Both the position numbers and the translations under genes were made by a program. Positions 1 to 64,000 of a DNA stretch of 64,000 bases are shown here, piece after piece. This stretch comes from Verrucomicrobia bacterium IMCC26134 (GTDB taxonomy: Bacteria; Verrucomicrobiota; Verrucomicrobiia; Opitutales; Opitutaceae). How positions within the stretch are numbered: position 1 is the first letter of the stretch; each line of letters begins with the position of its first letter. The stretch lies in contig CP011265.1 in assembly GCA_000972765.1 (NCBI GenBank), positions 3,841,001 through 3,905,000 of the forward strand, read 5' to 3'. The notes under the pieces are model-generated. The model searched no databases. It had not been told where the DNA came from and saw nothing but the letters and a program-made list of their open reading frames with translations.

Positions 1-36
1 GTCGCGGGCTTCATGGTTGGCGAGCGGGGTGGCGGA

Positions 37-1227
37 CTATCGGGCTATGAGGGTAAGACGTGCCTCGGTGACGGCTCCAATGTCGGCGGTCGCGACGTCG
101 CGCACAAGCAGGGTCCAGCGGCCGTTTGGGTTTTGGCCGGCGAAGCCGGTGATCTCGCGCTCGGTGAGCTCGACATAGTCCAATTCGGGGCGGTCGGCTA
201 TGACGACGTTGCGTCCAGAGGGGGCGCGAAGGGTGATCGTAAGGTCGCTGGGGTAGGCGTGGTCACTGGAGAGGGAAAGGCGTAGGGTGGTGAGGCGTTT
301 GCCGGCGCCGCTGACGTCGAAGGGAATACTGACGCCGGTGCGGGAGCCGTCGGGGATGGCCGCGGGGAGGGCGGCGGTGGAATTGAATAAAAGCGGTGTG
401 ACCGGGGCTGCGCCACCGGAAGCCTTTACAGCGGCGGTCACGAGGGACCAGGGTGCGGCGTTGGCGCCGACCACGCCGATTTCGTTGTCGAGGTCACCCT
501 GGGATTTTTCGAGGCCGGATACGAGGACGCCGGCGAATTTCCATTCGTGGTTTTTGAGGTCGTAAACCCAGGCGGGGCCACCGCTGTTGCCGGAGCCGGT
601 GCTGGGGCCGACGGCGCCGAGGTAGCGGCCAAAATCGATGGAAAGTCTGGCGAGGAAATCGGGGGTGCGGTGTAGACGGTATTGGAGCGGATCGCCGTCG
701 TTGTAGAGCCCGGCGGGGTAGCCGGTGATGCGCTTTGGAGCGCTGGAGCGGAGGGCGGCGACGCCGTCTTGCCAGAAGGCTGCGGGTGCGTTGTCGGTGA
801 GGTTGAAGTAGCTGAAGTGCGCCACGAAGTCCTCGGAGAAGGCGAGGTTGTATTTCTCGGGATTGAGGGACGTCTCGGCGTAGCGGCTGAAGCGGACGTA
901 GCCGCGCAGGGGGACGGCGTTTTCCGCGCTGGGTGCGGTGTCGCCATTCCAGGCAAGCGTGAAGTCGTTTAGGTCGGTCCACCCGCTGGCGGAGGCTTGC
1001 AGGTAGTCGTCGAAAACGACGTGGGCGCAGGAGAGGACAATGCGCGGGTGGCGCACGATGGCGCCGGAGCCTTGGCCGACCTCGGAGTAAACCAATCCGG
1101 TGAGGTTATCGGGGTAGGAAAGGCCCGTGCTCTGGGGAATGGGGGCCGAGCTTTGGGCTTGGAGGGTGGTGACGAGGCCGGCCAGGTTTACGAGGAGTGA
1201 GGCGCGGGCGACCAGACGAAGATTCAT
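37..1227 (-). CDS. Secreted trypsin-like serine protease with C-terminal P domain
   Basis: A 396-residue protein starts with a signal peptide of about 24 residues that ends near LQA-QS, so it should be exported. A chymotrypsin-fold protease domain follows. The catalytic histidine is in LSCAHV (about H69) and the nucleophile is in GSGNSGGPAW (about S215). The aspartate may be in SEDF (about D133), but that assignment is uncertain. Residues from about 290 to the end resemble the proprotein-convertase P/homoB domain, with DHAYPSDLTITLRAPSG and NPNGRWTLLVRD, a beta-sandwich often attached to secreted bacterial proteases. The natural substrate cannot be read from the sequence. It lies downstream of and on the same strand as another exported protein, 71 bp away. 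Confidence 0.85.
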   Translation of the reverse strand: MNLRLVARASLLVNLAGLVTTLQAQSSAPIPQSTGLSYPDNLTGLVYSEVGQGSGAIVRHPRIVLSCAHVVFDDYLQASASGWTDLNDFTLAWNGDTAPSAENAVPLRGYVRFSRYAETSLNPEKYNLAFSEDFVAHFSYFNLTDNAPAAFWQDGVAALRSSAPKRITGYPAGLYNDGDPLQYRLHRTPDFLARLSIDFGRYLGAVGPSTGSGNSGGPAWVYDLKNHEWKFAGVLVSGLEKSQGDLDNEIGVVGANAAPWSLVTAAVKASGGAAPVTPLLFNSTAALPAAIPDGSRTGVSIPFDVSGAGKRLTTLRLSLSSDHAYPSDLTITLRAPSGRNVVIADRPELDYVELTEREITGFAGQNPNGRWTLLVRDVATADIGAVTEARLTLIAR

Positions 1228-1298
1228 CGCGAAAAAGAAGCCGTGCGCTGGCGGCTAGGCAAGTGCCGAGCCGTGGCCGCGAGTCATTTCCGACCGGT

Positions 1299-4200
1299 TC
1301 AGGGGCGGGCGAGTTCGTAGCCGTAGTCGCCCATGGGAATAACGAGGGACCCGTCGTCGGCGCGCTCAATGGTTTGCAGGTCGAAGCCGGTGGTAAAGCT
1401 CCACTCGGAGGGCGCGGTTTTGGCGTCGGCCGGAGCGGAGAACAGGCGGCGCCAGGTCGAGCCGAGCACGCGGCCGTCGAGCACGCGGAGCTCGCTGGGG
1501 GCCCAGGATGACTTGATGGTGCCGGCGGCGACAAAGTGACCTGTGTTTTTGAGCGCGAGGCGATTCACCGTGTCGCCGGCGGTGTAGTAAAGTGCGCGGC
1601 CGGCGGCGGCGACGGGTCCGGTGACGGCGACTTTGAGCTGGGCGACTTCAAAGGCGTCCCAGCCGTCGCAGGCGGAGGCTTGAAAGAGGGCCTTGCCATC
1701 GGGCGCCACGGTGCGGGTGAAGGCGAGGAAGCCTTCGGCGGAGAGTTCGGTCACGGCGAAAAGCGACCCGGGCAGGTCAATGGCGGGGCGGGCGGCGGCA
1801 TTGCCGGTGGCCGGCACGACGATGACTTGCGCGGCGTGGAGAAGCTCGGACTGGAAGGACGCGGGCAGGCCGTCTTTGCGCAAGATGGTGCGTTCGGCCC
1901 AGCGGTCGTAACCGAGGACAACGAGGCCGTCGCCGGCGGTTTTTACGGCGGTGGTGGAAGCGTTTTCCGGGCCGACGGTGAGGGCTGGTGCGGCGGATGG
2001 TGCGGCGGGGTTGGAGACGTCGAAGGCGATCAAGCGGGGCTGGGCGTTGCCGGGCCAGGGAATCCACGAGGCGATGCGGCTGGTGTTGACCGCGAGGCTG
2101 GCGACGGGGGTGGCGGCGACTGCGGGCGCGTCTTTGACGGCAGCGGCGGACACGAGCGGGGCTCCTGGAAGAGGCGCGGCCACAAACCGAGGGACGGCGA
2201 TATCAATGGGCATGGGGCGCATCCAGTAATAACTGGATTCGTTTTCGACGATGATGACGGGGCGTTCGGCGCGGGGCCAGAGCAGGCGGCTGACGCGGGA
2301 GCCGGAGAGGCCGTCGGTGGGGGCTTCGCAGGTGCCGAGCAGTTGCGGGGCGAGCGGATCGGTGGCGTCGTAAACGTCGAGGCTGAGTTTGCCCAGCGGG
2401 GCGAACCAGTAGCGATAGAGTGGAAGGTTGTTCGATGAGGCGGACTCGCGCAGCACGTAGAGGCGGCCATCGCGAAGGGCGACGTCGTGGATGAAGCCGG
2501 AGGGCAGATCGAGCTCGGCGAGGATGGAGTCGGGCGAGGCCAGAGGGGAGACGCGCACAGTGGGCTGGCCGCCGCCCCACGCGCCGCCGGTTTCGACGCC
2601 GAGGACGCGGTCGCCGGAGGGCAGGACGCGGTCCACTGGCCAGGCGAGAAGGGAATCGGCGAGGATGGCGGGGCTATCGCGGTCGGCGATGGTGGCGGTG
2701 GCGAGAGTGCGCTGGCTGAGCGTGATGGCGGTATCTCCAACGAGCGCGGCGCGGCGGGCCTCGAAGCGGCCGGGAATAAGGCCGCGGGCGTGGAGGTCGC
2801 CGCCGGCAAGGTCGATGTCCACCAGGCGCACGCCGTGGGTGGCGGTGCCTTCGGCGTAGGAGGTGATCGGGATGAGCGCGAGGCCGGCGTCGGGCAGGAC
2901 GGAGAGGGCTTGCGGATCCCAGTTGGCCTCGCTGTAGCCGTAGCCCTCGGTGAGGGCGAGGCGGCGGAGGAGGGTGGGTGCGGCAGGGTCGGAGACGTCG
3001 AAGAGGGAGGCGGTGACGGCGCCGGCGTCCCAGCCGACGGTGAAGAGCTTGTCGCCGATGGGCTCGATGTGGGTGGACCAACCGGGGACGTCAACCTGGC
3101 CGGCGATGGCGGGTTGGGCGGGGTCGGAGAGATCGACGACGAAAAGGGGATCTTTTTGGAGGAAGGTGACGATGTAGGCCTTGTCTCCGGCGAAGCGGGT
3201 GGCGTGGAGCGTCTCGCCGCGGGCGAGTTCGAGTTGGCCGAGGCGTTCACCGGTGGCGGCGGGGCCGTCGGCGCGGAAGGTTTCGAGCCAGGTGGTGCGC
3301 GGGCTGCCGTCGGAGGGCCAGGCTTGGCTGATGGTGGTGAGGACGCCGCCGCTCCATTGGAGTTTGTAGGCGTCGCCGAGCTGGCCGGCGAGGGTGACAG
3401 GGCCGGCGGTGAGGGCGGAGAGGCCGGTGGAGGAAAGGTGGTAAACGAAGGCGGTGGAGATGCCCCACTGGCCGGAAGGGGTGAGGGCGACGGCGAGCCA
3501 GTCGGAGCCGGCGGCGAGGGTGGAGAACCAGCCGGAGAGAGGGATGGTTTGCTGGAGGGCGGGAGCGGTGTCGTCGGCAACAAGCCACTCGGTGAGGGCG
3601 GTGGAGGAGTTGTAGTAGCCGGTGCTCCAGTCGGTGGTGCAGAGGAAGAGGCGGCGACCGGCGAGGCGGCTGCCCTGGGGCTGGCCGGCGACACGGGTGG
3701 AGCTGAGGAGGCGGGTGGAAGCGCCCTCGACGCGAATGACATGGAGGCCGGTGGAGTAGGCTGAGCCGTTGAGCGGTTGGTCGTTGGTGACGAGCAGCAC
3801 ATCCTGATAGCCGGACGCGGAGGGCAGAAGGTAGAGGTCCTGGCCGCTGGCGGGGAGACGGTAGCTGGCTTTGAGAACGGGTGAGGCGGGGTCGCCCACG
3901 TCAACAACCTGGAGGCCGCGGAGCTGATTGAAGAAGTAGGCGGTGGAGCCGGATATTTTCCAGATATCGGCTTCGACAGGTGACTCGCCGGCGGGCGCAG
4001 GGGCATCAAGGGCCGGGCTCATGGCGCTCGCGTAGGCGAGGGAGCGGTTGAAGTCGTTTTGAGGTGTGACCTGGCTGGGGGCGAAGCTGTTGCGACCGCG
4101 ATAGAAGACGGTGGGGAATTTTTTGCGGGAAGGGGTTTCGATGGTGGCTTGGATGCGAAACATGGCCCGGCGGTTGGAGGCGGGCAAGCTGAGCACGAGA

Positions 4201-4445
4201 TCACCTGGAACAGCGGCGCGAGTTTCGATAGCGCGCCACTGGCCGCGCATATCGCGGGTCTGAAGGGTGATGGTGTAGGTGCCTTGCGGAAGGGTTACGC
4301 GGCCGGTCGCGCGGTCTTTGGAGACGCTTACGTCAATGGTTTTGGTCGCTGCGGAAAGCGAGCCGACGAGGGTGGCGAAGAGGCACACGAAAAGCCCGAG
4401 GAAACGAAGGCGGCGGGCAAAGGGGGGTAAGAGCGAAGTGAACAT
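1299..4445 (-). CDS. Large secreted beta-propeller/LVIVD-type repeat protein
   Basis: I place the start at the ATG at 4445, which gives 1048 residues and a clear signal peptide (hydrophobic FLGLFVCLFATLVGS, cleavage near LSAA). The frame stays open to 4586, but the extra 47 residues are not signal-like. The body contains at least five copies of a motif of the form V-x-D-x-x-DP-x-x-P, for example VVDVGDPASP, VVDLSDPAQP, LFDVSDPAAP, VYDATDPLAP and AFDVSNPAAP. These are typical of LVIVD repeats and secreted beta-propeller families. No catalytic motif or anchor is visible, so a binding or surface scaffold role is an inference. The gene follows holA but is probably transcribed separately. Confidence 0.7.
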   Translation of the reverse strand: MFTSLLPPFARRLRFLGLFVCLFATLVGSLSAATKTIDVSVSKDRATGRVTLPQGTYTITLQTRDMRGQWRAIETRAAVPGDLVLSLPASNRRAMFRIQATIETPSRKKFPTVFYRGRNSFAPSQVTPQNDFNRSLAYASAMSPALDAPAPAGESPVEADIWKISGSTAYFFNQLRGLQVVDVGDPASPVLKASYRLPASGQDLYLLPSASGYQDVLLVTNDQPLNGSAYSTGLHVIRVEGASTRLLSSTRVAGQPQGSRLAGRRLFLCTTDWSTGYYNSSTALTEWLVADDTAPALQQTIPLSGWFSTLAAGSDWLAVALTPSGQWGISTAFVYHLSSTGLSALTAGPVTLAGQLGDAYKLQWSGGVLTTISQAWPSDGSPRTTWLETFRADGPAATGERLGQLELARGETLHATRFAGDKAYIVTFLQKDPLFVVDLSDPAQPAIAGQVDVPGWSTHIEPIGDKLFTVGWDAGAVTASLFDVSDPAAPTLLRRLALTEGYGYSEANWDPQALSVLPDAGLALIPITSYAEGTATHGVRLVDIDLAGGDLHARGLIPGRFEARRAALVGDTAITLSQRTLATATIADRDSPAILADSLLAWPVDRVLPSGDRVLGVETGGAWGGGQPTVRVSPLASPDSILAELDLPSGFIHDVALRDGRLYVLRESASSNNLPLYRYWFAPLGKLSLDVYDATDPLAPQLLGTCEAPTDGLSGSRVSRLLWPRAERPVIIVENESSYYWMRPMPIDIAVPRFVAAPLPGAPLVSAAAVKDAPAVAATPVASLAVNTSRIASWIPWPGNAQPRLIAFDVSNPAAPSAAPALTVGPENASTTAVKTAGDGLVVLGYDRWAERTILRKDGLPASFQSELLHAAQVIVVPATGNAAARPAIDLPGSLFAVTELSAEGFLAFTRTVAPDGKALFQASACDGWDAFEVAQLKVAVTGPVAAAGRALYYTAGDTVNRLALKNTGHFVAAGTIKSSWAPSELRVLDGRVLGSTWRRLFSAPADAKTAPSEWSFTTGFDLQTIERADDGSLVIPMGDYGYELARP

Positions 4446-4601
4446 GGCGAAAGAAATTTTGGGGGAAATGGAAAGGGTGCGGGCGCGGACGAAGGGGAGA
4501 TACGACAAGCCTATGACGTCTATACGACATTCCAAGGGTTTGGGATGCAGGCGTTGTAAAAATGAGTTTAACTGCTCCGCATTCATTGAGCGGCGGGCGG
4601 C

Positions 4602-5726
4602 TCAGGACAGGCACTTGATGGCGAGCTCGCGGAGGATGACTGCCTCTTCCTTCGGGCGCGAGATGAGGGTTTCGAAGGCCTCGGCGAAGGCGATTTGGTG
4701 GTCGATGTGCTGCTTGAGGGTCCAGTTTTTGCAGGTGGCGGCGAGCTTGCCGAGATACCACGGGTTTTGACTGAAGAGGTTGGCGTCCGTCTTTTCGGTG
4801 ACGCCGATGAAGTAACGTCCGTAGGCGCCGGCGGCGCGCTCGATGGCAAACTTGTCGGGCAGGCGGCCGCCGGTCGCGAGCGAGCGGATCTGGATGAGGA
4901 GGCGGTTGCGTTTTTGCAGGGAGGCGAGCACGGGCCGGGCGCTCTCGCCGGCGAAGAAATGGCGGTCGAGGGCGGCGAGGGTGGCGCGCAGGTCGCCGCG
5001 GAAAAAGGCGTCGGTCGCCTCGAAGAAATCGCCCTCGGCGAGGTTGGGCGTGAGCGTGGCCACGTCGGCCTCGGTGATCACGAGCGCGCCGCCGGCGGAC
5101 TTGGCGGTGGCGGCGGAGGGGTTGGCGTGGGCGGCGAGTTTATTGACCTCGGAAACGAGGAAACGGGTGTTGGCTCCGCTGCGGGCGAGCAGGAGCTGGA
5201 GGGCGTCGGGCTCGAGGGTGACGCCGAGCGTGCGGGCCTCGGCGAGCGCGGTCATGGCGAGGGACTCCATCGCGGCTTCCGGCGTGGCGGCGCCGACGAA
5301 GGCGAAGTCGGCGGTCTTCTCGCACCATTTGTAGAAGCTCTTGCGGCGATCGACAGGGGCGGCGGTGACGAGCACGGCGACTTCGGCGGGGTTGAGGGCG
5401 GCGAGGATGGACTGGAGATGCTCGACCGCGGTCTTGACGGTCTCGGAGTTGCCGGTGCGGGAATCGGCGAGAAAGTTGACGTCCTTGAACCAGACGAGGC
5501 GGCGTCCGCCGAACATGGAGACAGTTTGCACGCTGTCGCGGAAGCGGGCGATGGCGGACTCGGTCTCGTCCACGGTGTTGACGAAGCCGCTGATGGTCTC
5601 GCGCGAGAACTCGTCTTCGACGGTGGCGGCGAGCTCGTCGTGGCGGGCCTTGCCGAGGCGGCCGACGAGGAAGTCATCGGCGCCACAGATAAAGGCGAAG
5701 GGTTTGGAGGAGTCGTCGGCGGACAT
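4602..5726 (-). CDS. holA: DNA polymerase III subunit delta
   Basis: The 374-residue product matches the delta subunit of the clamp loader, which opens the beta clamp so that it can be loaded on primed DNA. Visible signatures are the N-terminal FICGADDFLVGR, the GGRRLVWFKDVNFL stretch, the helical DRRKSFYKWCEK region and the C-terminal collar-like part (about 240-374) with LQKRNRLLIQIRSL. Length is slightly above the usual 330-350. A TTTTCGTG-type element lies 30 nt upstream of the ATG. The gene is on its own strand block between the SRAP gene upstream and the beta-propeller gene downstream. Confidence 0.88.
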   Translation of the reverse strand: MSADDSSKPFAFICGADDFLVGRLGKARHDELAATVEDEFSRETISGFVNTVDETESAIARFRDSVQTVSMFGGRRLVWFKDVNFLADSRTGNSETVKTAVEHLQSILAALNPAEVAVLVTAAPVDRRKSFYKWCEKTADFAFVGAATPEAAMESLAMTALAEARTLGVTLEPDALQLLLARSGANTRFLVSEVNKLAAHANPSAATAKSAGGALVITEADVATLTPNLAEGDFFEATDAFFRGDLRATLAALDRHFFAGESARPVLASLQKRNRLLIQIRSLATGGRLPDKFAIERAAGAYGRYFIGVTEKTDANLFSQNPWYLGKLAATCKNWTLKQHIDHQIAFAEAFETLISRPKEEAVILRELAIKCLS

Positions 5727-5756
5727 GGCGGCGGCGTTGGGCGGGCGTGAGGCTCA

Positions 5757-5783
5757 CCACGAAACACCCGAAAGACACGAAAA
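5757..5783 (-). repeat. 27-nt TTTTCGTG-type element upstream of holA
   Basis: Read on the minus strand this is three 9-nt units: TTTTCGTGT, CTTTCGGGT and GTTTCGTGG. It ends 30 nt before the holA start codon. It matches, without gaps, the elements at 29633-29659 and 31915-31941, and more loosely that at 31848-31875. All four point towards the gene that follows. Confidence 0.7.
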
Positions 5784-5811
5784 GAAAAGCGTTAAGGCGG
5801 CGGCTTCGACT

Positions 5812-6555
5812 TTAAAGGCCGAGGGTGAACTGGTCGTCGGGCGGGGCGGCGCTGGCGGGGGTGAGGCAGGCGGGGTCGTCGTGTTCGAGGTGGTTGATGC
5901 GGCGGATGAGTTCGGTGGAGGCGAGCAGGTCGTCGGCAGCTGGTTGGAGCAGGGCGCCGAGCGCGGCGGGCGGGGTGGCGGGGTCGAGCCAGAGGTGCGC
6001 GGCTTGAGTGTCGAGCAGGGCGGGCATGCGATCGTGGATGGGGGCAACGGTAGGGTTGGCGGCGGTGGTGACGAGGGCGCACGTCTCAAGCGGGGCGCCA
6101 TCCAAGGCGGGCCAGATTTCCCAAAGGGCGGCGAAGAAAAAGGCTTGGCCATCGCGGCGGCGGAACAGCCACGGGTGCCGGGAGCGGCCGCGCGCCTCCC
6201 ATTCGTAGAAGGCGGAGGCGGGCACGACGCAGCGGCGGTGGCGGAAGGCGTCGCGAAAGGCGGGGCGCTCGGCGAGCGACTCGGCGCGGGCGTTGACGGA
6301 GGGGCGGGTGGCGTCGCGGGCCCAGGAGGGGATCAATCCCCAGCGCGGGTTGAAAATCGCGTTTGAGGCGGGTGTGCGGGCGACGTCGCCGGTGGATCTG
6401 GCTGCGACGGAGCGGAGAGCCAGGAGCGAGGTGCCGGGAGCGATGTTGTAGCGGGTGGCGTTTGTGGTGGCTGCGAGCTGGGCGAGCGAGGCAGGGTCGA
6501 GGGCGGCGATCAGGGCGCGGAGGCGGTCTTGCTCAAGCACGAAGCGGGTGCACAT
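5812..6555 (-). CDS. SOS response-associated peptidase (YedK/HMCES family)
   Basis: SRAP proteins form a covalent thiazolidine crosslink with abasic sites in single-stranded DNA and protect them. The active residue must be Cys2 after Met removal, which fixes the start at the ATG at 6555 (MCTRF) rather than further upstream. The other conserved residues are present: Asn88 in SVNARAES, Glu118 in FYEWE and His174 in PIHDRMPALL. The protein is 247 residues, a normal length. It lies between the HIT gene and holA on the same strand. No LexA box was identified. Confidence 0.92.
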   Translation of the reverse strand: MCTRFVLEQDRLRALIAALDPASLAQLAATTNATRYNIAPGTSLLALRSVAARSTGDVARTPASNAIFNPRWGLIPSWARDATRPSVNARAESLAERPAFRDAFRHRRCVVPASAFYEWEARGRSRHPWLFRRRDGQAFFFAALWEIWPALDGAPLETCALVTTAANPTVAPIHDRMPALLDTQAAHLWLDPATPPAALGALLQPAADDLLASTELIRRINHLEHDDPACLTPASAAPPDDQFTLGL

Positions 6556-6638
6556 GGCGGAGCACGATGCGGGCGCGGGCGGAGTTGGCCAGTCTGCGCT
6601 GGCGATGAGCAAGGAGCCGGGGAAGGGCGGTCGGCGGC

Positions 6639-7070
6639 TCAGCCGAGGGCTTGGCGGAGGCGGGCGCTTGTGGCGGCGTAGTCGGCCTCGGAGAGGAGCT
6701 GCTTCGGCTCTGGCATCATGGTGAAGGTGGTGCCCCAGGCCGGACCGTCGGTGTATTTTGGCACGAGGTGAAAGTGGAGGTGGGGGAGCTTGTCGGAGTA
6801 GGCGCCGTAGTTGATCTTGGCGGGGTTGAAGGCGGTTTTGATGGCGCGGGCGGCGCGGGCTACGTCCTGGGTGAAGAGGGCGAGTTCGGAGTCGTTGAGT
6901 TCGAAGAGCTCATTGACGTGGCCGCGGTAGGCGACGATGCAGCGGCCGGGGTGGGTTTGCTCTTTGAAGAGATAGAGGGTGGAGACCTGGAGCGGGGCGA
7001 CCTCGATCATGAGGGCGTCGAGGCGTTCGTCTTTGCGGCAGTAGAGGCAATCAGGGAGGGGGGAGGACAT
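6639..7070 (-). CDS. HIT family nucleotide-binding protein
   Basis: A 143-residue histidine-triad protein. The triad HLHFHLVP (His97, 99, 101) is the catalytic motif that hydrolyses or transfers nucleoside phosphoramidates and dinucleotides. An N-terminal CLYC pair (Cys8, Cys11) suggests a bound zinc, as in some Fhit/GalT-like branches. The exact substrate is unknown. It ends 83 bp before the SRAP gene on the same strand and is divergent from the oxidoreductase at 7244. Confidence 0.88.
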   Translation of the reverse strand: MSSPLPDCLYCRKDERLDALMIEVAPLQVSTLYLFKEQTHPGRCIVAYRGHVNELFELNDSELALFTQDVARAARAIKTAFNPAKINYGAYSDKLPHLHFHLVPKYTDGPAWGTTFTMMPEPKQLLSEADYAATSARLRQALG

Positions 7071-7243
7071 GGTGATAAGAGAGCGGACAATCCCGGGCGC
7101 GAGGAGGGCGGGCGGCTGGAATCAGTTTCAGAGTAAGCTGAATAACCGGAGAGAGTCGCCTGAAAAACATTCTAACTGTCTTTTCGTGGGTCGTTTGATT
7201 CTCGGTGGCATTTAGCGTTTCATGGGTTTTAACGTATTGCCTG

Positions 7244-8476
7244 ATGTATCGAGTCACGAACTTCCCCGTCGCTGTGGCACAATCTACTTTGCCTAGATTG
7301 GCACTGATAGGGATTTCTGGCTATGGTGCGATCTATGTCGGTTTACTGCGCGAGGCGCTGCTTGCGAAGTCTGTGAGTCTCGTCGCCGCCGTGGTGATAA
7401 ACCCCGGGCAGGAGCAGGAGATCGTGGCCGAGTTGCGCGCCGGAGGGACAGTGATCTACGGGTCGGCCGACGAGTTGTTTGCCTGTGAGGCAGGCAAGAT
7501 AGACCTTTGTCTAATTCCTACGGGAATTCAATGGCACGCGCGGATGACGATCGCGGCGCTCACCGCGGGTATGAATGTGCTGGTGGAGAAACCGCTCGCC
7601 GGTTCGGTGGCGGATTGCGCGGCGATTCGCCGGGCCGAGGTTGCGACCGGGTGCTGGGTTGCGGTGGGGTTTCAGGATATTTACGCCGATGAAGCCCGCC
7701 GCTTGAAAAGCCAGTTGCTTGAGGGGGCGATCGGGCGATTGCGCGAGGTGAAGATGACCGGGTTGTGGCCCCGGCCGCGTTCTTATTTTACCCGCAACCA
7801 CTGGGCCGGGCGTCGCGCGGCGGACGGGGCCTCCGTGCTGGATTCGCCGCTTAACAACGCCTTCGCGCACTTCGTAAACCTCGGCCTGTTTTTCGCCGGT
7901 TCGACTGCCGGCACATCCGCAAGTGTCGCCGTGGAATCCGCCGAGCTGTTTCGGGCCCACGCCATAGAGACCTTCGACACGGCGGTGGTTCGCGGAGTCT
8001 CTTCGCACGGAGTGCGTTTTTGGTGCGGTTTCAGCCATGCCACCGAGACCACGCGGGAACCTGAAATTCTTCTTTACGGTGATGAGGGATGTGTCGAGTG
8101 GAGGCACGAAACGAGCTGCGTCACGACGCATGCCGACGGCAGGCGCGAGACCGTTGCGCTGCCTACGGCCGCTTCATGCCGAGGCTCGATGTTTGCCGCC
8201 GTGCTCGCCCGGCTTGCGGATGCCGGATCGTCTATTTGCGACACGGACGTGGCCTGCCGGCATGCGGAGTTCATTGAAGCCGTGCAAAACGAGGCGGTGA
8301 CGCGTCCGTTTCCAGAGACACTGGTCAGCTGGCGCGCGGATGCCGCCGAACACGGCGAGTTTCCTAACGTGCGCGGCCTTGATGTTGCGATCGACCGCGC
8401 TTTTTCACGGGGCGGCTTGCTCGGGTCTCCGGACGTATTTTGCAATCAGTCGCTGCACGCCGCCACTGGCCGTTGA
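7244..8476 (+). CDS. Gfo/Idh/MocA family NAD(P)-dependent oxidoreductase
   Basis: The N-terminal Rossmann fold shows LALIGISGYGAIY for dinucleotide binding, and VEKPLAG is the conserved EKP motif that carries the catalytic lysine. The remainder is the usual alpha/beta C-terminal domain. Members oxidise or reduce sugars, inositols and related polyols, but the substrate here is unknown. I use the ATG at 7244 (410 residues). A GTG at 7205 is possible, and the conserved fold itself only begins about 17 residues into the protein. No neighbouring sugar genes are present. GC content and codon use look somewhat more relaxed at the 5' end than in the flanking genes. Confidence 0.8.
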   Translation: MYRVTNFPVAVAQSTLPRLALIGISGYGAIYVGLLREALLAKSVSLVAAVVINPGQEQEIVAELRAGGTVIYGSADELFACEAGKIDLCLIPTGIQWHARMTIAALTAGMNVLVEKPLAGSVADCAAIRRAEVATGCWVAVGFQDIYADEARRLKSQLLEGAIGRLREVKMTGLWPRPRSYFTRNHWAGRRAADGASVLDSPLNNAFAHFVNLGLFFAGSTAGTSASVAVESAELFRAHAIETFDTAVVRGVSSHGVRFWCGFSHATETTREPEILLYGDEGCVEWRHETSCVTTHADGRRETVALPTAASCRGSMFAAVLARLADAGSSICDTDVACRHAEFIEAVQNEAVTRPFPETLVSWRADAAEHGEFPNVRGLDVAIDRAFSRGGLLGSPDVFCNQSLHAATGR

Positions 8477-8515
8477 GCGGGTTGCAGCCGGGCGACACGC
8501 CGTCAGGATCGGCTC

Positions 8516-9232
8516 TCAGGTGGAAAGCCGGGCGACCAGAGCGGGCAAGTCGCGGAGATTTTTCAGGGTGAAAAAGCGCCCTTCGGCGGGCGGGAGCGAG
8601 TCGAGATGCTCGTGCGCCCAGGTGAGCGGATAGGGAATGTGGGCGGCGCAGGCGCCGAGGCGGAGCAGCGGGGCGATGTCGGATTTGAGGGAGTTGCCGA
8701 TCATGAGGAAACGGTCGGCGGCCAAGCCGTGGCGACGGAGCAAGCGGGCGTAGGTGGCGTCGTCTTTTTCTGATACGACTTCGATGGCGAGAAAATGCTG
8801 CGCCAAGCCGGAGGCGGCGATCTTGCGCTCCTGGTGGAGGAGGTCGCCCTTCGTGATCAGCAAGAGCGGATGGCCGGCGGCGGCCAGCCCGGTGAGCACA
8901 GCCGGCACACCCTCGAGCAACTCCACCGGGTGGGCGAGGATTTCGCGGCCGAGTTCAAGGATGGCGGAGAGCTCGGTGGCGGAGATGCGACCGGCGGTGA
9001 GGGTGATGGCGGTCTCGAGGGCGGAGAGGGTGAAGCCCTTGGCGCCATAGCCATAGAGCGGGAGGTTGCGCATTTCGGTGGCGAAGAGCGTGCGCTCGAC
9101 GGTGGGGGCATCGTGTTGGGCGGCGAGCAGGGCGAAGAACTTATCGTGCGCGGCGGCGAAGAGCGTTTCGTTGTGCCAGAGGGTGTCGTCGGCGTCGAAG
9201 CCAAGGGCGAGAGGAGGACGGGCGGCGGTCAT
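8516..9232 (-). CDS. HAD-family hydrolase
   Basis: The 238-residue protein has HAD motif I as FDADDTLW (Asp13 nucleophile, Asp15 acid/base), a threonine motif II in LLLITKGD, a lysine around VSEKDDATY, and the motif IV region MIGNSLKSDI. It probably removes phosphate from a small metabolite. The helical cap between motifs I and II suggests subclass I. It converges with the oxidoreductase, with 39 bp between the stops. Substrate is not assignable. Confidence 0.85.
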   Translation of the reverse strand: MTAARPPLALGFDADDTLWHNETLFAAAHDKFFALLAAQHDAPTVERTLFATEMRNLPLYGYGAKGFTLSALETAITLTAGRISATELSAILELGREILAHPVELLEGVPAVLTGLAAAGHPLLLITKGDLLHQERKIAASGLAQHFLAIEVVSEKDDATYARLLRRHGLAADRFLMIGNSLKSDIAPLLRLGACAAHIPYPLTWAHEHLDSLPPAEGRFFTLKNLRDLPALVARLST

Positions 9233-9391
9233 GTGAAAAGGTGCGTAAGGGATGATTTTGCCGGATCAGGTAAGCCTTGAACCCAGTGAAAGAAAAGGCA
9301 GGGCGGGAAATATTCACGGGAACCCGGGCTTAATCGCGGTATCTACGGGTTGCCGTGGGCGGATAAACGAGTCCAACTGCGCGACATCTTG

Positions 9392-10342
9392 ATGAACACA
9401 CCTTGGAATGCTACTGCGGCGGGACTGGTCTGGCTGGCGGCAGGCCTCGCCATCACCCCTGCGCTCCATGCGGTGGCACCTGCCTCCCCGCCGGTGTCCG
9501 CCTCGCCGGCCGCCGACGCAGCAGGCGGCGGCACCGCGAAGGCGGCGGCCGATTTGAAGGAACTCGTGGGTCGCCAGCGGGCTGCGCTGGCCGAGGCGGC
9601 CGCAAAACAATCCCTCGAAGAGCTGGAGGACGTGCGGCCGAAGTTGCAGCGCGTGGTGGATGGTTACGAAGCCCTGGTGAAGGCGAACCCGGACTTCGCG
9701 GCGGCGTGGGCGGCCTACGGATTGTTTCTGTGCGAGCCGGTGATCGAGAACCGCAAGCCGGCCATGGCGCTCCTGTTGACCGCCAACCGCCTCGACGGCG
9801 ACTTGCCGGTGGTTAAAAATCAGATCGGCGTGCTTTTGGCGGAAGAGGGACGCGTGATCGAGGCGCTCAACTACTTCCTCGCCGCCAGCGATCTGGCGCC
9901 GGAAGCGCCCTTGTATCACTTCCAGATCGGACTGCTGCTCGACGAGGCGCGGGACGTTTTTCTACGCACGAAGGCGTGGACGCCCGCGACGATTGACCGC
10001 ACGGTGCTGCAGGCGTTTCACCGCGCGGTGGAGTTGGCGCCGGAGCGCACCGATTACGCCTACCGCGCGGCCGAGGCCTACAACACCCTGGCCGAGCCGC
10101 GATGGGAGGAGGCTTACGCGACGTGGTCGAAGCTGGAGGCGCGGCTGAAGGGCGAGACCGAGCGGCAGACGGTGCGTTTGCAGATGGCCCGCACGCAGTG
10201 GAAAATCGGTCACGCGGCGGCGGCGCGTGAACTGGCCGCGTCAGTGGACGAAGGGACCTTAAAGGGCCAGAAGGCCAAACTGCTGGCCGAGTTCGACGCC
10301 GAGGACGCCGCCGATGCGGCGGCTAAAAATGCGGGCAAATAG
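9392..10342 (+). CDS. Exported TPR-like repeat protein
   Basis: The start is the ATG at 9392 (MNTPWNAT). The following hydrophobic stretch LVWLAAGLAITPALHAVA looks like a signal peptide, giving 316 residues. After an Ala/Pro-rich linker the protein is helical, with TPR-like units around AAWAAYGLFLCEP, VKNQIGVLLAEEG and YHFQIGLLLDEA. This suggests a periplasmic or lipid-free scaffold that binds other proteins. No catalytic site is seen. It is followed closely (39 bp) by the rhomboid-like gene on the same strand. Confidence 0.65.
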   Translation: MNTPWNATAAGLVWLAAGLAITPALHAVAPASPPVSASPAADAAGGGTAKAAADLKELVGRQRAALAEAAAKQSLEELEDVRPKLQRVVDGYEALVKANPDFAAAWAAYGLFLCEPVIENRKPAMALLLTANRLDGDLPVVKNQIGVLLAEEGRVIEALNYFLAASDLAPEAPLYHFQIGLLLDEARDVFLRTKAWTPATIDRTVLQAFHRAVELAPERTDYAYRAAEAYNTLAEPRWEEAYATWSKLEARLKGETERQTVRLQMARTQWKIGHAAAARELAASVDEGTLKGQKAKLLAEFDAEDAADAAAKNAGK

Positions 10343-10381
10343 GGCTGGCGCGAGACGGCGTCGGGCGTGTTGGCTTACAAA

Positions 10382-11179
10382 ATGTCATTGATTGATAAAT
10401 TCGAGCGTCGGGCGCCTTGGATAGGGTTCCCCCATCTGGTCCTCGCGCTGGTCGCGGGGCAGACTTTTTTCTACCTCACCGGCATGCTCGGGCTGGTCGA
10501 TACCTCCCGGCTCGGGCTGGCGATGGATCTGGTGCACTCGGGCGAATGGTGGCGCCTGGTCACCTTTGTCTTTGACCCGCCGGTTACGCACTGGGCCTTG
10601 GTGGCCTTCGGGCTGTATTGCTTCTATATGATCGGCGGCGCGGTCGAGCAGGAGTGGGGGCGGGCAAAGCTGAACCTTTATCTCATCACAGGCTATCTGC
10701 TCACGGTGACGGCGGCGGCAATCGTGCCCGGCTCGTGGGTGGACAACTACTTCGCGGGCGGGGCCTTGTTCCTGGCCTTCGCGTATCTCAATCCCAATTA
10801 CGTTTTCTACGTTTTCATGATCTTGCCCGTGCAGGTGAAGTATCTCGCACTCATCGCTTGGGTGTATTTCGGGTATCTGTTCTTTACCCAGGGTCTGCCG
10901 ACCAAGCTGATGGTGCTGGCGGCGACGGGAAACTTTTTGATCTTTTTCGCGCCTACGCTTTGGCGCGACATCCGGACCGGGCGGAGGCACATGGCAGGGC
11001 AGGCCAAGCGCCGCTCGGAGCAACGCGAAGCGACCACGGCGGGCCCCCGGCACCAGTGCTCGGTTTGCACGAAGAACAGCGATACCCACCTGGAGGAGGA
11101 TTTCAGGTATTCCGCCGATGACCGGTGTTACTGCGGCGAACATCGCCCGAAAAAGCCGGTGGCGGGGGAATCCTCATGA
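10382..11179 (+). CDS. Rhomboid-like membrane protein, probably inactive, with C-terminal cysteine cluster
   Basis: The ATG at 10382 gives 265 residues with about six membrane segments in a rhomboid arrangement. Supporting features are GEWWRLVTFVF after the first loop, the GGAVEQEWGR region, and NYFAGGALFLAFAYLNP where the active-site loop should be. The catalytic GxSG serine is replaced (AGGALF), and the last segment has GNFLIFFAP instead of the catalytic His, so it is probably a non-proteolytic relative. The cytoplasmic tail contains CSVC and CYCGEH, which could bind a metal. Its TGA overlaps the ATG of prmB (ATGA at 11176-11179), implying coupled translation. Confidence 0.72.
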   Translation: MSLIDKFERRAPWIGFPHLVLALVAGQTFFYLTGMLGLVDTSRLGLAMDLVHSGEWWRLVTFVFDPPVTHWALVAFGLYCFYMIGGAVEQEWGRAKLNLYLITGYLLTVTAAAIVPGSWVDNYFAGGALFLAFAYLNPNYVFYVFMILPVQVKYLALIAWVYFGYLFFTQGLPTKLMVLAATGNFLIFFAPTLWRDIRTGRRHMAGQAKRRSEQREATTAGPRHQCSVCTKNSDTHLEEDFRYSADDRCYCGEHRPKKPVAGESS

Positions 11180-12120
11180 GCAAGGCGGCTAAACCCAAGG
11201 GTGCGACGATGACCACGCTGCCCCCGACCTCCCAGCTGGCGACGCTCGGTGCGTGGATCCTGTTTGCGGAGGATGTGTATGGGCGTGCGAAACTGGCGCT
11301 CGGCCAGATCACCGACAACGCGCACGACGAGGCTATGTATTTGTTTTTGCGCACCCTGGACTGGCCGCTGGAAAGCGGTCCGGAGGTGCTGGATAAACCG
11401 CTGGCGCCGGCGCAACGGATCGCGCTGCGCGAGGTGCTGCGGAAGCGGGTGGAGAAACGGGTGCCGGCGGCGTATCTCACGCGCGAAGCCTGGCTCGGCG
11501 GATTTAAGTTTTACGTGGACGAGCGGGTGATCATCCCGCGCAGCTATTTTGTGGAGCTCATCCCCGCCCTGGCCGACCTGCTGCCGGCGGGCACGGTGGT
11601 GCGGCGGGTGGTGGATGTGTGCACGGGTTCGGGCTGTCTCGCGATCCTGCTGGCCGGGGAATACCCGGACGCGAAAGTGGACGGGCTGGACTTGTCGCGC
11701 GAGGCGCTGGAGGTGGCGGCGATCAACGTGAAAGCGCTGAAGATGGGCAAGCGGGTGACGCTGCACTCGAGCGACGTTTTTGACGCGGTGCCGCCTCCGG
11801 CGGGCGGCTACGACATCATTTTGAGCAACCCGCCTTACGAGCCCAGCGCGCACGTGGACGGGCAGGATCCGGAGTTCGCGGCCGAGCCGCGCATGGCGCA
11901 CGACGGCGGGCCGGATGGCTTGGTGATCGTGCGCAAGCTGCTCCGCCAGGCGCGCGAGCGGCTCGCGCCGCATGGCATCGTGGCGGTGGAGGTAGGCGGG
12001 CTGCGCAAGGCGATCAACCGGGAGTTCGCTGCGCTCGCGCCCGAGTGGCTGGAGACGGAAGACGGCAGCAATTGCGTGTTCGTGGTGCGCGCCGCCTTGC
12101 TGCGGAAGTGGAAGGGCTGA
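11176..12120 (+). CDS. prmB: Ribosomal protein L3 glutamine N5-methyltransferase (PrmB-like)
   Basis: The protein (314 residues from the ATG that overlaps the previous stop) is a class I SAM-dependent methyltransferase. The SAM loop is VDVCTGSGCLAILL and the catalytic motif is SNPPYE, which binds the glutamine amide. FYVDERVIIPRSYFVELI is the segment that separates the PrmB and PrmC branches, and the R-S after the proline is PrmB-like. The expected reaction is methylation of a Gln in L3 during ribosome assembly. A release-factor methyltransferase role (PrmC) is less likely but not excluded. Confidence 0.82.
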   Translation: MSKAAKPKGATMTTLPPTSQLATLGAWILFAEDVYGRAKLALGQITDNAHDEAMYLFLRTLDWPLESGPEVLDKPLAPAQRIALREVLRKRVEKRVPAAYLTREAWLGGFKFYVDERVIIPRSYFVELIPALADLLPAGTVVRRVVDVCTGSGCLAILLAGEYPDAKVDGLDLSREALEVAAINVKALKMGKRVTLHSSDVFDAVPPPAGGYDIILSNPPYEPSAHVDGQDPEFAAEPRMAHDGGPDGLVIVRKLLRQARERLAPHGIVAVEVGGLRKAINREFAALAPEWLETEDGSNCVFVVRAALLRKWKG

Positions 12121-12188
12121 GGCGATAGCAGTCCCGGTTCCTTCACTGCCCGTTCGACAATCGAGTTCCCGCGTTTAACTTTTTCGCC

Positions 12189-12578
12189 ATGCCTGCCGTG
12201 ACCCGCCTGCTCCACACCCGTTATCGCGTCAACGACCTCGCCGCCTCGGTGAAGTTTTACACCGAGGCCCTCGGTCTTGTTGCCTCCCGCCGTCATACTT
12301 CGCCGCGTGGCGCGCAGCTTGTTTTCCTCACCACGCCCAACAGCGCGGAGGAGATCGAGCTTTGCCAGATGCCCGACGGAGCGGAGCCGGTGAAGGTGCA
12401 GTCCGACCTCACCCATCTCGCCTTTGAGGTGGAAAACCTGACCGCCTTCGCGGCGGCGGCCGCGGCCAAAGGTTACGCTCTCTCCGATGGTCCGACCGTG
12501 ACCGGATCAGGCAGCATCATCGCTTTCCTCGACGCCCCGGAAGGCTACGAAATCGAGCTGATCCAGAAAGCCCGCTGA
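12189..12578 (+). CDS. gloA: Glyoxalase I / lactoylglutathione lyase-like VOC protein
   Basis: A 129-residue vicinal-oxygen-chelate protein with both beta-alpha-beta-beta-beta modules. All four metal ligands known for glyoxalase I align: His9 (LLHTRYRV), Glu57 (EEIELCQ), His76 (DLTHLAF) and Glu123 (YEIELI). This suggests conversion of the methylglyoxal hemithioacetal to the lactoyl thioester, a detoxification step. Whether the thiol is glutathione in this organism is unknown. It converges with secA, with 76 bp between stops. Confidence 0.82.
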   Translation: MPAVTRLLHTRYRVNDLAASVKFYTEALGLVASRRHTSPRGAQLVFLTTPNSAEEIELCQMPDGAEPVKVQSDLTHLAFEVENLTAFAAAAAAKGYALSDGPTVTGSGSIIAFLDAPEGYEIELIQKAR

Positions 12579-12654
12579 GGGCGGTTGGCTCGCAGGTCTA
12601 GCCTGGCCGGTCCGTCGTCCTGAGACGCCGAACCGGTCGCGTGAGACCTTAGGC

Positions 12655-15627
12655 TCAGGCGCCGTGGCAGTTTTTGAACTTCTTGCCGCTGCCGCATGGG
12701 CAGGGGTCGTTGCGACCGACGTTGGCGAAGGGTGTCGCCGCCTGCGCGCGTATCTTGGGTAGTTCGATCTCCTTCTTGGCGGCGGGCTCTTTGGCGGTCG
12801 GGGCTTTTACCGCCTCGCCGGCCGTTTCCGGACCGGCTTGCAGCGCGTTCTTTGAAAGCATCGAAAGCATGTTTTCGAACACTTGCAGGTTCGACGCGCT
12901 GCGGAACAAGCCGGTGCAGATTTGCAGGCGCACGCTCTGCATGAGCTCCTCGAAATACTTGTAGGCCTCGCCCTTGTATTCCACCAGCGGGTCTTTTTGG
13001 CCGTAGCTGCGCAGGCCGATCGAGCGGCGCAGCTCCTCCATCTCGGTGAGATGCTCCTGCCAGTGGTGGTCGATGGCGTTGATGATGACGTAGCGCTCGA
13101 TCGAGGCCAGGGCCTCGGGAATCTCCACCGACTCCTTGATGCCGTAGGCGGCGCGGACGCGGTCGGTGATCATCTTGGCGAGGTTGTCGGCGGACTGTCC
13201 GGCAAGCTCAGTCTGTTTAAGGCTGATGGGGAAGTGGGTGTTGCACCAGCCGACCAGACCCTCGGAGGCGGCGGCGGTGGCTCCGCCCTTGCCCGCGTAA
13301 CCGGCGGCCTCGAGGCGGGCGTAAACCTCCTCCTCGACCTGCTCGAAAATGATGTCCTTGGCGCGCTCGGCGTGGATGGCGGCGTTGCGAATGCCGTAGA
13401 CGACCTCGCGCTGCTGGTTGAGCACGTCGTCGTATTGGAGCAGGCGTTTGCGCTGGGAGAAGTTCTGCTGCTCGACCTTTTTCTGGGCGCTCTCGATGGA
13501 GCGGTTGAGCCAGGGGTGCTCGAGCTCTTCGCCGTCTTTCATCGAGCCCTCCATCATGCGCGAGGCGAGGTTGCCCTGCAGGAAGAGGCGCATGAGGTCG
13601 TCCTCGAGGGAGAGGAAGAACTTGGTCAAGCCGGGGTCGCCCTGACGCGAGCAACGGCCGCGCAGCTGGCGGTCGATGCGGCGGGATTCGTGGCGCTCGG
13701 TGCCGATGACGTAGAGGCCGCCCAGCTCGCGCACGCCCTCGCCGAGTTTGATGTCGGTGCCGCGGCCGGCCATGTTGGTGGCGATGGTGACGCCGCCGCG
13801 CTGGCCGGCACGGGCCACGATCTCGGCCTCCTGCTGGTGGAACTTAGCGTTCAACACCGTGTGGATGATGCCGGCGCGCTTCAACATGCGCGAGAGCACC
13901 TCGGAGGACTCGACGGAGACGGTGCCGACGAGGACGGGCTGGCCGCGCTTGTTGGCGAGTTCGATCTCCTTGACCACGGCGTTGAATTTGTCGCGGCGGG
14001 TTTTGAAAATGGAGTCGTTTTTGTCTATGCGGATGCAGGGGCGGTGGGTGGGCACGACCTGCACGGTGAGCTTGTAGATGTCGTGGAACTCGGTGGCCTC
14101 GGTCTCGGCGGTGCCGGTCATGCCCGCGAGTTTCTCGTAGAGGCGGAAATAGTTTTGGATGGTGACGGTCGCGTAGGTGCGGGTCTCGCGCTCGATGGTG
14201 ACGTTTTCCTTGGCCTCGACGGCCTGGTGCAAGCCGTCGGACCAGCGGCGGCCCGGCATGACGCGGCCGGTGTTCTCATCGACGATCATGACCTTGCCCT
14301 CTTGCACGACGTATTGGACGTCACGCTCGTAGAGCGAGAAGGCGCGGAGCAGCTGCGAGATGGCGTGGATATCCTCGGAGATGGCGGCGAAATCCTGCTG
14401 GGCGGCGGCGCGTTTGGACTCCTTTTCCTCGGGAGTGAGAACCGGGTCGCGCTCGAGATCGCTGAACTGGGTCGCGAGGTCGGGCAGCATGAAGGCGTCG
14501 GGATTATCCGGACGGAGGAGGGTGCGGCCCTTCTCGGTGAGGTCGGCCTGATGCTGCTTCTCGTCGATGGAGTAGAAGAGCTCCTCCTTGAGTTTGTAAT
14601 ACTCGGTCTTTTGGAAGTCGGACTGGTATTCGATTTCGGTTTTATCGAGGAGCTTGCGCCATTCGGGTGCCTCCATGAGGCGCATGAGGAGCTTGTTCTT
14701 CGGATTGCCGATTTTGACCTGAAGCATGCGCAACGCGGCCTGTGCGCGCTCGTCGGCGGTGGGGGCGGGCTTCTCGAGGACGGCCTTGGCCTCGGCGACG
14801 AAGCTGTTGCAAAGACGGAGCTGCTCGCCGACGAGTTTTTGAACCGGCGGCAGGAGGCGGGTGAAGGGTTGCTCGCGCTCGATCGGAGCGGGGCCGGAGA
14901 TGATCAAGGGCGTGCGCGCCTCGTCCACGAGGATGGAGTCGATCTCGTCCACGATGCAGAACCAGTGGTCGCGCTGCACCTGGTCGTCCTTGCGGGTGGC
15001 CATGCCGTTGTCGCGAAGGTAATCGAAACCGAATTCGGAGGCCGTTCCGTAGGTGATATCGCAGGCATACATCTCGCGGCGCTGCTCGGAAGGCATCTGT
15101 TGCTGAATGCAACCGACGGAGAGGCCGAGGAAGCGGTAGAGATGCCCCATCCACTCGGAGTCGCGGCGTGCGAGGTAGTCGTTGACGGTGACGAGCTGGG
15201 CGTTGCGGTTGGCGAGGGCGTTGAGGTAGAGTGCGCTGGTGGCGACGAGGGTCTTGCCTTCGCCGGTGGCCATTTCGGCGATGCGACCCTGATGCAGGGC
15301 CATGCCGCCGATGAGCTGCACGTCGAAGTGAACCATGTTCCATTCCAGCTCCTGGCCGCAGACCAGAGCGCGGGTGCCGACGAGGCGGCGGGCGGCATTC
15401 TTCACCGCCGCGAAGGCTTCGGGCAGGATGGCTTCAAGGGCGGCGTGCTTGTCTTTGGCCTCGGCTAGGCGAGCCTTGAACTCGACGGTTTTGGCGCGCA
15501 GCTGCTCGTCCGAGAGGGCGCGATACGATTCATCGAGCTCATTGATACGCGCCACGACGGGACGCGCCTTCTCGAGGAATTTGCGGTAGTGGCGGCCGGC
15601 AAAAGGCTTGAACAGTAACGACAACAT
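12655..15627 (-). CDS. secA: Protein translocase subunit SecA
   Basis: SecA is the ATPase that drives preproteins through SecYEG. The start at the ATG at 15627 ([11 protein letters not shown]) gives 990 residues. The open frame continues about 880 bp upstream, but that part is antisense to the coiled-coil gene. Visible parts are Walker [10 protein letters not shown] (about 119-126), the DEAD-like [15 protein letters not shown], the second motor domain [10 protein letters not shown], and a C-terminal SEC-C zinc motif [13 protein letters not shown]. It is longer than the 901-residue E. coli protein, partly because of an insertion after residue about 240 rich in [12 protein letters not shown] and YKLKEELFY. 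Similar insertions occur in PVC and Bacteroidetes SecA. Confidence 0.97.
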
Positions 15628-15795
15628 GGAACTTAAAAGCGTAGACTCGTCATCCTGCTTGGCAAACGGCAAATCGATCCCAGCCTCTATTGTAAAATCG
15701 TCCCCTTGACGCGTCGAACGTGGAAGGGTGCGCTTTTCCGTCTTGAGGCACTCGCCTCCGCACCGCATACCGAGCGGGTCTCGGCTGTTCTTCCC

Positions 15796-17511
15796 ATGAA
15801 AATTCCCTCTGAAGCCCCCCGACTGCCCGCCCTGCCCTTTGTGATAGCGGATGCCCTCCTGCTGCTCGCCGCCGCTCTTATCGGCTGGCAGGCTCCTGCG
15901 CCACTTGGCGTTGCGCCTCTCGCCGCCATCTCCGCCTGCGTCGGCCTGGCCGCTATCACCGGCCTGCTTCCGCTCATCCTCAATTTCAGCCGCGCCCAGG
16001 ACGAGGCCCTGCAAGACCGTGCCAACCAGATCGAGGCCCTCGCCCGCACCGTCTCCGCCACGGCCGATCAAGTCAGCATCGCCGCCGCCAACCTGCCTGC
16101 CACCGCCGCCACCATTGCCCAGCAACTGGAGGCGGCCAAAGCCCTCCCTGCCCTCCTGCAGGCCCAGCTCAAGGAGGTCCAGGCGCAGGCCGCCTTCGCA
16201 GCTACCGCCAACAACGCCACCGCCGCCTCTTCTGTCAGCGAGCACGCCGCGCTGCGGGAGGAGGCCGACTCCCTGCGTCGGGAACTCACCGCCCTCCGTG
16301 AGGCCGACACCACTCGCTTCACGACCGCCGTCGCAGGCATTACCCGTGCGACGGCTGAGATCGCCACTTTCGAAGCGCTTGCCAAACAACACGCCGAAGT
16401 CATCGCCCGGCTGCCCGCCCTTTCCGCAGACTCGACCCGCCAGACGGCCGAGGCCTTGGAAAAAGCCGTCGCCGCCGCCATCGCCCGCCTGGATGCCGCC
16501 GCTGCGCAAACCCGTGCGACCCTCGAAGCCTCCGCCACCTCGGCCGTGACCGATGTCACCACTGCGCTGGATCGCACCACCAAGACCGGCTCCGCCGCTA
16601 TGAGCGCCGCCCTCGAAACGGCTGCCGCCGCCGCCCGGGCGTCCCTTGCCAACGCCATCGAAGCCAACCTGAAAACTGCGACGGCCACCCTAGGCGCATC
16701 CATTGAAAAACTGTCTCAGGCCGCAGTCTCCATCCCCTTGCAGGTCGTTCCGAAAAACCTCCCGGTCTCGAGTCAATCAATGATTGATAAGCCTGCCATG
16801 GTCGCGCCGGCTCCAGTTGCCACTCAATCGGCTGCAGGCGCGTCGAAGGTGGCGACTCCAGCTGCGCCAGCGGCCGCGACTACGGTTGCGGCGGTGGCTA
16901 CGACTGCGGGCATCGTGGCGACGCCCGTTGCCCAGGTGGTGCGTGCTTCTGCCGCCTCGGTTTCGGTTGCCTTCGTGCCCGCGCCTTCCGTTGCAGTTGC
17001 GCCCGCTCCAGCCGTCGCCGCCGCTCCGGTCGCATCAGCTCCGGTTGCCACCAAGGTTGCGGTCGCGCCTGCTCCAGCTCCGGCCGCCCCGACACCGGCT
17101 CCGGTTAAGCCTGCACCGCTTCCTCCTTCACCGCCCCAGGCGCCCGCAGTCGTTGAAGAGGCAAGCGACGAAGACGAAGAAGGCGCGGCAGAGCATGCCT
17201 CCGAAGCTGAGGCCGCGAACGTCCCGCCGTCTGAGCCCGCGCTTTCCAGCGACGGTCTTACGCGGCTGGTCGCCACCGCTTACATCGGTATTGGCAATAA
17301 ACTGTTTATCCGTGGCGACGGCCCCGGCCTGAGTCTTACCAAGGGCACTCCGCTGCAGTTCATTTCGATCGGCAAATGGCGCTGGGAAAACCCCGAGCTC
17401 CTCTTCCCCGCCAAGGTCCGCCTCTACAAAAACGACCAGATCGAGTGCACTGCCCTCGGGGAGTTCACCCTTGAGCCGGGTCATCACCACGAGGTGACCG
17501 CGACTTTTTGA
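15796..17511 (+). CDS. Membrane-anchored coiled-coil protein with Ala/Pro linker and unknown C-terminal domain
   Basis: From the ATG at 15796 the 571-residue protein has two hydrophobic segments (about 14-31 and 37-60). A long Ala/Glu/Leu-rich helix of coiled-coil type follows (about 65-330), then a low-complexity Ala/Pro/Val linker (about 340-475), an acidic patch [10 protein letters not shown], and a compact last domain of about 85 residues. That domain contains [31 protein letters not shown] and [11 protein letters not shown], and looks like a small beta-rich fold. I do not recognise it. The architecture resembles a membrane tether presenting a domain on a stalk. It shares a 168-bp intergenic region with divergent secA. 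Confidence 0.7.
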
Positions 17512-17577
17512 TTTCGTTGCGCGCGGGTGCGAGTAGGCGCTTGGCGGCGCCGCGCGGCTGTGCTGCGCTAAGGCCCT

Positions 17578-18072
17578 ATGAGCCGCAACGTCGTCACGTT
17601 TCACTACACGCTTAGGGATACCGCCGGACAGGTGCTGGACGCCTCCATCGGCGGCGAACCGATCAGCTTTCTCGAAGGCTCCGGCCAGATTGTGGAGGGC
17701 CTGGAGGAAGGCATGCGCGGCCTCGCGGCCGGGGTGAAGGCCAAGGTCGGCGTGCCTGCGGCCAAGGCCTACGGCGAACGCGACGAGACCCAGGTGCAAC
17801 GGGTGCTAAAGTCCCTCCTTCCCGTGGAGGGCGAGATCAAGCCCGGTGACCAGTTTCGTGCGGGTGAGGATGCCTTCGCGCCGATCGTGACGGTGCGCGG
17901 TGTCGAGGGGGACGAACTCTTGCTCGACGCCAACCACCCGCTGGCGGGCTTGGACTTGGAATTCGAGATCGAGGTGCTCGCGGTGCGCGCGGCCACGAAT
18001 GAGGAATGCGAACATGGTCACGCACACGGCGGTGGCGGTTGCGGCAACCACGACTGCGGCTGCAAGAGCTGA
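17578..18072 (+). CDS. slyD: FKBP-type peptidyl-prolyl isomerase, SlyD family
   Basis: A 164-residue cytoplasmic prolyl isomerase/chaperone. The FKBP core has VTFHYTLRDTAGQVLDAS and FLEGSGQIVEGLEEGMRG, with the inserted-in-flap chaperone domain (about 70-125) that marks SlyD. The last 25 residues are a His/Cys-rich tail (EHGHAHGGGGCGNHDCGC) like that of E. coli SlyD, which binds nickel and other metals and feeds hydrogenase maturation. No hydrogenase genes are near, so here the tail may serve general metal storage. It converges with the ArnT-like gene. Confidence 0.93.
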   Translation: MSRNVVTFHYTLRDTAGQVLDASIGGEPISFLEGSGQIVEGLEEGMRGLAAGVKAKVGVPAAKAYGERDETQVQRVLKSLLPVEGEIKPGDQFRAGEDAFAPIVTVRGVEGDELLLDANHPLAGLDLEFEIEVLAVRAATNEECEHGHAHGGGGCGNHDCGCKS

Positions 18073-18105
18073 GCACTGCCACGAGTCCGTGCCCTCGCTC
18101 CAGCG

Positions 18106-19776
18106 TTAATCCCGGCGGAACCAGACCGTGACTTCCTGCCAGCGGGTGCGACCGGGGTTGAAGCCGCTCAGTTCCACCGCTTCCCAGCCGGGGCCCGACG
18201 GCGCGGCCACCGGAGGGCTGTCGCGCCAGCGACGGGTTTCGGCGGATTGCCAGAATTTAAGTGGATCTATTTCGCGGCGCACGGCGACGATCAGCCCCGG
18301 CTTGGTGCGGGTGATCGCGGCGGTGACCTCGGCGGCATCCGCGCCGACGAAATCCCAGTGTCGGTGCGAATAGAAAACGAGACTCGGCTCATTGTAGCGC
18401 ACCCCGAGGCAGGAGCGGCCGGCGGGAGTCGTTTCGGCAATGGCGGAAATCTGGCTGGAGAGGTGGTTGGCGCGCAGGCCTTGCGCGGTGAGCGGAGCAC
18501 CGATGACCGGGCCGGCGAGTGCGAGTGCGGCCAAGGCCGGACGATCCTGCACGAGTGCAAAAGCGAAAAAAACCAAACCGGCCACGGCCAGCAGGGCCCC
18601 AGCCAGACCGAGCCGGAACGAGGCCAGTTCAGGCGGGATGGCGGTGAAGATTACATAAGCCAGTGCGGCGATCGCGGCCAGACCCAGCACCGCGAGCAGA
18701 CCCAGTCCGGCGCTGCGCCAGCGGTTGGCGGGCAGCTCCAGTCCAAGGGCAAGCAGGAGAAACAGGGCGGGATAGCCCGGCAGCACGTAGTGGGGCAGTT
18801 GCGTCGCGTAAGGAGTGAAAATCAGGTAGGGTGCGAGGGCCCAGCACGCCAGCCAGGCGACGTTTGCCGACCAGTTCCGCCGAGCGCCCAGCCAGGCGAG
18901 CGGCAACAGCACCAGCCACGGGAACAGGCTGAGCGGCGCGGTTTTGAGGTAGAAAAACACGCTGTAGGCCCGGGCGTTAAAACCGTCGAGGCCGCGATCG
19001 ACGACATGTTTGCCGATGCCGACGCGGAAGAAATCCCCATGGGTCAATATGAGCGCGGGCACGCCCCACGCGGCGACGAGGACCAGCGCCAGGCCGAGGC
19101 CGGGCAAGACGCGAAGGCGGGACCAAGGCAGCGGTTTGCGCCAGAAAACCCAGCGCAGAAGAATCAAGCTGAGCGCCGGCACGGCCCAGGCGATGGGGCC
19201 CTTGGCGAGGAAACCCAGGGCGAGCCCGAGCCAGAGCGCCCACCACCAGCGGCGGGCGGTTTTTGCGGCCTCGGTGGAAGGTGCAGCCAATGCGGGATCA
19301 AGCAGGAGACGGGCAAGCGCGACCTGTGCGAGGGCGACGCAGGCGACCATCACCATGTCGGCGAGGGCGAGCCGGCCGTGGATGAAAAACTGGAGACAGG
19401 TGGCGAGGGCGGCGCCGCCGACGAGGCCGGTGCGCAGGGAGAACCAGCGGCGGCCGGCGGCGGCGGTGAGCAGCACAAGCGCGAGCGCGGCTGCGATGCT
19501 CGGCAGGCGGGCGCCGAGCTCGGTGACGCCGGCGAGTGCATAGCCTCCGCGCATGAGCCAGTAGATGAGGATGGGTTTATCGAAACGGTAGTCGCCGTTG
19601 AAGGTAGGCACGAACCAGTCGGCGCGCTCCTGCATCTCGCGGGTGGCGGTGGCGAAGCGCGGTTCGTCGCGATCGAGCAGCGGCAGGGTGGCGGTGCCGG
19701 GCAGGAGCACGGCCAGCACGAGCAAGGTGAGCCAGACCCAGGCGGGCAGGCGCGAGGCGAGACGTTGCAGCATCAT
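18106..19776 (-). CDS. ArnT-like glycosyltransferase (GT83/PMT superfamily)
   Basis: A 556-residue integral membrane protein with about 12 hydrophobic segments and a C-terminal soluble tail. The first periplasmic loop carries LLDRDEPRFATATREM, the acidic motif that binds the polyprenyl-phosphate sugar donor in ArnT and PMT enzymes, followed by RFDKPILIYWLM. It should transfer a sugar from a lipid-phosphate carrier to lipid A, another glycolipid or a protein on the outer face of the inner membrane. It is the last gene of a four-gene operon. Its ATG overlaps the stop of the PAP2 gene by 4 nt, so the two are translationally coupled. Confidence 0.85.
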   Translation of the reverse strand: MMLQRLASRLPAWVWLTLLVLAVLLPGTATLPLLDRDEPRFATATREMQERADWFVPTFNGDYRFDKPILIYWLMRGGYALAGVTELGARLPSIAAALALVLLTAAAGRRWFSLRTGLVGGAALATCLQFFIHGRLALADMVMVACVALAQVALARLLLDPALAAPSTEAAKTARRWWWALWLGLALGFLAKGPIAWAVPALSLILLRWVFWRKPLPWSRLRVLPGLGLALVLVAAWGVPALILTHGDFFRVGIGKHVVDRGLDGFNARAYSVFFYLKTAPLSLFPWLVLLPLAWLGARRNWSANVAWLACWALAPYLIFTPYATQLPHYVLPGYPALFLLLALGLELPANRWRSAGLGLLAVLGLAAIAALAYVIFTAIPPELASFRLGLAGALLAVAGLVFFAFALVQDRPALAALALAGPVIGAPLTAQGLRANHLSSQISAIAETTPAGRSCLGVRYNEPSLVFYSHRHWDFVGADAAEVTAAITRTKPGLIVAVRREIDPLKFWQSAETRRWRDSPPVAAPSGPGWEAVELSGFNPGRTRWQEVTVWFRRD

Positions 19777-20456
19777 GGACTGGTCAAGGCTTCGTAAACG
19801 CGGCGCGCGGCAAGGGCGAAGATGAGCCCGATGAAAACACCGCAGAAAAAGCCGCCCACGATGTCACTCACGTAGTGGCGATACAAATACATACGGGACC
19901 AGCATACGGCGGCGGCGAACAAGCCGTAAGGCCAGGCCCAGCGCGGCGCGAGCAGGGCCGCGCCCGCCACCAGGCCCCAGCAGTGGGAGGCGTGGCCGGA
20001 AGGGAAGCTCTGGAAATCCCAGTGCAGGGTGAAGGCGTGGAGCTTGTCCGGCAGCTGGATGTGCGGGCGGGTGCGGCCGAAGATGATTTTCAGGATGAGG
20101 CCGACCAGTCCGGCTCCGCAGGCACCGAGCAGTCCGGCCGCGCCGGCGAGCCGCCAGGAGAGACGTCGCTTGTATATCCCTGCGCCCCAGAGCAGCAGGG
20201 CGAGGAAAAGCGGGAGGTAATGAAGCTCGCCCCACTTGGTGAACCATTTGGCGACGCTTATCATGCCCGGCGTGCGATCCGAGATGATGCGGTCCAGCCA
20301 GTATCGATCGGTGCCGGTGGTGCCGGCCCAAAGCATGAAGCCGGTGACAAGTGCGAACCCGATCAAACCTAAGGGGCTGAGCTGGCGAAGCGGCAGGTCT
20401 ACGGCGCGCAGGATATCGCGGTAATCATGCCACCAGAGGCGAACCTTGGCTCTCAT
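19773..20456 (-). CDS. PAP2-family membrane phosphatase
   Basis: A 227-residue membrane protein with all three PAP2 motifs in order: KIIFGRTRPH, FPSGHAS and SRMYLYRHYVSDI. The histidines in the last two form the phosphohistidine chemistry. Such enzymes dephosphorylate lipid A, undecaprenyl pyrophosphate or phosphatidic acid on the periplasmic side. It lies 3 bp after the LAB_N gene and overlaps the ArnT-like gene, which points to a lipid-carrier or lipid A substrate. Confidence 0.88.
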   Translation of the reverse strand: MRAKVRLWWHDYRDILRAVDLPLRQLSPLGLIGFALVTGFMLWAGTTGTDRYWLDRIISDRTPGMISVAKWFTKWGELHYLPLFLALLLWGAGIYKRRLSWRLAGAAGLLGACGAGLVGLILKIIFGRTRPHIQLPDKLHAFTLHWDFQSFPSGHASHCWGLVAGAALLAPRWAWPYGLFAAAVCWSRMYLYRHYVSDIVGGFFCGVFIGLIFALAARRVYEALTSP

Positions 20457-20459
20457 GGC

Positions 20460-20786
20460 TTAGACAAACTCTTTGACCGCCGGTTTGCGCGGGCGCAGGT
20501 CCAGCCAGAGGTTATAGCCGGCGGTGAAGGCGGGGAAGAGGTTGGAGAGCACGCCGACCGAGTCGTTTTTACCCGCGATAAAATAGGACAATAGCATGAG
20601 GCTGCCGACGACGCTCATGACCCAGAAGGCGCGGGGGATGACGGGACGGCCGGCGGCGCGGGTGGCGATGAGCTGCACGACCCAGCGGCCCGCGAACAGC
20701 GTGACACCGGTGTAGCCGATGAGCTTCCAAGGGGTGATGAAGACCTCGAAGCTGAAGAGATGAAAATGCAGGATGACCTCGTTCAT
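20460..20786 (-). CDS. Lipid A biosynthesis N-terminal (LAB_N) domain membrane protein
   Basis: A 108-residue protein with three membrane segments. KLIGYTGVTLFAGRWVVQ, IPRAFWVMSVVGSLMLL and NLFPAFTAGYNLWLDLR are characteristic of the small LAB_N proteins, which are often encoded next to GT2 and ArnT-like genes. They may help to present or flip a sugar-lipid, but no biochemical role is proven from the sequence. It is the second gene of the operon, 17 bp after the GT2 gene. Confidence 0.88.
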   Translation of the reverse strand: MNEVILHFHLFSFEVFITPWKLIGYTGVTLFAGRWVVQLIATRAAGRPVIPRAFWVMSVVGSLMLLSYFIAGKNDSVGVLSNLFPAFTAGYNLWLDLRPRKPAVKEFV

Positions 20787-20803
20787 GGGCGGGCGCGGGC
20801 GGC

Positions 20804-21514
20804 TCAGGCTTTGCGCACGGGCAGCACGCCGGGGGGCAGGCGGAGCTGGCGGGTGAGCAACCAGGAGACTCCGGTGAGATCACGCAGACCGCGGAGGGCG
20901 CGGCCGCCGATGGTGTATTTGGAGACACCGCGCAGGCGCGGGCGGTGGTTGACGGGGACCTCGACGATGGTGAGGCCGGCGTTTTTCAAGAGGGCGGGCA
21001 GGAAGCGGTGCATGCCGTTGAAGGGGACAAGAAAACGGACGTGCTCGCGGCGCATGGCCTTGAGCGAGCAACCGGTGTCGCGGATGCCGTCATGGAGGAA
21101 GGCGCGGCGGATCTTGTTGGCAAAACGGGAGGCGATACGGCGGTTCCACGTGTCTTGCCGGTGGAGGCGGTAGCCGCAGGCGACATCGGCGCCGGCGAGG
21201 GCGGCGACGAGGGCGGGGATGTCGGCGGGGTCGTTCTGGCCGTCGCCATCGAGCATCACGCAGAGTTCGCCGGTGGAGTGGTGGAGACCGGCGTAGAGGG
21301 CGGCGCTCTGGCCGCAGTTGTAGGCGAGGGCTACGACCTCGATGCCGGGCTCGGTGCGCAGCTTGGCAAGGGTGCCATCGGTCGAGCCGTCATCCACGGC
21401 GATGATCTCGGCGGCTGGGCAGGCCTGGCGGATCTCGCGGAGGAGTTCGGCGACGTTTTCCTCTTCGTTGTAGAAGGGGACTATGATGGAGAGGCGATCG
21501 GTCGTGGGGAGCAT
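20804..21514 (-). CDS. GT2 glycosyltransferase, dolichol-phosphate-mannose-synthase-like
   Basis: The 236-residue protein starts at the ATG at 21514, with a GTG seven codons earlier also possible. It has the GT-A nucleotide-sugar site with SIIVPFYNEEENV, AVDDGSTDGT and the metal-binding MLDGDGQNDP. It resembles enzymes that charge polyprenyl phosphate with a sugar (DPM1, ArnC), but lacks their C-terminal membrane helices. As the first gene of the operon it probably makes the lipid-linked sugar that the ArnT-like protein uses. Confidence 0.88.
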   Translation of the reverse strand: MLPTTDRLSIIVPFYNEEENVAELLREIRQACPAAEIIAVDDGSTDGTLAKLRTEPGIEVVALAYNCGQSAALYAGLHHSTGELCVMLDGDGQNDPADIPALVAALAGADVACGYRLHRQDTWNRRIASRFANKIRRAFLHDGIRDTGCSLKAMRREHVRFLVPFNGMHRFLPALLKNAGLTIVEVPVNHRPRLRGVSKYTIGGRALRGLRDLTGVSWLLTRQLRLPPGVLPVRKA

Positions 21515-21674
21515 GGCCTTGGGCGGAAAGACCACAGACCGTCGGGGCGGGTCACAAGCCTCATTCGCGGGCTAATTATTTGCGAAAAGGGGTTTTGCCT
21601 GGCGAAGCATGGAAAACTGCGCGGCAGGCGAATCCGGTTGCACGGGGCGAAGGGTGCGAAGGAAGCTTTGCAGA

Positions 21675-22889
21675 ATGACAGACGCCCCCTGCGCCTCGCT
21701 CCCGAAAGATCAACGCTGGCGGGAGCTGGCTTTTTTACTGGTGGCGGCGGTGTTGCTGACGCCGATCTTCTGGCTGACGAAGCTCGATATCGTGGCGGCG
21801 GGCTGGTTTTACGAGGCTGGGCTGGCCGTGCCATGGTTCGCGAAGGACGCGTTGATTTGCCGGATTTTCTTCTATGCGCCGCCGGTGTTGATCGGGCTGA
21901 TCGTGGTGGTGGCGGTGATCGGTTTTGTGACGGGCGGAAGCGGGCCGCTGGCCAAGGGCAGGCGGCGGGGGGCGGTGATTTTGCTGGCGGCGGTGTTGCT
22001 CGGGCCGGGGATCCTGGTGAACGCGATTTTTAAGAATCACTGGGGACGGCCGCGGCCTAACAGCATCGAGCAGTTCGGCGGCAAGGCGACCTACCTGCCT
22101 CCGTTGCTGAAGGCGCCGGCGGGGGGCAAATCGTTTCCCTCGGGGCATCCTTCGATGGCGTTTGTTTACGCGGTGTTTTACCTGTTGTTGCGGGAAAAGC
22201 ACCGCCGGCTGGCGCGGGCGATGTTGGCGGCGGCGTTTTTGCTCGGACTGGCGATGGGCGTGGCGCGCATGGCGGCGGGAGCGCACTTTTTATCGGACGT
22301 GCTGTGGTCGATGCTGATCACCTGGTTCGCGGCCTGGGTGGCGTATTACGGAGTGCTGGCGCTGGACGCGCGGCGGACGGCGGCGGCACAGGTGGGGCGG
22401 CGGCTCGGCGCCGGGCAATGGCTGGCGATTTCATCGGGGGTGGCGGCGATCGTGGCGGGCCTGCTTTTCATTACGCCGGTGAACCGCAAGGCGGCTTTCG
22501 AGTGGCCGGCCGGCAAACCGGCGCCGGCGACTCTGGTGGTGCGCGCACCGGGTGCAGTGGTAAAGGTGCGGGTCGAGCCGGCAACGGCGGGGGGCGGGGC
22601 GGCCTTCGGGTTGAGGCAGACGGTGCAGGGCTTCGGCCTGCCTTGGAACCGGCTGCGGGTCCGGCAGGACAAAGCCGATGGCGAGTCTCTCGCGACCTGG
22701 ACCTACGAAGCCCAGCTGCGTGGAGTTTACACGGAACTGGACAACGTGCTGACCATCACGGTGCGTGATCCGGCGGTTCGGGTGCTGCGAGTGGACATGG
22801 GTGCAGGCGCACAAGTCGAAGTGGAGGGCGAGGCGCGCTGGCTGGAGATCATCCAAGTGCCGGCGGCGGCGGACGTGGCCGGGAAGTAG
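21675..22889 (+). CDS. PAP2-family phosphatase with extra C-terminal domain
   Basis: From the ATG at 21675 the protein has 404 residues. The first 250 form a six-helix PAP2 phosphatase with KNHWGRPRP, FPSGHPS and ARMAAGAHFLSDV, similar to LpxE/LpxF-like lipid A phosphatases. A seventh hydrophobic segment (GVAAIVAGLLFITPV) is followed by about 125 residues rich in beta-strands, with LVVRAPGAVVKVRVEP and LDNVLTITVRDPAVRVLRVDMG. That tail is not part of the usual family and probably lies in the periplasm. The gene is divergent from the GT2 operon and may act on the same lipids. Confidence 0.82.
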   Translation: MTDAPCASLPKDQRWRELAFLLVAAVLLTPIFWLTKLDIVAAGWFYEAGLAVPWFAKDALICRIFFYAPPVLIGLIVVVAVIGFVTGGSGPLAKGRRRGAVILLAAVLLGPGILVNAIFKNHWGRPRPNSIEQFGGKATYLPPLLKAPAGGKSFPSGHPSMAFVYAVFYLLLREKHRRLARAMLAAAFLLGLAMGVARMAAGAHFLSDVLWSMLITWFAAWVAYYGVLALDARRTAAAQVGRRLGAGQWLAISSGVAAIVAGLLFITPVNRKAAFEWPAGKPAPATLVVRAPGAVVKVRVEPATAGGGAAFGLRQTVQGFGLPWNRLRVRQDKADGESLATWTYEAQLRGVYTELDNVLTITVRDPAVRVLRVDMGAGAQVEVEGEARWLEIIQVPAAADVAGK

Positions 22890-22901
22890 GCGGTCGAGCA
22901 G

Positions 22902-22932
22902 AAAAAAGCCGCGCTCCGGGGAGGAGCGCGGC
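22902..22932 (-). terminator. Rho-independent terminator of the RNase E/G gene
   Basis: A perfect 9-bp stem, GCCGCGCTC (22908-22916) with GAGCGCGGC (22924-22932), has a 7-nt loop. On the minus strand it is followed by six T residues. It lies 51 bp after the stop of the RNase E/G gene. On the plus strand there is no T-tract, so it is unlikely to serve the PAP2 gene. Confidence 0.88.
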
Positions 22933-22982
22933 CGGAGGATGAGCAGACTGCGCCGGCGGGAATGCCTGCGGGCACTTCGGAC

Positions 22983-24752
<1,770 letters not shown>

Positions 24753-24851
24753 GGGTGGTGTGGTCCTGGTTTTGCACGGGGCACCAACGGGCGGGAGTCG
24801 CGACGCAGGAGATTCCGGTCGGGAGCGCATGATCGTGGGAAAGGTTCAGTT

Positions 24852-26084
24852 TCACGTGAAATCCTTTCTGAAGCGATGGACGCTCTGGACTAGTCCTTGC
24901 AATAAACAGCAACTGAGCACGAAGGAGCCACCGTAGCTTATAAAGGGAAGCGGTATGCCCGTAATGGGCACGAGGCCGATGGTCATCCCGATGTTTACGA
25001 ACACATGCACAGCGAACAAGACCGTGACCCCGACGGCAAGCAGAGTGCCGAAGCGGTCGCGGGCGAGTCCGGCGATGCGGATGCCGTTGATCAAGATGAT
25101 GCCAAACAGACCTAGCACGGTGAGACTTCCCAAAAATCCCTTCTCCTCGGCGATGACGGAGAAGATAAAATCGTTATGCGAGACGGCGGGGGGCAGGTAA
25201 CCCAACTGGGCCTGCGTGCCCTGCGTCCAGCCCTTGCCGGTGAGGCCGCCGCTGCCGACTGAAATGAGCGACTGGTTGAGGTTCCAGGCGTCCTTCGTGC
25301 CGGTGGGGTCGATGACCTCCGGGGCGGTGAAGGTGAGGATGCGGTTGCGCTGGTAATCCTTGAGCGGCAACCAGCTGTGAACCTGGTAGGCGCCCTTGTC
25401 CTTCAAGTAGGACAGATTATTGTCCTTCATGAACTTGGCATAGTTATGCATATCCCACGCGATCACACTCAAGAGGAGCAGGAACGCGCCCAAAGCCACC
25501 GCGAAAAAGCGGGAGGAAAGGCGGGAGATATAGAGCATGGAAAATACCATGGGGGGCAGGACGATGGCCGATTTAAGATCGGGCTGGAGAAGGATGAGCA
25601 GCATGGGGACGCCCGCCGCAAGCGCCAACTTGCCCAGAGTGCCGATTGAGTTACGAATCGAGCCCAGGCGGGCGCGGATGAGAATTGAGGCGGTGGCGAA
25701 AAGCACGGCCGCCTTGGCTGGTTCGCTCGGCTGAAGGGCGAAGACCCCGAAATCGAGCCAGCGCTGGGCGCCGTAGCGTTCGTTGCCGATGCCCGGGATG
25801 AGCACGAGCACGAGTAAAAGCAGGCAGGCCAAGTAGAACCAGTGGCCGATACTGAGCCAGATACGGTAGTCCACGAGGGAGACGGCGGTATAAACCAGGA
25901 GGCCGCCGGCGAGCCAGACCAGCTGGTTGAGCCAGTTGGTCAAGGGGGTGGAAAACTGGGCGGAGTAAATGAACGCCACACCGATCAGGCTGAGGGCGAC
26001 CAGGGCGAGAGGAGTCCATAGATCCCAACGGGCGCGGGTGGCGGTCTTAAAGACACCGAGGTAATCGCTGGCGCGGCTGAACAT
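24852..26084 (-). CDS. rodA: Rod-shape-determining peptidoglycan polymerase RodA
   Basis: A 410-residue SEDS protein with about ten membrane helices. It polymerises glycan strands from lipid II with a class B PBP during cell elongation. Motifs are GAQRWLDFGVFALQPSEPAK in the large loop and the C-terminal GIPLPFISYGGS. The start is the ATG at 26084; the open frame upstream lacks membrane character. The partner PBP2 and mreBCD are not in the window, although they usually sit nearby. It lies 99 bp upstream of the RNase E/G gene on the same strand. FtsW is the alternative, but the RodA loop and length fit better. Confidence 0.9.
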   Translation of the reverse strand: MFSRASDYLGVFKTATRARWDLWTPLALVALSLIGVAFIYSAQFSTPLTNWLNQLVWLAGGLLVYTAVSLVDYRIWLSIGHWFYLACLLLLVLVLIPGIGNERYGAQRWLDFGVFALQPSEPAKAAVLFATASILIRARLGSIRNSIGTLGKLALAAGVPMLLILLQPDLKSAIVLPPMVFSMLYISRLSSRFFAVALGAFLLLLSVIAWDMHNYAKFMKDNNLSYLKDKGAYQVHSWLPLKDYQRNRILTFTAPEVIDPTGTKDAWNLNQSLISVGSGGLTGKGWTQGTQAQLGYLPPAVSHNDFIFSVIAEEKGFLGSLTVLGLFGIILINGIRIAGLARDRFGTLLAVGVTVLFAVHVFVNIGMTIGLVPITGIPLPFISYGGSFVLSCCLLQGLVQSVHRFRKDFT

Positions 26085-26318
26085 GGAGGGTTGGGAGGCG
26101 GCGGTAAAAGCGGGCGGTTGAAGGAAGGGACGTGGCGAAGCAGTAGCACAGATTCGCCCGGGGCGAAGGCGCAAAATACTAAAACGATCGCCCCTTCAAC
26201 TTCGCGCCGCCGAGGCGGGTGCGGCGGGTGCGCTCAAGTTAAACTAAATTAGGGTTATTACCCCTTGCCGAAAGGGTTCGCGGCGGACAGAATGGCGGCG
26301 TTCAGCAACCCTTATGCG

Positions 26319-26324
26319 AAAGGA
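26319..26324 (+). promoter_or_regulatory. Shine-Dalgarno site of the 26331 gene
   Basis: AAAGGA six nt before the ATG at 26331 decides this start over in-frame upstream candidates. Clear Shine-Dalgarno sequences are uncommon at the other starts of this window. Confidence 0.6.
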
Positions 26325-26330
26325 TACACC

Positions 26331-26600
26331 ATGAGTGCGATCAAGCTACAGTTGGATTCCGAGGAATTGGCGGCGGTCGAGCGTTACGCCGCGACCCTGG
26401 AGGTGAAGGCGGAAGACGTGGTTTACGCCGCGTTGAATCGCTTGATGATGACTGGCCGCGATCCAGCGGTGCGGGTGGATATCGTGGAGACCAAGGCGTG
26501 GCGTGGTGCAAACCTCCCGCTTTGGAGTGACTCGGCCCACAGCGTGCATGCCTACGAGGGCAAGCATGATGACGAACCGCAGCCGAGCCGGTATTTGTAA
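26331..26600 (+). CDS. Small hypothetical protein
   Basis: An 89-residue protein starts at the ATG preceded by AAAGGA. The first half (IKLQLDSEELAAVERYAATLEVKAEDVVYAALNRLM, described in parts: a short strand followed by two helices) has a ribbon-helix-helix-like layout. The second half is polar, with WRGANLPLWSD and HAYEGKHDDEPQPS. DNA binding is therefore possible but not shown. It is divergent from rodA, sharing a 246-bp region, and converges with the unknown gene at 26624. No partner toxin is apparent. Confidence 0.6.
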   Translation: MSAIKLQLDSEELAAVERYAATLEVKAEDVVYAALNRLMMTGRDPAVRVDIVETKAWRGANLPLWSDSAHSVHAYEGKHDDEPQPSRYL

Positions 26601-26623
26601 GCGCGGCCGCAGCGGCGACTGGC

Positions 26624-27832
26624 TCAGGTGGCGCAGCTGCCGAGGTTGATAAAGTGAAAGGGCAGGGCTTCGGCGGCACGGAGACGGCAAAGGGTCTCGA
26701 TGGAAGCCGGCGCACGCAGCTGCTTTACGTGCAGGACGCGGCTTGGATCGAGAGAATCGAGGTCGAGCCCCCAGCCCGCGCGCTCACGAGATGTTGCGAA
26801 TAGAAAGAGCTCGTTGAAGGAGACCAGAACCGCACGGCTTTCGTCAGCGGCGAAATCGTGGGTTTCGGTGAAACGGCGATGGAGGGTCAAGGTGCCAAGG
26901 CGGCGTTCGTTCATGTCGGAGTAAACCCCCCAGCAGACCTTGCAACGTTCAAGGACGGCGGTTTCCCCGGTGGAGAGAAGAGCCTCGAAGGTCGCGAGAC
27001 TCTGGTGGCTTTCCCGGCGCAGAACCAAGCCGTGGTCGCCGCACGGGATCGTGATGCAGTCGCCGAGCGTTTGGGCGGAGATGAGCCAGGACCAGCCTTC
27101 GGAATAGTAGTCGCCCTGCGAAGGCAGAAACGGATCGATCACTTCGATGTTGTAGATGCCATGTCGAAGCAGCTGGTAAAAATCACACCCGCCGGCGGGG
27201 TAGACCACAGTGCGACCTTGAAGACTTTGGGCGCGCAGCGCCTCGAGGCAGGAGAGGTGCCAATCGCGCCAGCCATCGGCGGACAAGTGCTGCCAGAGCA
27301 GGGAATGCAAGAGGCGGGCAAAGGGCCGGTCCTCGGTTCGAGCCAGCAGGCTGCGGAAGGCCTCATGGGACTCGGCGCCGAGGCAAAAATCAAAAATGCG
27401 ATTGCCGAGTGCGAAACAGGCGGCGGCCTTGAGTGCGGGATCGGTGAAGTCGTAAATCACGTCGGCAAACCGGCGGTATTTATCGATCACGGCGCCTACC
27501 GGCAGGCCGGCTTCCAAGCTATCGATGGCTGGCGACAGGAGGCCGTTTGCCTTGAGGTATTCCAGCAGGCCTGGCAAATCGTGGTCGAAGAGCGCGTGCA
27601 GTTCGTGAAGTGCGGCGGCGCGATCCGTGGTGAAGGCCTCGTTGAAAAAAAGCAGTGCGGGCGAACCGAGCGGATGATGGGGGGCGCACCGGTTGAGGGT
27701 GAAACGTTCCCAGAACGCATCATCGATCGCGAGCGAGGCCTTGGCGAGCGGGAGATCGGCGAGGATTTTTTGCCACTGTATCCAGCGACCGAACACGTCC
27801 TGAGCGGTGCGGGTTACAGCTTGGGAATACAT
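26624..27832 (-). CDS. Uncharacterised 402-residue protein
   Basis: The ATG at 27832 gives 402 residues; the frame extends to 27994, but that part is low quality. The protein is soluble, with no signal peptide or membrane segment. A central stretch VVYPAGGCDFYQLLRHGIYNIEVIDPFLP looks like the first strand-loop-strand of a Rossmann fold: a glycine-rich turn and, after the second strand, an acidic residue, as in SAM-binding proteins. Two cysteines in CKVCWG and one in ITIPCGDHG may matter. N-terminal and C-terminal parts are helical. I do not recognise the family, so a methyltransferase role is only a guess. Confidence 0.7.
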   Translation of the reverse strand: MYSQAVTRTAQDVFGRWIQWQKILADLPLAKASLAIDDAFWERFTLNRCAPHHPLGSPALLFFNEAFTTDRAAALHELHALFDHDLPGLLEYLKANGLLSPAIDSLEAGLPVGAVIDKYRRFADVIYDFTDPALKAAACFALGNRIFDFCLGAESHEAFRSLLARTEDRPFARLLHSLLWQHLSADGWRDWHLSCLEALRAQSLQGRTVVYPAGGCDFYQLLRHGIYNIEVIDPFLPSQGDYYSEGWSWLISAQTLGDCITIPCGDHGLVLRRESHQSLATFEALLSTGETAVLERCKVCWGVYSDMNERRLGTLTLHRRFTETHDFAADESRAVLVSFNELFLFATSRERAGWGLDLDSLDPSRVLHVKQLRAPASIETLCRLRAAEALPFHFINLGSCAT

Positions 27833-28002
27833 GGTGGTGGCTACGGGATGGGGCCGCGGCAACGCTCGCCCTACCGGTGAAAAGCGGAAGCCGGGGCGGG
27901 CGTCGTCGCAAGCGCCAACTCGATCGAAGGGTCCGAATGCCGGCCAGCCGGTGACTTGTAGGGTTGAATTTTTCAGACGGAGGACCAGCCTCACGAACTT
28001 TC

Positions 28003-29580
28003 ATGCCTGAACCCTTCGTAAATTCAGCACTTGTGCTTGCCCAGGTGGAGGTCCCTTCCTGGCCTTGGGCGGCAGTGTTGCTAACCGGGGCGGCGGCGGG
28101 GTTCGCAGTCGTGTGGCTGGCCACGAAGTCGACCCGCAAAGCGGCGGTCGAGCAGGCGGCCTCGCTGATCGATGTGGCTCGTCGCGAAGCGCATGTGACG
28201 GCGGGCGAAATCAAGCAGCAGGTGGAAAAGGAGCTCGATGTTCGCCGGGCCGAGGTGAATCGCGAGCTCGACCGGCGCGAAATCGAGATGGATCTCCGGT
28301 TGCGCGAGATTCGCTCCCACGAAGAGTCACTGGCCCTTTTGGACCATCAGCTCAACCAGCATGGCGAGCGTCTAGCCCGCGAAAACAGCGCCATCCGGCA
28401 GGCGCGTGACGCCATCCGCGCCCTTTCAAAATCCCTCCGCAAACGTCTTGAGGGGGTGTCCCAAATGGATGCCGACGAGATCAAACGTGCGCTGCGCGAC
28501 GAGGTGCAGATGGAGTGCCAGGACGAGCTGCGCGCCCTGCGCCGCCAGATCGTGGACCGTTCCGAGCAGGATTTGCAGAACGAGGCCAAGCGCATTCTCG
28601 TGACCGCGATGCAGCGCATGTCGTCGCAGCCAAATCACGATATCACCGCGACGATCGTCTCGCTGCCCAACGATGAAATGAAAGGCCGCATCATCGGGCG
28701 TGAAGGACGCAATATAAAGTCGTTCGAGGCGGCCACCGGCGTCACCCTGCTCATCGACGAGTCTCCGCAAATGGTGCTGGTGTCTTCTTTCGATCCCGTC
28801 CGCCGCGAGATCGCCCGCATGTCGCTGGAGGCCCTGGTGAAAGACGGCCGCATCCATCCTGCGAGCATAGAGGAAGCGGTGAAGACTGCGGCCGGGGAGG
28901 TGAGTCTGAATGTGCAGCAAAGTGGTGAGGACGCGGTCCAGCGCCTGGGTATCAATGGCCTGAAGCCCGAGATCATCGCCCTGCTGGGCAAATTGAAGTT
29001 CCGTTTTTCCTACGCCCAGAACGTGCTCGATCACTCGGTGGAGGTGGGCTTTCTCTGTTCCCTCATGGCGAGCGAGCTCGGGCTTGATCCGAACGTGGCC
29101 AAGCGAGCCGGTCTGCTTCATGACATCGGCAAGGCGATCGAGGGCGACTACGAGGGCAGTCACGCCAGTATCGGCGCGGATTTTGTGCGCCGGCATGGCG
29201 AGACCGATATCGTGGTCAACGCCGTGGCGGCCCATCACGAGGAAGTGAAACCCGAGACGGTTTATGCGGGGCTGGTCATCCTCGCCGATACGCTCTCGGC
29301 GGTGCGTCCGGGCGCGCGGGCCGAGTCGATGCACACCTACATCCAGCGCCTCGACCGGCTGGAGAAACTGGCGCTCTCGATCGAGGGTGTGCAGCAGGCC
29401 TACGCCATCCAAGCGGGTCGCGAGGTGCGCGTGGTGGTGAATCCGCAAAAAGTGAGCGACGAACAGGCGCGCGAGATCAGCCGCTTGCTTCGCGAGCGCA
29501 TCGAGGAAGAGTTGCAGTATCCGAGCACCATCAAGGTCACCGTGATCCGCGAACACCGCTTCACCGAGACAGCGATGTAA
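28003..29580 (+). CDS. rny: Ribonuclease Y
   Basis: RNase Y is a membrane-tethered endoribonuclease that starts mRNA decay. The ATG at 28003 gives 525 residues, near the usual 520. An N-terminal helix (WPWAAVLLTGAAAGFAVVWLA) anchors it. A long coiled coil (about 45-195) follows, then a KH domain with GRIIGREGRNIKSFEAATG, and an HD phosphodiesterase domain with AGLLHDIGKA and the second-half AAHHEEV. The ORF also has a TTG at 27964, which I reject because the family begins near the membrane helix. queF follows 86 bp downstream. Confidence 0.95.
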   Translation: MPEPFVNSALVLAQVEVPSWPWAAVLLTGAAAGFAVVWLATKSTRKAAVEQAASLIDVARREAHVTAGEIKQQVEKELDVRRAEVNRELDRREIEMDLRLREIRSHEESLALLDHQLNQHGERLARENSAIRQARDAIRALSKSLRKRLEGVSQMDADEIKRALRDEVQMECQDELRALRRQIVDRSEQDLQNEAKRILVTAMQRMSSQPNHDITATIVSLPNDEMKGRIIGREGRNIKSFEAATGVTLLIDESPQMVLVSSFDPVRREIARMSLEALVKDGRIHPASIEEAVKTAAGEVSLNVQQSGEDAVQRLGINGLKPEIIALLGKLKFRFSYAQNVLDHSVEVGFLCSLMASELGLDPNVAKRAGLLHDIGKAIEGDYEGSHASIGADFVRRHGETDIVVNAVAAHHEEVKPETVYAGLVILADTLSAVRPGARAESMHTYIQRLDRLEKLALSIEGVQQAYAIQAGREVRVVVNPQKVSDEQAREISRLLRERIEEELQYPSTIKVTVIREHRFTETAM

Positions 29581-29632
29581 AAGTCTGGAGCGCGCCCTGG
29601 GTTTGAAGCCGTCTAGTTGTGCTTTGGTTTTG

Positions 29633-29659
29633 TTTTCGTGGAGATCGTGTGTTTGGTGG
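29633..29659 (+). repeat. 27-nt TTTTCGTG-type element upstream of queF
   Basis: Units TTTTCGTGG, AGATCGTGT and GTTTGGTGG. It ends 7 nt before the queF ATG, so its terminal GGTGG occupies the Shine-Dalgarno position. It aligns without gaps to the elements at 5757-5783 (minus) and 31915-31941. Confidence 0.65.
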
Positions 29660-29666
29660 TTCCACT

Positions 29667-30050
29667 ATGTCAGACGCAAAACTACTGGAAACCTTTCCCA
29701 ATCCCGCGCCACAGCGCGATTTTTTGATCGAGCATACTCATCACGAGTTTACGTCGGTCTGCCCTATGACGGGTCATCCTGACTTCGGCACCATCACGGT
29801 GCGCTACGTTCCGGGAAAGACCTGCGTGGAGCTGAAATCGCTCAAGATTTATTTCCATGCCTTCCGCAACGAGGGGATCTTTTTCGAGGCGGTCACCAAC
29901 AAGATTTGCGACGATCTCGGCTCGGCCTTGAAACCTCGCAGCCTGGAGATCGTGACCGACTGGAAGGCGCGCGGCGGGTTTACCTCGGTGGTGACCGCGA
30001 AGTGGACTCCCTCCAAGGCGGGTGCACGTCCCACCCGGAGGAAGGGTTGA
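29667..30050 (+). CDS. queF: NADPH-dependent 7-cyano-7-deazaguanine reductase
   Basis: QueF reduces preQ0 to preQ1 in queuosine synthesis. The 127-residue unimodular type is seen. Its nucleophile is Cys32 in FTSVCPMTGHPDFG, Asp39 is the acid, and the NADPH-binding segment is ELKSLKIY followed by FRNEGIFFEAV. The family residue that is His in B. subtilis is Phe here, as in other short QueF proteins. No other queuosine gene is in the window. I looked for a preQ1 riboswitch upstream and saw none. Confidence 0.92.
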   Translation: MSDAKLLETFPNPAPQRDFLIEHTHHEFTSVCPMTGHPDFGTITVRYVPGKTCVELKSLKIYFHAFRNEGIFFEAVTNKICDDLGSALKPRSLEIVTDWKARGGFTSVVTAKWTPSKAGARPTRRKG

Positions 30051-30205
30051 TTTGCCCCGAAAACCGCGATTGCTCGCCTGCGATCTGCGTCCGGGCGACG
30101 CATCGTATGGCGAGAGGCGCGCGGCCGATTTCTATCGGTCGCGAAACGCGAAGGGGTGCGCGATAGAGTTTGTCGTTGCCCGTTAATCCGCATGGAATCG
30201 CGGCC

Positions 30206-31021
30206 ATGAAACTATCCGGACTCCGGGCTTGGGTGGTGTTAACGGCGGTCGTTATGACGACCAGTATGACCGCGCTGTCCGCGGCATCCGAGCCGGTGCT
30301 GCGCGGCGTGCTGGTGACGGGCACGGACAAGCTGTTTTCCTTATCCGTCCCGGGTTCGCAACCGGCCTGGGTCGAGGTAGGCAAGACCTTCGAGGGCTGG
30401 AAGGTGGCGGAGTATCGCGAGGCGACGCGTTCGCTGGTGCTGACGCGCGACGGCATCGAAAGAGTCCTTCCTCTGGCGGACAGTGTGATCGGCGCGAGTG
30501 AACTGGCCGGCACCACGGCCAGCCTGGAAGACGCGGAGAGCTTGCTGACGCAAATGCGCTTCGAGGAAATGATGACCAAGACGATCGAGCAGCAAAAGGA
30601 TGCCACGGTCAAAATGATGAGCCAGATGCTCAAGGGCTCGGGCGGCAAAGGCGCCCCCAACTCGGCCGACATGGAGGCATTTCAGCGCAAGACGATGGAT
30701 GTGATGTTCGAGGCGATGGACCTGCCCGGCATGAAAAAAGACGTGGCCAAAATCTACGCCGAGACTTTCACCAAGGAAGAACTGCGCGCCCAGGCCGATT
30801 TTTACACTACACCGGGCGGCAAAGCCATGCTGGATAAGCAACCGCAGATGCAGCAGAAAATGATGGCGGTGATGGGGCCGCGCATGATGGCGGCCATGCC
30901 CAAGGTGCAGGCGCTCGCCGCGGAATTCGGCAAAGAGCAGACGGCCAAGAAAGAGGCCGCCAAGGTTGCGGCCAAGGCGGCTGAAACTGCGTCGGCGGTT
31001 CCGGCCTCTTCCGCCAACTAA
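30206..31021 (+). CDS. Exported DUF2059-containing protein
   Basis: The start at the ATG at 30206 gives 271 residues with a signal peptide (LRAWVVLTAVVMTTSMTALSAAS). The DUF2059 helical module lies about residues 160-235 and includes YAETFTKEELRAQADFYTTPGGKAML. The N-terminal third (about 30-95) has beta-strands such as VLRGVLVTGTDKLFSLS. The function of the family is not established; an envelope role is likely. An Ala/Lys-rich tail ends the protein. It converges with the phosphatase at 31053. Confidence 0.75.
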   Translation: MKLSGLRAWVVLTAVVMTTSMTALSAASEPVLRGVLVTGTDKLFSLSVPGSQPAWVEVGKTFEGWKVAEYREATRSLVLTRDGIERVLPLADSVIGASELAGTTASLEDAESLLTQMRFEEMMTKTIEQQKDATVKMMSQMLKGSGGKGAPNSADMEAFQRKTMDVMFEAMDLPGMKKDVAKIYAETFTKEELRAQADFYTTPGGKAMLDKQPQMQQKMMAVMGPRMMAAMPKVQALAAEFGKEQTAKKEAAKVAAKAAETASAVPASSAN

Positions 31022-31052
31022 CTTGTCCGAGTCTGGCCCGCGCGGCCGGCGC

Positions 31053-31820
31053 TCAGGGATTGAGCGTGGTGATCACGTTCGCGTGCAACTCCGGCGTGGC
31101 GGCGGCGATGGTGTGGGCGGCCGGGTAGGCGGGGCCGCCGTGCCAATCCGTAATGACCCCGCCGGCGCCGCGCACCACCGGGATCAGCGCGGCGATGTCC
31201 CACGGATTCATGATCGGATCGAGGCACACGTCGGCATGGCCGCTGGCGAGCAGGAGGTAGCCGTAGCAGTCGCCCCAGGTGCGCGCCAACCGTGCGGAGG
31301 CGAGCAGGCGGTCGCAGGCGGCACCGTTTTGATAACGCGCGAGATTGAGGTGGTCGCTGGTCAACACCGTGGCCTGGGAGAGCTCGGTGGTGGCGCGGCA
31401 ACGCACCGGGCGGCCATTGAGCGTCGTTACGCTGTTATCACCGAGCAGGAGCTGGCCTAGAACGGGCTGGTGGATGCAGCCGAGCACGGGTTGTCCGCGA
31501 TGGAGCAGGGCGATGAGCGTGCCCCAGAGCGGGATGGCGGTGATAAACGACTTGGTGCCATCGATGGGATCGAGCACCCAGACGAACTCTGCATCCTCGC
31601 GAACATTGCCCATTTCCTCTCCGATGATGCCGTGGTCCGGGAAGCGCGCTTCGATCATCCGGCGCATCAGGGCCTCGGCCCCGCGATCGGCGGCGGTGAC
31701 CGGGGATGCGTCGCCCTTGGACTCCACTTCCAGATCGGTGCGACCGTAGTAGGGCAGGATAAAACGGCCGCTCTCGGCGGCGAGCTCAGCGATAAAGGCG
31801 CGATAAGGGGCGAGGTCCAT
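31053..31820 (-). CDS. hisN: Inositol-monophosphatase-family phosphatase, HisN-type histidinol-phosphatase
   Basis: A 255-residue metal-dependent phosphatase. Conserved elements are IIGEEM (Glu68, Glu69), VLDPIDGTKSFI (Asp84, Asp87, Gly88, Thr89), WGDCYGY and NPWDIAAL. The WGDCYGYLLLASG region is more like histidinol-phosphatase (HisN) than inositol or sulfur-assimilation phosphatases, so histidine synthesis is the favoured role. A generic inositol-phosphate phosphatase remains possible. Its 5' region carries a TTTTCGTG-type element 27 nt from the start and is divergent from the exonuclease gene. Confidence 0.8.
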   Translation of the reverse strand: MDLAPYRAFIAELAAESGRFILPYYGRTDLEVESKGDASPVTAADRGAEALMRRMIEARFPDHGIIGEEMGNVREDAEFVWVLDPIDGTKSFITAIPLWGTLIALLHRGQPVLGCIHQPVLGQLLLGDNSVTTLNGRPVRCRATTELSQATVLTSDHLNLARYQNGAACDRLLASARLARTWGDCYGYLLLASGHADVCLDPIMNPWDIAALIPVVRGAGGVITDWHGGPAYPAAHTIAAATPELHANVITTLNP

Positions 31821-31847
31821 GGCAGGAAGTTGGAAAAAGTGTTTTGG

Positions 31848-31875
31848 CCGCTAAAACCGCGAAATGACACGAAAA
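31848..31875 (-). repeat. 28-nt TTTTCGTG-type element upstream of the hisN-like gene
   Basis: On the minus strand it reads TTTTCGTGTCATTTCGC then GGTTTTAGCGG, a degenerate form with one extra base. It ends 27 nt before the ATG at 31820. It is the inverted partner of the element at 31915-31941. Confidence 0.55.
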
Positions 31876-31914
31876 ACGGACCACTCTGAAAAGGAGGGGG
31901 GCAATAGGCTTGGG

Positions 31915-31941
31915 TTTTCGCGGGATTCGTGTGTTTCGTGG
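31915..31941 (+). repeat. 27-nt TTTTCGTG-type element upstream of the exonuclease gene
   Basis: Units TTTTCGCGG, GATTCGTGT and GTTTCGTGG. It ends 5 nt before the ATG at 31947. It pairs in inverted orientation with the element at 31848-31875, about 40 bp away, across the intergenic region of two divergent genes. Confidence 0.65.
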
Positions 31942-31946
31942 GCCGC

Positions 31947-32633
31947 ATGCTCTGGCGTGATCAGCTTATCCATTTCATCGACTTCGAGGGATCCACCGTG
32001 TCAGGGATTCTTGAATACGGGGTGGTGTCGCTGCGTGGCGGCGAGATCGTGACGGCGGCCGGGCGCAGTTGCCGGCCGGTCGGCCGGGTGCGGGCGGAGG
32101 AGACGGCGGTGCACGGGCTGGCGCCGGAGGCGCTGGCGTCATGCCCGCCCTTTTCGGCCGAGTTCGAGACCTTCGCGCGGCTGCGCGAGAGCGGTCCGCT
32201 GGCGGCGCATTTCGCCAATGCCGAGAACACCTTGCTCAAGGCGACGTGGCCCTATCCCCGGGCGGTGCCTGATTTTGCCCGGGAGGCGGGTGGCGGGCAG
32301 GTGCTCGACTGGGGGCCCTGGATCGACACCGGACGGATTTACCCGCAGGTGCGCGCGGATGCCGGCGGGTTGGCGGGCGGGGTTTTCGGGCTGGCGGAGT
32401 TGGTGGCGGCGGAGGGTCTGCAGGCGCGGCTCGACGGCCTGGCGGCGGAGTATTGTCCGGTGGAGCGCCGGCATTTTCACGCGGCACTTTACGATGCCTT
32501 GGCGGGCGCGCTGCTTTTGCTGCAGGTGGTCGGGGTGCCGGGCTGGGGGGATAAATCACTTCGCTGGCTGATCGAGCATAGCACGCTCGATGCAGGAAAA
32601 CGCGAACGCCTGCGCCAAGGTGAGCTGTTTTGA
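31947..32633 (+). CDS. DEDD-type 3'-5' exonuclease-like protein
   Basis: The protein (228 residues from the ATG at 31947) begins FIDFEGS with the D-x-E pair of the DnaQ/RNase T fold (about Asp12, Glu14). The second acidic site seems to fall in HFANAENTLLK, where the usual Asp is replaced by Glu or Asn. The last motif is RRHFHAALYDALAG, with the H-x4-D pattern. A polymerase-proofreading or RNA-trimming exonuclease role is likely, but the exact one is unknown. Because the second motif is unusual, activity should be treated as probable, not certain. Confidence 0.75.
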   Translation: MLWRDQLIHFIDFEGSTVSGILEYGVVSLRGGEIVTAAGRSCRPVGRVRAEETAVHGLAPEALASCPPFSAEFETFARLRESGPLAAHFANAENTLLKATWPYPRAVPDFAREAGGGQVLDWGPWIDTGRIYPQVRADAGGLAGGVFGLAELVAAEGLQARLDGLAAEYCPVERRHFHAALYDALAGALLLLQVVGVPGWGDKSLRWLIEHSTLDAGKRERLRQGELF

Positions 32634-32653
32634 GTGTATTTGAACGGTCATAA

Positions 32654-32676
32654 AAAGTAACCTATTAGGTTACTTT
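32654..32676. terminator. Bidirectional terminator between convergent genes
   Basis: A near-perfect inverted repeat, AAAGTAACCTA (32654-32664) with TAGGTTACTTT (32666-32676), overlaps the stop codon of the minus-strand HAD gene. It is followed by TTT on the plus strand and by five T residues on the minus strand, so it can end transcription from both sides. Confidence 0.75.
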
Positions 32677-33338
32677 GTCCCGTCGGCCGCGAGGTCCGGA
32701 AGCGCTGAAAGCTGGGAAAGGGTGACGGAATAGAGCGAGTCCCAGCGGCGATGCGCGTGGGGGAACTCGTGGCGGGCGGTGGCGGGGTTGGGCGTGACGA
32801 TGACCCGCAGGCCGGCGCGGGCGGCGGCAACGTGGCCGGGCACGGAGTCCTCGAAGGCCATGGACTCGTGAGCGGCGAGGCCGAGTCTTTCGAGCGCGGC
32901 GAGGTAGAGATCCGGCTCGGGTTTTCCAAGCGGGACGTCTTCGCGGCAGAGCACGGCGTCGAAGAGTGGCAGCAGGCCGCGGAGGGCGAGCTGGCCCTCG
33001 ACGTGGTGGTGGCTGGAATTGGAAGCGACGGCGAGACGCAGTCCGGCGGCGCGGGCCTCGGCGAGCAAGGCGGCGACGCCGGGACGGACGGGGGCGGCGG
33101 CCATCAAGGCGCGGGCCAGAGTGCGGTGACGGCGCTCGAGGGCGGCTTTGTCGCAGGTGGTCGGATAGGCTTCCCAGATGTCGGTTGCGACATCGACGTG
33201 ACCGACCAGGGCGTGCAGCACCTCGGGGCGCGCCGCGAGGCCATCTTCGCGGTGGATGGTTTGCCAGGAGTCGATGATCGCGGATTCGGTGTCCACGATG
33301 AGACCGTCGAAATCAAAGATAAGTCCGCGCAAAGGCAT
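32670..33338 (-). CDS. HAD-family phosphatase / beta-phosphoglucomutase-like
   Basis: A 222-residue HAD protein starts at the ATG at 33338 (MPLRGLIFDFDG). An earlier ATG at 33377 would add 13 residues without support. The nucleophile is in FDFDGLIVDTES, the threonine/serine motif is in VASNSSHHH, the lysine in VPLGKPEPDLY and the last acidic pair in FEDSVPG. The 4-helix cap places it with beta-phosphoglucomutase and phosphoglycolate-type phosphatases. Substrate is unknown. A terminator overlaps its stop. Confidence 0.88.
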   Translation of the reverse strand: MPLRGLIFDFDGLIVDTESAIIDSWQTIHREDGLAARPEVLHALVGHVDVATDIWEAYPTTCDKAALERRHRTLARALMAAAPVRPGVAALLAEARAAGLRLAVASNSSHHHVEGQLALRGLLPLFDAVLCREDVPLGKPEPDLYLAALERLGLAAHESMAFEDSVPGHVAAARAGLRVIVTPNPATARHEFPHAHRRWDSLYSVTLSQLSALPDLAADGTK

Positions 33339-33409
33339 GTCGGCACGGTGGAGGGGAAGGGCGGCGGCGCAAGCCATGGAGGTTCATTCGTGTTTTCGGA
33401 ACAGTGCAC

Positions 33410-33438
33410 AAAAAAGGCCCGCCGGGTGAGGGCGGGCC
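33410..33438 (-). terminator. Rho-independent terminator of the PEP-CTERM gene
   Basis: The stem GGCCCGCC (33416-33423) pairs with GGCGGGCC (33431-33438) across a 7-nt loop. On the minus strand it is followed by six T residues. It lies 28 bp after the stop at 33466. Confidence 0.85.
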
Positions 33439-33465
33439 GTGGGTGACAAACCAGAACCGTAAAAC

Positions 33466-36400
33466 TCAGGCGGCGCGTTTGGCCACTTGCTGACGACGGC
33501 GGCGGTAGAGGACGAAGCCGATCATGCCGAGACCGGCCAGCGCGGCGTAGGTGGCGGGCTCGGGGATGGCGGTGACGACCAGATCGCCGCTGGACTGGGT
33601 GAAGACATAGTGGAGGTTGTTGACCAAGTCATCACCGGACCAGATGCCCAGCGTGTTGGTCAGCGGTTCGGCGATTGAATAGGTGCCGCCGAAGGTGACG
33701 GCGCCGAAATCGCCCGCCTGGGTGCCGTAGATGCCGAAGATATCGTAGGTCGTGCCGGCGACAGGCGTGTTGTCGAAGCTCATGGTGAGCGTGCCGCCGT
33801 AGGTCAGCAGACCGGTGACATCAATGGCGTCGTAGCCGTTGGCGTTGTCGACGCCACGGTCGGTGCCGGCGCCTTTGACCTCAATCGTGGTGGTGCCGGC
33901 GAGGGTGAGGTTGCCGGTGAAGGTCAGCAGGCCGGGGCTGTTGCCGGGGGCGAGCGTGGCGCCTGCCTGAATGGTGGTGGGACCGGCGATGGTGCCGTTG
34001 CCCTTCAGGGTGGCGGAGCTGCCGACGATCTTCGCGCCGTCACCGCCGAGGGTGCCGTTGACCGAGAAGATGCCGGAGCTGATCGTGGTGTTGCCAACTA
34101 CATTGACGACCACGCCGGGGGCGATCGCGGTGGTGTCGGTGATGGTCAGTGAGCTGCCCAAGGTCAGGGTATTGCCCACGCTGCCAAAGGTGCCTCCGGC
34201 TATGCTGGTGGGGCTGCTGATGGTGGCGTTGCCGGACAGGCTGCCGGTGCTTGATACGACCACGCTGCCTGCCCCGCCGATGGTGCCGTTGACGCCCAGC
34301 ACGCCGTTGACGGTGAGGGTCCCTGAAGAGACCGAGCTGGTGCCGGCGACGTTGACGGTGGAATTGGCCGTCACGCTGCTGGATCCCGCGCTGGTGAAGT
34401 TGCCGCTGATGGAGAGGGTGTCGCCCGCACTGCCGATCGTGGCGCTGGTGAGACCGACGCTGCCGCTGATGGTGCCGGAGCCACCTAATGTAGCGCCGGA
34501 GGAGACGGTGACGTTGCCCGAGCCGGTGCCGGAACCGGAGGAGTTGGTGATGAGCAGGGTGCCGGCACTGACGGTGGTGCCGCCGGAGTAGGCGTTGGCG
34601 TTGGAGAGGGTCGCGCTTCCCGCGCCGGTCTTGGTGAGGGCGGCGGAGCCGCCGAGCGCGGCGCTGATCGTGCCGCTGTTGGTGAGAGAGTAGGAGGTGC
34701 CGGTGAGGGTGCCGTTTCCGCCCAGCGAGCCGCCGGACTGGGTGTAGCCCGCTACGGATTCATTGCCGCCGAGGTTGAGGCTGCCGCTGCTGACCGTGAC
34801 TGCCGCGCTGGAGGAGAGGCGGTTGCCGGAACCGAGATTCACCGTGCCGCCGCTGACAGTGAGATTGCCGCCGAGGGTGCCGTTGACCGCGAAGGAACCG
34901 GCGCTGACGGTGGTGCCGCCGGCGACGTTGACGGTGGAGTTGGCGGAGAGCGTGCTGGCGCCGGTCGAGGCGAGGGTGCTGCCGAGGGAGAGGGTGTTGG
35001 AAGCGCTGCCGAGGGTGCCGCCGTTGAGGGTGGTGGCGCTGTTGACGGTGCCGGAGCCGTTGAGGGTGTTGCTGCCGACGGTGAGATTACCGCCGCCGAG
35101 GGTGCCGTTGACGGTTAAGATGCCGGCGCTGACGGTGGTGCCGCCGGCGACGTTGACGGTGGAGCTGGCGGAGAGCGTGCTGTTACCCGAAGAGGTGAGG
35201 GTGCTGCCAAGGGAGAGGGTGTTGAAAGCGCTGCCTATAGTGCCGTCGTTGAGGGTGGTGGCTCCGGAAACGGTGCCGGAGCCACCTAATGTAGCGCCGG
35301 AGGAGACGGTGACGTTGCCGGAACCGGTGCCGGAACCGGAGGAGTTGGTGATGAGCAAGGTGCCGGCACTGACGGTGGTGCCGCCGGAGTAGGTGTTAGT
35401 ATCGCCTAAGGTTTGGGTGCCGTTGCCCTGTTTTACTATGGAGATCGCTCCGGAGATCACGCCTGAGTTGGCGTCGGTGCCGTTGCCATAAGCATAAGAA
35501 TTAGCCCCGCTGACGTTCAAGGTGAGCGTGGCAGCGGCGGTGGACGTGACCGTGTTGTCACCCGTCGTGGTGTTGTTACCGCTGATGGAAATGAGGCCCG
35601 CGACTTCTTGGTTGTTTCCGTTTAGGTCGAGGGTGCCGAGGTTGTTGCTGGCGTCTTGACCGAGGGAAACGACGGTTCCGACGGGCAGCCGGTTGGCGCC
35701 GGTGGTGAGCTTGATTATGCCGTTGTTGATGGCCGTGGCACCGGTGTAGGTGCTGACGCCTCCGAGTGCGAGGGTGCCGCCGCCTTGCTTGGCCCAAGAG
35801 CCGGTCTTGCCTGAGATATCGGCGATGGTTCCGTTGTAGGTTAGAGTGCCCGTCCCGGGGGTGCTGATCGAGGTGTCGACTGTGTCGCCTATCGTGATCG
35901 CGTGCGTGCTGGCCACCGTGAAGTTACCGGTGTTTACCGATGCGAAACGCCCGCCATCAATCACGACCGCGTTGTTGGCATTACCGAGACTGCCGTCAGT
36001 GGTGAAACGGACTTCGCCACCGGTAATTTTAATGGGACCGGTGAAGGTGTTCGCAATGCCGGTGATATCAAAACGTCCACCTGCGCCTGAGTTTGCAGCG
36101 AAGGTCAGTCCATTGGTGGCCGTGTTGCTGATCACGCCTCCGAACGTTACGGTGCCGCCATAGCCCAGAGTGAGCGTGCGAGTTGCGTTCCCGAGAGTCA
36201 TGTTATTGCTAAAGGTCAAAGATCCCGTGCCAGCAGACTGATTGACAGAATCGCCAAACTGCACGTTGCCTCCGATCGTAATTCCACCTGCAAATTTCCC
36301 AGAAAAATCGCGATTATTAGATGCGCTTGAGGTGAGAATACCACCATTTAAATTTAGAGCGCCGCCTGAGCCCATGGCATTCACACCGCCAGCGGCCAAT

Positions 36401-36897
36401 GTTCCTGCATTTAAAGTAAACCCACCTGTATATGCGCTACCGGTAATGATCATCGTTCCATTGCCGGATTTGATAAATCCTGTTCCCGCTGCGGTCGAAA
36501 TGTTCTGACCGGCAAAATTCATGGTAGCGCCGTTGCCAACATTAATTGTGCGAACTGCACCTCCTGTCGCAAAGGTGCTGCCGCTGCTGGCGAAGTTCAC
36601 GGTTACGTTACTGCTTAGCGTTATATTCCCTACGTTTGTGGAAGCTCCCATGCCTGCAAAATTATAGGTCCCCGAGGTGAAGCTGACGCTGTTGTTGCCG
36701 GTATAGGCGCTCGTGTAGGGTGCGGCATCTGACGAATTGTTCCACCGCGCTGCGTTCCAAGCCGAGGCGTTGCTGCTGGAGGTAAAAGAGTCGGCTGAGG
36801 CCTGACTAAGTCCCACCAGTGCTATAGCGACAGTGGCTACGAGACGAGCCGGGACGCGGCGGGAGGCGGACGGGGCGGAGGTGCGAGGGGATTTCAT
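33466..36897 (-). CDS. PEP-CTERM protein with autotransporter-associated beta-strand repeats
   Basis: The 1143-residue protein has a signal peptide (about 1-36, hydrophobic VATVAIALVGLSQASA). The body is made of Gly/Ser/Thr/Asn-rich beta-strand repeats, at least four of them of the passenger type, for example NTYSGGTTVSAGTLLITN and STYTGATAINNGIIKL. The end reads AIPEPATYAALAG, followed by a hydrophobic helix and RRRRQQ, the PEP-CTERM sorting signal cleaved by an exosortase. It is therefore expected in the outer envelope or matrix. Internal duplications are strong: a unit of 75 residues is repeated in tandem, and a 126-nt stretch recurs 801 nt away with about four mismatches. No beta-barrel autotransporter domain is present. 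Exosortase is not in the window. Confidence 0.85.
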   Translation of the reverse strand: MKSPRTSAPSASRRVPARLVATVAIALVGLSQASADSFTSSSNASAWNAARWNNSSDAAPYTSAYTGNNSVSFTSGTYNFAGMGASTNVGNITLSSNVTVNFASSGSTFATGGAVRTINVGNGATMNFAGQNISTAAGTGFIKSGNGTMIITGSAYTGGFTLNAGTLAAGGVNAMGSGGALNLNGGILTSSASNNRDFSGKFAGGITIGGNVQFGDSVNQSAGTGSLTFSNNMTLGNATRTLTLGYGGTVTFGGVISNTATNGLTFAANSGAGGRFDITGIANTFTGPIKITGGEVRFTTDGSLGNANNAVVIDGGRFASVNTGNFTVASTHAITIGDTVDTSISTPGTGTLTYNGTIADISGKTGSWAKQGGGTLALGGVSTYTGATAINNGIIKLTTGANRLPVGTVVSLGQDASNNLGTLDLNGNNQEVAGLISISGNNTTTGDNTVTSTAAATLTLNVSGANSYAYGNGTDANSGVISGAISIVKQGNGTQTLGDTNTYSGGTTVSAGTLLITNSSGSGTGSGNVTVSSGATLGGSGTVSGATTLNDGTIGSAFNTLSLGSTLTSSGNSTLSASSTVNVAGGTTVSAGILTVNGTLGGGNLTVGSNTLNGSGTVNSATTLNGGTLGSASNTLSLGSTLASTGASTLSANSTVNVAGGTTVSAGSFAVNGTLGGNLTVSGGTVNLGSGNRLSSSAAVTVSSGSLNLGGNESVAGYTQSGGSLGGNGTLTGTSYSLTNSGTISAALGGSAALTKTGAGSATLSNANAYSGGTTVSAGTLLITNSSGSGTGSGNVTVSSGATLGGSGTISGSVGLTSATIGSAGDTLSISGNFTSAGSSSVTANSTVNVAGTSSVSSGTLTVNGVLGVNGTIGGAGSVVVSSTGSLSGNATISSPTSIAGGTFGSVGNTLTLGSSLTITDTTAIAPGVVVNVVGNTTISSGIFSVNGTLGGDGAKIVGSSATLKGNGTIAGPTTIQAGATLAPGNSPGLLTFTGNLTLAGTTTIEVKGAGTDRGVDNANGYDAIDVTGLLTYGGTLTMSFDNTPVAGTTYDIFGIYGTQAGDFGAVTFGGTYSIAEPLTNTLGIWSGDDLVNNLHYVFTQSSGDLVVTAIPEPATYAALAGLGMIGFVLYRRRRQQVAKRAA
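34471..34596 (-). repeat. Internal duplication, copy A, in the PEP-CTERM gene
   Basis: Nearly identical by eye (about four mismatches in 126 nt) to 35272-35397. Offset 801 nt is a multiple of three, so the frame is kept. It encodes the YSGGTTVSAGTLLITN module and the following GSGTGSGNVTVSSG. Confidence 0.85.
35272..35397 (-). repeat. Internal duplication, copy B, in the PEP-CTERM gene
   Basis: Second copy of the 126-nt unit at 34471-34596. The high identity in third-codon positions points to recent duplication or gene conversion and not to protein-level selection. Confidence 0.85.
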
Positions 36898-37481
36898 GTG
36901 AGTGGATGAAGACTGGGAGGACGGATTAGTGCAGCTTACGGGCCAGAGATTCGCGTGGGTGCTTGATAATTAGCAAACCGCGGGCGTGAAGATTCGGTGA
37001 CAATTCAGGGCGGTTCTACTCACTGCCGGAGGGGGGCGGACGGACCTTGGGGCTCGCTTTAACGAGGTGAACTTCCCGGGGCAGAGGGAGAATCAGATTT
37101 GGGGTATAATGTCTGACTGGGTGGAGTTTGAACGAAACCGGAGGCGATAGCGGGCACGAATCGGGCACCTTTGTGCGGCATGGTAAAAAATCAGGTAATT
37201 ACGGTGTTTTTGATCTTATTTCCCCAAGTAGTTGTAGGCTAATGATTCGCAAGGAGATCGAATGATTGGCTGAATTTGATCACGTCGAGGTCCGTTTGAT
37301 GACTCATTAGCCGACTCCCTCTCGCGCACGGACAGTAAAGCCGCAAAGGAAGGTGGATTTGGTCTGCGAGGCCCCGGTATATCTGAGCGGTCACGCCCCA
37401 CCTGCCGGATTACGGAGATTTTATCCGCAATGCATTCAGGCGTTTTCTTAGGTCGGCCTAGGTGGTGGCCTTCCCTTATAA
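36898..37481. other. Gene-free region of about 580 bp between two large exported-protein genes
   Basis: I see no convincing gene, tRNA or other RNA here. Only short, non-conserved frames occur. Both flanking genes are transcribed away from it, so it should hold their promoters. AT-rich patches near 36967 (TTGATAATTAG) and 37470-37490 could be part of them, but I could not fit a -35/-10 pair with normal spacing. Base composition is less GC-rich than the surrounding genes. Confidence 0.5.
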
Positions 37482-40238
37482 ATGGTAATACCTTGGGGGT
37501 TTTTGCAATCGTGGCTTGGTTTGGCGTCTCTTTTGACCTACCTGCTTTTTAAAGTGCGCATCTTTCCGCTGTTTCGATTCCTACTGGGTTTGCTGGCCGT
37601 GGCGTTTGCCGCGGGCCTGGTGTCCCCGCTTTTGGCGGATGAACGCCTCCGCATCGTGGCGGCCAATCTCACCAGCGGCAATGGCCAGAACTACGATCCG
37701 GGCGAGGGCGCTCGTATCCTTCAGGGGCTCAAGCCCGACGTCGCGCTGGTGCAGGAGTTCAACTACCTCAACAACACGGACGCGAACTTCCGCGCCTGGG
37801 TGGACACGAATTTCGGCACCTCGTTTTCGTATGTGCGCGAGCCAAGTCCGGGCCAGATCCCCAACGGGGTGGTGAGCCGCTATCCCATCCTCGCCTCCGG
37901 GGCCTGGACTGACTCGTCCGTGAGCAATCGCAAGTTCATGTGGGCGCGCATCGACATCCCGGGGGACAAGGACCTGTGGGTGATCAGCGTGCATCTGCTC
38001 ACCACCAGCGCGTCCAGCCGCAACTCCGAGGCCTCGCAGATTCTGAGCTATATCGCGGCCCAGGGCATACCGGCAGCCGACTACGTGGCGCTCGGCGGCG
38101 ATTTCAACACCGGCAGCCGCACCGAGGCGTGCCTCAATACCCTCTCCTCCTATTTCACCACCAGCGGGCCCTGGCCGGTGGATCAGGCGGGCAATGGCAA
38201 CACCAACAGCGGCCGCAGCTCTCCCTACGACTGGGTGCTGGCCGACACCGATCTCCAAGCGGTGAAAACCAGCGTCATCCTCGGCGCGGTCAATTTTCTC
38301 AACGGCCTCGTCTTCGATAGCCGGGTGTATTCGCCGCTCCCCTCGCCGGTGCTGGCGGGCGACAGTGGGGCGGCCAACATGCAGCACATGGCGGTGGTGC
38401 GGGATTTTTTGATTCCGTCCAACTCCGCGCCGGCGATTCCCGTGATCTACAGCGCCGCCACCGCCAGCGGGGTCTCGGGCCAGAGCTTCACCTACCAAAT
38501 AGCCGCGACCAACACGCCGACCTCCTTTAACGCGAGCGGCCTGCCGGGCGGCTTGAGCGTGAACACCGCCAGCGGCCTCATCTCTGGCACGCCGGCGGCG
38601 GCGGGCAACTCGACGGTCACCCTCACGGCGACCAACGTCACTGGCAGCGGCAACGCCACCCTCGCCCTCACCGTCACCGCGCCGAGCGGAGGCGGCGGGA
38701 GTGGAGGGAATGGAACAATTTTCATCGAGAACATGGGCACGCCTACGGCGACCACTGCTGTTTTAACCTACGCAACTGGGACGGCACCGGCGACTTTTCA
38801 GAACAAGGGCACGCTTACCTATGGGCAGGGGGAGCAGACATCGGAATGCGATGTTCGGAGCACTAGTGTATCCAGCGGATATACTGGGGTTTCTGGGACT
38901 GGTAATGTTTGGTTTGCTACTGCTAATTCTCGAGGCTTTTCGATCGAGAGTATTAACGCGGCCGCATATACCGATTTGAAGCTTAACTTCGGTTACAGGA
39001 AGGAATCTGCCACCCTTCACGCAACACTTGCGGTTGATTATTGGAACGGTGTGGCGTGGGTGTCCGTAGCGAATACAGCAACTGCGCTTTTTAATGAAGC
39101 TGCTTCCGCTGCCACGGGTTGGTATCTTTCGAAGACTCTAACTCTGCCCGCCGGGGCTCAAATCAGTGGTTTGAAAATTCGTTTCGTTAAAACCGGCACC
39201 GATGTTATCCGCATCGACGACGTAAAGCTCATAGGCACTTCCGCCGTCGTCGCCACGCCTACGCTCTCCGCTACCGGCACCCTTGTGGCGGTTGATACGG
39301 TTTACGGCACCGCGTCGCCGACGCCGGCCTCCCTGAGCGTCTCGGGCTCTGATCTCGCTGCCGGCATCCTCGTCACCGCGCCGGCGGGGTTTGAGGTTTC
39401 CCAGACGGCGGGCGGGGCCTCGGGCTATGCCGGCACCCAGACCCTCGCCGCGGCGTCCGGCGCGGTGGCGGCGACGACGCTGTATCTACGGCTCGCGGCC
39501 GACACCAGCGTGGGTTCCTACGTTGGCAACGTCGTCTGCACCAGCACGGGGGCGGCGGCCAGCGTGAGTGTGCCGGTGGTGCCTAGCGCGGTCGCCTTGC
39601 GGTCGCTGCTGATCACGGCGCAGGACCGCACCAAGGCTTTTGGCACCGTGTTCAGCGCGGGCAACACCGCCTTCACTTCGTCAGGTCTCGTGTCGGGCCA
39701 GACGGTCGGCTCCGTCACGCTCACTGCCGTCGGCGGCGCCGCGCTCTACGATCCGGCAGGCGCCTACGCCATCGTTCCAGCCAACGCGGCGGGCGGCACG
39801 TTTTTAGCGGCTAACTACAGCATCTCTTACGCTCCGGGCACGCTCAGCGTCACGGCCCCGGGCTTTGCGGAGTGGGCGGCCGGGCTCGCCGACACCACCG
39901 CGACGGCCGACCCCGACGGCGACGGCGTCGTCAACCTGTTGGAATACTATTACGGGCTCGATCCGGCGGCAGCGGGCGCGTTCTCGCCCGTGTTGCAATC
40001 GATGTCTGCCGGCGCAGAGCTGACCTTCGATTATCGCCGCAGCAAGGCGGCGGTCGGGGTGTCGGGCACGGTGGAGGCGACGACAGGGCTTTCGGGCAAC
40101 GCCACCTGGTCGGCGGCGGACGTCACCTCGGACACGGTGATCACGGATTTCGGGTCTTATGAGACCCGTCGGGCGACGGTCACGGTGAACCTCGGCGAGA
40201 CGCGGAAGTTTGTGCGCCTGCGGGTGAGCCAGCCCTGA
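37482..40238 (+). CDS. Secreted endonuclease/exonuclease/phosphatase-family protein with Ig-like and MBG-type domains
   Basis: This 918-residue protein is exported: the hydrophobic region ends near PLLADERL. The ATG at 37482 is used, although a GTG at 37554 would give a more usual signal peptide. The catalytic domain (about 50-310) has VALVQEFNYL, ALGGDFNTGS, SPYDWVLAD and QHMAVVRDF, typical of DNase I-like nucleases and phosphatases. Then come a putative Ig domain (about 315-405, PGGLSVNTASGLISGTP), a separate beta-sandwich (about 410-585), an MBG-like region (about 590-790) and a tail with DPDGDGVVNLLEYYYGLDP that resembles the ends of other verrucomicrobial exported proteins. It probably degrades extracellular nucleic acid, but a phospholipid substrate is possible. 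Confidence 0.8.
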   Translation: MVIPWGFLQSWLGLASLLTYLLFKVRIFPLFRFLLGLLAVAFAAGLVSPLLADERLRIVAANLTSGNGQNYDPGEGARILQGLKPDVALVQEFNYLNNTDANFRAWVDTNFGTSFSYVREPSPGQIPNGVVSRYPILASGAWTDSSVSNRKFMWARIDIPGDKDLWVISVHLLTTSASSRNSEASQILSYIAAQGIPAADYVALGGDFNTGSRTEACLNTLSSYFTTSGPWPVDQAGNGNTNSGRSSPYDWVLADTDLQAVKTSVILGAVNFLNGLVFDSRVYSPLPSPVLAGDSGAANMQHMAVVRDFLIPSNSAPAIPVIYSAATASGVSGQSFTYQIAATNTPTSFNASGLPGGLSVNTASGLISGTPAAAGNSTVTLTATNVTGSGNATLALTVTAPSGGGGSGGNGTIFIENMGTPTATTAVLTYATGTAPATFQNKGTLTYGQGEQTSECDVRSTSVSSGYTGVSGTGNVWFATANSRGFSIESINAAAYTDLKLNFGYRKESATLHATLAVDYWNGVAWVSVANTATALFNEAASAATGWYLSKTLTLPAGAQISGLKIRFVKTGTDVIRIDDVKLIGTSAVVATPTLSATGTLVAVDTVYGTASPTPASLSVSGSDLAAGILVTAPAGFEVSQTAGGASGYAGTQTLAAASGAVAATTLYLRLAADTSVGSYVGNVVCTSTGAAASVSVPVVPSAVALRSLLITAQDRTKAFGTVFSAGNTAFTSSGLVSGQTVGSVTLTAVGGAALYDPAGAYAIVPANAAGGTFLAANYSISYAPGTLSVTAPGFAEWAAGLADTTATADPDGDGVVNLLEYYYGLDPAAAGAFSPVLQSMSAGAELTFDYRRSKAAVGVSGTVEATTGLSGNATWSAADVTSDTVITDFGSYETRRATVTVNLGETRKFVRLRVSQP

Positions 40239-40282
40239 GGGCGCGGTCATTGAGCGGTCCCTAGTCTGAAACGGCGTTGAAC

Positions 40283-41260
40283 TCAGAGCCAGCGACGCTG
40301 GCGCAGGTAGGCGAGCAGAGCGGCGGTCACGCCGACGGTCACCAAAGCGGCGAGGGGGTAGGTCCAGAGCGGGTCCAGTTCGGGCATGAAGGCGAAATTC
40401 ATGCCGAACCAGCCGCCGACCAGGATGGCGGGGGTGGTGACGGCAGTGAGGCCGGTGAGGACCTTGATGCCCTCGTTCGCTTCGTGGGAGGATTTGTTGA
40501 GATAGACGCGGAAGCTGAGGATCAACTGGTCGCCCCAACTCGCGGCCTGGGTCTCGATGCGTGCGTAGTCCTCGGCGAGGTCGCGCAGGTAGGGCAGCAT
40601 CGGCGGGCGGATGAAACCGGGTTTGCCGGCGGCGAGCTCGATGGCGACGGCACGCTGCGGGCGCACGATCTGGCGGAGGGAGGCGAGGTCCTTGCGCAAG
40701 GCTACAACGCGGGGAAACAGCTCGGCTGGAGTGGCGGAGCCGAGCACGCCTTCCTCGATTTGCTCGAGATCCTTGCGGAGCTCGGCCAGCGCGGGCTGGT
40801 AGGCTTCGACGATGGCATCGAGCACGGTGTGGGCGATACGATCAGGGCCCCGCACGGGTGCGACACCGGCGCCTGAGCGCGCGGCGCGTTCGAGCAGGAT
40901 TTGCAAGGGGCGAAGCGGCAGGCGGTGGAAGCTCAGGAGGTAATTTTTGCCGATGATAAGATCGAGGTCGGTGGTGGTGAACTTGTCGCCCTTCGAGTAG
41001 TCCACGGCGTGCATGACGAGGTGCAGGTAGTCGTCAAAAGTCTCGAGCTTGGGGAAGGGGGAATCGGTGGTGCAGTCTTCGATGACGAGCGGATGCAGGC
41101 CGAAGAGCCGTTCGAGGATGAGGGTGGTTTCCTCTGCGGTGGGGGCGGAGACATCGACCCAAAGCATGACATTCGGCTCGGTGCGCAGGGTGGCGAGGGA
41201 CTCCGGCGGCGGGTTGAGCGCGACGAAGCGGTGGTCGCGATAGACGAGGGTGGTGATCAT
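40283..41260 (-). CDS. corA: CorA-family magnesium/divalent cation transporter
   Basis: A 325-residue CorA channel: a large cytoplasmic N-terminal domain with the VIEDC motif and YDYLHLVMHAVD-like region, a long helix, and two C-terminal membrane helices that contain FGMNFAFMPEL, where GMN is the selectivity signature. It should carry Mg2+, Co2+ or Ni2+ down the membrane potential. It lies 17 bp after a paralogue, so the two are co-transcribed. The GMN loop differs slightly from that of its neighbour. Confidence 0.92.
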   Translation of the reverse strand: MITTLVYRDHRFVALNPPPESLATLRTEPNVMLWVDVSAPTAEETTLILERLFGLHPLVIEDCTTDSPFPKLETFDDYLHLVMHAVDYSKGDKFTTTDLDLIIGKNYLLSFHRLPLRPLQILLERAARSGAGVAPVRGPDRIAHTVLDAIVEAYQPALAELRKDLEQIEEGVLGSATPAELFPRVVALRKDLASLRQIVRPQRAVAIELAAGKPGFIRPPMLPYLRDLAEDYARIETQAASWGDQLILSFRVYLNKSSHEANEGIKVLTGLTAVTTPAILVGGWFGMNFAFMPELDPLWTYPLAALVTVGVTAALLAYLRQRRWL

Positions 41261-41277
41261 CGGCGGCGCGTCGTTAT

Positions 41278-42246
41278 TCAGATCAGGCCCCGTTTTTTAC
41301 ACCAACGGTAGACGAGCAAGGTGAGGATGAGGGTGGCGACCAGGATGATGGCGTAGGCGTGGTGCCAGCCGAGCTCCGGCATGTGTTTAAAGTTCATGCC
41401 ATACCAGGTGCTGATGAGGGTGGCGGGCAGGCTGATGGCGGTGAGCGCGGTGAGGACCTTGATGCCCTCGTTGGCCTCGAAATCGGAACGGCTGAGGTAG
41501 AGGTCGAAGGAAATGAGAAGCTGGTCGGCGTGGGTGGTGGCGGTCTCCTCGATGCGCACGAGATTATCCCTCAAATCGCGGAAGTAGGGCAGCATGATGG
41601 GCCGGATGATCTTGGACTCGCCATGGGCGAGGCGGACGGCGACTTCGCGCTGGGGGCGGACGGCGGCGCGGAGGGTGTTCAGCTCGGCGCGGACCGCCAG
41701 GAGGCGCGGAGTCAGGTCCTTGGTTTCGCCGGCGAGCACGTCCTCCTCGATGGTCTCGAGCTCGGCGCGGAACTCGGCGGTGACGGGCTGGTAGAGATCG
41801 ACGAGAGCGTCGAGGATTTGGTGGGCGAGGCGGTCGGGCCCGCGTGCGACGAGGCCGGTGGCCTTGGCGCAGCGATCGAGGACGGAAGAGACGGATTTAA
41901 GCGGGGCGCTGTGGTAGGTTACGAGAAAATCACGGCCAAGGAAGAGATTGAGCTCGGTGGTGGTGAACTTATCGGCGCGGTTAAAATCCACCGCGTGCAT
42001 GACGATGAAGAGGTAGTCCTCGTAGTCCTCGATTTTCGGCAAAGAGCTGGGGGCGACACAGTCTTCGATGGCCAAAGGGTGGAACTGGAAGACGCCCTCG
42101 AGGACGGCCTTGGTTTCCTCCGGGGTGGGGTTGGAGAGGTTGACCCAGAGGACGAGACCCTTGTCGGCGCGCACGAGGCGCAAGGCCTCGATTTCGAGGT
42201 CCTGGCCGACGATTTTGCCGTCACTGAGGATAAAAGATTGGATCAT
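41278..42246 (-). CDS. corA: CorA-family magnesium/divalent cation transporter, paralogue
   Basis: A 322-residue homologue of the next gene. It has IEDCVAPSSLPK, an acidic helix with ETIEEDVLAGE and the channel end YGMNFKHMPEL. The two proteins share the same length and domain plan, indicating tandem duplication. They differ in the cytoplasmic domain, which could alter Mg2+ sensing. The PTS-like gene lies 171 bp upstream on the same strand. Confidence 0.92.
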   Translation of the reverse strand: MIQSFILSDGKIVGQDLEIEALRLVRADKGLVLWVNLSNPTPEETKAVLEGVFQFHPLAIEDCVAPSSLPKIEDYEDYLFIVMHAVDFNRADKFTTTELNLFLGRDFLVTYHSAPLKSVSSVLDRCAKATGLVARGPDRLAHQILDALVDLYQPVTAEFRAELETIEEDVLAGETKDLTPRLLAVRAELNTLRAAVRPQREVAVRLAHGESKIIRPIMLPYFRDLRDNLVRIEETATTHADQLLISFDLYLSRSDFEANEGIKVLTALTAISLPATLISTWYGMNFKHMPELGWHHAYAIILVATLILTLLVYRWCKKRGLI

Positions 42247-42417
42247 GCGCGCGTCGGGCTAGGCGGCAGGTTAGCGATGTTCGGGTGGCGGGCGGAAGCC
42301 GAAAGGTGCCGGTCGCGAAGGAAGTGCGCAAAAAAACGCCTTCTGAAACGGAGGCGGCAAGAGCAGGCGCGATGACCAGTCCAAGGGATGTCAGCGAGCC
42401 GAATGAATAACGGTGGT

Positions 42418-42900
42418 TCAGGTCGAGGCGGGGGCCAGGAGCCTGGCTTCGGCGGCGAGCAGGACGGCGCAGAACGCCTCGGGGCTGCTGGCGGAGAGGA
42501 GGGCCTCGCGGTTGGCGGCGTCCTTGAAGATTTTGCAGAGAATGGAGACGACCTGAAGGTAGCCCATGGGATTATTCTTCGGCGTGCCGAGAACGAAGAG
42601 GAGCCGGACATTCTGATTGCCGTTCTCGAAAGGGACGCCGCAAGGACTGCGCCCGATGGCGAGCACGAGGTCGGCGACGTGCTCGGTGCGGGCATGGGGA
42701 AGGGCGATCTCGTTGCCGAGGCAAGTGGTGTCGAGCCGGTCGCGGGCGAGGAGCTCGTTGTAGAATCCCTGGTAGTTGGTCACGTGCGGATGACCGTCGA
42801 GCAGGCGCGCGACCTCGTTCAGCGCTGCGGTGCGCTTGCTGGACTGGACCGCAAGTAGAATGCGGGAGGAATCGAGGATTTTGCTTAGGAGGCTGGCCAT
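42418..42900 (-). CDS. PTS EIIA-type protein (PtsN-like)
   Basis: The ATG at 42900 gives 160 residues; the longer frame to 43050 has poor composition. The phosphorylated histidine is in NEIALPHARTEHV, as in EIIA-Ntr and fructose EIIA. FVLGTPKNNPMGYLQVVSIL is the second conserved region. Without EIIB/C partners nearby it is more likely a regulatory PtsN-type protein than part of a sugar permease. Its position beside cation channels is notable because EIIA-Ntr influences potassium transport in other bacteria. Confidence 0.82.
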   Translation of the reverse strand: MASLLSKILDSSRILLAVQSSKRTAALNEVARLLDGHPHVTNYQGFYNELLARDRLDTTCLGNEIALPHARTEHVADLVLAIGRSPCGVPFENGNQNVRLLFVLGTPKNNPMGYLQVVSILCKIFKDAANREALLSASSPEAFCAVLLAAEARLLAPAST

Positions 42901-43027
42901 ACGAGCGAGGGACGAGTTCGTCGTGGGGGTTCTCGGTGAAGGAGGGAGCGTTAAGGTTTGCCAGCGCGCAGTCATGGCAAGCGCGGAGTGTCGCCTTTTG
43001 CCTGAAAATCTCCGCCGGGCGGCTGAA

Positions 43028-43735
43028 TCAACGCGTGATCTGGGTGACAAAGTCCATCAGGGGGCGAACTCCCGCGGTGGGGGCGACCTCTTTGCCATAG
43101 AGAAGCTCGGGTGTGCTGTAGGTCGTTTTATAATACGCCTGATTGACGGAGTCGTGCCGGTCTATCCAGCCGGCGGTGACGGCGACACCGGCGTAGTAGC
43201 CCTGGCCGCGGCCGTAGACGAGCACGGGGTAGCCGAGCATCTCGGTGGTGAGCTTCTCCGGCTCGTAGGTATGGGGGCCGGCCACGGCGCGCGCGTCGAT
43301 GTCGATGTTGAAGCGTTTATCGAAGATGATGCGCGGCGCGGTCTCCTCGTTGAACACGTAGATGGCTTCGGCGCGCTGGCCGCCGAGCTGGAGGCCGAAG
43401 CCGGCACCGCCTACTTTCACGAGCACGGGAATGCTCCAGCTGCCGTCGGCGCGGCGCACCAGCATGGTGCCGTAGCCGAATTGCACGCCGAGGACGAGGC
43501 CGCCCTGGATCTGGTTGACGATCACCAGGGCGCGGGCGTTTTTCAGGACGAACGGAGGGAGGGCGACCTGGGGATCGTCCTGGAATTCGCGCAGGATGGC
43601 TTCGCAGGTTTCGAAACGGGCGAGGTATTTGTCACTGGAATCAGCGCGCAGGCCGGTTGCAGCCAACAAAGTGGTGACGGCCAGCAGCAGGCGAAAAAAA
43701 CGAAACAGACCGGGTGAACGATGGTTTAAAGTCAT
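43028..43735 (-). CDS. SYLF-domain lipid-binding protein, exported
   Basis: A 235-residue protein with a signal peptide (RFFRLLLAVTTLLAATGLRA). The SYLF/Ysc84 domain is shown by KNARALVIVNQIQGGLVLGVQFG, IPVLVKVGGAGFGLQLGGQ and TTEMLGYPVLVYGRGQGYYAG. In eukaryotes the domain binds phosphoinositides, and bacterial members are poorly characterised periplasmic proteins. It is 127 bp upstream of the EIIA-type gene on the same strand and is preceded by the zincin gene. Confidence 0.85.
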   Translation of the reverse strand: MTLNHRSPGLFRFFRLLLAVTTLLAATGLRADSSDKYLARFETCEAILREFQDDPQVALPPFVLKNARALVIVNQIQGGLVLGVQFGYGTMLVRRADGSWSIPVLVKVGGAGFGLQLGGQRAEAIYVFNEETAPRIIFDKRFNIDIDARAVAGPHTYEPEKLTTEMLGYPVLVYGRGQGYYAGVAVTAGWIDRHDSVNQAYYKTTYSTPELLYGKEVAPTAGVRPLMDFVTQITR

Positions 43736-43792
43736 GGGCGGATGAGAGCGGACGTGGGCGGTGGAACAAGAGCGATTACAGTGCGCATGAGA

Positions 43793-44164
43793 TTAGTCGA
43801 GGCCGCGAGCCTCCAGATCCTCTTCGTCCCAGCCAAAAAAGTGGCCCAGCTCGTGAAGGTAGGTGACCGCGCATTCGGCGGCGAAGGCTTCGCGGTCCTG
43901 CTCCACGTAGTTCCAGATATTGTCGAGGTAGAGGCTGATCTGCGGGGGCATGGGCTGGTCCTCGGAGAGTTCTTCACCGTGGGCCGAGCCGTCGAAAAGC
44001 CCGAGGATGTCGTCAGGGAAACCTTCTTCGATGATGTGGGCGGGAGGCCGGGCCTCATAGTGCACTGGAATCTGGTTGGCGAACTCGCGAACCGGGGCGG
44101 GCAGTCGGCGCACGGTGGCCTGAATCTCCTGGGTGGCGAGTGCGGTGCGTTGGGCTAGAGTCAT
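43793..44164 (-). CDS. Zincin-like metallopeptidase family protein (DUF1025 type)
   Basis: A small cytoplasmic protein of 123 residues. The C-terminal YLHELGHFFGWDEEDLEARG contains the zinc motif HExxH, here HELGH with the third-ligand region FGWDEEDL. Family members resemble the minimal bacterial zincins whose substrates are unknown. It starts the minus-strand group 44164-40283. Upstream is a 156-bp region shared with the divergent CpxP/Spy-like gene. Confidence 0.88.
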   Translation of the reverse strand: MTLAQRTALATQEIQATVRRLPAPVREFANQIPVHYEARPPAHIIEEGFPDDILGLFDGSAHGEELSEDQPMPPQISLYLDNIWNYVEQDREAFAAECAVTYLHELGHFFGWDEEDLEARGLD

Positions 44165-44320
44165 AGGTGTAGGAGAGGGGAGTGCGGAAGAAAAAGTGGA
44201 TGAAGAGAGTAACTTATGGAGTCATCAGGCGTCTGAGGGTATTGTGCAGCCGAAGGCGGCATCCGTCTCAATCTGCAAAATACACCCTGGTCCTAAATTG
44301 TTCATAAAATCATTAGTCCT

Positions 44321-44806
44321 ATGAAATCCAAACTAAGTTCAGTGTTATTCAGCACCCTGATGGCAGCGAGTGCTTTGCTGTCCGTTCAAGTTAGCGCCCA
44401 ACCGAGCGCTGGCGGTCCTCCTCCCGGCGAAGCTGCTGGCGGCGAGCGCAAGAAAGGGGGCGAGAAGCCCAAGATGCCCAGCCCCGCCGACCGTGTCGAA
44501 AAGATGAAAGAGTCCCTTGGCCTCTCCGACGAGCAGGCGACCAAGATCAAAGGGATCCTCGAGTCAGAGGCCAAAGAGATACAGGCCCTGCGCAAGGACG
44601 AGTCCACGCCCATGGAGCAGAAAAAAGAGAAGATGAAGGCCATCCGTGACAAGAACAAGGCGGAGATCGACGCCATTCTCACTGACGATCAGCGTTCCAA
44701 GGCTGACGCCGCCCGCGCCAAGATGTCGGATCGCCGCGAAGGTGGTAAGAAGGGCGAAGGCAAGGGTCCCAAGGGCGATGTGCCTCCTCCCCCCAAGGCT
44801 GAATAA
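44321..44806 (+). CDS. CpxP/Spy-like periplasmic protein
   Basis: The 161-residue protein starts at ATG 44321 and has a signal peptide (SVLFSTLMAASALLSVQVSAQ). It is very rich in Lys, Glu and Ala, with helices containing LGLSDEQATKIKGILE and LTDDQRSKADAARAKM, which resemble the LTxxQ motifs of Spy and CpxP chaperones. The C-terminus is a Lys/Gly/Pro-rich low-complexity stretch. It would bind unfolded envelope proteins or a stress sensor. No cognate two-component system is beside it. A strong terminator follows at 44850-44876. Confidence 0.7.
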   Translation: MKSKLSSVLFSTLMAASALLSVQVSAQPSAGGPPPGEAAGGERKKGGEKPKMPSPADRVEKMKESLGLSDEQATKIKGILESEAKEIQALRKDESTPMEQKKEKMKAIRDKNKAEIDAILTDDQRSKADAARAKMSDRREGGKKGEGKGPKGDVPPPPKAE

Positions 44807-44849
44807 TCAGACTTAGTCGTATTTCCGGCGCCAACGCGTCGAACTATCC

Positions 44850-44876
44850 AGCCCCGGTCTCAAGCCGGGGCTTTTT
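44850..44876 (+). terminator. Rho-independent terminator of the CpxP/Spy-like gene
   Basis: Stem AGCCCCGG (44850-44857) pairs with CCGGGGCT (44865-44872) with a 7-nt loop and a run of five T residues. It is 44 bp after the stop codon. Confidence 0.92.
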
Positions 44877-45018
44877 GCGTTTATGAAGAGGAGGCTTCGA
44901 CTGGTCTCGAATGGCGCGAAGCTCAACCGAAGCGTAATCAACCTAGAACCGGCCGGATCTCGGTTTAAGTGGATCCGTATTTTGACAAAGCCGGGGCCGT
45001 CCGGTGGTGTCGGTCACC

Positions 45019-45966
45019 ATGCCTGGTTACTGGACATTGCTTACGTTGGTGTTGCCGGTCTTTGCCGTGATCGCGGCCGGGGCCGGGGTGCGCCGCATCG
45101 GCTGGCTGCGGCCGGAGGCGGATGACAGCCTGCTGAAACTGGTGGTGAATCTGCTCTACCCGTGCCTGATTTTTTCCAATGTGCTCGGAAACGCGGCTCT
45201 GCGGGCGCCGGTAAATTTGCTGGCCGCGCCGGCCATGGGTTTTGTAACGATGGCCGGCGGCATCGGACTGGCCTACAGCGTGGCCAAATGGGCGGGATTT
45301 GCGACCGGCAAGGGGCTGCGGACCTTTGCGTTTTCGGCGGGCATCTTCAACTACGGCTACATGGCGATACCGCTGGTCGAGGCGCTTTTCGGGCGCGAGA
45401 CGCTCGGCGTGCTGTTTGTTTTTAACGTCGGTTGCGAGGCGGCGATCTGGACGGTGGGTATTCTGGTGCTGGCCGGCGTATCGATGCGGGACGGCTGGCG
45501 GAGGCTATTCAACGCACCGGTCTTCGCCCTGGTGCTCGCGGTGGTTTTAAATATGAGCGGCGCGGGTGCCTGGCTGCCGCAGATTGTGAAGACGGCGGTG
45601 GCGATGTGCGGGGCGAGCGCGGTGCCGCTGGGACTGCTGCTCATCGGAGCGACGCTGGTCGAGTATTTCGAGGCTCCGGGCCAACTGGTCGACCCGAAGG
45701 TGACGCCGCTGGCTTGCGCGTTGCGGCTGGGGGTGCTGCCGGTGTTGATGCTGGCGTTGGCGGCCCTGCTGCCGCTGCCCCGCGAGGTGAAGCAGGTGTT
45801 GATCGTGCAGGCCGCGATGCCGGCCGGCATCCTGCCCATCGTCATTGCAAAGCACTACGGCGGGCAGCCGCTGACGGCGGTTCAGGTGGTGCTGGGCACC
45901 ACGGCGGCGGGGCTGTTGGTGGTTCCCTTGTGGTTGCAGGCGGGCTTGCACTGGGTCGCGCCCTGA
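45019..45966 (+). CDS. AEC-family transporter (auxin efflux carrier-like)
   Basis: A 315-residue membrane protein with about ten helices. The ATG at 45019 is preferred to two GTG codons at 45004 and 45007. NLLYPCLIFSNVLG near the start and the end region LPIVIAKHYGG with AGLLVVPLWL match the AEC/BASS-related fold. Transported compounds of bacterial members are mostly malate or other organic acids, but none can be assigned here. It is followed by the GIDE-LemA gene 41 bp later on the same strand. Confidence 0.88.
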   Translation: MPGYWTLLTLVLPVFAVIAAGAGVRRIGWLRPEADDSLLKLVVNLLYPCLIFSNVLGNAALRAPVNLLAAPAMGFVTMAGGIGLAYSVAKWAGFATGKGLRTFAFSAGIFNYGYMAIPLVEALFGRETLGVLFVFNVGCEAAIWTVGILVLAGVSMRDGWRRLFNAPVFALVLAVVLNMSGAGAWLPQIVKTAVAMCGASAVPLGLLLIGATLVEYFEAPGQLVDPKVTPLACALRLGVLPVLMLALAALLPLPREVKQVLIVQAAMPAGILPIVIAKHYGGQPLTAVQVVLGTTAAGLLVVPLWLQAGLHWVAP

Positions 45967-46007
45967 ACGCCGTTTGAAAACACACCGGACTCGACGCGGG
46001 TATAGGG

Positions 46008-47333
46008 ATGGGTTTCGCTTTGGAGACGATGACGATGCATCCGGCAGGACCTGTGATTGGCGCGGGCGTGACGCTGTTTTTCCTTTGGTTCAGTCTGAGG
46101 CAGCGGCGGCGGCACCGGTTGCTAAACGACATGCCGACCTCGAAAGCACAAGGTGTTTTCATCGGCCTGGTGGAACTCAAGGGAACGGCCGAGAGCGGGG
46201 CGCCTTTGACGAGCTATCTGGCCGGGCAGGCCTGCGTGCATTATACCTGGCAGGTGCAAGAGCATTGGCGGCGCACCCGCATCGAAACCTACACCGACAG
46301 CAAGGGAAACCGTCGGACCCGCACCGTCACCGAAACAGGTTGGGATACGGTGGCGAGTGGAGGAGAGCAGCAGGTTTTTTATGTGCGGGACGAGACCGGC
46401 GAAGTGCTGGTGCGGCCGGACGGCGCAAAAATCGAGCCACTGCCGGTTTTCGATCAGACGGTCGCGAGGGGCGAGGGCTTGTATTATCAAAAAGGACCTG
46501 ACGGATCGGTCACTGGGTCCACCGGCATGCGGCGGTTTTTGGAGGAGGCGATTCCGTTGCACGCCATGCTCTACGCAGTCGGGACGGCACGCGAGAGGGT
46601 CGATGTGGTCGCACCTGAGATGGTGAAAGGCGAAGGCGGCGAGTTTATCCTTTCCTGTCGCGGTGAAGAGGCGGTGACGCGCGGACTCGCGCTGGGTTCC
46701 TGGTTCGCCTGGTTTGGCGGATTACTGGCGATGCCGGCGGGAATTTATCTGGCCTATGGCGATCAGCAAAGACCAGAGAGTCTGCCGGTGCTCTGTGCAC
46801 TGGCCGCGGCTATGTTTTGCGCGGTTTGGGCGGTGTGCTGGCTGTGGATGGTGCACGACAGTCTGGTCGGCCTTCGCGAGCGGGTGCGACGCGGTTGGTC
46901 CTTGATCGAAGTGGAGTTGAAGCGACGGCACGATTTATTACCAGCGATCATCGCCACCTTGGATGGGTTAAGCCGGCATGAAGCGGAGCTGCAACGGGTC
47001 GTCGCGGCGTTGCGTGCGCAGACGGAGGCCACAAAACCGGGTCTTCCCGGTCCGGAGTTTACCGGGGTGGCGGTAGAACTGCGCGCGGCGGTTGAACGTT
47101 ATCCGGACCTCAAAGCGCAGTCTGGATTTATGGCGCTGCATTGTGAGCTGATCACGACGGAGCAACGCATCGCGCTGGCGCGTGGTTACTACAACGATAT
47201 CGCGACTAACTATGCCACGCGGCTGGAAAGGGTGCCCGATTGCTGGGTGGCGAGATTACGTGCGCTGACACCCGAACCCCTTCTGATAGCGGCGGAGTTT
47301 GAGCGGGCGGCGGTGCCGGTTCGGTTAGACTAA
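46008..47333 (+). CDS. Fusion of GIDE-like membrane domain and LemA-like domain
   Basis: A 441-residue protein. A first membrane helix (VIGAGVTLFFLWFSL) is followed by a GIDE-type domain (about 45-205) with KGTAESGAPLTSYLAG, CVHYTWQVQEH and IPLHAMLYAVGTA, known in eukaryotes as the inner part of the mitochondrial E3 ligase MULAN/MAPL. Two more helices (about 230-290) follow. The last 150 residues resemble LemA, with LIEVELKRRHDLLPAIIATL and LITTEQRIALARGYYN. There is no RING finger, so no ubiquitin ligase activity is expected. Its stop overlaps the stop of the convergent TPR gene by 4 nt (CTAA). Confidence 0.82.
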   Translation: MGFALETMTMHPAGPVIGAGVTLFFLWFSLRQRRRHRLLNDMPTSKAQGVFIGLVELKGTAESGAPLTSYLAGQACVHYTWQVQEHWRRTRIETYTDSKGNRRTRTVTETGWDTVASGGEQQVFYVRDETGEVLVRPDGAKIEPLPVFDQTVARGEGLYYQKGPDGSVTGSTGMRRFLEEAIPLHAMLYAVGTARERVDVVAPEMVKGEGGEFILSCRGEEAVTRGLALGSWFAWFGGLLAMPAGIYLAYGDQQRPESLPVLCALAAAMFCAVWAVCWLWMVHDSLVGLRERVRRGWSLIEVELKRRHDLLPAIIATLDGLSRHEAELQRVVAALRAQTEATKPGLPGPEFTGVAVELRAAVERYPDLKAQSGFMALHCELITTEQRIALARGYYNDIATNYATRLERVPDCWVARLRALTPEPLLIAAEFERAAVPVRLD

Positions 47334-47830
47334 TCCAACGGCAAGCCGGCGGAGATCCACGGGTGCAGTGGAACGAGATCGGTGTCGGTGAGCGCCATCT
47401 CGAGGCATTCGGCTTGAAGCGAGCAGGCGTTGCGCAGGTGGGATTTGGCTGCATGCAGGTTGCTTAACTGAGCCTCGTAACAAGCGAGGTTGAAATGAAG
47501 GATCGGCTCCTGCGGATGCTGGATAAGCGCGGTAAGAAGAATTTCGCGCGCGTTGGGTATGCCGGTGTAGCGCCGCACTGCATAGGCCCACTGAATCCAG
47601 TGCCCGGCATCCGAGGGTTCGAGGCGAATGAGTTTTTCGCCCAGAGTGGCAGCGCCCGCCCAGTCTTCCTCCTTCGAACAAAGGTGCGCGCGCAGGGAAA
47701 TGACGGGCAGGGTGTCTTGATCGGCGCAGGCGATGGCCTCGAGCTCGGCTCGGGCCTCGGCTTGCAGGCCGAGTGCGATATAGCCGGCGGCATAGCGCAG
47801 AAGTGTGGCCGTGGAAACACTGGCGGACAT
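47330..47830 (-). CDS. TPR-containing protein
   Basis: A 166-residue helical protein without signal peptide. TPR-like units occur at LRYAAGYIALGLQAEARAEL, WAGAATLGEKLIRLEPSD, IQWAYAVRRYTG and LHFNLACYEAQLSNLHAAKS. The protein should mediate protein contacts, with no enzymatic motif. It converges with the GIDE-LemA gene, sharing 4 nt, and is divergent from clpB, 181 bp apart. Confidence 0.8.
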   Translation of the reverse strand: MSASVSTATLLRYAAGYIALGLQAEARAELEAIACADQDTLPVISLRAHLCSKEEDWAGAATLGEKLIRLEPSDAGHWIQWAYAVRRYTGIPNAREILLTALIQHPQEPILHFNLACYEAQLSNLHAAKSHLRNACSLQAECLEMALTDTDLVPLHPWISAGLPLD

Positions 47831-48011
47831 GTGCCGAAGGGAATGCCGGCTTTCACCCTCGTAGGCAAGCCAGGCCGCAAGTGGGACGCGTTGTCGCGCC
47901 GCTTTCGGGCCGGTGGGACGGATCGCCCATCATGGACACGCGGACCGGACTGATCTCGCTCGGGAAACATTGGCCTGCCGGCTGGCTCGTGCTATGCGTA
48001 TTTGAAACACT

Positions 48012-50597
48012 ATGAACCTGGAAACCCTCACTCAGATGTCACGCGCCGCCTTGACCGAGGCCCAGTCCGTCGCACGCCGCTACGGCCACGTTGAGGTCGA
48101 GAGCTGGCATTTGTTAATCGCCCTGCTGACCCAGGAAAACGGAATCGTGCCCGCGCTGATCGACAAGGCTGGGCTCACCGTCCCCGCCATGCAGCTCGCC
48201 GCCGAGCGCGAGTTGGAGCGTCTGCCGCGCAGCTCCGGCAGCACGGACAACTCCAAGGTTTTCGTCACTCAAGCGGTGAACGACGCCCTCTCCCGTGCCG
48301 AGACCGAGGCGAAAAACCTCAAGGACGAGTTCGTTTCCACCGAGCACTTGCTGCTCGGCCTCGTCGAGGTCGCCAAGCCCGATGCCTTCGCCAAATACCT
48401 CAAGTCCTTCGGCCTCGACCGCGCCAAGGTCCTTGCCGCGTTGAAGGCCACGCGGGGCAACCAGCGCGTGACCTCCGATCAGCCTGAATCAACCTACGAC
48501 GCGCTCTCGAAATACGGCGTCGACCTCTGCGCCCAGGCCAAAAAGGGTAAAATGGACCCCGTCATCGGCCGCGATGACGAGATTCGTCGCGCCATTCGCA
48601 TCCTCTCCCGAAAAACAAAAAACAACCCGGTGCTCATCGGCGAGCCCGGGGTCGGCAAGACCGCCATCGTCGAGGGTCTCGCCCAGCGCATCATCCGCGG
48701 CGATGTGCCCGAAGGGTTGAAGGACAAGATCATTTACTCGCTCGATATGGGCTCGCTCATCGCCGGCGCAAAATATCGCGGCGAATTCGAGGAGCGCCTC
48801 AAGGCCGTGCTCGCCGAGGTGAAGGCCGCCGACGGCCGTATCCTGCTCTTTATCGACGAGCTTCACACCATCGTCGGGGCGGGTAAATCCGAGGGTGCGA
48901 TGGACGCTGGAAACCTCCTGAAGCCCATGCTCGCACGCGGCGAGCTGCACTGCATCGGCGCGACCACACTCGACGAGTATCGCAAGCACATAGAGAAGGA
49001 CGCCGCCCTGGAGCGCCGCTTCCAGCCCGTGCTGGTCGAACCGCCCTCCACCGAAGACGCCATCTCCATTTTGCGCGGCCTGAAAGAGCGCTTCGAGTTG
49101 CATCACGGCGTGCGCATCCAGGACAACGCACTCGTCTCCGCCGTCACGCTCTCCGAGCGTTACATCGCCGACCGTTTCCTCCCTGACAAAGCCATCGACC
49201 TTATCGACGAGGCTTGCGCCATGATTCGCACCGAGATGGACAGCGCCCCGCAGGCACTCGATGCGCTCCAGCGCCGCGTGCTCCAGCTTGAGATCGAGGA
49301 GGCCGCGCTGAAACTCGAAAAGGATAACGCGTCCAAGCTCCGCCTCGAACCGCTCAGTCGCGAGCTCGCCGACGTGCGCGAACAGGCTGCCGGTCTCCGC
49401 GCCAAATGGGATTCTGAAAAAGCATCCGTCGAACGCGTTCGCAAGGTTCGCACCGAACTTGATACGACGCGCATCCAGCTCGAAAAAGCCGAGCGCGACT
49501 ACGACCTGAATAAACTCGCCGAACTCCGCCACGGCCGCATTCCCCAGCTTGAGGCCGAACTGAAGAAACTCGAGTCTACCTCGGCCAAGACCGAGCTTTT
49601 CAAAGAGGAAGTCTCTGCCGACGAGGTTGCCAGCATCGTGGCCAAGTGGAGCGGCATCCCCGTCACCCGACTGATCGAGAGCGAGCGCGAAAAACTTCTG
49701 CGCCTCGGCGACGTTTTGCACAACCGCGTCATCGGCCAGGATGAAGGCGTGCAGCTCGTGAGCGAGGCCATCTTGCGCGCCCGTGCCGGCATCAAGGATC
49801 CGCGCCGTCCGGTCGGCAGCTTCCTCTTCCTCGGCCCCACCGGCGTCGGCAAGACCGAGCTGGCCAAGACCCTCGCCGAGACCCTCTTCGATAGCGAAGG
49901 CGCCTTGGTGCGCCTCGACATGTCGGAATACATGGAGAAACACTCCGTCTCGCGCCTGGTCGGCGCGCCTCCCGGCTATGTCGGCTACGACGAAGGCGGC
50001 CAGCTTACCGAGGCGGTGCGGCGCAAGCCCTACGCCGTCGTTCTCTTCGACGAGATCGAGAAAGCGCACCCTGATGTATTTAATATTTTGCTACAGGTCC
50101 TGGATGACGGCCGCATCACCGATTCGCAGGGCCGCACGGTGGACTTCAAAAACACCGTGATCATACTCACCTCGAACATCGGCTCGCGTTATCTGCTCGA
50201 AGGGGTGACCGGCGACACCATCCCGGAAAGCGTGCGTGAAAGTGTCATGATGGAGCTCCGCAAGGCCTTCCGCCCCGAGTTCCTGAACCGCATCGACGAG
50301 ACCGTGCTCTTCAAGCCGCTCACCCTTGACGAGATCACCCGTATCGTCGCGCTCCTCGTGGCCGATCTTAACAAACGCCTCACCGAGCGCCGTGTGACGG
50401 TCGTCTTCGATAAAGAGGCCAGTGAATGGGCGGCAGAGAAGGGCTACGACCCAGTATTCGGCGCCCGCCCGCTAAAACGTTTCCTGCAACGCCACGTTGA
50501 AACGAAACTCGCCCGCGCCCTCGTCAGCGGCGAAGTCTCCGACGGCACGACGGTGAAGTTTACGGTGAAAGACGAAGAGCTTGTGATGAACGAATGA
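48012..50597 (+). CDS. clpB: Chaperone ClpB (AAA+ disaggregase)
   Basis: An 861-residue protein of full ClpB layout. It has an N-terminal Clp-N domain (about 1-145), AAA1 with GEPGVGKT and LLFIDELHT, a coiled-coil M domain (about 400-530), and AAA2 with [13 protein letters not shown] and LFDEIEKAH. The C-terminal subdomain contains [14 protein letters not shown]. ClpB threads aggregated proteins with DnaK. No heat-shock sigma site or CIRCE element was found upstream. This start (MNLETLTQM) aligns with the usual beginning. Confidence 0.97.
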
Positions 50598-50869
50598 GAG
50601 CTCCTTGAAAAGGGGACATCTATTGAGGAATCCGGCGTTGAGCTGTAAGCACGGCGGCGGCGGACATACCCTCCTTGCCCCTCAAATGGCCGTGACCAAC
50701 GAACGTAAAAAGGTTCGGCCGTCGCTTAGGCCGTGAAAGGGGTTTGAGGCTGAAAGTTTACCCGCGAGTTAGACCGGGCTGCTCGTGAAGGGTGCCTGCG
50801 ACCGGCTGCTGCCGAGTGCAACGCCCATGAAACGAGGGAGACTGGCCCTTGGCGGGTAATGCAGCTGTC

Positions 50870-51115
50870 TTACAGGTCGAACCAGTAGGTGCGGGCCGCT
50901 TCTGCGCCGGGGATCGCGGTGGCAGTGCTGCGCACGGGATTGCAGGCGGCGGTATGGCCGAGGAGAGCTTCGGCGGGTGCGACGATGAGGAAATCGTTCG
51001 TCGGCACGATGGTGGCGCGTGGAACGTAGGGCCAGGGGCGCGGCGCGTCGGGACGCGGTTGGCGGAGGCGTCCGAGCGCAAGGGCGAGCGGCGGGAGAAG
51101 TGTCTCGGTATGCAT
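50870..51115 (-). CDS. Possible small hypothetical protein
   Basis: An 81-residue frame beginning MHTETLLPPLALALGRLRQP and ending EAARTYWFDL. Composition is plausible for a protein (Trp, Tyr, His present, few repeats), but no family or Shine-Dalgarno is recognised. It lies downstream of a strong terminator, with a small hairpin just before the ATG, so it could be a leader-regulated gene or a chance frame. Confidence 0.35.
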   Translation of the reverse strand: MHTETLLPPLALALGRLRQPRPDAPRPWPYVPRATIVPTNDFLIVAPAEALLGHTAACNPVRSTATAIPGAEAARTYWFDL

Positions 51116-51125
51116 GGGCGGTGGT

Positions 51126-51146
51126 GGTGGGTTTGGTTAAACCACC
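51126..51146 (-). promoter_or_regulatory. Hairpin just before the possible small gene
   Basis: The sequence GGTGG-G-TTT, loop GGTT, then AAACCACC can pair with a bulged G (8 bp). It ends about 10 nt before the ATG at 51115 on the minus strand and could occlude the ribosome site. Its function is unproven. Confidence 0.35.
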
Positions 51147-51187
51147 CCGACCGGCGTCTCCCGGAGGCTTGCTTTCTGTTTTAAAAC

Positions 51188-51220
51188 AAAAAGCCCCCTC
51201 CGGTTGGCACCGGAGGGGGC
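51188..51220 (-). terminator. Strong terminator downstream of the zinc-ribbon membrane protein gene
   Basis: An 11-bp perfect stem, GCCCCCTCCGG (51193-51203) with CCGGAGGGGGC (51210-51220), has a 6-nt loop. On the minus strand it is followed by five T residues and then GTTTTAAAAC. It lies about 174 bp after the stop at 51394, an unusually long 3' region, and about 75 bp before the possible small gene. Confidence 0.85.
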
Positions 51221-51393
51221 GGGAAAGTGGGGCTTTCTCAGACCTCTCGCGGCGCATCCATAAAGGATACGGAAATAGCTACGACCACTGATACTACGTG
51301 GACGGAGGCTTTGGCGGAGAGGGTTGCGGAAAAAATCACGGGAGAGAAGTCGTATGAGTAGTAGCAATACGCGAGAAGCGTCAAGTCCTGAGA

Positions 51394-52668
51394 TTAAAAT
51401 GACTCTTGCGCAATTTCGTGCAGTGGACGTAAGCGGACGCCGTGGGGGCACTTGCCCTCCCTTTGCACGAAACTATCGCCGCAGCGGGGGCAATATGCGC
51501 ACGCACTAGGCGGAGCGTCCGCCGGTGGCGCGAGCAGCTCAGCGGGGCGCAACCCCGTTCTGCCGTCTGTAGTCGCGGCACAAAGGGCTCGTTCCACTGC
51601 TGGCCTGGCCAGCTCCGCCGCTTCATCCACCAGGTTTGCGATGCTGGCGGGCAACCCGACCGGGCGGATGGGGTGGCAGATATCGAGGAGCGTGGCTGCT
51701 GCGGCCACCCGTGCGGTCTCCGGAGTCCCCGCCGCCAGCGCGCATGCGAGCGGGGCCATGCCCTGGGCCAGCGGACGCAGCAATACCATCCTGAATCTAA
51801 GCGCCTGCGCGGGCAGAAGCAGTGCGCTGAAGATCAAGTTTGCCCGTTCGTCAGTCGATTTAGGATACAAACGACGATGTATCCTCCAGGCCGCGACTAC
51901 CGCGATAAAATGGGCGGATAGCAGGCCGGCGCATAAGGCCCACCATGGTATCTGAGCCGGATCCAGTCGTCTCCAGGATCCCAGGGCGCTGAAAGGTTGG
52001 CCCGGATCAAACGCGTCATTCAACAGTCCGATGGACAAAAGCAACCAGCCGGCGAATTGGAGCGTGTTCAGCCACGCCAATCCGCGAGTGCGTGCCAGTC
52101 CGACCGCGAGGCGACGTCTGGCGCGCAGCACCGAAAAAAATCTATTCTGCCAGGCGATGATCACCGCTGCGCGCTGCGGCTCCGCAACGGACGCCAGTCG
52201 TGCCGTCAAATTCCGTAGCCCCGCCGCATTCAGCGCAGCAGTCACAGGGCTGAAGCGTCGTCCGCCAAGTGTCATCCATGCGCCCTTCGTGCTGACTGCG
52301 CCCGATTTTTCCCACCGGGCTGCGTTTGTGTGATCAGGCAGGGCGGGAGGTCGTGAGGTCGAAGCGGCCGGCCAGTTTGTCAGACCCGCGGTCGCGATTC
52401 CGACCGGAAGATCTTCGAGCGCGAGCGCCCAGGCCCAGGGAAGGGGTGGGGTGAAAAACCAGCCAGCTTGGGTCAGAGTCGCCGTCTGTGCCGGATGAGC
52501 GAGGCGCCGGACGGTCGATGCCGTTTTATCGCGCCTTGTATCTCGGGATCGCGGCGCGCGGCGAATCCGCCAGGCCGACAAAAACAAACGCTCACGCCGG
52601 CCGCCGCTGACGCCATCGGCCAGATAGAGGGCCCAGAAAAGCGCGACTACAGACCACCAATCAGACAT
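51394..52668 (-). CDS. Uncharacterised membrane protein with C-terminal zinc-ribbon-like motif
   Basis: The ATG at 52668 gives 424 residues; the frame also starts at a TTG at 52707, which overlaps the previous gene. A hydrophobic N-terminal segment (WWSVVALFWALYLADG) and two or three central hydrophobic segments (LNTLQFAGWLLLSIGLLND, IPWWALCAGLLSAHFIAVVAA) suggest a membrane protein. The last 40 residues contain CAYCPRCGDSFV and KCPHG, a four-cysteine metal site. I do not recognise the family. It follows the DUF2167 gene by 35 bp, so the two are probably an operon. Confidence 0.65.
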   Translation of the reverse strand: MSDWWSVVALFWALYLADGVSGGRRERLFLSAWRIRRAPRSRDTRRDKTASTVRRLAHPAQTATLTQAGWFFTPPLPWAWALALEDLPVGIATAGLTNWPAASTSRPPALPDHTNAARWEKSGAVSTKGAWMTLGGRRFSPVTAALNAAGLRNLTARLASVAEPQRAAVIIAWQNRFFSVLRARRRLAVGLARTRGLAWLNTLQFAGWLLLSIGLLNDAFDPGQPFSALGSWRRLDPAQIPWWALCAGLLSAHFIAVVAAWRIHRRLYPKSTDERANLIFSALLLPAQALRFRMVLLRPLAQGMAPLACALAAGTPETARVAAAATLLDICHPIRPVGLPASIANLVDEAAELARPAVERALCAATTDGRTGLRPAELLAPPADAPPSACAYCPRCGDSFVQREGKCPHGVRLRPLHEIAQESF

Positions 52669-52703
52669 ATCGCGGGAAGTTTTTGGGGGGCGCCTGGAAT
52701 TGC

Positions 52704-53609
52704 TCAAACATCCGGATTTTTACCGGTGATCTTGTTCCATAATTTCTTGATCGTTCCAGCCGCGGCCGCTCCGCCCACGACGAGGATTTTCCAGAATTTC
52801 TGCAGGAAGCCTAATTTGAACGCCGCCGCTCCCGCTCCTCCCAGCACCAGCGCGGCCAGACCGTATTCGGCGATTTTATCCCCTTTTTTGAACTCCGCGT
52901 AGCGCTGGCCGTCCACATAGCTGAAGTCTTTGGCCAGCAGAGACGCCACGGTTGCGCTGTCCTTGGGGTAGAACTCGGGCTCGGTGATCAGCGTTACGTT
53001 CATCACGCCACCGCGCCCGAGCAGACGTATGCTTTCGTTCAAAAAGACCGATTTGTAACCATCGGAAGAGCTCGTGAGGCGCACGGCCCAGGTGAGGTTG
53101 TTGGTTTGCGTGTCGTAGCGGGGAGGGTTGGCCCAGCCTTCAAACTTCATTTCGTCCCAGCCTTGTTTGGCGCGCTCTTTGTTCCCCTCCTTCTGGCCTT
53201 CAATCATGGTCGCCATCAGCTTGTCGGCGTCGAGTTTGTCCTTCTCGTCATCCTTGATGTAGCCGGTTTCATCGTAGTCGAAAACCAGCACCCAGTCCGA
53301 GGGGCCTATGACCACGCCCTTCTCATTGCCGCTGTAGATATTCCGGGTGAGCTGGTAGTAATCCTTGATCGAACCGGCATCCACCGCGTGAAAACCGGCC
53401 GGCAGCTTGATTTCGGCGACGCTACCGAGCGCGTAGGTGGCCGGGCCGGCGATCAATTTAACGCCCTTGCGGCTGAGCGCTTCGGAGAAGTCTCGGGGTG
53501 GGGTTTCAGGCTTTGCGGTCTCCTCGGCATGGACAAACGCAAGGGTGAGACTGGCTAACGCGGCCAATTTTATCCAGCGAACGTAGTGTATGAAAGGCAG
53601 TGGGATCAT
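52704..53609 (-). CDS. DUF2167-family membrane-anchored protein
   Basis: A 301-residue protein with a signal peptide (LAALASLTLAFVHAEE). A large domain with GVVIGPSDWVLVFDYDETGYIKDDEKD and the WAVRLTSSSDGYKSVFLNESIRLLGRGGVMNVTL region is characteristic of DUF2167. Two hydrophobic stretches near the end (EYGLAALVLGGAGAAAFKLG, KFWKILVVGGAAAAGTIKKLW) hold it in the membrane. The role of the family is unknown. It precedes the zinc-ribbon membrane gene. Confidence 0.85.
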   Translation of the reverse strand: MIPLPFIHYVRWIKLAALASLTLAFVHAEETAKPETPPRDFSEALSRKGVKLIAGPATYALGSVAEIKLPAGFHAVDAGSIKDYYQLTRNIYSGNEKGVVIGPSDWVLVFDYDETGYIKDDEKDKLDADKLMATMIEGQKEGNKERAKQGWDEMKFEGWANPPRYDTQTNNLTWAVRLTSSSDGYKSVFLNESIRLLGRGGVMNVTLITEPEFYPKDSATVASLLAKDFSYVDGQRYAEFKKGDKIAEYGLAALVLGGAGAAAFKLGFLQKFWKILVVGGAAAAGTIKKLWNKITGKNPDV

Positions 53610-53690
53610 GCTGAGTTGTAGTTTGGCGGTGCGACAGGTGAGGACCAGACCTAAGGTGTATCAGGATAAAATAATAACCTCCGCTCCGGC

Positions 53691-56246
53691 TTAGCCCTCC
53701 GCGCGCAACACTTCCAATGGCGGCCGGCCCAGCACGCCGCGATTTGCCGCCAGCCCGGTTGTCAGCGTCAGAGCCACCACTGCCGCCACCGTGACCGCAA
53801 CTGATTCGAACGGCAACACGGGTGCCACGCCAAACACCTGCCAGGCCACGGCCGTTCCTCCACCCAGGGCCAGAGTCGCCCCCGCTGCGCCGGCCAGCAG
53901 TCCCAGCGCCGCCAGCTCGGTGATCAAGGCCGTGCTAACCTGCCATGCGCTCGCGCCGAGAGTGCGCAACAAGACCGCCTCTTTCAGCCTCTGGTCCCTG
54001 CCCGCCGCCAGAGCTCCGGCCAGCACGACCACTCCGGTGGCAAGCGTGAACAGGGCGATAAAGCGCACCGCCATCTCCGCTTTTGCAAACACCGTGTCCA
54101 GCGATTCGATCACCAGACCGAGGTCCAGCACCGAGATGTTGCTGAACATCGCAACCACTTCGCGTTGCACCTTTGCGTTGAGTTCCGCTTCCTTGGCGCG
54201 TGCCGCCAGCACGTAAAATTTTGGCGCCGCTTCCAGGACACCGGTCGGGAAAAGCACAAAGAAATTCGGAGACATCCGCTGCCATTCCACCTTTCGAAGG
54301 CTCGTCACCCGCGAATGAATTGTCACCCCTTGAACGTCCCATTCCAGCTCGTCGCCGAGGGTGATTTTGAGTTGTTTTGCCAGGCCCTCCTCAACCGAGA
54401 CCGGCACGATTTCGTTCTCCGCGCCCGTAGCGGAAAACGTGCCCTTCCATTCACCCGCCACTATTTTTTCCGTATTTGAAGGTTCATTACGGTAGCTCGA
54501 ACGATACTCGCGCCTCAGCGTCCAGGAAGGCACACCTGAAGTCTTGTCCTTCAAAACATCCTCCACTCTCCGGTCTTTCAGTCGTGCCAGCCTCATGGTT
54601 ACGATGGGTGCCTCGGCTCGAGCGGGGGTGCCCAGCGCGTCCAGTTTCGCCTTCAACGCCCCGACCTGGTCGTCCTGCACATCGAAAAACAAAAGATTCG
54701 GCCGCTCGTTGTCCCCGGCCACTTTCAACTGCCCCAGCAACGCCCCTCGTGTATAGGACAGCGTCAGGAGCAAAAACGCCCCCAGCCCGAGGGCCAGCAC
54801 GAGACGCACCGTGTTGTTGCCCGGCCGGTGCAGATTGGCCAGACCTTGCCGCACCGCAAAGGGCAGGCTGCGCAGCAGTCCGCGTCGCGTCAGCCACTTC
54901 ATCGCTTTTAGCAAGCCGAGCGCGAGCAGGGCCAGAGATCCCGCCGCCACTAGTATTCCGCCCGAAAAGCCCAGGCCATGACGCCAGCCGCCCGCCAGCC
55001 ATACCGTCAGTCCAAGCACCAGTCCGGCGAGCGCGGTCCCCGCCGCCCAGCGCCAGACGTCGCCCCGCCCCGCCGCCGGCTCCACCGCTCTTAAAACCGC
55101 CAGCGGAGTGACCTTCCGCACCGCGAGCAAAGGCACCAGTATGCACAAACCGCTCAATCCGACACCGATCAGGCCCGCACGGGCCACTTCATCCCAACGG
55201 ATCACGAAGCCGGCCATGGCCATGGGTAGAAAATCCCTGACCAGTGCTCCGAGCCCCGCCTGCAACCCGGCGCCCAGAAGCGCGCCGGCCGCACTTCCCG
55301 CGAGCCCCACGGCCAGACCTTGGGCCATGAATACACCCAAGCCCAGGCCCGATCCCGCGCCGAGGCAGCGCAGCACCGCCACGGTCGCAAGTTTGCGCTG
55401 CACCAGCGCGTGCATGGCGGAGGCGACGCCGATCGCGCCGAGTAATAACGCCACCAGACCGGTGAGGCTTAAAAATGAACCTACGTTCTCCATCGCCTTG
55501 CCGAGTTCACGCTTACGCTCTCCCACTGTGTCTGCGTTTAGGTGCAGTTTGCGCAATCGATTGCGTTCACGTGAAGCCAGCGCCTCCACATCGGTGCCTT
55601 CGGTAAATTTGAAATGGGTGCGATAGCGCGCCAGAGCGCCCGGACCTAGCAAACCCGCGCCGTCCAGTCCTTCGCGGGATACCAGCACGCGCGGCGAGAG
55701 CATCGCCACCGCCGCGGATTCGCCGGGCAATTTAAGCAAGGCGCCCGCCACCTGGAACTCCTTCTTTCCCAGCCGGACCTTGTCCCCTTTCCCGAGCCCG
55801 AACTGATTCATTAATGTTTCCTCGAGCAGCACCGTCCCGCCGGCGGCCAGTTCTGCGCGCGCACCATTCGGAAGCGACGTGACGCTGCCGTAAAACGGAT
55901 ACGCCGCGTCCACTGCACGCACGGTGACAAGACGTGTCTGCTTCACCCCTCCGGTGGAGTCGGGCACCGCCAGCATGGATGCGAAGGCGACCTCGCGCGC
56001 CTGTTCCCCGCCGAGCGAGTGCAGGTAGGTTTCGATCTCCTTATCGGGGGCGTTGCGCGACTCCACGACCAGATCTGCGCCGAGCAAGGCGCGCGCTTCC
56101 AGGTCGATGGCGGAGCGGATGTTTTTCGCCAGAGAACCGGTCGCGGCCAGCGCGGCCACGCCCGCAACGATGGCCAGCGCGGTGAGTCCAAGCCGTCCGC
56201 GTGAAGCCAGTCCGTCCCTCCATGCCAGTTTCAGTAGAAAATACAT
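53691..56246 (-). CDS. ABC transporter permease of FtsX type (YbbP/LolC-like)
   Basis: The ATG at 56246 gives 851 residues. One hydrophobic helix near the N-terminus precedes an extracytoplasmic MacB-type domain. Two sets of FtsX-like helices (about 270-430 and 690-850) flank a middle region with more helices, giving roughly ten membrane spans, as in E. coli YbbP. Such exporters move lipids, lipoproteins or hydrophobic compounds from the inner membrane. The ATPase gene ends 11 bp upstream of its start, so they form one operon. Confidence 0.88.
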   Translation of the reverse strand: MYFLLKLAWRDGLASRGRLGLTALAIVAGVAALAATGSLAKNIRSAIDLEARALLGADLVVESRNAPDKEIETYLHSLGGEQAREVAFASMLAVPDSTGGVKQTRLVTVRAVDAAYPFYGSVTSLPNGARAELAAGGTVLLEETLMNQFGLGKGDKVRLGKKEFQVAGALLKLPGESAAVAMLSPRVLVSREGLDGAGLLGPGALARYRTHFKFTEGTDVEALASRERNRLRKLHLNADTVGERKRELGKAMENVGSFLSLTGLVALLLGAIGVASAMHALVQRKLATVAVLRCLGAGSGLGLGVFMAQGLAVGLAGSAAGALLGAGLQAGLGALVRDFLPMAMAGFVIRWDEVARAGLIGVGLSGLCILVPLLAVRKVTPLAVLRAVEPAAGRGDVWRWAAGTALAGLVLGLTVWLAGGWRHGLGFSGGILVAAGSLALLALGLLKAMKWLTRRGLLRSLPFAVRQGLANLHRPGNNTVRLVLALGLGAFLLLTLSYTRGALLGQLKVAGDNERPNLLFFDVQDDQVGALKAKLDALGTPARAEAPIVTMRLARLKDRRVEDVLKDKTSGVPSWTLRREYRSSYRNEPSNTEKIVAGEWKGTFSATGAENEIVPVSVEEGLAKQLKITLGDELEWDVQGVTIHSRVTSLRKVEWQRMSPNFFVLFPTGVLEAAPKFYVLAARAKEAELNAKVQREVVAMFSNISVLDLGLVIESLDTVFAKAEMAVRFIALFTLATGVVVLAGALAAGRDQRLKEAVLLRTLGASAWQVSTALITELAALGLLAGAAGATLALGGGTAVAWQVFGVAPVLPFESVAVTVAAVVALTLTTGLAANRGVLGRPPLEVLRAEG

Positions 56247-56257
56247 CGTCGGGGAGC

Positions 56258-56956
56258 TTATCCTTCCACGGTCACTCCGCCGCGCAGGCGCAGAACGCGG
56301 CCGCAACGTTTAGCCAGTTCCGTGTCGTGCGTCACCAGCACAAGGGTGGTGCCTTTTTCGCGGTTTAATTCAAAGATTAGCTCGGTGATCAATGTGGCCG
56401 TCGCGCCGTCGAGGTTTCCCGTTGGTTCATCACAGAACAGTATCCTCGGAGCGGTCACGAAGGCCCTTGCCAGCGCCACGCGTTGTTGCTCCCCGCCCGA
56501 CAACTGCACCGGATAATGTCCCAGCCGCTCGCCCAGCCCTACCCGTGTCAGCAAGGCCTTTGCCTCCGCCTCGGCCTTGTGTGTCGCGGCCCGGTCAAGG
56601 CCGCGCAATTCCAGCGGCACCAGGACATTCTCGAGCGCCGTCAGCGAGGGAATGAGCTGGAAGTTTTGAAACACGAAGCCGGTGCTTTCGTTGCGCACCT
56701 TGGCGCGAGCATCCTCGTTCAAGCCGCCGAGCTTCGCGCCGGCCAGGTTGACGGTCCCGGTTGTCGGGTGGTCCAGTCCTGCGCAGAGTCCGAGGAGAGT
56801 GGTCTTGCCGCTGCCACTTGGGCCGACCAGTGCGAGGGTCTCGCCGGTGCCGAGCGAGAAGCTCACGGCGTGCAAGACGGTCAGGGGGCCGGCCTCCGTG
56901 TGGTAGGTGCGGCTTAAGTTTTCAACGGCCAGAATTGGAGGAGGAGCGGTCAACAT
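56258..56956 (-). CDS. ABC transporter ATP-binding protein (LolD/YbbA-like)
   Basis: The ATG at 56956 (MLTAPPPILAVENLSR) gives 232 residues, the normal size for this subfamily; the open frame further upstream is antisense to the next gene. It has Walker A GPSGSGKTTLL, the Q-loop in FVFQNFQLIP, signature LSGGEQQRVALARA, Walker B ILFCDEPTGNLD and the H-loop VTHD. It powers the FtsX-type permease that follows. Divergent from the GDSL esterase gene, with 57 bp between starts; YbbA and TesA have the same divergent layout in E. coli. Confidence 0.93.
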   Translation of the reverse strand: MLTAPPPILAVENLSRTYHTEAGPLTVLHAVSFSLGTGETLALVGPSGSGKTTLLGLCAGLDHPTTGTVNLAGAKLGGLNEDARAKVRNESTGFVFQNFQLIPSLTALENVLVPLELRGLDRAATHKAEAEAKALLTRVGLGERLGHYPVQLSGGEQQRVALARAFVTAPRILFCDEPTGNLDGATATLITELIFELNREKGTTLVLVTHDTELAKRCGRVLRLRGGVTVEG

Positions 56957-57013
56957 AAGGGCGGGAGAGTTGCGCAAGCTAGATTGCCTGTCACATTTCG
57001 CAATCTTCGCTCC

Positions 57014-57649
57014 ATGTTGTTTCGTTCTCTCCTGTTCTCCTTCAGCCTCGCACTTGTCGCCGGCAGCGTGCTTGCACAGGGCCTTGCGCCCAAAGTCATC
57101 TTGATCATGGGTGATAGTCTTACCGCCGGCTACGGACTCGAAGACCCGGCAGCCGAGGCTTATCCGGCTTTGCTCCAGCAGAAACTGGATGCCCGCCCGC
57201 CTTCTGCCTCGCACTGGCGTGTGATCAACGCCGGTCTCTCCGGTGACACGACCTCGGGAGGCTTGCATCGTATCGACTGGGTCCTGCGCCAACCGGTCGA
57301 TGTGTTTATGCTCGAGCTAGGCGGCAATGACGGCCTGCGCGGCCTCCCGCTCGATCTCGTGCGGAGCAACCTGCTCGCCATCGTCACCAAGGTGCGCGTC
57401 AAAAATCCTTCTGTTCAGGTTGTGCTCGCCGGCATGCGCATGCCCACGAATCTGGGTGACTATGCGGAGGGTTTTGAACGGCTTTTTCCTGAACTCGCCC
57501 GTGCGCAAAACTGGACGCTCATTCCCTTTATTCTGCAGGGTGTCGGCGGGGTTGCGGCGCTCAACCAAGCCGATGGCATACACCCTACCGCCGAAGGACA
57601 TAAGCTTATTGCCGAAACGGTCTGGCCTTTCCTGGCTCCATCCCGGTGA
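57014..57649 (+). CDS. tesA: GDSL-family esterase / arylesterase (TesA-like)
   Basis: The ATG at 57014 gives 211 residues with a signal peptide (FRSLLFSFSLALVAGSVLA). GDSL-hydrolase blocks I, III and V are present: MGDSLTAGYGL (Ser), LGGNDGLRG (Gly, Asn) and DGIHPTAEG (Asp, His). It is expected to act in the periplasm as a thioesterase or lysophospholipase, as E. coli TesA does. The head-to-head arrangement with the YbbA-like ATPase gene is conserved in other bacteria and supports the assignment. Confidence 0.9.
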   Translation: MLFRSLLFSFSLALVAGSVLAQGLAPKVILIMGDSLTAGYGLEDPAAEAYPALLQQKLDARPPSASHWRVINAGLSGDTTSGGLHRIDWVLRQPVDVFMLELGGNDGLRGLPLDLVRSNLLAIVTKVRVKNPSVQVVLAGMRMPTNLGDYAEGFERLFPELARAQNWTLIPFILQGVGGVAALNQADGIHPTAEGHKLIAETVWPFLAPSR

Positions 57650-57677
57650 AAGCGCCGGAGGAGCTTCGGCGGCGGTC

Positions 57678-60600
57678 TTATTGATGCTCCGTGGTGAACT
57701 GGCGCCGTATCGCTTCGGTTATGTCATCCAGCTTCACCGGCTTGCTGACAAAATCGTCCATGCCTGCGGCTACACAGGCATCGCGGTCGGCCCTGAGCGC
57801 GTTGGCGGTGAGGGCGATGATGCGAGGCTGGCGTTCGGCGGGGAGGCGTTCGCGGATTTCACGGGTGGCGGTGAAGCCATCCATCTCGGGCATCTGCAAG
57901 TCCATGAAAACCACGTCATAATGCCCTGCCTCGACTGCGGCGACGGCCTTTAGGCCGTTGTCCACGGCATCGGCTTTGTAACCCAGTCGATCAAGGAAAC
58001 GAAGGGCGACCTTTTGGTTGACGAGGTTATCCTCGACCAGAAGGACGGTGAGAGGGTGGGTCTCTGCGAGGTTCTCGATTACGGGCCGCGAGGGCGGGCC
58101 GGCCAGGGGCAATTTTGTGGCGCTGGTAGGAGTGAGAAGGCTGCGCAGGGAGGCTATGACTATGTGGTTGCGCGCGGGACGGATGGTGGCGGCGGTGGGA
58201 ACCCCTCCGAGGTAGGGCAGGGTATTCAGGTCGAAACTGGCGGGGTGCAGCCAAAGCACGGGCACAGCGAGGGTTTCCAGAGTGGCGAGCACGCCCAGTT
58301 TCTGCACCGCCGGCAGCCAGGTGGTATCAAAGACGACAAAGGCGAAAGTCTCCTTACCTATCCCGAGAAGGGCGGGTATATCCTCGGGGGTTTCGGCCGA
58401 GAGAACGGGGCCGAGTTGGGTGGTGAGCAGATCGGAAAGACGACGACGATTCAGCGGGTGCGAGTCCAGCAACAGCGTGGTGTGCCGTTTCCCGAGATTG
58501 GTCGGGGGCCGAAAAGACGGCATGGTGACGGCGGCGGCGTGGAGTGGCAGACTGAAGCTGAAGGTGGATCCTTCGCCCACGACGCTCTCCACCTCCATTT
58601 CCCCTCCCAGGATCTGCGCGAGCCGGTGGCAGATGGCGAGGCCGAGGCCGGTGCCGCCGTATTTTCGCGTCGTGGAAGAGTCGACTTGGGAGAAGGGTTT
58701 GAAGAGACGGTCTAAGCGTTCGGCCGGGATGCCGATGCCGGTGTCGCGAACGAAGAAGAGAATATAGTCAGGCGCAGACTCCTTGTAAGTGATCTCAACG
58801 GAGACCGAGCCATGGTGCGTGAACTTGAGGGCGTTATTGAGTAGATTTCCCAGAATCTGGCGGAGACGGGTCGGGTCTCCTTGTATGATCGCGGGAAGGG
58901 AAGGGTTGATGAGGTAGGCGAGGTCCAGGCCACGGGTGGCGGCCATGCCGGTAAACAGTTCAAGGGTGTCCTCAACGCAGTTGGTGAGATCGAAGGGTAT
59001 GTTTTCGACCTCGAGGTGACCGGCCTCTATCTTGGAGAAATCGAGAATATCGTTAATGACGGTGAGCAGGGTCTCGCCGGATTGACGGATGGTATTCACC
59101 GAGTCTCGTTGCTCGGAGCTGAGCTGGGTGTGAAGCAGCAGACTGGTCATGCCGATGACGCCGTTCATAGGGGTGCGGATCTCGTGCGACATGGAGGCCA
59201 GAAAATCGCTCTTGGCGCGTGAAGCGGCATCGGCCTCGGTTTTGGCGCGGCGCAGTTCACGTTCGGCCTCGACGCGCTGGGTGATGTCGGAGGCGAGGAA
59301 GATGAGGGTTTCAAGATCGCCGCCGCCGGCATAGACGGGCTGAAGATCGATATGAAGATCGTATTTGCGACCGGTTTTGGCGATGCAGGAAAGGTCGCAA
59401 CCCACGGGGTCTCCGTCTCCGATGGCGCGGGTAAGACGGGCGGCGGCGGAAGCATCGTGGCCGGCCAGAAGTTTGAGGGCGGATTGGCCGTAGACCTCGC
59501 TGAGGGTATAGCCAAGTATGCGGGCGCAGGCTTCGTTGATCCAGTCTATGCCGCCGTCAGGACGGGCGATGACCACCAAGTTATCGGTTCGGGCGGCGAC
59601 GAGGGAGAGTTTGCGCTCTGCGAACTGTGAATTACGCAGCGCGCCTTCGGATTTACGTCGTTCATCAACCTCAGCGCGCAGTTGCTCGTTCGTTAATTCG
59701 GCGTGATGCTGACGTGCGCGGGCTATGGAGGCGAAGTGGATTGCTAGAGTAAGGAACAGGGTGAAACCAAAGCCGGTGAAGAGTGCAAATTCGGGGAGGC
59801 GTCGACGCGTCATGGTCTCGCGATCGTGGGCGGGCGTGATGCTGATGCGAAAGGGCCGTTCCAGAAAAGTGAAGCCAGCCGCTACCCTGTCATCGAGTTC
59901 GTCAGACTCGCCGATCAGGCGCGAATCGTAGACCGGTTTATTATCGGCCTCGATAATGAAGTCGTTGTGCTCGCCGATCCGCAGACGCCGGTCGACCGCA
60001 CTGAAGAAGCGTTTGTAGTCGAAGTCAGCGGTTACGTAGCCGGTGAGAACATTGTTGTTAAAGACGGGGGTGTAGATGGCAAAGCCGGTTGATGTGTCCG
60101 ACAGTATCAATGTTGCGGAAATGCCTGAAAAACCGCTGGAGCGAGATTGATTGAGCCCGGCCTGTCGCAGGGGATCTTCGGAGTGGAGGCGGCCTGCTGC
60201 CCTCTGGTCGGTTGCCGGCAGGGTTGAGATTGTGCGTCCGTTGGCGTCTAGCCAGGAGATGTTAAGGGAGCCGGGTGCTTCCTTAAGGAACAGAGCAGTA
60301 TTGGCATTTCGTTTGGCCTGCTGGGTGCTTTCCAGATTACCCCATCGATTGGCGAGACGGTCCAGAGCGGTGGTCTGACGCTCAAATTCCAGATTAATGT
60401 TACTGGCCAGATTATTGAGTGCATTCTGGGTGGTGACGGCGGAGAAATAAGTCTCACGCTCGCGCAGACCGCTCCAGATGATCAGCGTTATGGCGATGGA
60501 CGCGCAGGCCACAGGCAGGGGTAGCCAGGTCGGTGGATTGTCGATATCGTCTCGTTTAAATCTCCAGGCGGTGAATATGAACGCCAGTCCGGGGATTACG

Positions 60601-61193
60601 AAAGCGATGCCCTTGTAGAATGACATGCCTCCTCCGCTGGCCCATCCGAGACTGCCGGAGATTCCAAGGAAATGACTGATTATGCCTGCGCCTCCGACTG
60701 CGGCGACGAGGGAGCCGAGGGTGGCCAGCAGAGGACCACGGAGCCGTGTGTGCTTCTGCAATAAAGGTGAAATCAAGAGCCCGGAAAGCAGGCATAGGGA
60801 GGCGATGATGGGTGTCATGCGACCTGCGCCGGGTTCCGTAGCGAGCGTGATATAATCGTTCGCGATCAACTGGTTGATTTTAAGATCCAAACCAGTGAGT
60901 TCCTCTACAAGGTTAGTCAGGCCGATGAGAGCCGGAACGAGGGCCAGCCAGGAAAAAATGGCGTAGAGGCGGAGCTCGACCAGGACGATGCAGAGGCCGA
61001 GAATCACGTAGCACAGGCCGGTATTTGCCTTGAGCGGCACGGTCTCTTGGTCGCCTAGCAACAGGAAATCGATTCGGAGCCACCAGCCAGCGAGCACGAG
61101 CAAGCCGAGCAAAGCCGTAGCCCAGCCAAAGGTCAGGGCTAGTCGTCTGGACCATGAGCCGTTTTCAACTGGCGGTATGTCGTATGACTCCAT
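57678..61193 (-). CDS. Hybrid sensor histidine kinase with CHASE-like sensor, PAS and two receiver domains
   Basis: A 1171-residue protein. An N-terminal set of about seven membrane helices (about 15-240) is followed by a periplasmic CHASE-like domain (about 245-480) and a further helix. A PAS domain (about 525-650) and HisKA with the phosphoacceptor in [13 protein letters not shown] come next. The ATPase domain shows the N-box NLLNNALKF, then DTGIGIP and GGTGLGL. The first receiver is degenerate: [13 protein letters not shown] lacks the acidic cluster, and [11 protein letters not shown] lies where the phosphorylated Asp should be. The last receiver is complete, with [21 protein letters not shown] and SKPVKLDD. 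No output regulator is adjacent. The stop is 29 bp from the GDSL gene, convergent. Confidence 0.9.
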
Positions 61194-61209
61194 GAGCTTG
61201 GGTTACGGT

Positions 61210-64000
61210 TTAGGGTGATGGAGACGACTGGCGAGGGGATTCATCGCTTCGGACGCCCGAGGGTGCAGGAGCGGGTTTGAGTTCAGAGGCGGTCGGTGTG
61301 AATTGCTGAGTAATTCTACGTAGCAGCTTTCGAGGTCCGTAGGCGAAGTTCCAGGTGGGTTTGTCGAGCGTTCCGCCCAGATCCACCTCAAGCGCGCTAG
61401 CGAAGGGGGAGAGCACGAGGCCGGCGGTGTTGCCCAATAATCCGCGTTGCTCGAAAGGTATCACCCGTGCGGTGAACGCGAGATTTCCATCGGGCATCGT
61501 GTAGGTTCCGCGGGCTTCGACCGGCGAGGCGGAGCCGGAAAGGAAAAGACGTTCGAAGGCGAGGGTGTTTCGGTCGAGGTTGAAGCGGGCATCGGCCTCG
61601 GAGAGTTTGAGGGTGCTGAAACCGAGGCCCAGCCCGTTGAGCAATTCGGAAAAAAGACCGAGCAATCGGATGCGGGCGAGATCAGCGCCGGTGATTTGTG
61701 CAGTGCCTTTACCGGAGAAGCTGAGCGGGTCGTCGAGCGGACCGGTGGCGGTAAGGGTGAGATCGAGGCGTCCGCCGAGGGGTTTGGCCGGGGTGGCCGC
61801 CGGCGGGGGTGCGGTGGTTGCCGGGGGTCCAGGGCGGGTGGCCTGAAACTCGTGCCAGCGGGCGAGCACGGTATCGGCGGGTGCCTTGGCGAGCTTGGCG
61901 TCGAAGGCGAGCCAGCGGGCGTCGGACGGGCCGCTTACGATGGCTTCGCCGGTGAGATCACCGTCGGCGAAGCCGGCTCGAATATCGTGCAACGCGAGTT
62001 CGGAATTCGTGCGTTCGATGCGGACCGCGAGACGATCCAGCGGGAAGTCGTGGAAGTGGAAGGGCGCGCCGGCTACGAGATCGAGAGTGTAGCGTTGATA
62101 GCCTGCATCGGTGCCGGCGGCGGGGCCGAATACCTTGCCCTCGAGATGGAGCGAGGGCGGCTCGGAGAAACGCATGGGGGCCGTAATCTCGCGGCCTTCT
62201 TCGCCAAAGAGCTGGGGAATTGCCTCGGGCGGGAGATTCGAGTGCACATCGAACTCCATGCGCTGCCACGCGTCGGCGACAGGATCGAAGACCCTGAGCA
62301 CTTTGCCCTCGGCGCGCGCGTTCCCTTGGGTCGCTTGAAATCCAAGTATGTCGGTCGAGTGGCCATGCACCCAGACGCGAACGGCCAGGCTGTCCAAGGA
62401 AAGGTCGCGAACACGAACTCCGGTGGTATCAGCGGAAGCGAAAACCGTGGTGATATCCGGCTGCCCCCAGATGCCCGCTATGTCTGAGGTGGCGATGGGC
62501 GGGGCGGTCTTAAAGTCAAAATTAACCCAGAGATGATCCCACCATTCGGTGAACCAGCCCTCGATGCTCATCGGCCGAAGGCGGCCGCCGAGCAGAAAAC
62601 GATAGGCGAGCGTATCGATATTCATCTCGTAGCTGCCGGTCGCGGCATTCTCGCCTTGAAAGAGAAACAGTTCGTCCACGAGGAGACGGTCGCCTTCTAG
62701 CACGGCATGGCCTCCGGCGCGGGTAAAGCTCACCTCATGGGCGACGGCGGAGCCAGCCTCGAAGCGGGCGATGGCACGGTGTAATTTACCGCCCGTATCG
62801 AACTCGGCCCCTAGGTCGAGTTGTATGGGGTCGGTCAAACTCAGGATGCCGCGCGTTTTGGAAGGAAGGCGGGGTTTGATGACCTCGAGTAAAGTGGGGG
62901 TAAGGTCGCCTTTGGCGGTAATAGAACCGGAACGTGCGACGGGACCGCCCAAGGCTCGGAATTGCCAAGGGCTGTCCGCGAGCCTTGTCAGGAGCTCCGC
63001 ATTGAGCCGGTCGCCGAGAGACTGCCAAAAAACTTTTAGCACCAGCGGCGCCGGGGGCATTCCAGTATCAGCTGCATTGATACAGTGAATCGACAGTTTC
63101 GCGGTTGTGTTTACATCGGGAAGATCCTTGGCGTCGATCAGCACGGCCAAGTCGATGCCCTGGGCTTCCACCGGACCTGCAGCAGGGGAGAGGGAGGGGA
63201 ATGTCAGCTGGGTGGCCGTGACACGGAGTGAAAGCGCCGAGAGATCGGGTGCCAGAGCGGGCGAGAGGGGAACGGATGCAATCAGGCGGGCTTCATCGAT
63301 GCCGGCGCCTGCGAGGACCGAGGGCAAACCACTCACGCCGTTAAACTCAAGGCTCGGTATATCTGTGGAAAAAGTTAGCCGTTCCGGAGATACGTCGAGA
63401 TCGATGCCCGCCAGGGCAGTCAGTGGAACCGCGTTTATCTTTTTAGCCACGTCCGCCACGCGACCAAGGAACGACTCCAGACTGGTCGCGAGTTCTGCGA
63501 AGAGATCGACCGGCGCCTGACCGGCGGCGGTGAAAACGGGGACTGCGATGCGACCATGAAGGGTGGTGGCCACTCCGAAAACACGGGCTGAGGCTGAATC
63601 CAGGCTCCAAGGTTTGCGGTCGTCGGGACGGGTGAGAATAAAATCGCCGGCGGTGAGCACGAATTGGTCGGCGCCAGAGGGCGAGCATCGGCCGGGCAAA
63701 GTCAGTCGGAGGCCTGTGACCTCGAGGCGGCGGGGGTTTACATCGCCGCCTAGCAAATCGAGGCGTCTCAAGTCGAGGGATATGCCGTCGGCGGCGATGG
63801 CCGGGGAGCTGTCTTTAGGCAAACCAAGCCGGACATTGCTCAACGAAAGACGGCCTGAAGGGTCGAAGAAGATTTCACTGGCGCTCAACCGCAAGCCGCG
63901 GGTGGCGAGGCGTGACTCAAGCTCGCGGACCATGAAGGCCGGCATCCGTATGCCGCCTTCAATTGCTATGTGTATCTGGATTAGAAATACGATTACGAGC
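61210..64000 (-). CDS. AsmA-like/DUF3971-related envelope protein, 5' end beyond the window
   Basis: The frame is open from 63945, where an ATG lies, up to the end of the window without a stop. It encodes a hydrophobic stretch (VIVFLIQIHIAIEGG) just before that methionine. The real start is therefore probably outside, with an N-terminal membrane helix as in AsmA, TamB and YhdP proteins. The visible 929 residues are beta-rich, with an AsmA-like C-terminal part from about 700 (LDLTLTATGPLDDPLSFSG, LLNGLGLGFSTLKLSEADARF, EVDLGGTLDKPTWNFAYG). Such proteins form grooves that carry phospholipids between membranes. The histidine kinase gene begins 16 bp downstream. Confidence 0.78.
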   Translation of the reverse strand, partial: LVIVFLIQIHIAIEGGIRMPAFMVRELESRLATRGLRLSASEIFFDPSGRLSLSNVRLGLPKDSSPAIAADGISLDLRRLDLLGGDVNPRRLEVTGLRLTLPGRCSPSGADQFVLTAGDFILTRPDDRKPWSLDSASARVFGVATTLHGRIAVPVFTAAGQAPVDLFAELATSLESFLGRVADVAKKINAVPLTALAGIDLDVSPERLTFSTDIPSLEFNGVSGLPSVLAGAGIDEARLIASVPLSPALAPDLSALSLRVTATQLTFPSLSPAAGPVEAQGIDLAVLIDAKDLPDVNTTAKLSIHCINAADTGMPPAPLVLKVFWQSLGDRLNAELLTRLADSPWQFRALGGPVARSGSITAKGDLTPTLLEVIKPRLPSKTRGILSLTDPIQLDLGAEFDTGGKLHRAIARFEAGSAVAHEVSFTRAGGHAVLEGDRLLVDELFLFQGENAATGSYEMNIDTLAYRFLLGGRLRPMSIEGWFTEWWDHLWVNFDFKTAPPIATSDIAGIWGQPDITTVFASADTTGVRVRDLSLDSLAVRVWVHGHSTDILGFQATQGNARAEGKVLRVFDPVADAWQRMEFDVHSNLPPEAIPQLFGEEGREITAPMRFSEPPSLHLEGKVFGPAAGTDAGYQRYTLDLVAGAPFHFHDFPLDRLAVRIERTNSELALHDIRAGFADGDLTGEAIVSGPSDARWLAFDAKLAKAPADTVLARWHEFQATRPGPPATTAPPPAATPAKPLGGRLDLTLTATGPLDDPLSFSGKGTAQITGADLARIRLLGLFSELLNGLGLGFSTLKLSEADARFNLDRNTLAFERLFLSGSASPVEARGTYTMPDGNLAFTARVIPFEQRGLLGNTAGLVLSPFASALEVDLGGTLDKPTWNFAYGPRKLLRRITQQFTPTASELKPAPAPSGVRSDESPRQSSPSP

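Follow-up and report, generated by a model that had tools for sequence, protein, structure and literature searches.

A membrane-stalked protein of Opitutales with a predicted CBM20-fold domain and a basic-tailed paralogue: a candidate tether for alpha-glucan storage

Verrucomicrobia bacterium IMCC26134 encodes, within the 64-kb stretch of DNA that was analysed (hereafter the window), a protein in which a membrane hairpin, a helical stalk and a disordered linker lead to a compact C-terminal domain whose modelled fold is recognisable as the starch- and glycogen-binding sandwich of CBM20/25/41/48. A short protein encoded elsewhere combines the same domain with a basic tail, and most carriers of the domain have both. 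The reading that accounts best for these observations, tentative and with chances that we put just short of even, is that the stalked protein tethers the alpha-glucan (glycogen-type) storage of Opitutales to the inner membrane and places granules together with a glucan-binding short partner. The family has no name and its fold is a known one; the novelty lies in the new layout in which this CBM20-fold domain is set and in the distinctive paralogue that accompanies it.

Layout of the stalked protein

The open reading frame that ends at 17511 on the forward strand is open from an in-frame ATG at 15796, which gives a protein of 571 residues. Its parts and its two neighbours are the following.

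15796..17511, + strand: coding sequence of 571 residues, with membrane hairpin, helical stalk, Ala/Pro linker and C-terminal domain of predicted CBM20 fold (open reading frame and full-length AlphaFold2 model)
15832..15981, + strand: membrane hairpin, TM1 at residues 13-32, a short turn and TM2 at about 39-62, the end of TM2 being approximate (hydropathy and AlphaFold2 helices)
15982..16719, + strand: predicted helical stalk, residues about 63-308 (AlphaFold2 helices 39-98, 100-142, 147-203 and 210-308)
16720..17250, + strand: disordered Ala/Pro linker, net acidic, residues about 309-485 (pLDDT mostly below 50 over 306-473)
17251..17508, + strand: C-terminal domain of predicted CBM20 fold, 86 residues (AlphaFold2, Foldseek and VIA)
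12655..15627, - strand: secA, a divergent neighbour not judged to be a member of the system (open reading frame and synteny test)
17578..18072, + strand: SlyD/FKBP-type peptidyl-prolyl isomerase, downstream neighbour, likewise not judged to be a member (PF00254, E 2.1e-13)

The full-length AlphaFold2 model, built from the 571-residue protein and 43 orthologues, has a helix over residues 13-32, another over 39-98 and more helices up to residue 308, followed by a stretch of some 170 residues that is mostly of low confidence (about 306-473) and a confident beta domain that extends to residue 571; with a mean pLDDT of 71.9 and a pTM of 0.29, it does not predict the relative placement of these parts. 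Two adjacent membrane segments are also apparent from hydropathy. Judging from the predicted helices the stalk is probably a coiled coil, and its juxtamembrane portion is conserved in the alignment of stalked sequences. The preliminary description of the window had proposed a membrane anchor, a stalk, a linker and a compact conserved end domain of about 85 residues, and hydropathy and AlphaFold2 bear out this layout, with 86 residues for the domain; the sequence elements that it had singled out (a further 25 residues and LYKNDQIEC) all lie within the last 93 residues. Searches of the whole protein against Pfam and NCBIfam gave matches to FlxA, alpha-xenorhabdolysin and FliH models far below the cut-offs, and these identities were set aside as weak and confined to the helical part, save that the FliH match also enters the linker.

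A starch-binding fold that sequence searches do not name

The terminal domain was modelled by AlphaFold2 from the window domain and 80 relatives with high confidence (pLDDT 95.9, pTM 0.86), and the model consists of strands with no helix of four residues or more. A Foldseek search against the PDB returned 913 matches with E values up to 10, among which the sole one below 0.001, at rank 1, is the CBM20 of human STBD1 (8x8k_C, E 5.6e-4, 16% identity in the alignment); rank 2 (E 7.5e-3) is a protein other than a starch- or glycogen-binding one. By their descriptions 26 of the best 50 of the 913 are starch/glycogen-binding modules (CBM20, 25, 26, 41, AMPK/SNF1) or carriers of them, and the rest are other proteins. 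Re-alignment of 996 of the top chains with VIA-align 2 gave a best Z of 10.9 for the CBM20 of a cyclodextrin glucanotransferase (84 residues, 2.2-2.4 A) and 72 chains at a Z of at least 8, below which a match may reflect a mere common arrangement. Among the best 50 VIA entries, 49 are described as starch-binding modules or their carrier enzymes, and the remaining one is the phosphatase 4rkk, which we take to be laforin. The domain had been regarded as unrecognised: this stands in so far as no Pfam or NCBIfam model names it, but not for its fold, predicted to be a known CBM20-type sandwich; the suggestion of a binding module is plausible.

The sequence link to CBM20 runs through the short form. 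PF00686 gave no family match with the window domain, only 4 of 37 members matched it weakly (best E 0.0072), and at an E value of 0.001 or less it matched in none of the 38 genomes searched. The profile of the short family, compared by hhalign with five CBM20 sequences, scored 34.6 (probability 83.6%), against a maximum of 26.6 in 200 column-shuffled controls (mean 11.9, s.d. 3.0) and 14.3 for the reversed profile; the stalked profile alone scored 14.3 (probability 0.8%), no better than the controls, and there was no pairwise match between the window domain and STBD1 (BLASTP E 0.76). Sequence searches of the PDB found nothing below E 0.29 for the window domain, a single weak match for the short-family profile (the C-terminal part of AmyA, E 0.059) and none for a mixed profile. 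The stalked and the short family are plainly homologous (hhalign E 3.1e-25), so that structure ties the stalked form to CBM20, sequence ties the short form to it, and homology ties the two forms to each other. The window domain itself has the fold of CBM20, but it does not reach the PF00686 sequence threshold and does not have the site-1 tryptophan pair; for this reason we do not assign the stalked protein to CBM20.

Distribution and the two copies

Matches to the last 93 residues occur in 33 of 38 genomes, the organism's own included, usually as two per genome, and 29 columns of the 86-residue domain are invariant in 81 sequences; this is much more conservation than chance would give, in keeping with the supposition that this domain is well conserved. 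In a phylum sample searched with a 37-row profile, in which at most 18 candidates were scored per genome, 43 of 288 Verrucomicrobiota genomes had the domain, and all 43 fall in the order of the window, which is called Opitutales here from the organism titles (mostly Opitutaceae, Opitutae or Verrucomicrobia, with a few Akkermansia). Far from being without homologues, a possibility raised in the preliminary description, the domain is plentiful within that order, with 145 of 177 genomes positive. Confinement to Verrucomicrobiota, which that description had named as a point to check, agrees with the sampled carriers, all of one order, but fails for one actinobacterial protein: on the Kitasatospora indigofera plasmid NZ_CP108209.1 (L131:2890-4029) a copy of the domain with both site tryptophans kept, 39% identical over 82 residues (E 1e-14 in pairwise comparison), is N-terminal to a PF00756 esterase annotated as alpha/beta hydrolase-fold, and thus exists outside Opitutales as an enzyme module. 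Phage records held no match to the domain, and 65 pattern matches in viral contigs yielded no confirmed case. The loci compared below are the best 80 of 303 relatives from a contig profile scan, and a wider spread is possible.

When copies were split into long and short at 260 residues (one frame of 268 was taken as long), 34 of the 43 carriers had one long and one short copy, three had the long form only and six the short form only. In small genomes the copy listed is the short form: in the ten positive genomes of 1.1 Mb or less among the matches listed, all open frames have 112-176 residues. The organism's own short paralogue (G000:C1:2834867-2835118, - strand, equivalent to L031:6868-7119, - strand) is located at a distance of 1.0 Mb, where folP-like and acyltransferase-like genes, named by eye from sequence, adjoin it; it belongs to a form found across the order, and its Lys/Ala/Pro tail has a net charge of +17. 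The tail is net positive at 20 of 20 short-form loci, ranging from +5 to +35, and two tails are alike. At L050:3877-4443, the same gene as in L030, the tail is Cys/Ser-rich rather than Lys-rich, with +5. An NCBIfam match of the short protein to BcsB (E 0.0014) was rejected as far below the cut-off. The short, basic-tailed copy is the most informative part of the system and is invisible from the window alone.

Site residues kept and lost

All 19 sequences of the short family have W28, W42, K56 and W64, which the hhalign alignment sets at the places of glucoamylase W543, W563, K578 and W590; of these, W543 and W590 make up site 1 and W563 is part of site 2. The stalked family departs from this pattern. 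Position 65, at the W590 place, is E in 80 of 81 sequences and P in the other, and is never W in 29 more broadly drawn stalked sequences; position 29 corresponds to W543 and holds W in 58 of the 81, all of them among the 66 from outside the window's genus, whereas each of the 15 rows from within it has L, R or T. The window domain carries L29 and E65, and because it is without the site-1 tryptophans, classical glucan binding by this particular domain is doubtful on sequence grounds. R5, R21, W43, W45, K60-N61-D62, C66 and E81 are all invariant in the 81 stalked sequences, W45 being an addition relative to the short form and W43 the second-site tryptophan, and mean column identity over the domain is 80%. 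In the mammalian glycogen receptor STBD1, whose W293 occupies the place of W28 in the short form, mutation of this residue abolished amylose binding, as given in the part of the source drawn on here (PMC4076837).

The loss of the W590 equivalent from every stalked sequence read is what could be expected if the stalked domain were a CBM20 fold that has lost sugar binding and become a protein-binding adaptor at the membrane, with a partner unrelated to glycogen and with the short form alone binding glucan. An invariant and partly charged residue set, such as is seen in 81 of 81 sequences, is likewise more typical of one fixed partner. We nevertheless regard this explanation as unlikely: W43 is kept in 28 of the 29 broader sequences and replaced by Y in the other, W29 persists in most stalked domains outside the genus, 34 of 43 carriers combine the stalked form with a short form whose site is intact, and in one clade the glycogen synthase gene lies directly downstream of the stalked gene.

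Topology and charge

The charges that flank the hairpin favour a stalked protein with both termini inside. Lysines and arginines were counted in 79 of 89 stalked sequences, ten being left out (seven too short or cut, three without a hydrophobic segment in the scanned part), and their means are 1.57 before the hairpin, 0.54 in the turn and 2.53 after it, with no lysine or arginine at all in the turn of 40 of the 79. By the positive-inside rule this pattern would place both ends of the hairpin, and so the C-terminal domain, in the cytoplasm. By eye, the sequence before the hairpin shows no separate signal peptide. All 44 stalked sequences examined for linker charge have a net negative stretch of 140 residues in front of the domain. 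A linker motif spotted by eye, LxLDL, was dropped, as it occurs in just 10 of 89 sequences.

A domain on the other side of the membrane, where it would bind envelope or imported polysaccharide, is improbable in the face of this charge pattern and with no separate signal peptide seen. The members of the PF00756 family often act on extracellular glycans, and the Kitasatospora esterase that carries the domain thus belongs to the observations that speak for a periplasmic location, as does a PF01510 amidase-type cell-wall enzyme that lies within a few kilobases in 10 of the 66 loci outside the genus. Still more improbable is a general structural stalk for membrane or nucleoid organisation in which the domain serves as a homotypic clasp and has nothing to do with carbohydrate. 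The membrane-near part of the helical stalk is conserved and paralogues with opposite linker charge could pair together, but all 19 short forms keep the complete glucan site, which would be difficult to account for if sugar binding were not under selection.

Gene neighbourhood

In the window secA is indeed divergent from the stalked gene, on the minus strand at 12655-15627, as the preliminary description had noted, but homologues do not stay near it. Of 14 loci from the window's genus, 10 have the two genes side by side; among the four others, two extend upstream and two are cut. The pair was seen in none of the 66 loci outside the genus, 54 of which have at least 4 kb upstream; in one of these outer loci the resemblance to SecA is limited to 20 residues of its C-terminal motif. 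The linkage to secA was dropped as a functional clue, the adjacency being at genus level only. The SlyD/FKBP isomerase occurs at the window's own locus alone among L001-L130, many of which are short.

Within the genus, glgA, the gene for glycogen synthase, is directly downstream of the stalked gene and on the same strand in 3 of 14 loci, 13 of the 14 holding at least 600 bases downstream.

L057, + strand: glgA at 6356-7876, 94 bases after the stalked gene
L060, + strand: glgA from about 3239, about 100 bases after the stalked gene
L055, + strand: glgA from 6308, cut by the contig end, at the matching place

These three loci form one clade with a support of 100/100, and therefore represent a single evolutionary event that could be due to chance; by rough estimate such a neighbour is unexpected by chance within the genus and less so over all loci scanned. 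A search for five glycogen enzymes in L001-L130 found no glgA neighbour at any of the 66 loci outside the genus. The window locus (L001) gave no match to GlgA, GlgB, GlgC, GlgP or GlgE queries, and GlgA, GlgB and GlgE had no match anywhere in the 64 kb; the isomerase occupies the place of glgA in the window, and the organism's own glgA is found elsewhere in its genome. Apart from the three glgA genes, the five queries had a single match in L001-L130: at one of the 20 short-form loci (L045:3725-4885) a GlgC relative, 68% identical to that of the organism's own genome, lies 1.4 kb from the short paralogue; on a rough estimate of ~3,300 genes per genome a single such match is unsurprising by chance.

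Other neighbours recur at the 66 outer loci: a response regulator (PF00072) in 17, a DUF255/thioredoxin protein (PF03190) in 17, a small protein with no Pfam match in 18, the PF01510 amidase mentioned above, and two loose clusters in 21 (one representative being a gamma-glutamyltranspeptidase, PF01019) and 25 (no Pfam match). None of them is a glycogen gene and none is present in half of the 66 loci, and we read them as lineage synteny, in sets that overlap only partly. Five neighbour proteins from three loci, used as probes, were found at no more than two loci each.

Glycogen genes in carriers and non-carriers

The organism's genome encodes glgA, glgB and glgP over the cut-off and a glgC that falls just short of it (420.5 bits, with the cut-off at 424.9). 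A second glgA match in this genome, at G000:C1:2016964-2018397 (- strand), contains one in-frame TGA and is possibly a pseudogene or a sequencing error. In the order as a whole glgA is over the cut-off in 144 of 177 genomes, and its presence does not discriminate carriers of the domain from the rest: 121 genomes have both, 24 the domain only, 23 glgA only and 9 neither (Fisher p 0.14). The 24 domain-only genomes include 19 with a branching enzyme and 12 with a GlgE domain over the cut-off, 21 having at least one of these, and the branching enzyme is also over the cut-off in 26 of 32 domain-negative genomes; GlgE was sought in the domain-only genomes. The co-occurrence of glycogen genes fits an alpha-glucan role without favouring it, and is uninformative.

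A GlgE domain is present in 10 of the 11 domain-only genomes of one family, f16. The f16 genomes without GlgA over the cut-off and with the GlgE N-terminal domain are G150, G165, G186, G356, G368, G377, G416, G423, G432 and G448, a pattern suggesting that they have gone over to making glucan by the maltosyltransferase route; GlgA is retained in other members of f16.

A tether for alpha-glucan granules?

If the stalked protein is a tether, its two-helix hairpin would anchor it with both ends in the cytoplasm, and the helical stalk and the acidic, disordered linker would hold the CBM20-fold domain away from the membrane. The partner would be the short protein encoded elsewhere, with the same domain and a basic, histone-H1-like Lys/Ala/Pro tail, which may bind glucan via its intact tryptophan site and DNA (or another polyanion) via the tail, and the stalked protein would fix the granule machinery to the membrane. 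Since the stalked domain of the window's genus is without the glucan-site tryptophans, its contact is probably of a kind other than classical glucan binding, and may be made via a second Trp-rich face (W43/W45), with the short partner or with a glycogen enzyme. The tether reading is supported by the fold, the sequence link of the short family to CBM20, the kept site residues, the pairing of copies, the glgA order in one clade, the lysine and arginine pattern, the opposite charges of tail and linker, and the glycogen genes of the organism's own genome. It is weakened by the loss of site tryptophans from the stalked form and the lack of a sequence link between this form and CBM20, by the uninformative co-occurrence and by a glgA adjacency that counts as one event, as well as by the carriers with the short form only (6 of 43) or the long form only (3 of 43). 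A more specific version, rather unlikely in our view, is a two-protein granule-placing system of Opitutales in which the H1-tailed glucan binder attaches granules to the nucleoid and the membrane stalk attaches them to the envelope, perhaps together with glycogen synthase.

Bacterial cyclodextrin glucanotransferases and fungal glucoamylase are secreted enzymes. Their CBM20 has the fold predicted for the domain described here (VIA Z up to 10.9) and the short form has the same site residues, but the domains of both forms are below the PF00686 threshold. The closest likeness in layout is STBD1 (genethonin-1), the source of the best Foldseek match, in which a hydrophobic N-terminal membrane anchor and a linker precede a C-terminal CBM20 with the W293 binding site, according to the portion of the paper used here (PMC4076837). 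The stalked protein shares this order of membrane anchor, linker and C-terminal CBM20-fold domain, but has a two-helix hairpin and a long helical stalk where STBD1 has a single N-terminal stretch, is bacterial, has a basic-tailed short paralogue, and in the window's genus has no W at the W293 place. The layout common to the two looks convergent.

In plant starch-granule initiation a glucan-binding CBM protein, PTST2, is placed by a membrane-anchored coiled-coil protein, MFP1, which determines the sites of granule formation, as outlined in the excerpted source (PMC10801857); there the coiled coils are on MFP1 and the CBM on PTST2, whereas here the stalk itself carries the CBM-fold domain. The Chlamydomonas proteins SAGA1 and SAGA2, in the part of a preprint available to us, also use CBM20 to localise starch to another structure (PMC12874041), but they differ from the stalked protein in having Rubisco-binding motifs and in acting at the pyrenoid. 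The basic tail has its own parallel in AlgP of Pseudomonas aeruginosa, whose abstract describes a KPAA-rich H1-like tail, association with polyphosphate granules and a need for the protein in granule spacing, with chromosome tethering as a speculation (PMC9239181). The short paralogue has a Lys/Ala/Pro basic tail of this kind across the 20 loci, the Cys/Ser-rich one at L050 apart; AlgP acts on polyphosphate, not glucan, and its abstract mentions no CBM-fold domain.

In the titles and abstract beginnings of the open-licence literature no paper was found on a bacterial CBM20 or glycogen tether or on such a domain in Opitutales. According to the consulted part of a 2025 study (PMC12706056), glycogen undergoes phase separation in E. 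coli and is a driver of macromolecular rearrangement and of asymmetric division; the main text of that study contains none of the terms 'tether', 'glycogen-binding' and 'membrane-anchored'. The consulted part of the description of Lacunisphaera has glycogen only among the listed substrates and no match to 'granule' or 'storage' (PMC5303756).

A fold can now be assigned to a domain that is without a Pfam or NCBIfam match and yet present in 145 of the 177 genomes of its order. If the two-protein version is true, the stalked protein and its partner would be the bacterial equivalent, of independent origin, of STBD1 and of the PTST2/MFP1 pair of plants. A dedicated pair of CBM-fold tether proteins in a bacterial order would open granule placement to direct tests through gene deletion, and would suggest that membrane anchor and CBM20 came together independently in bacteria and animals.
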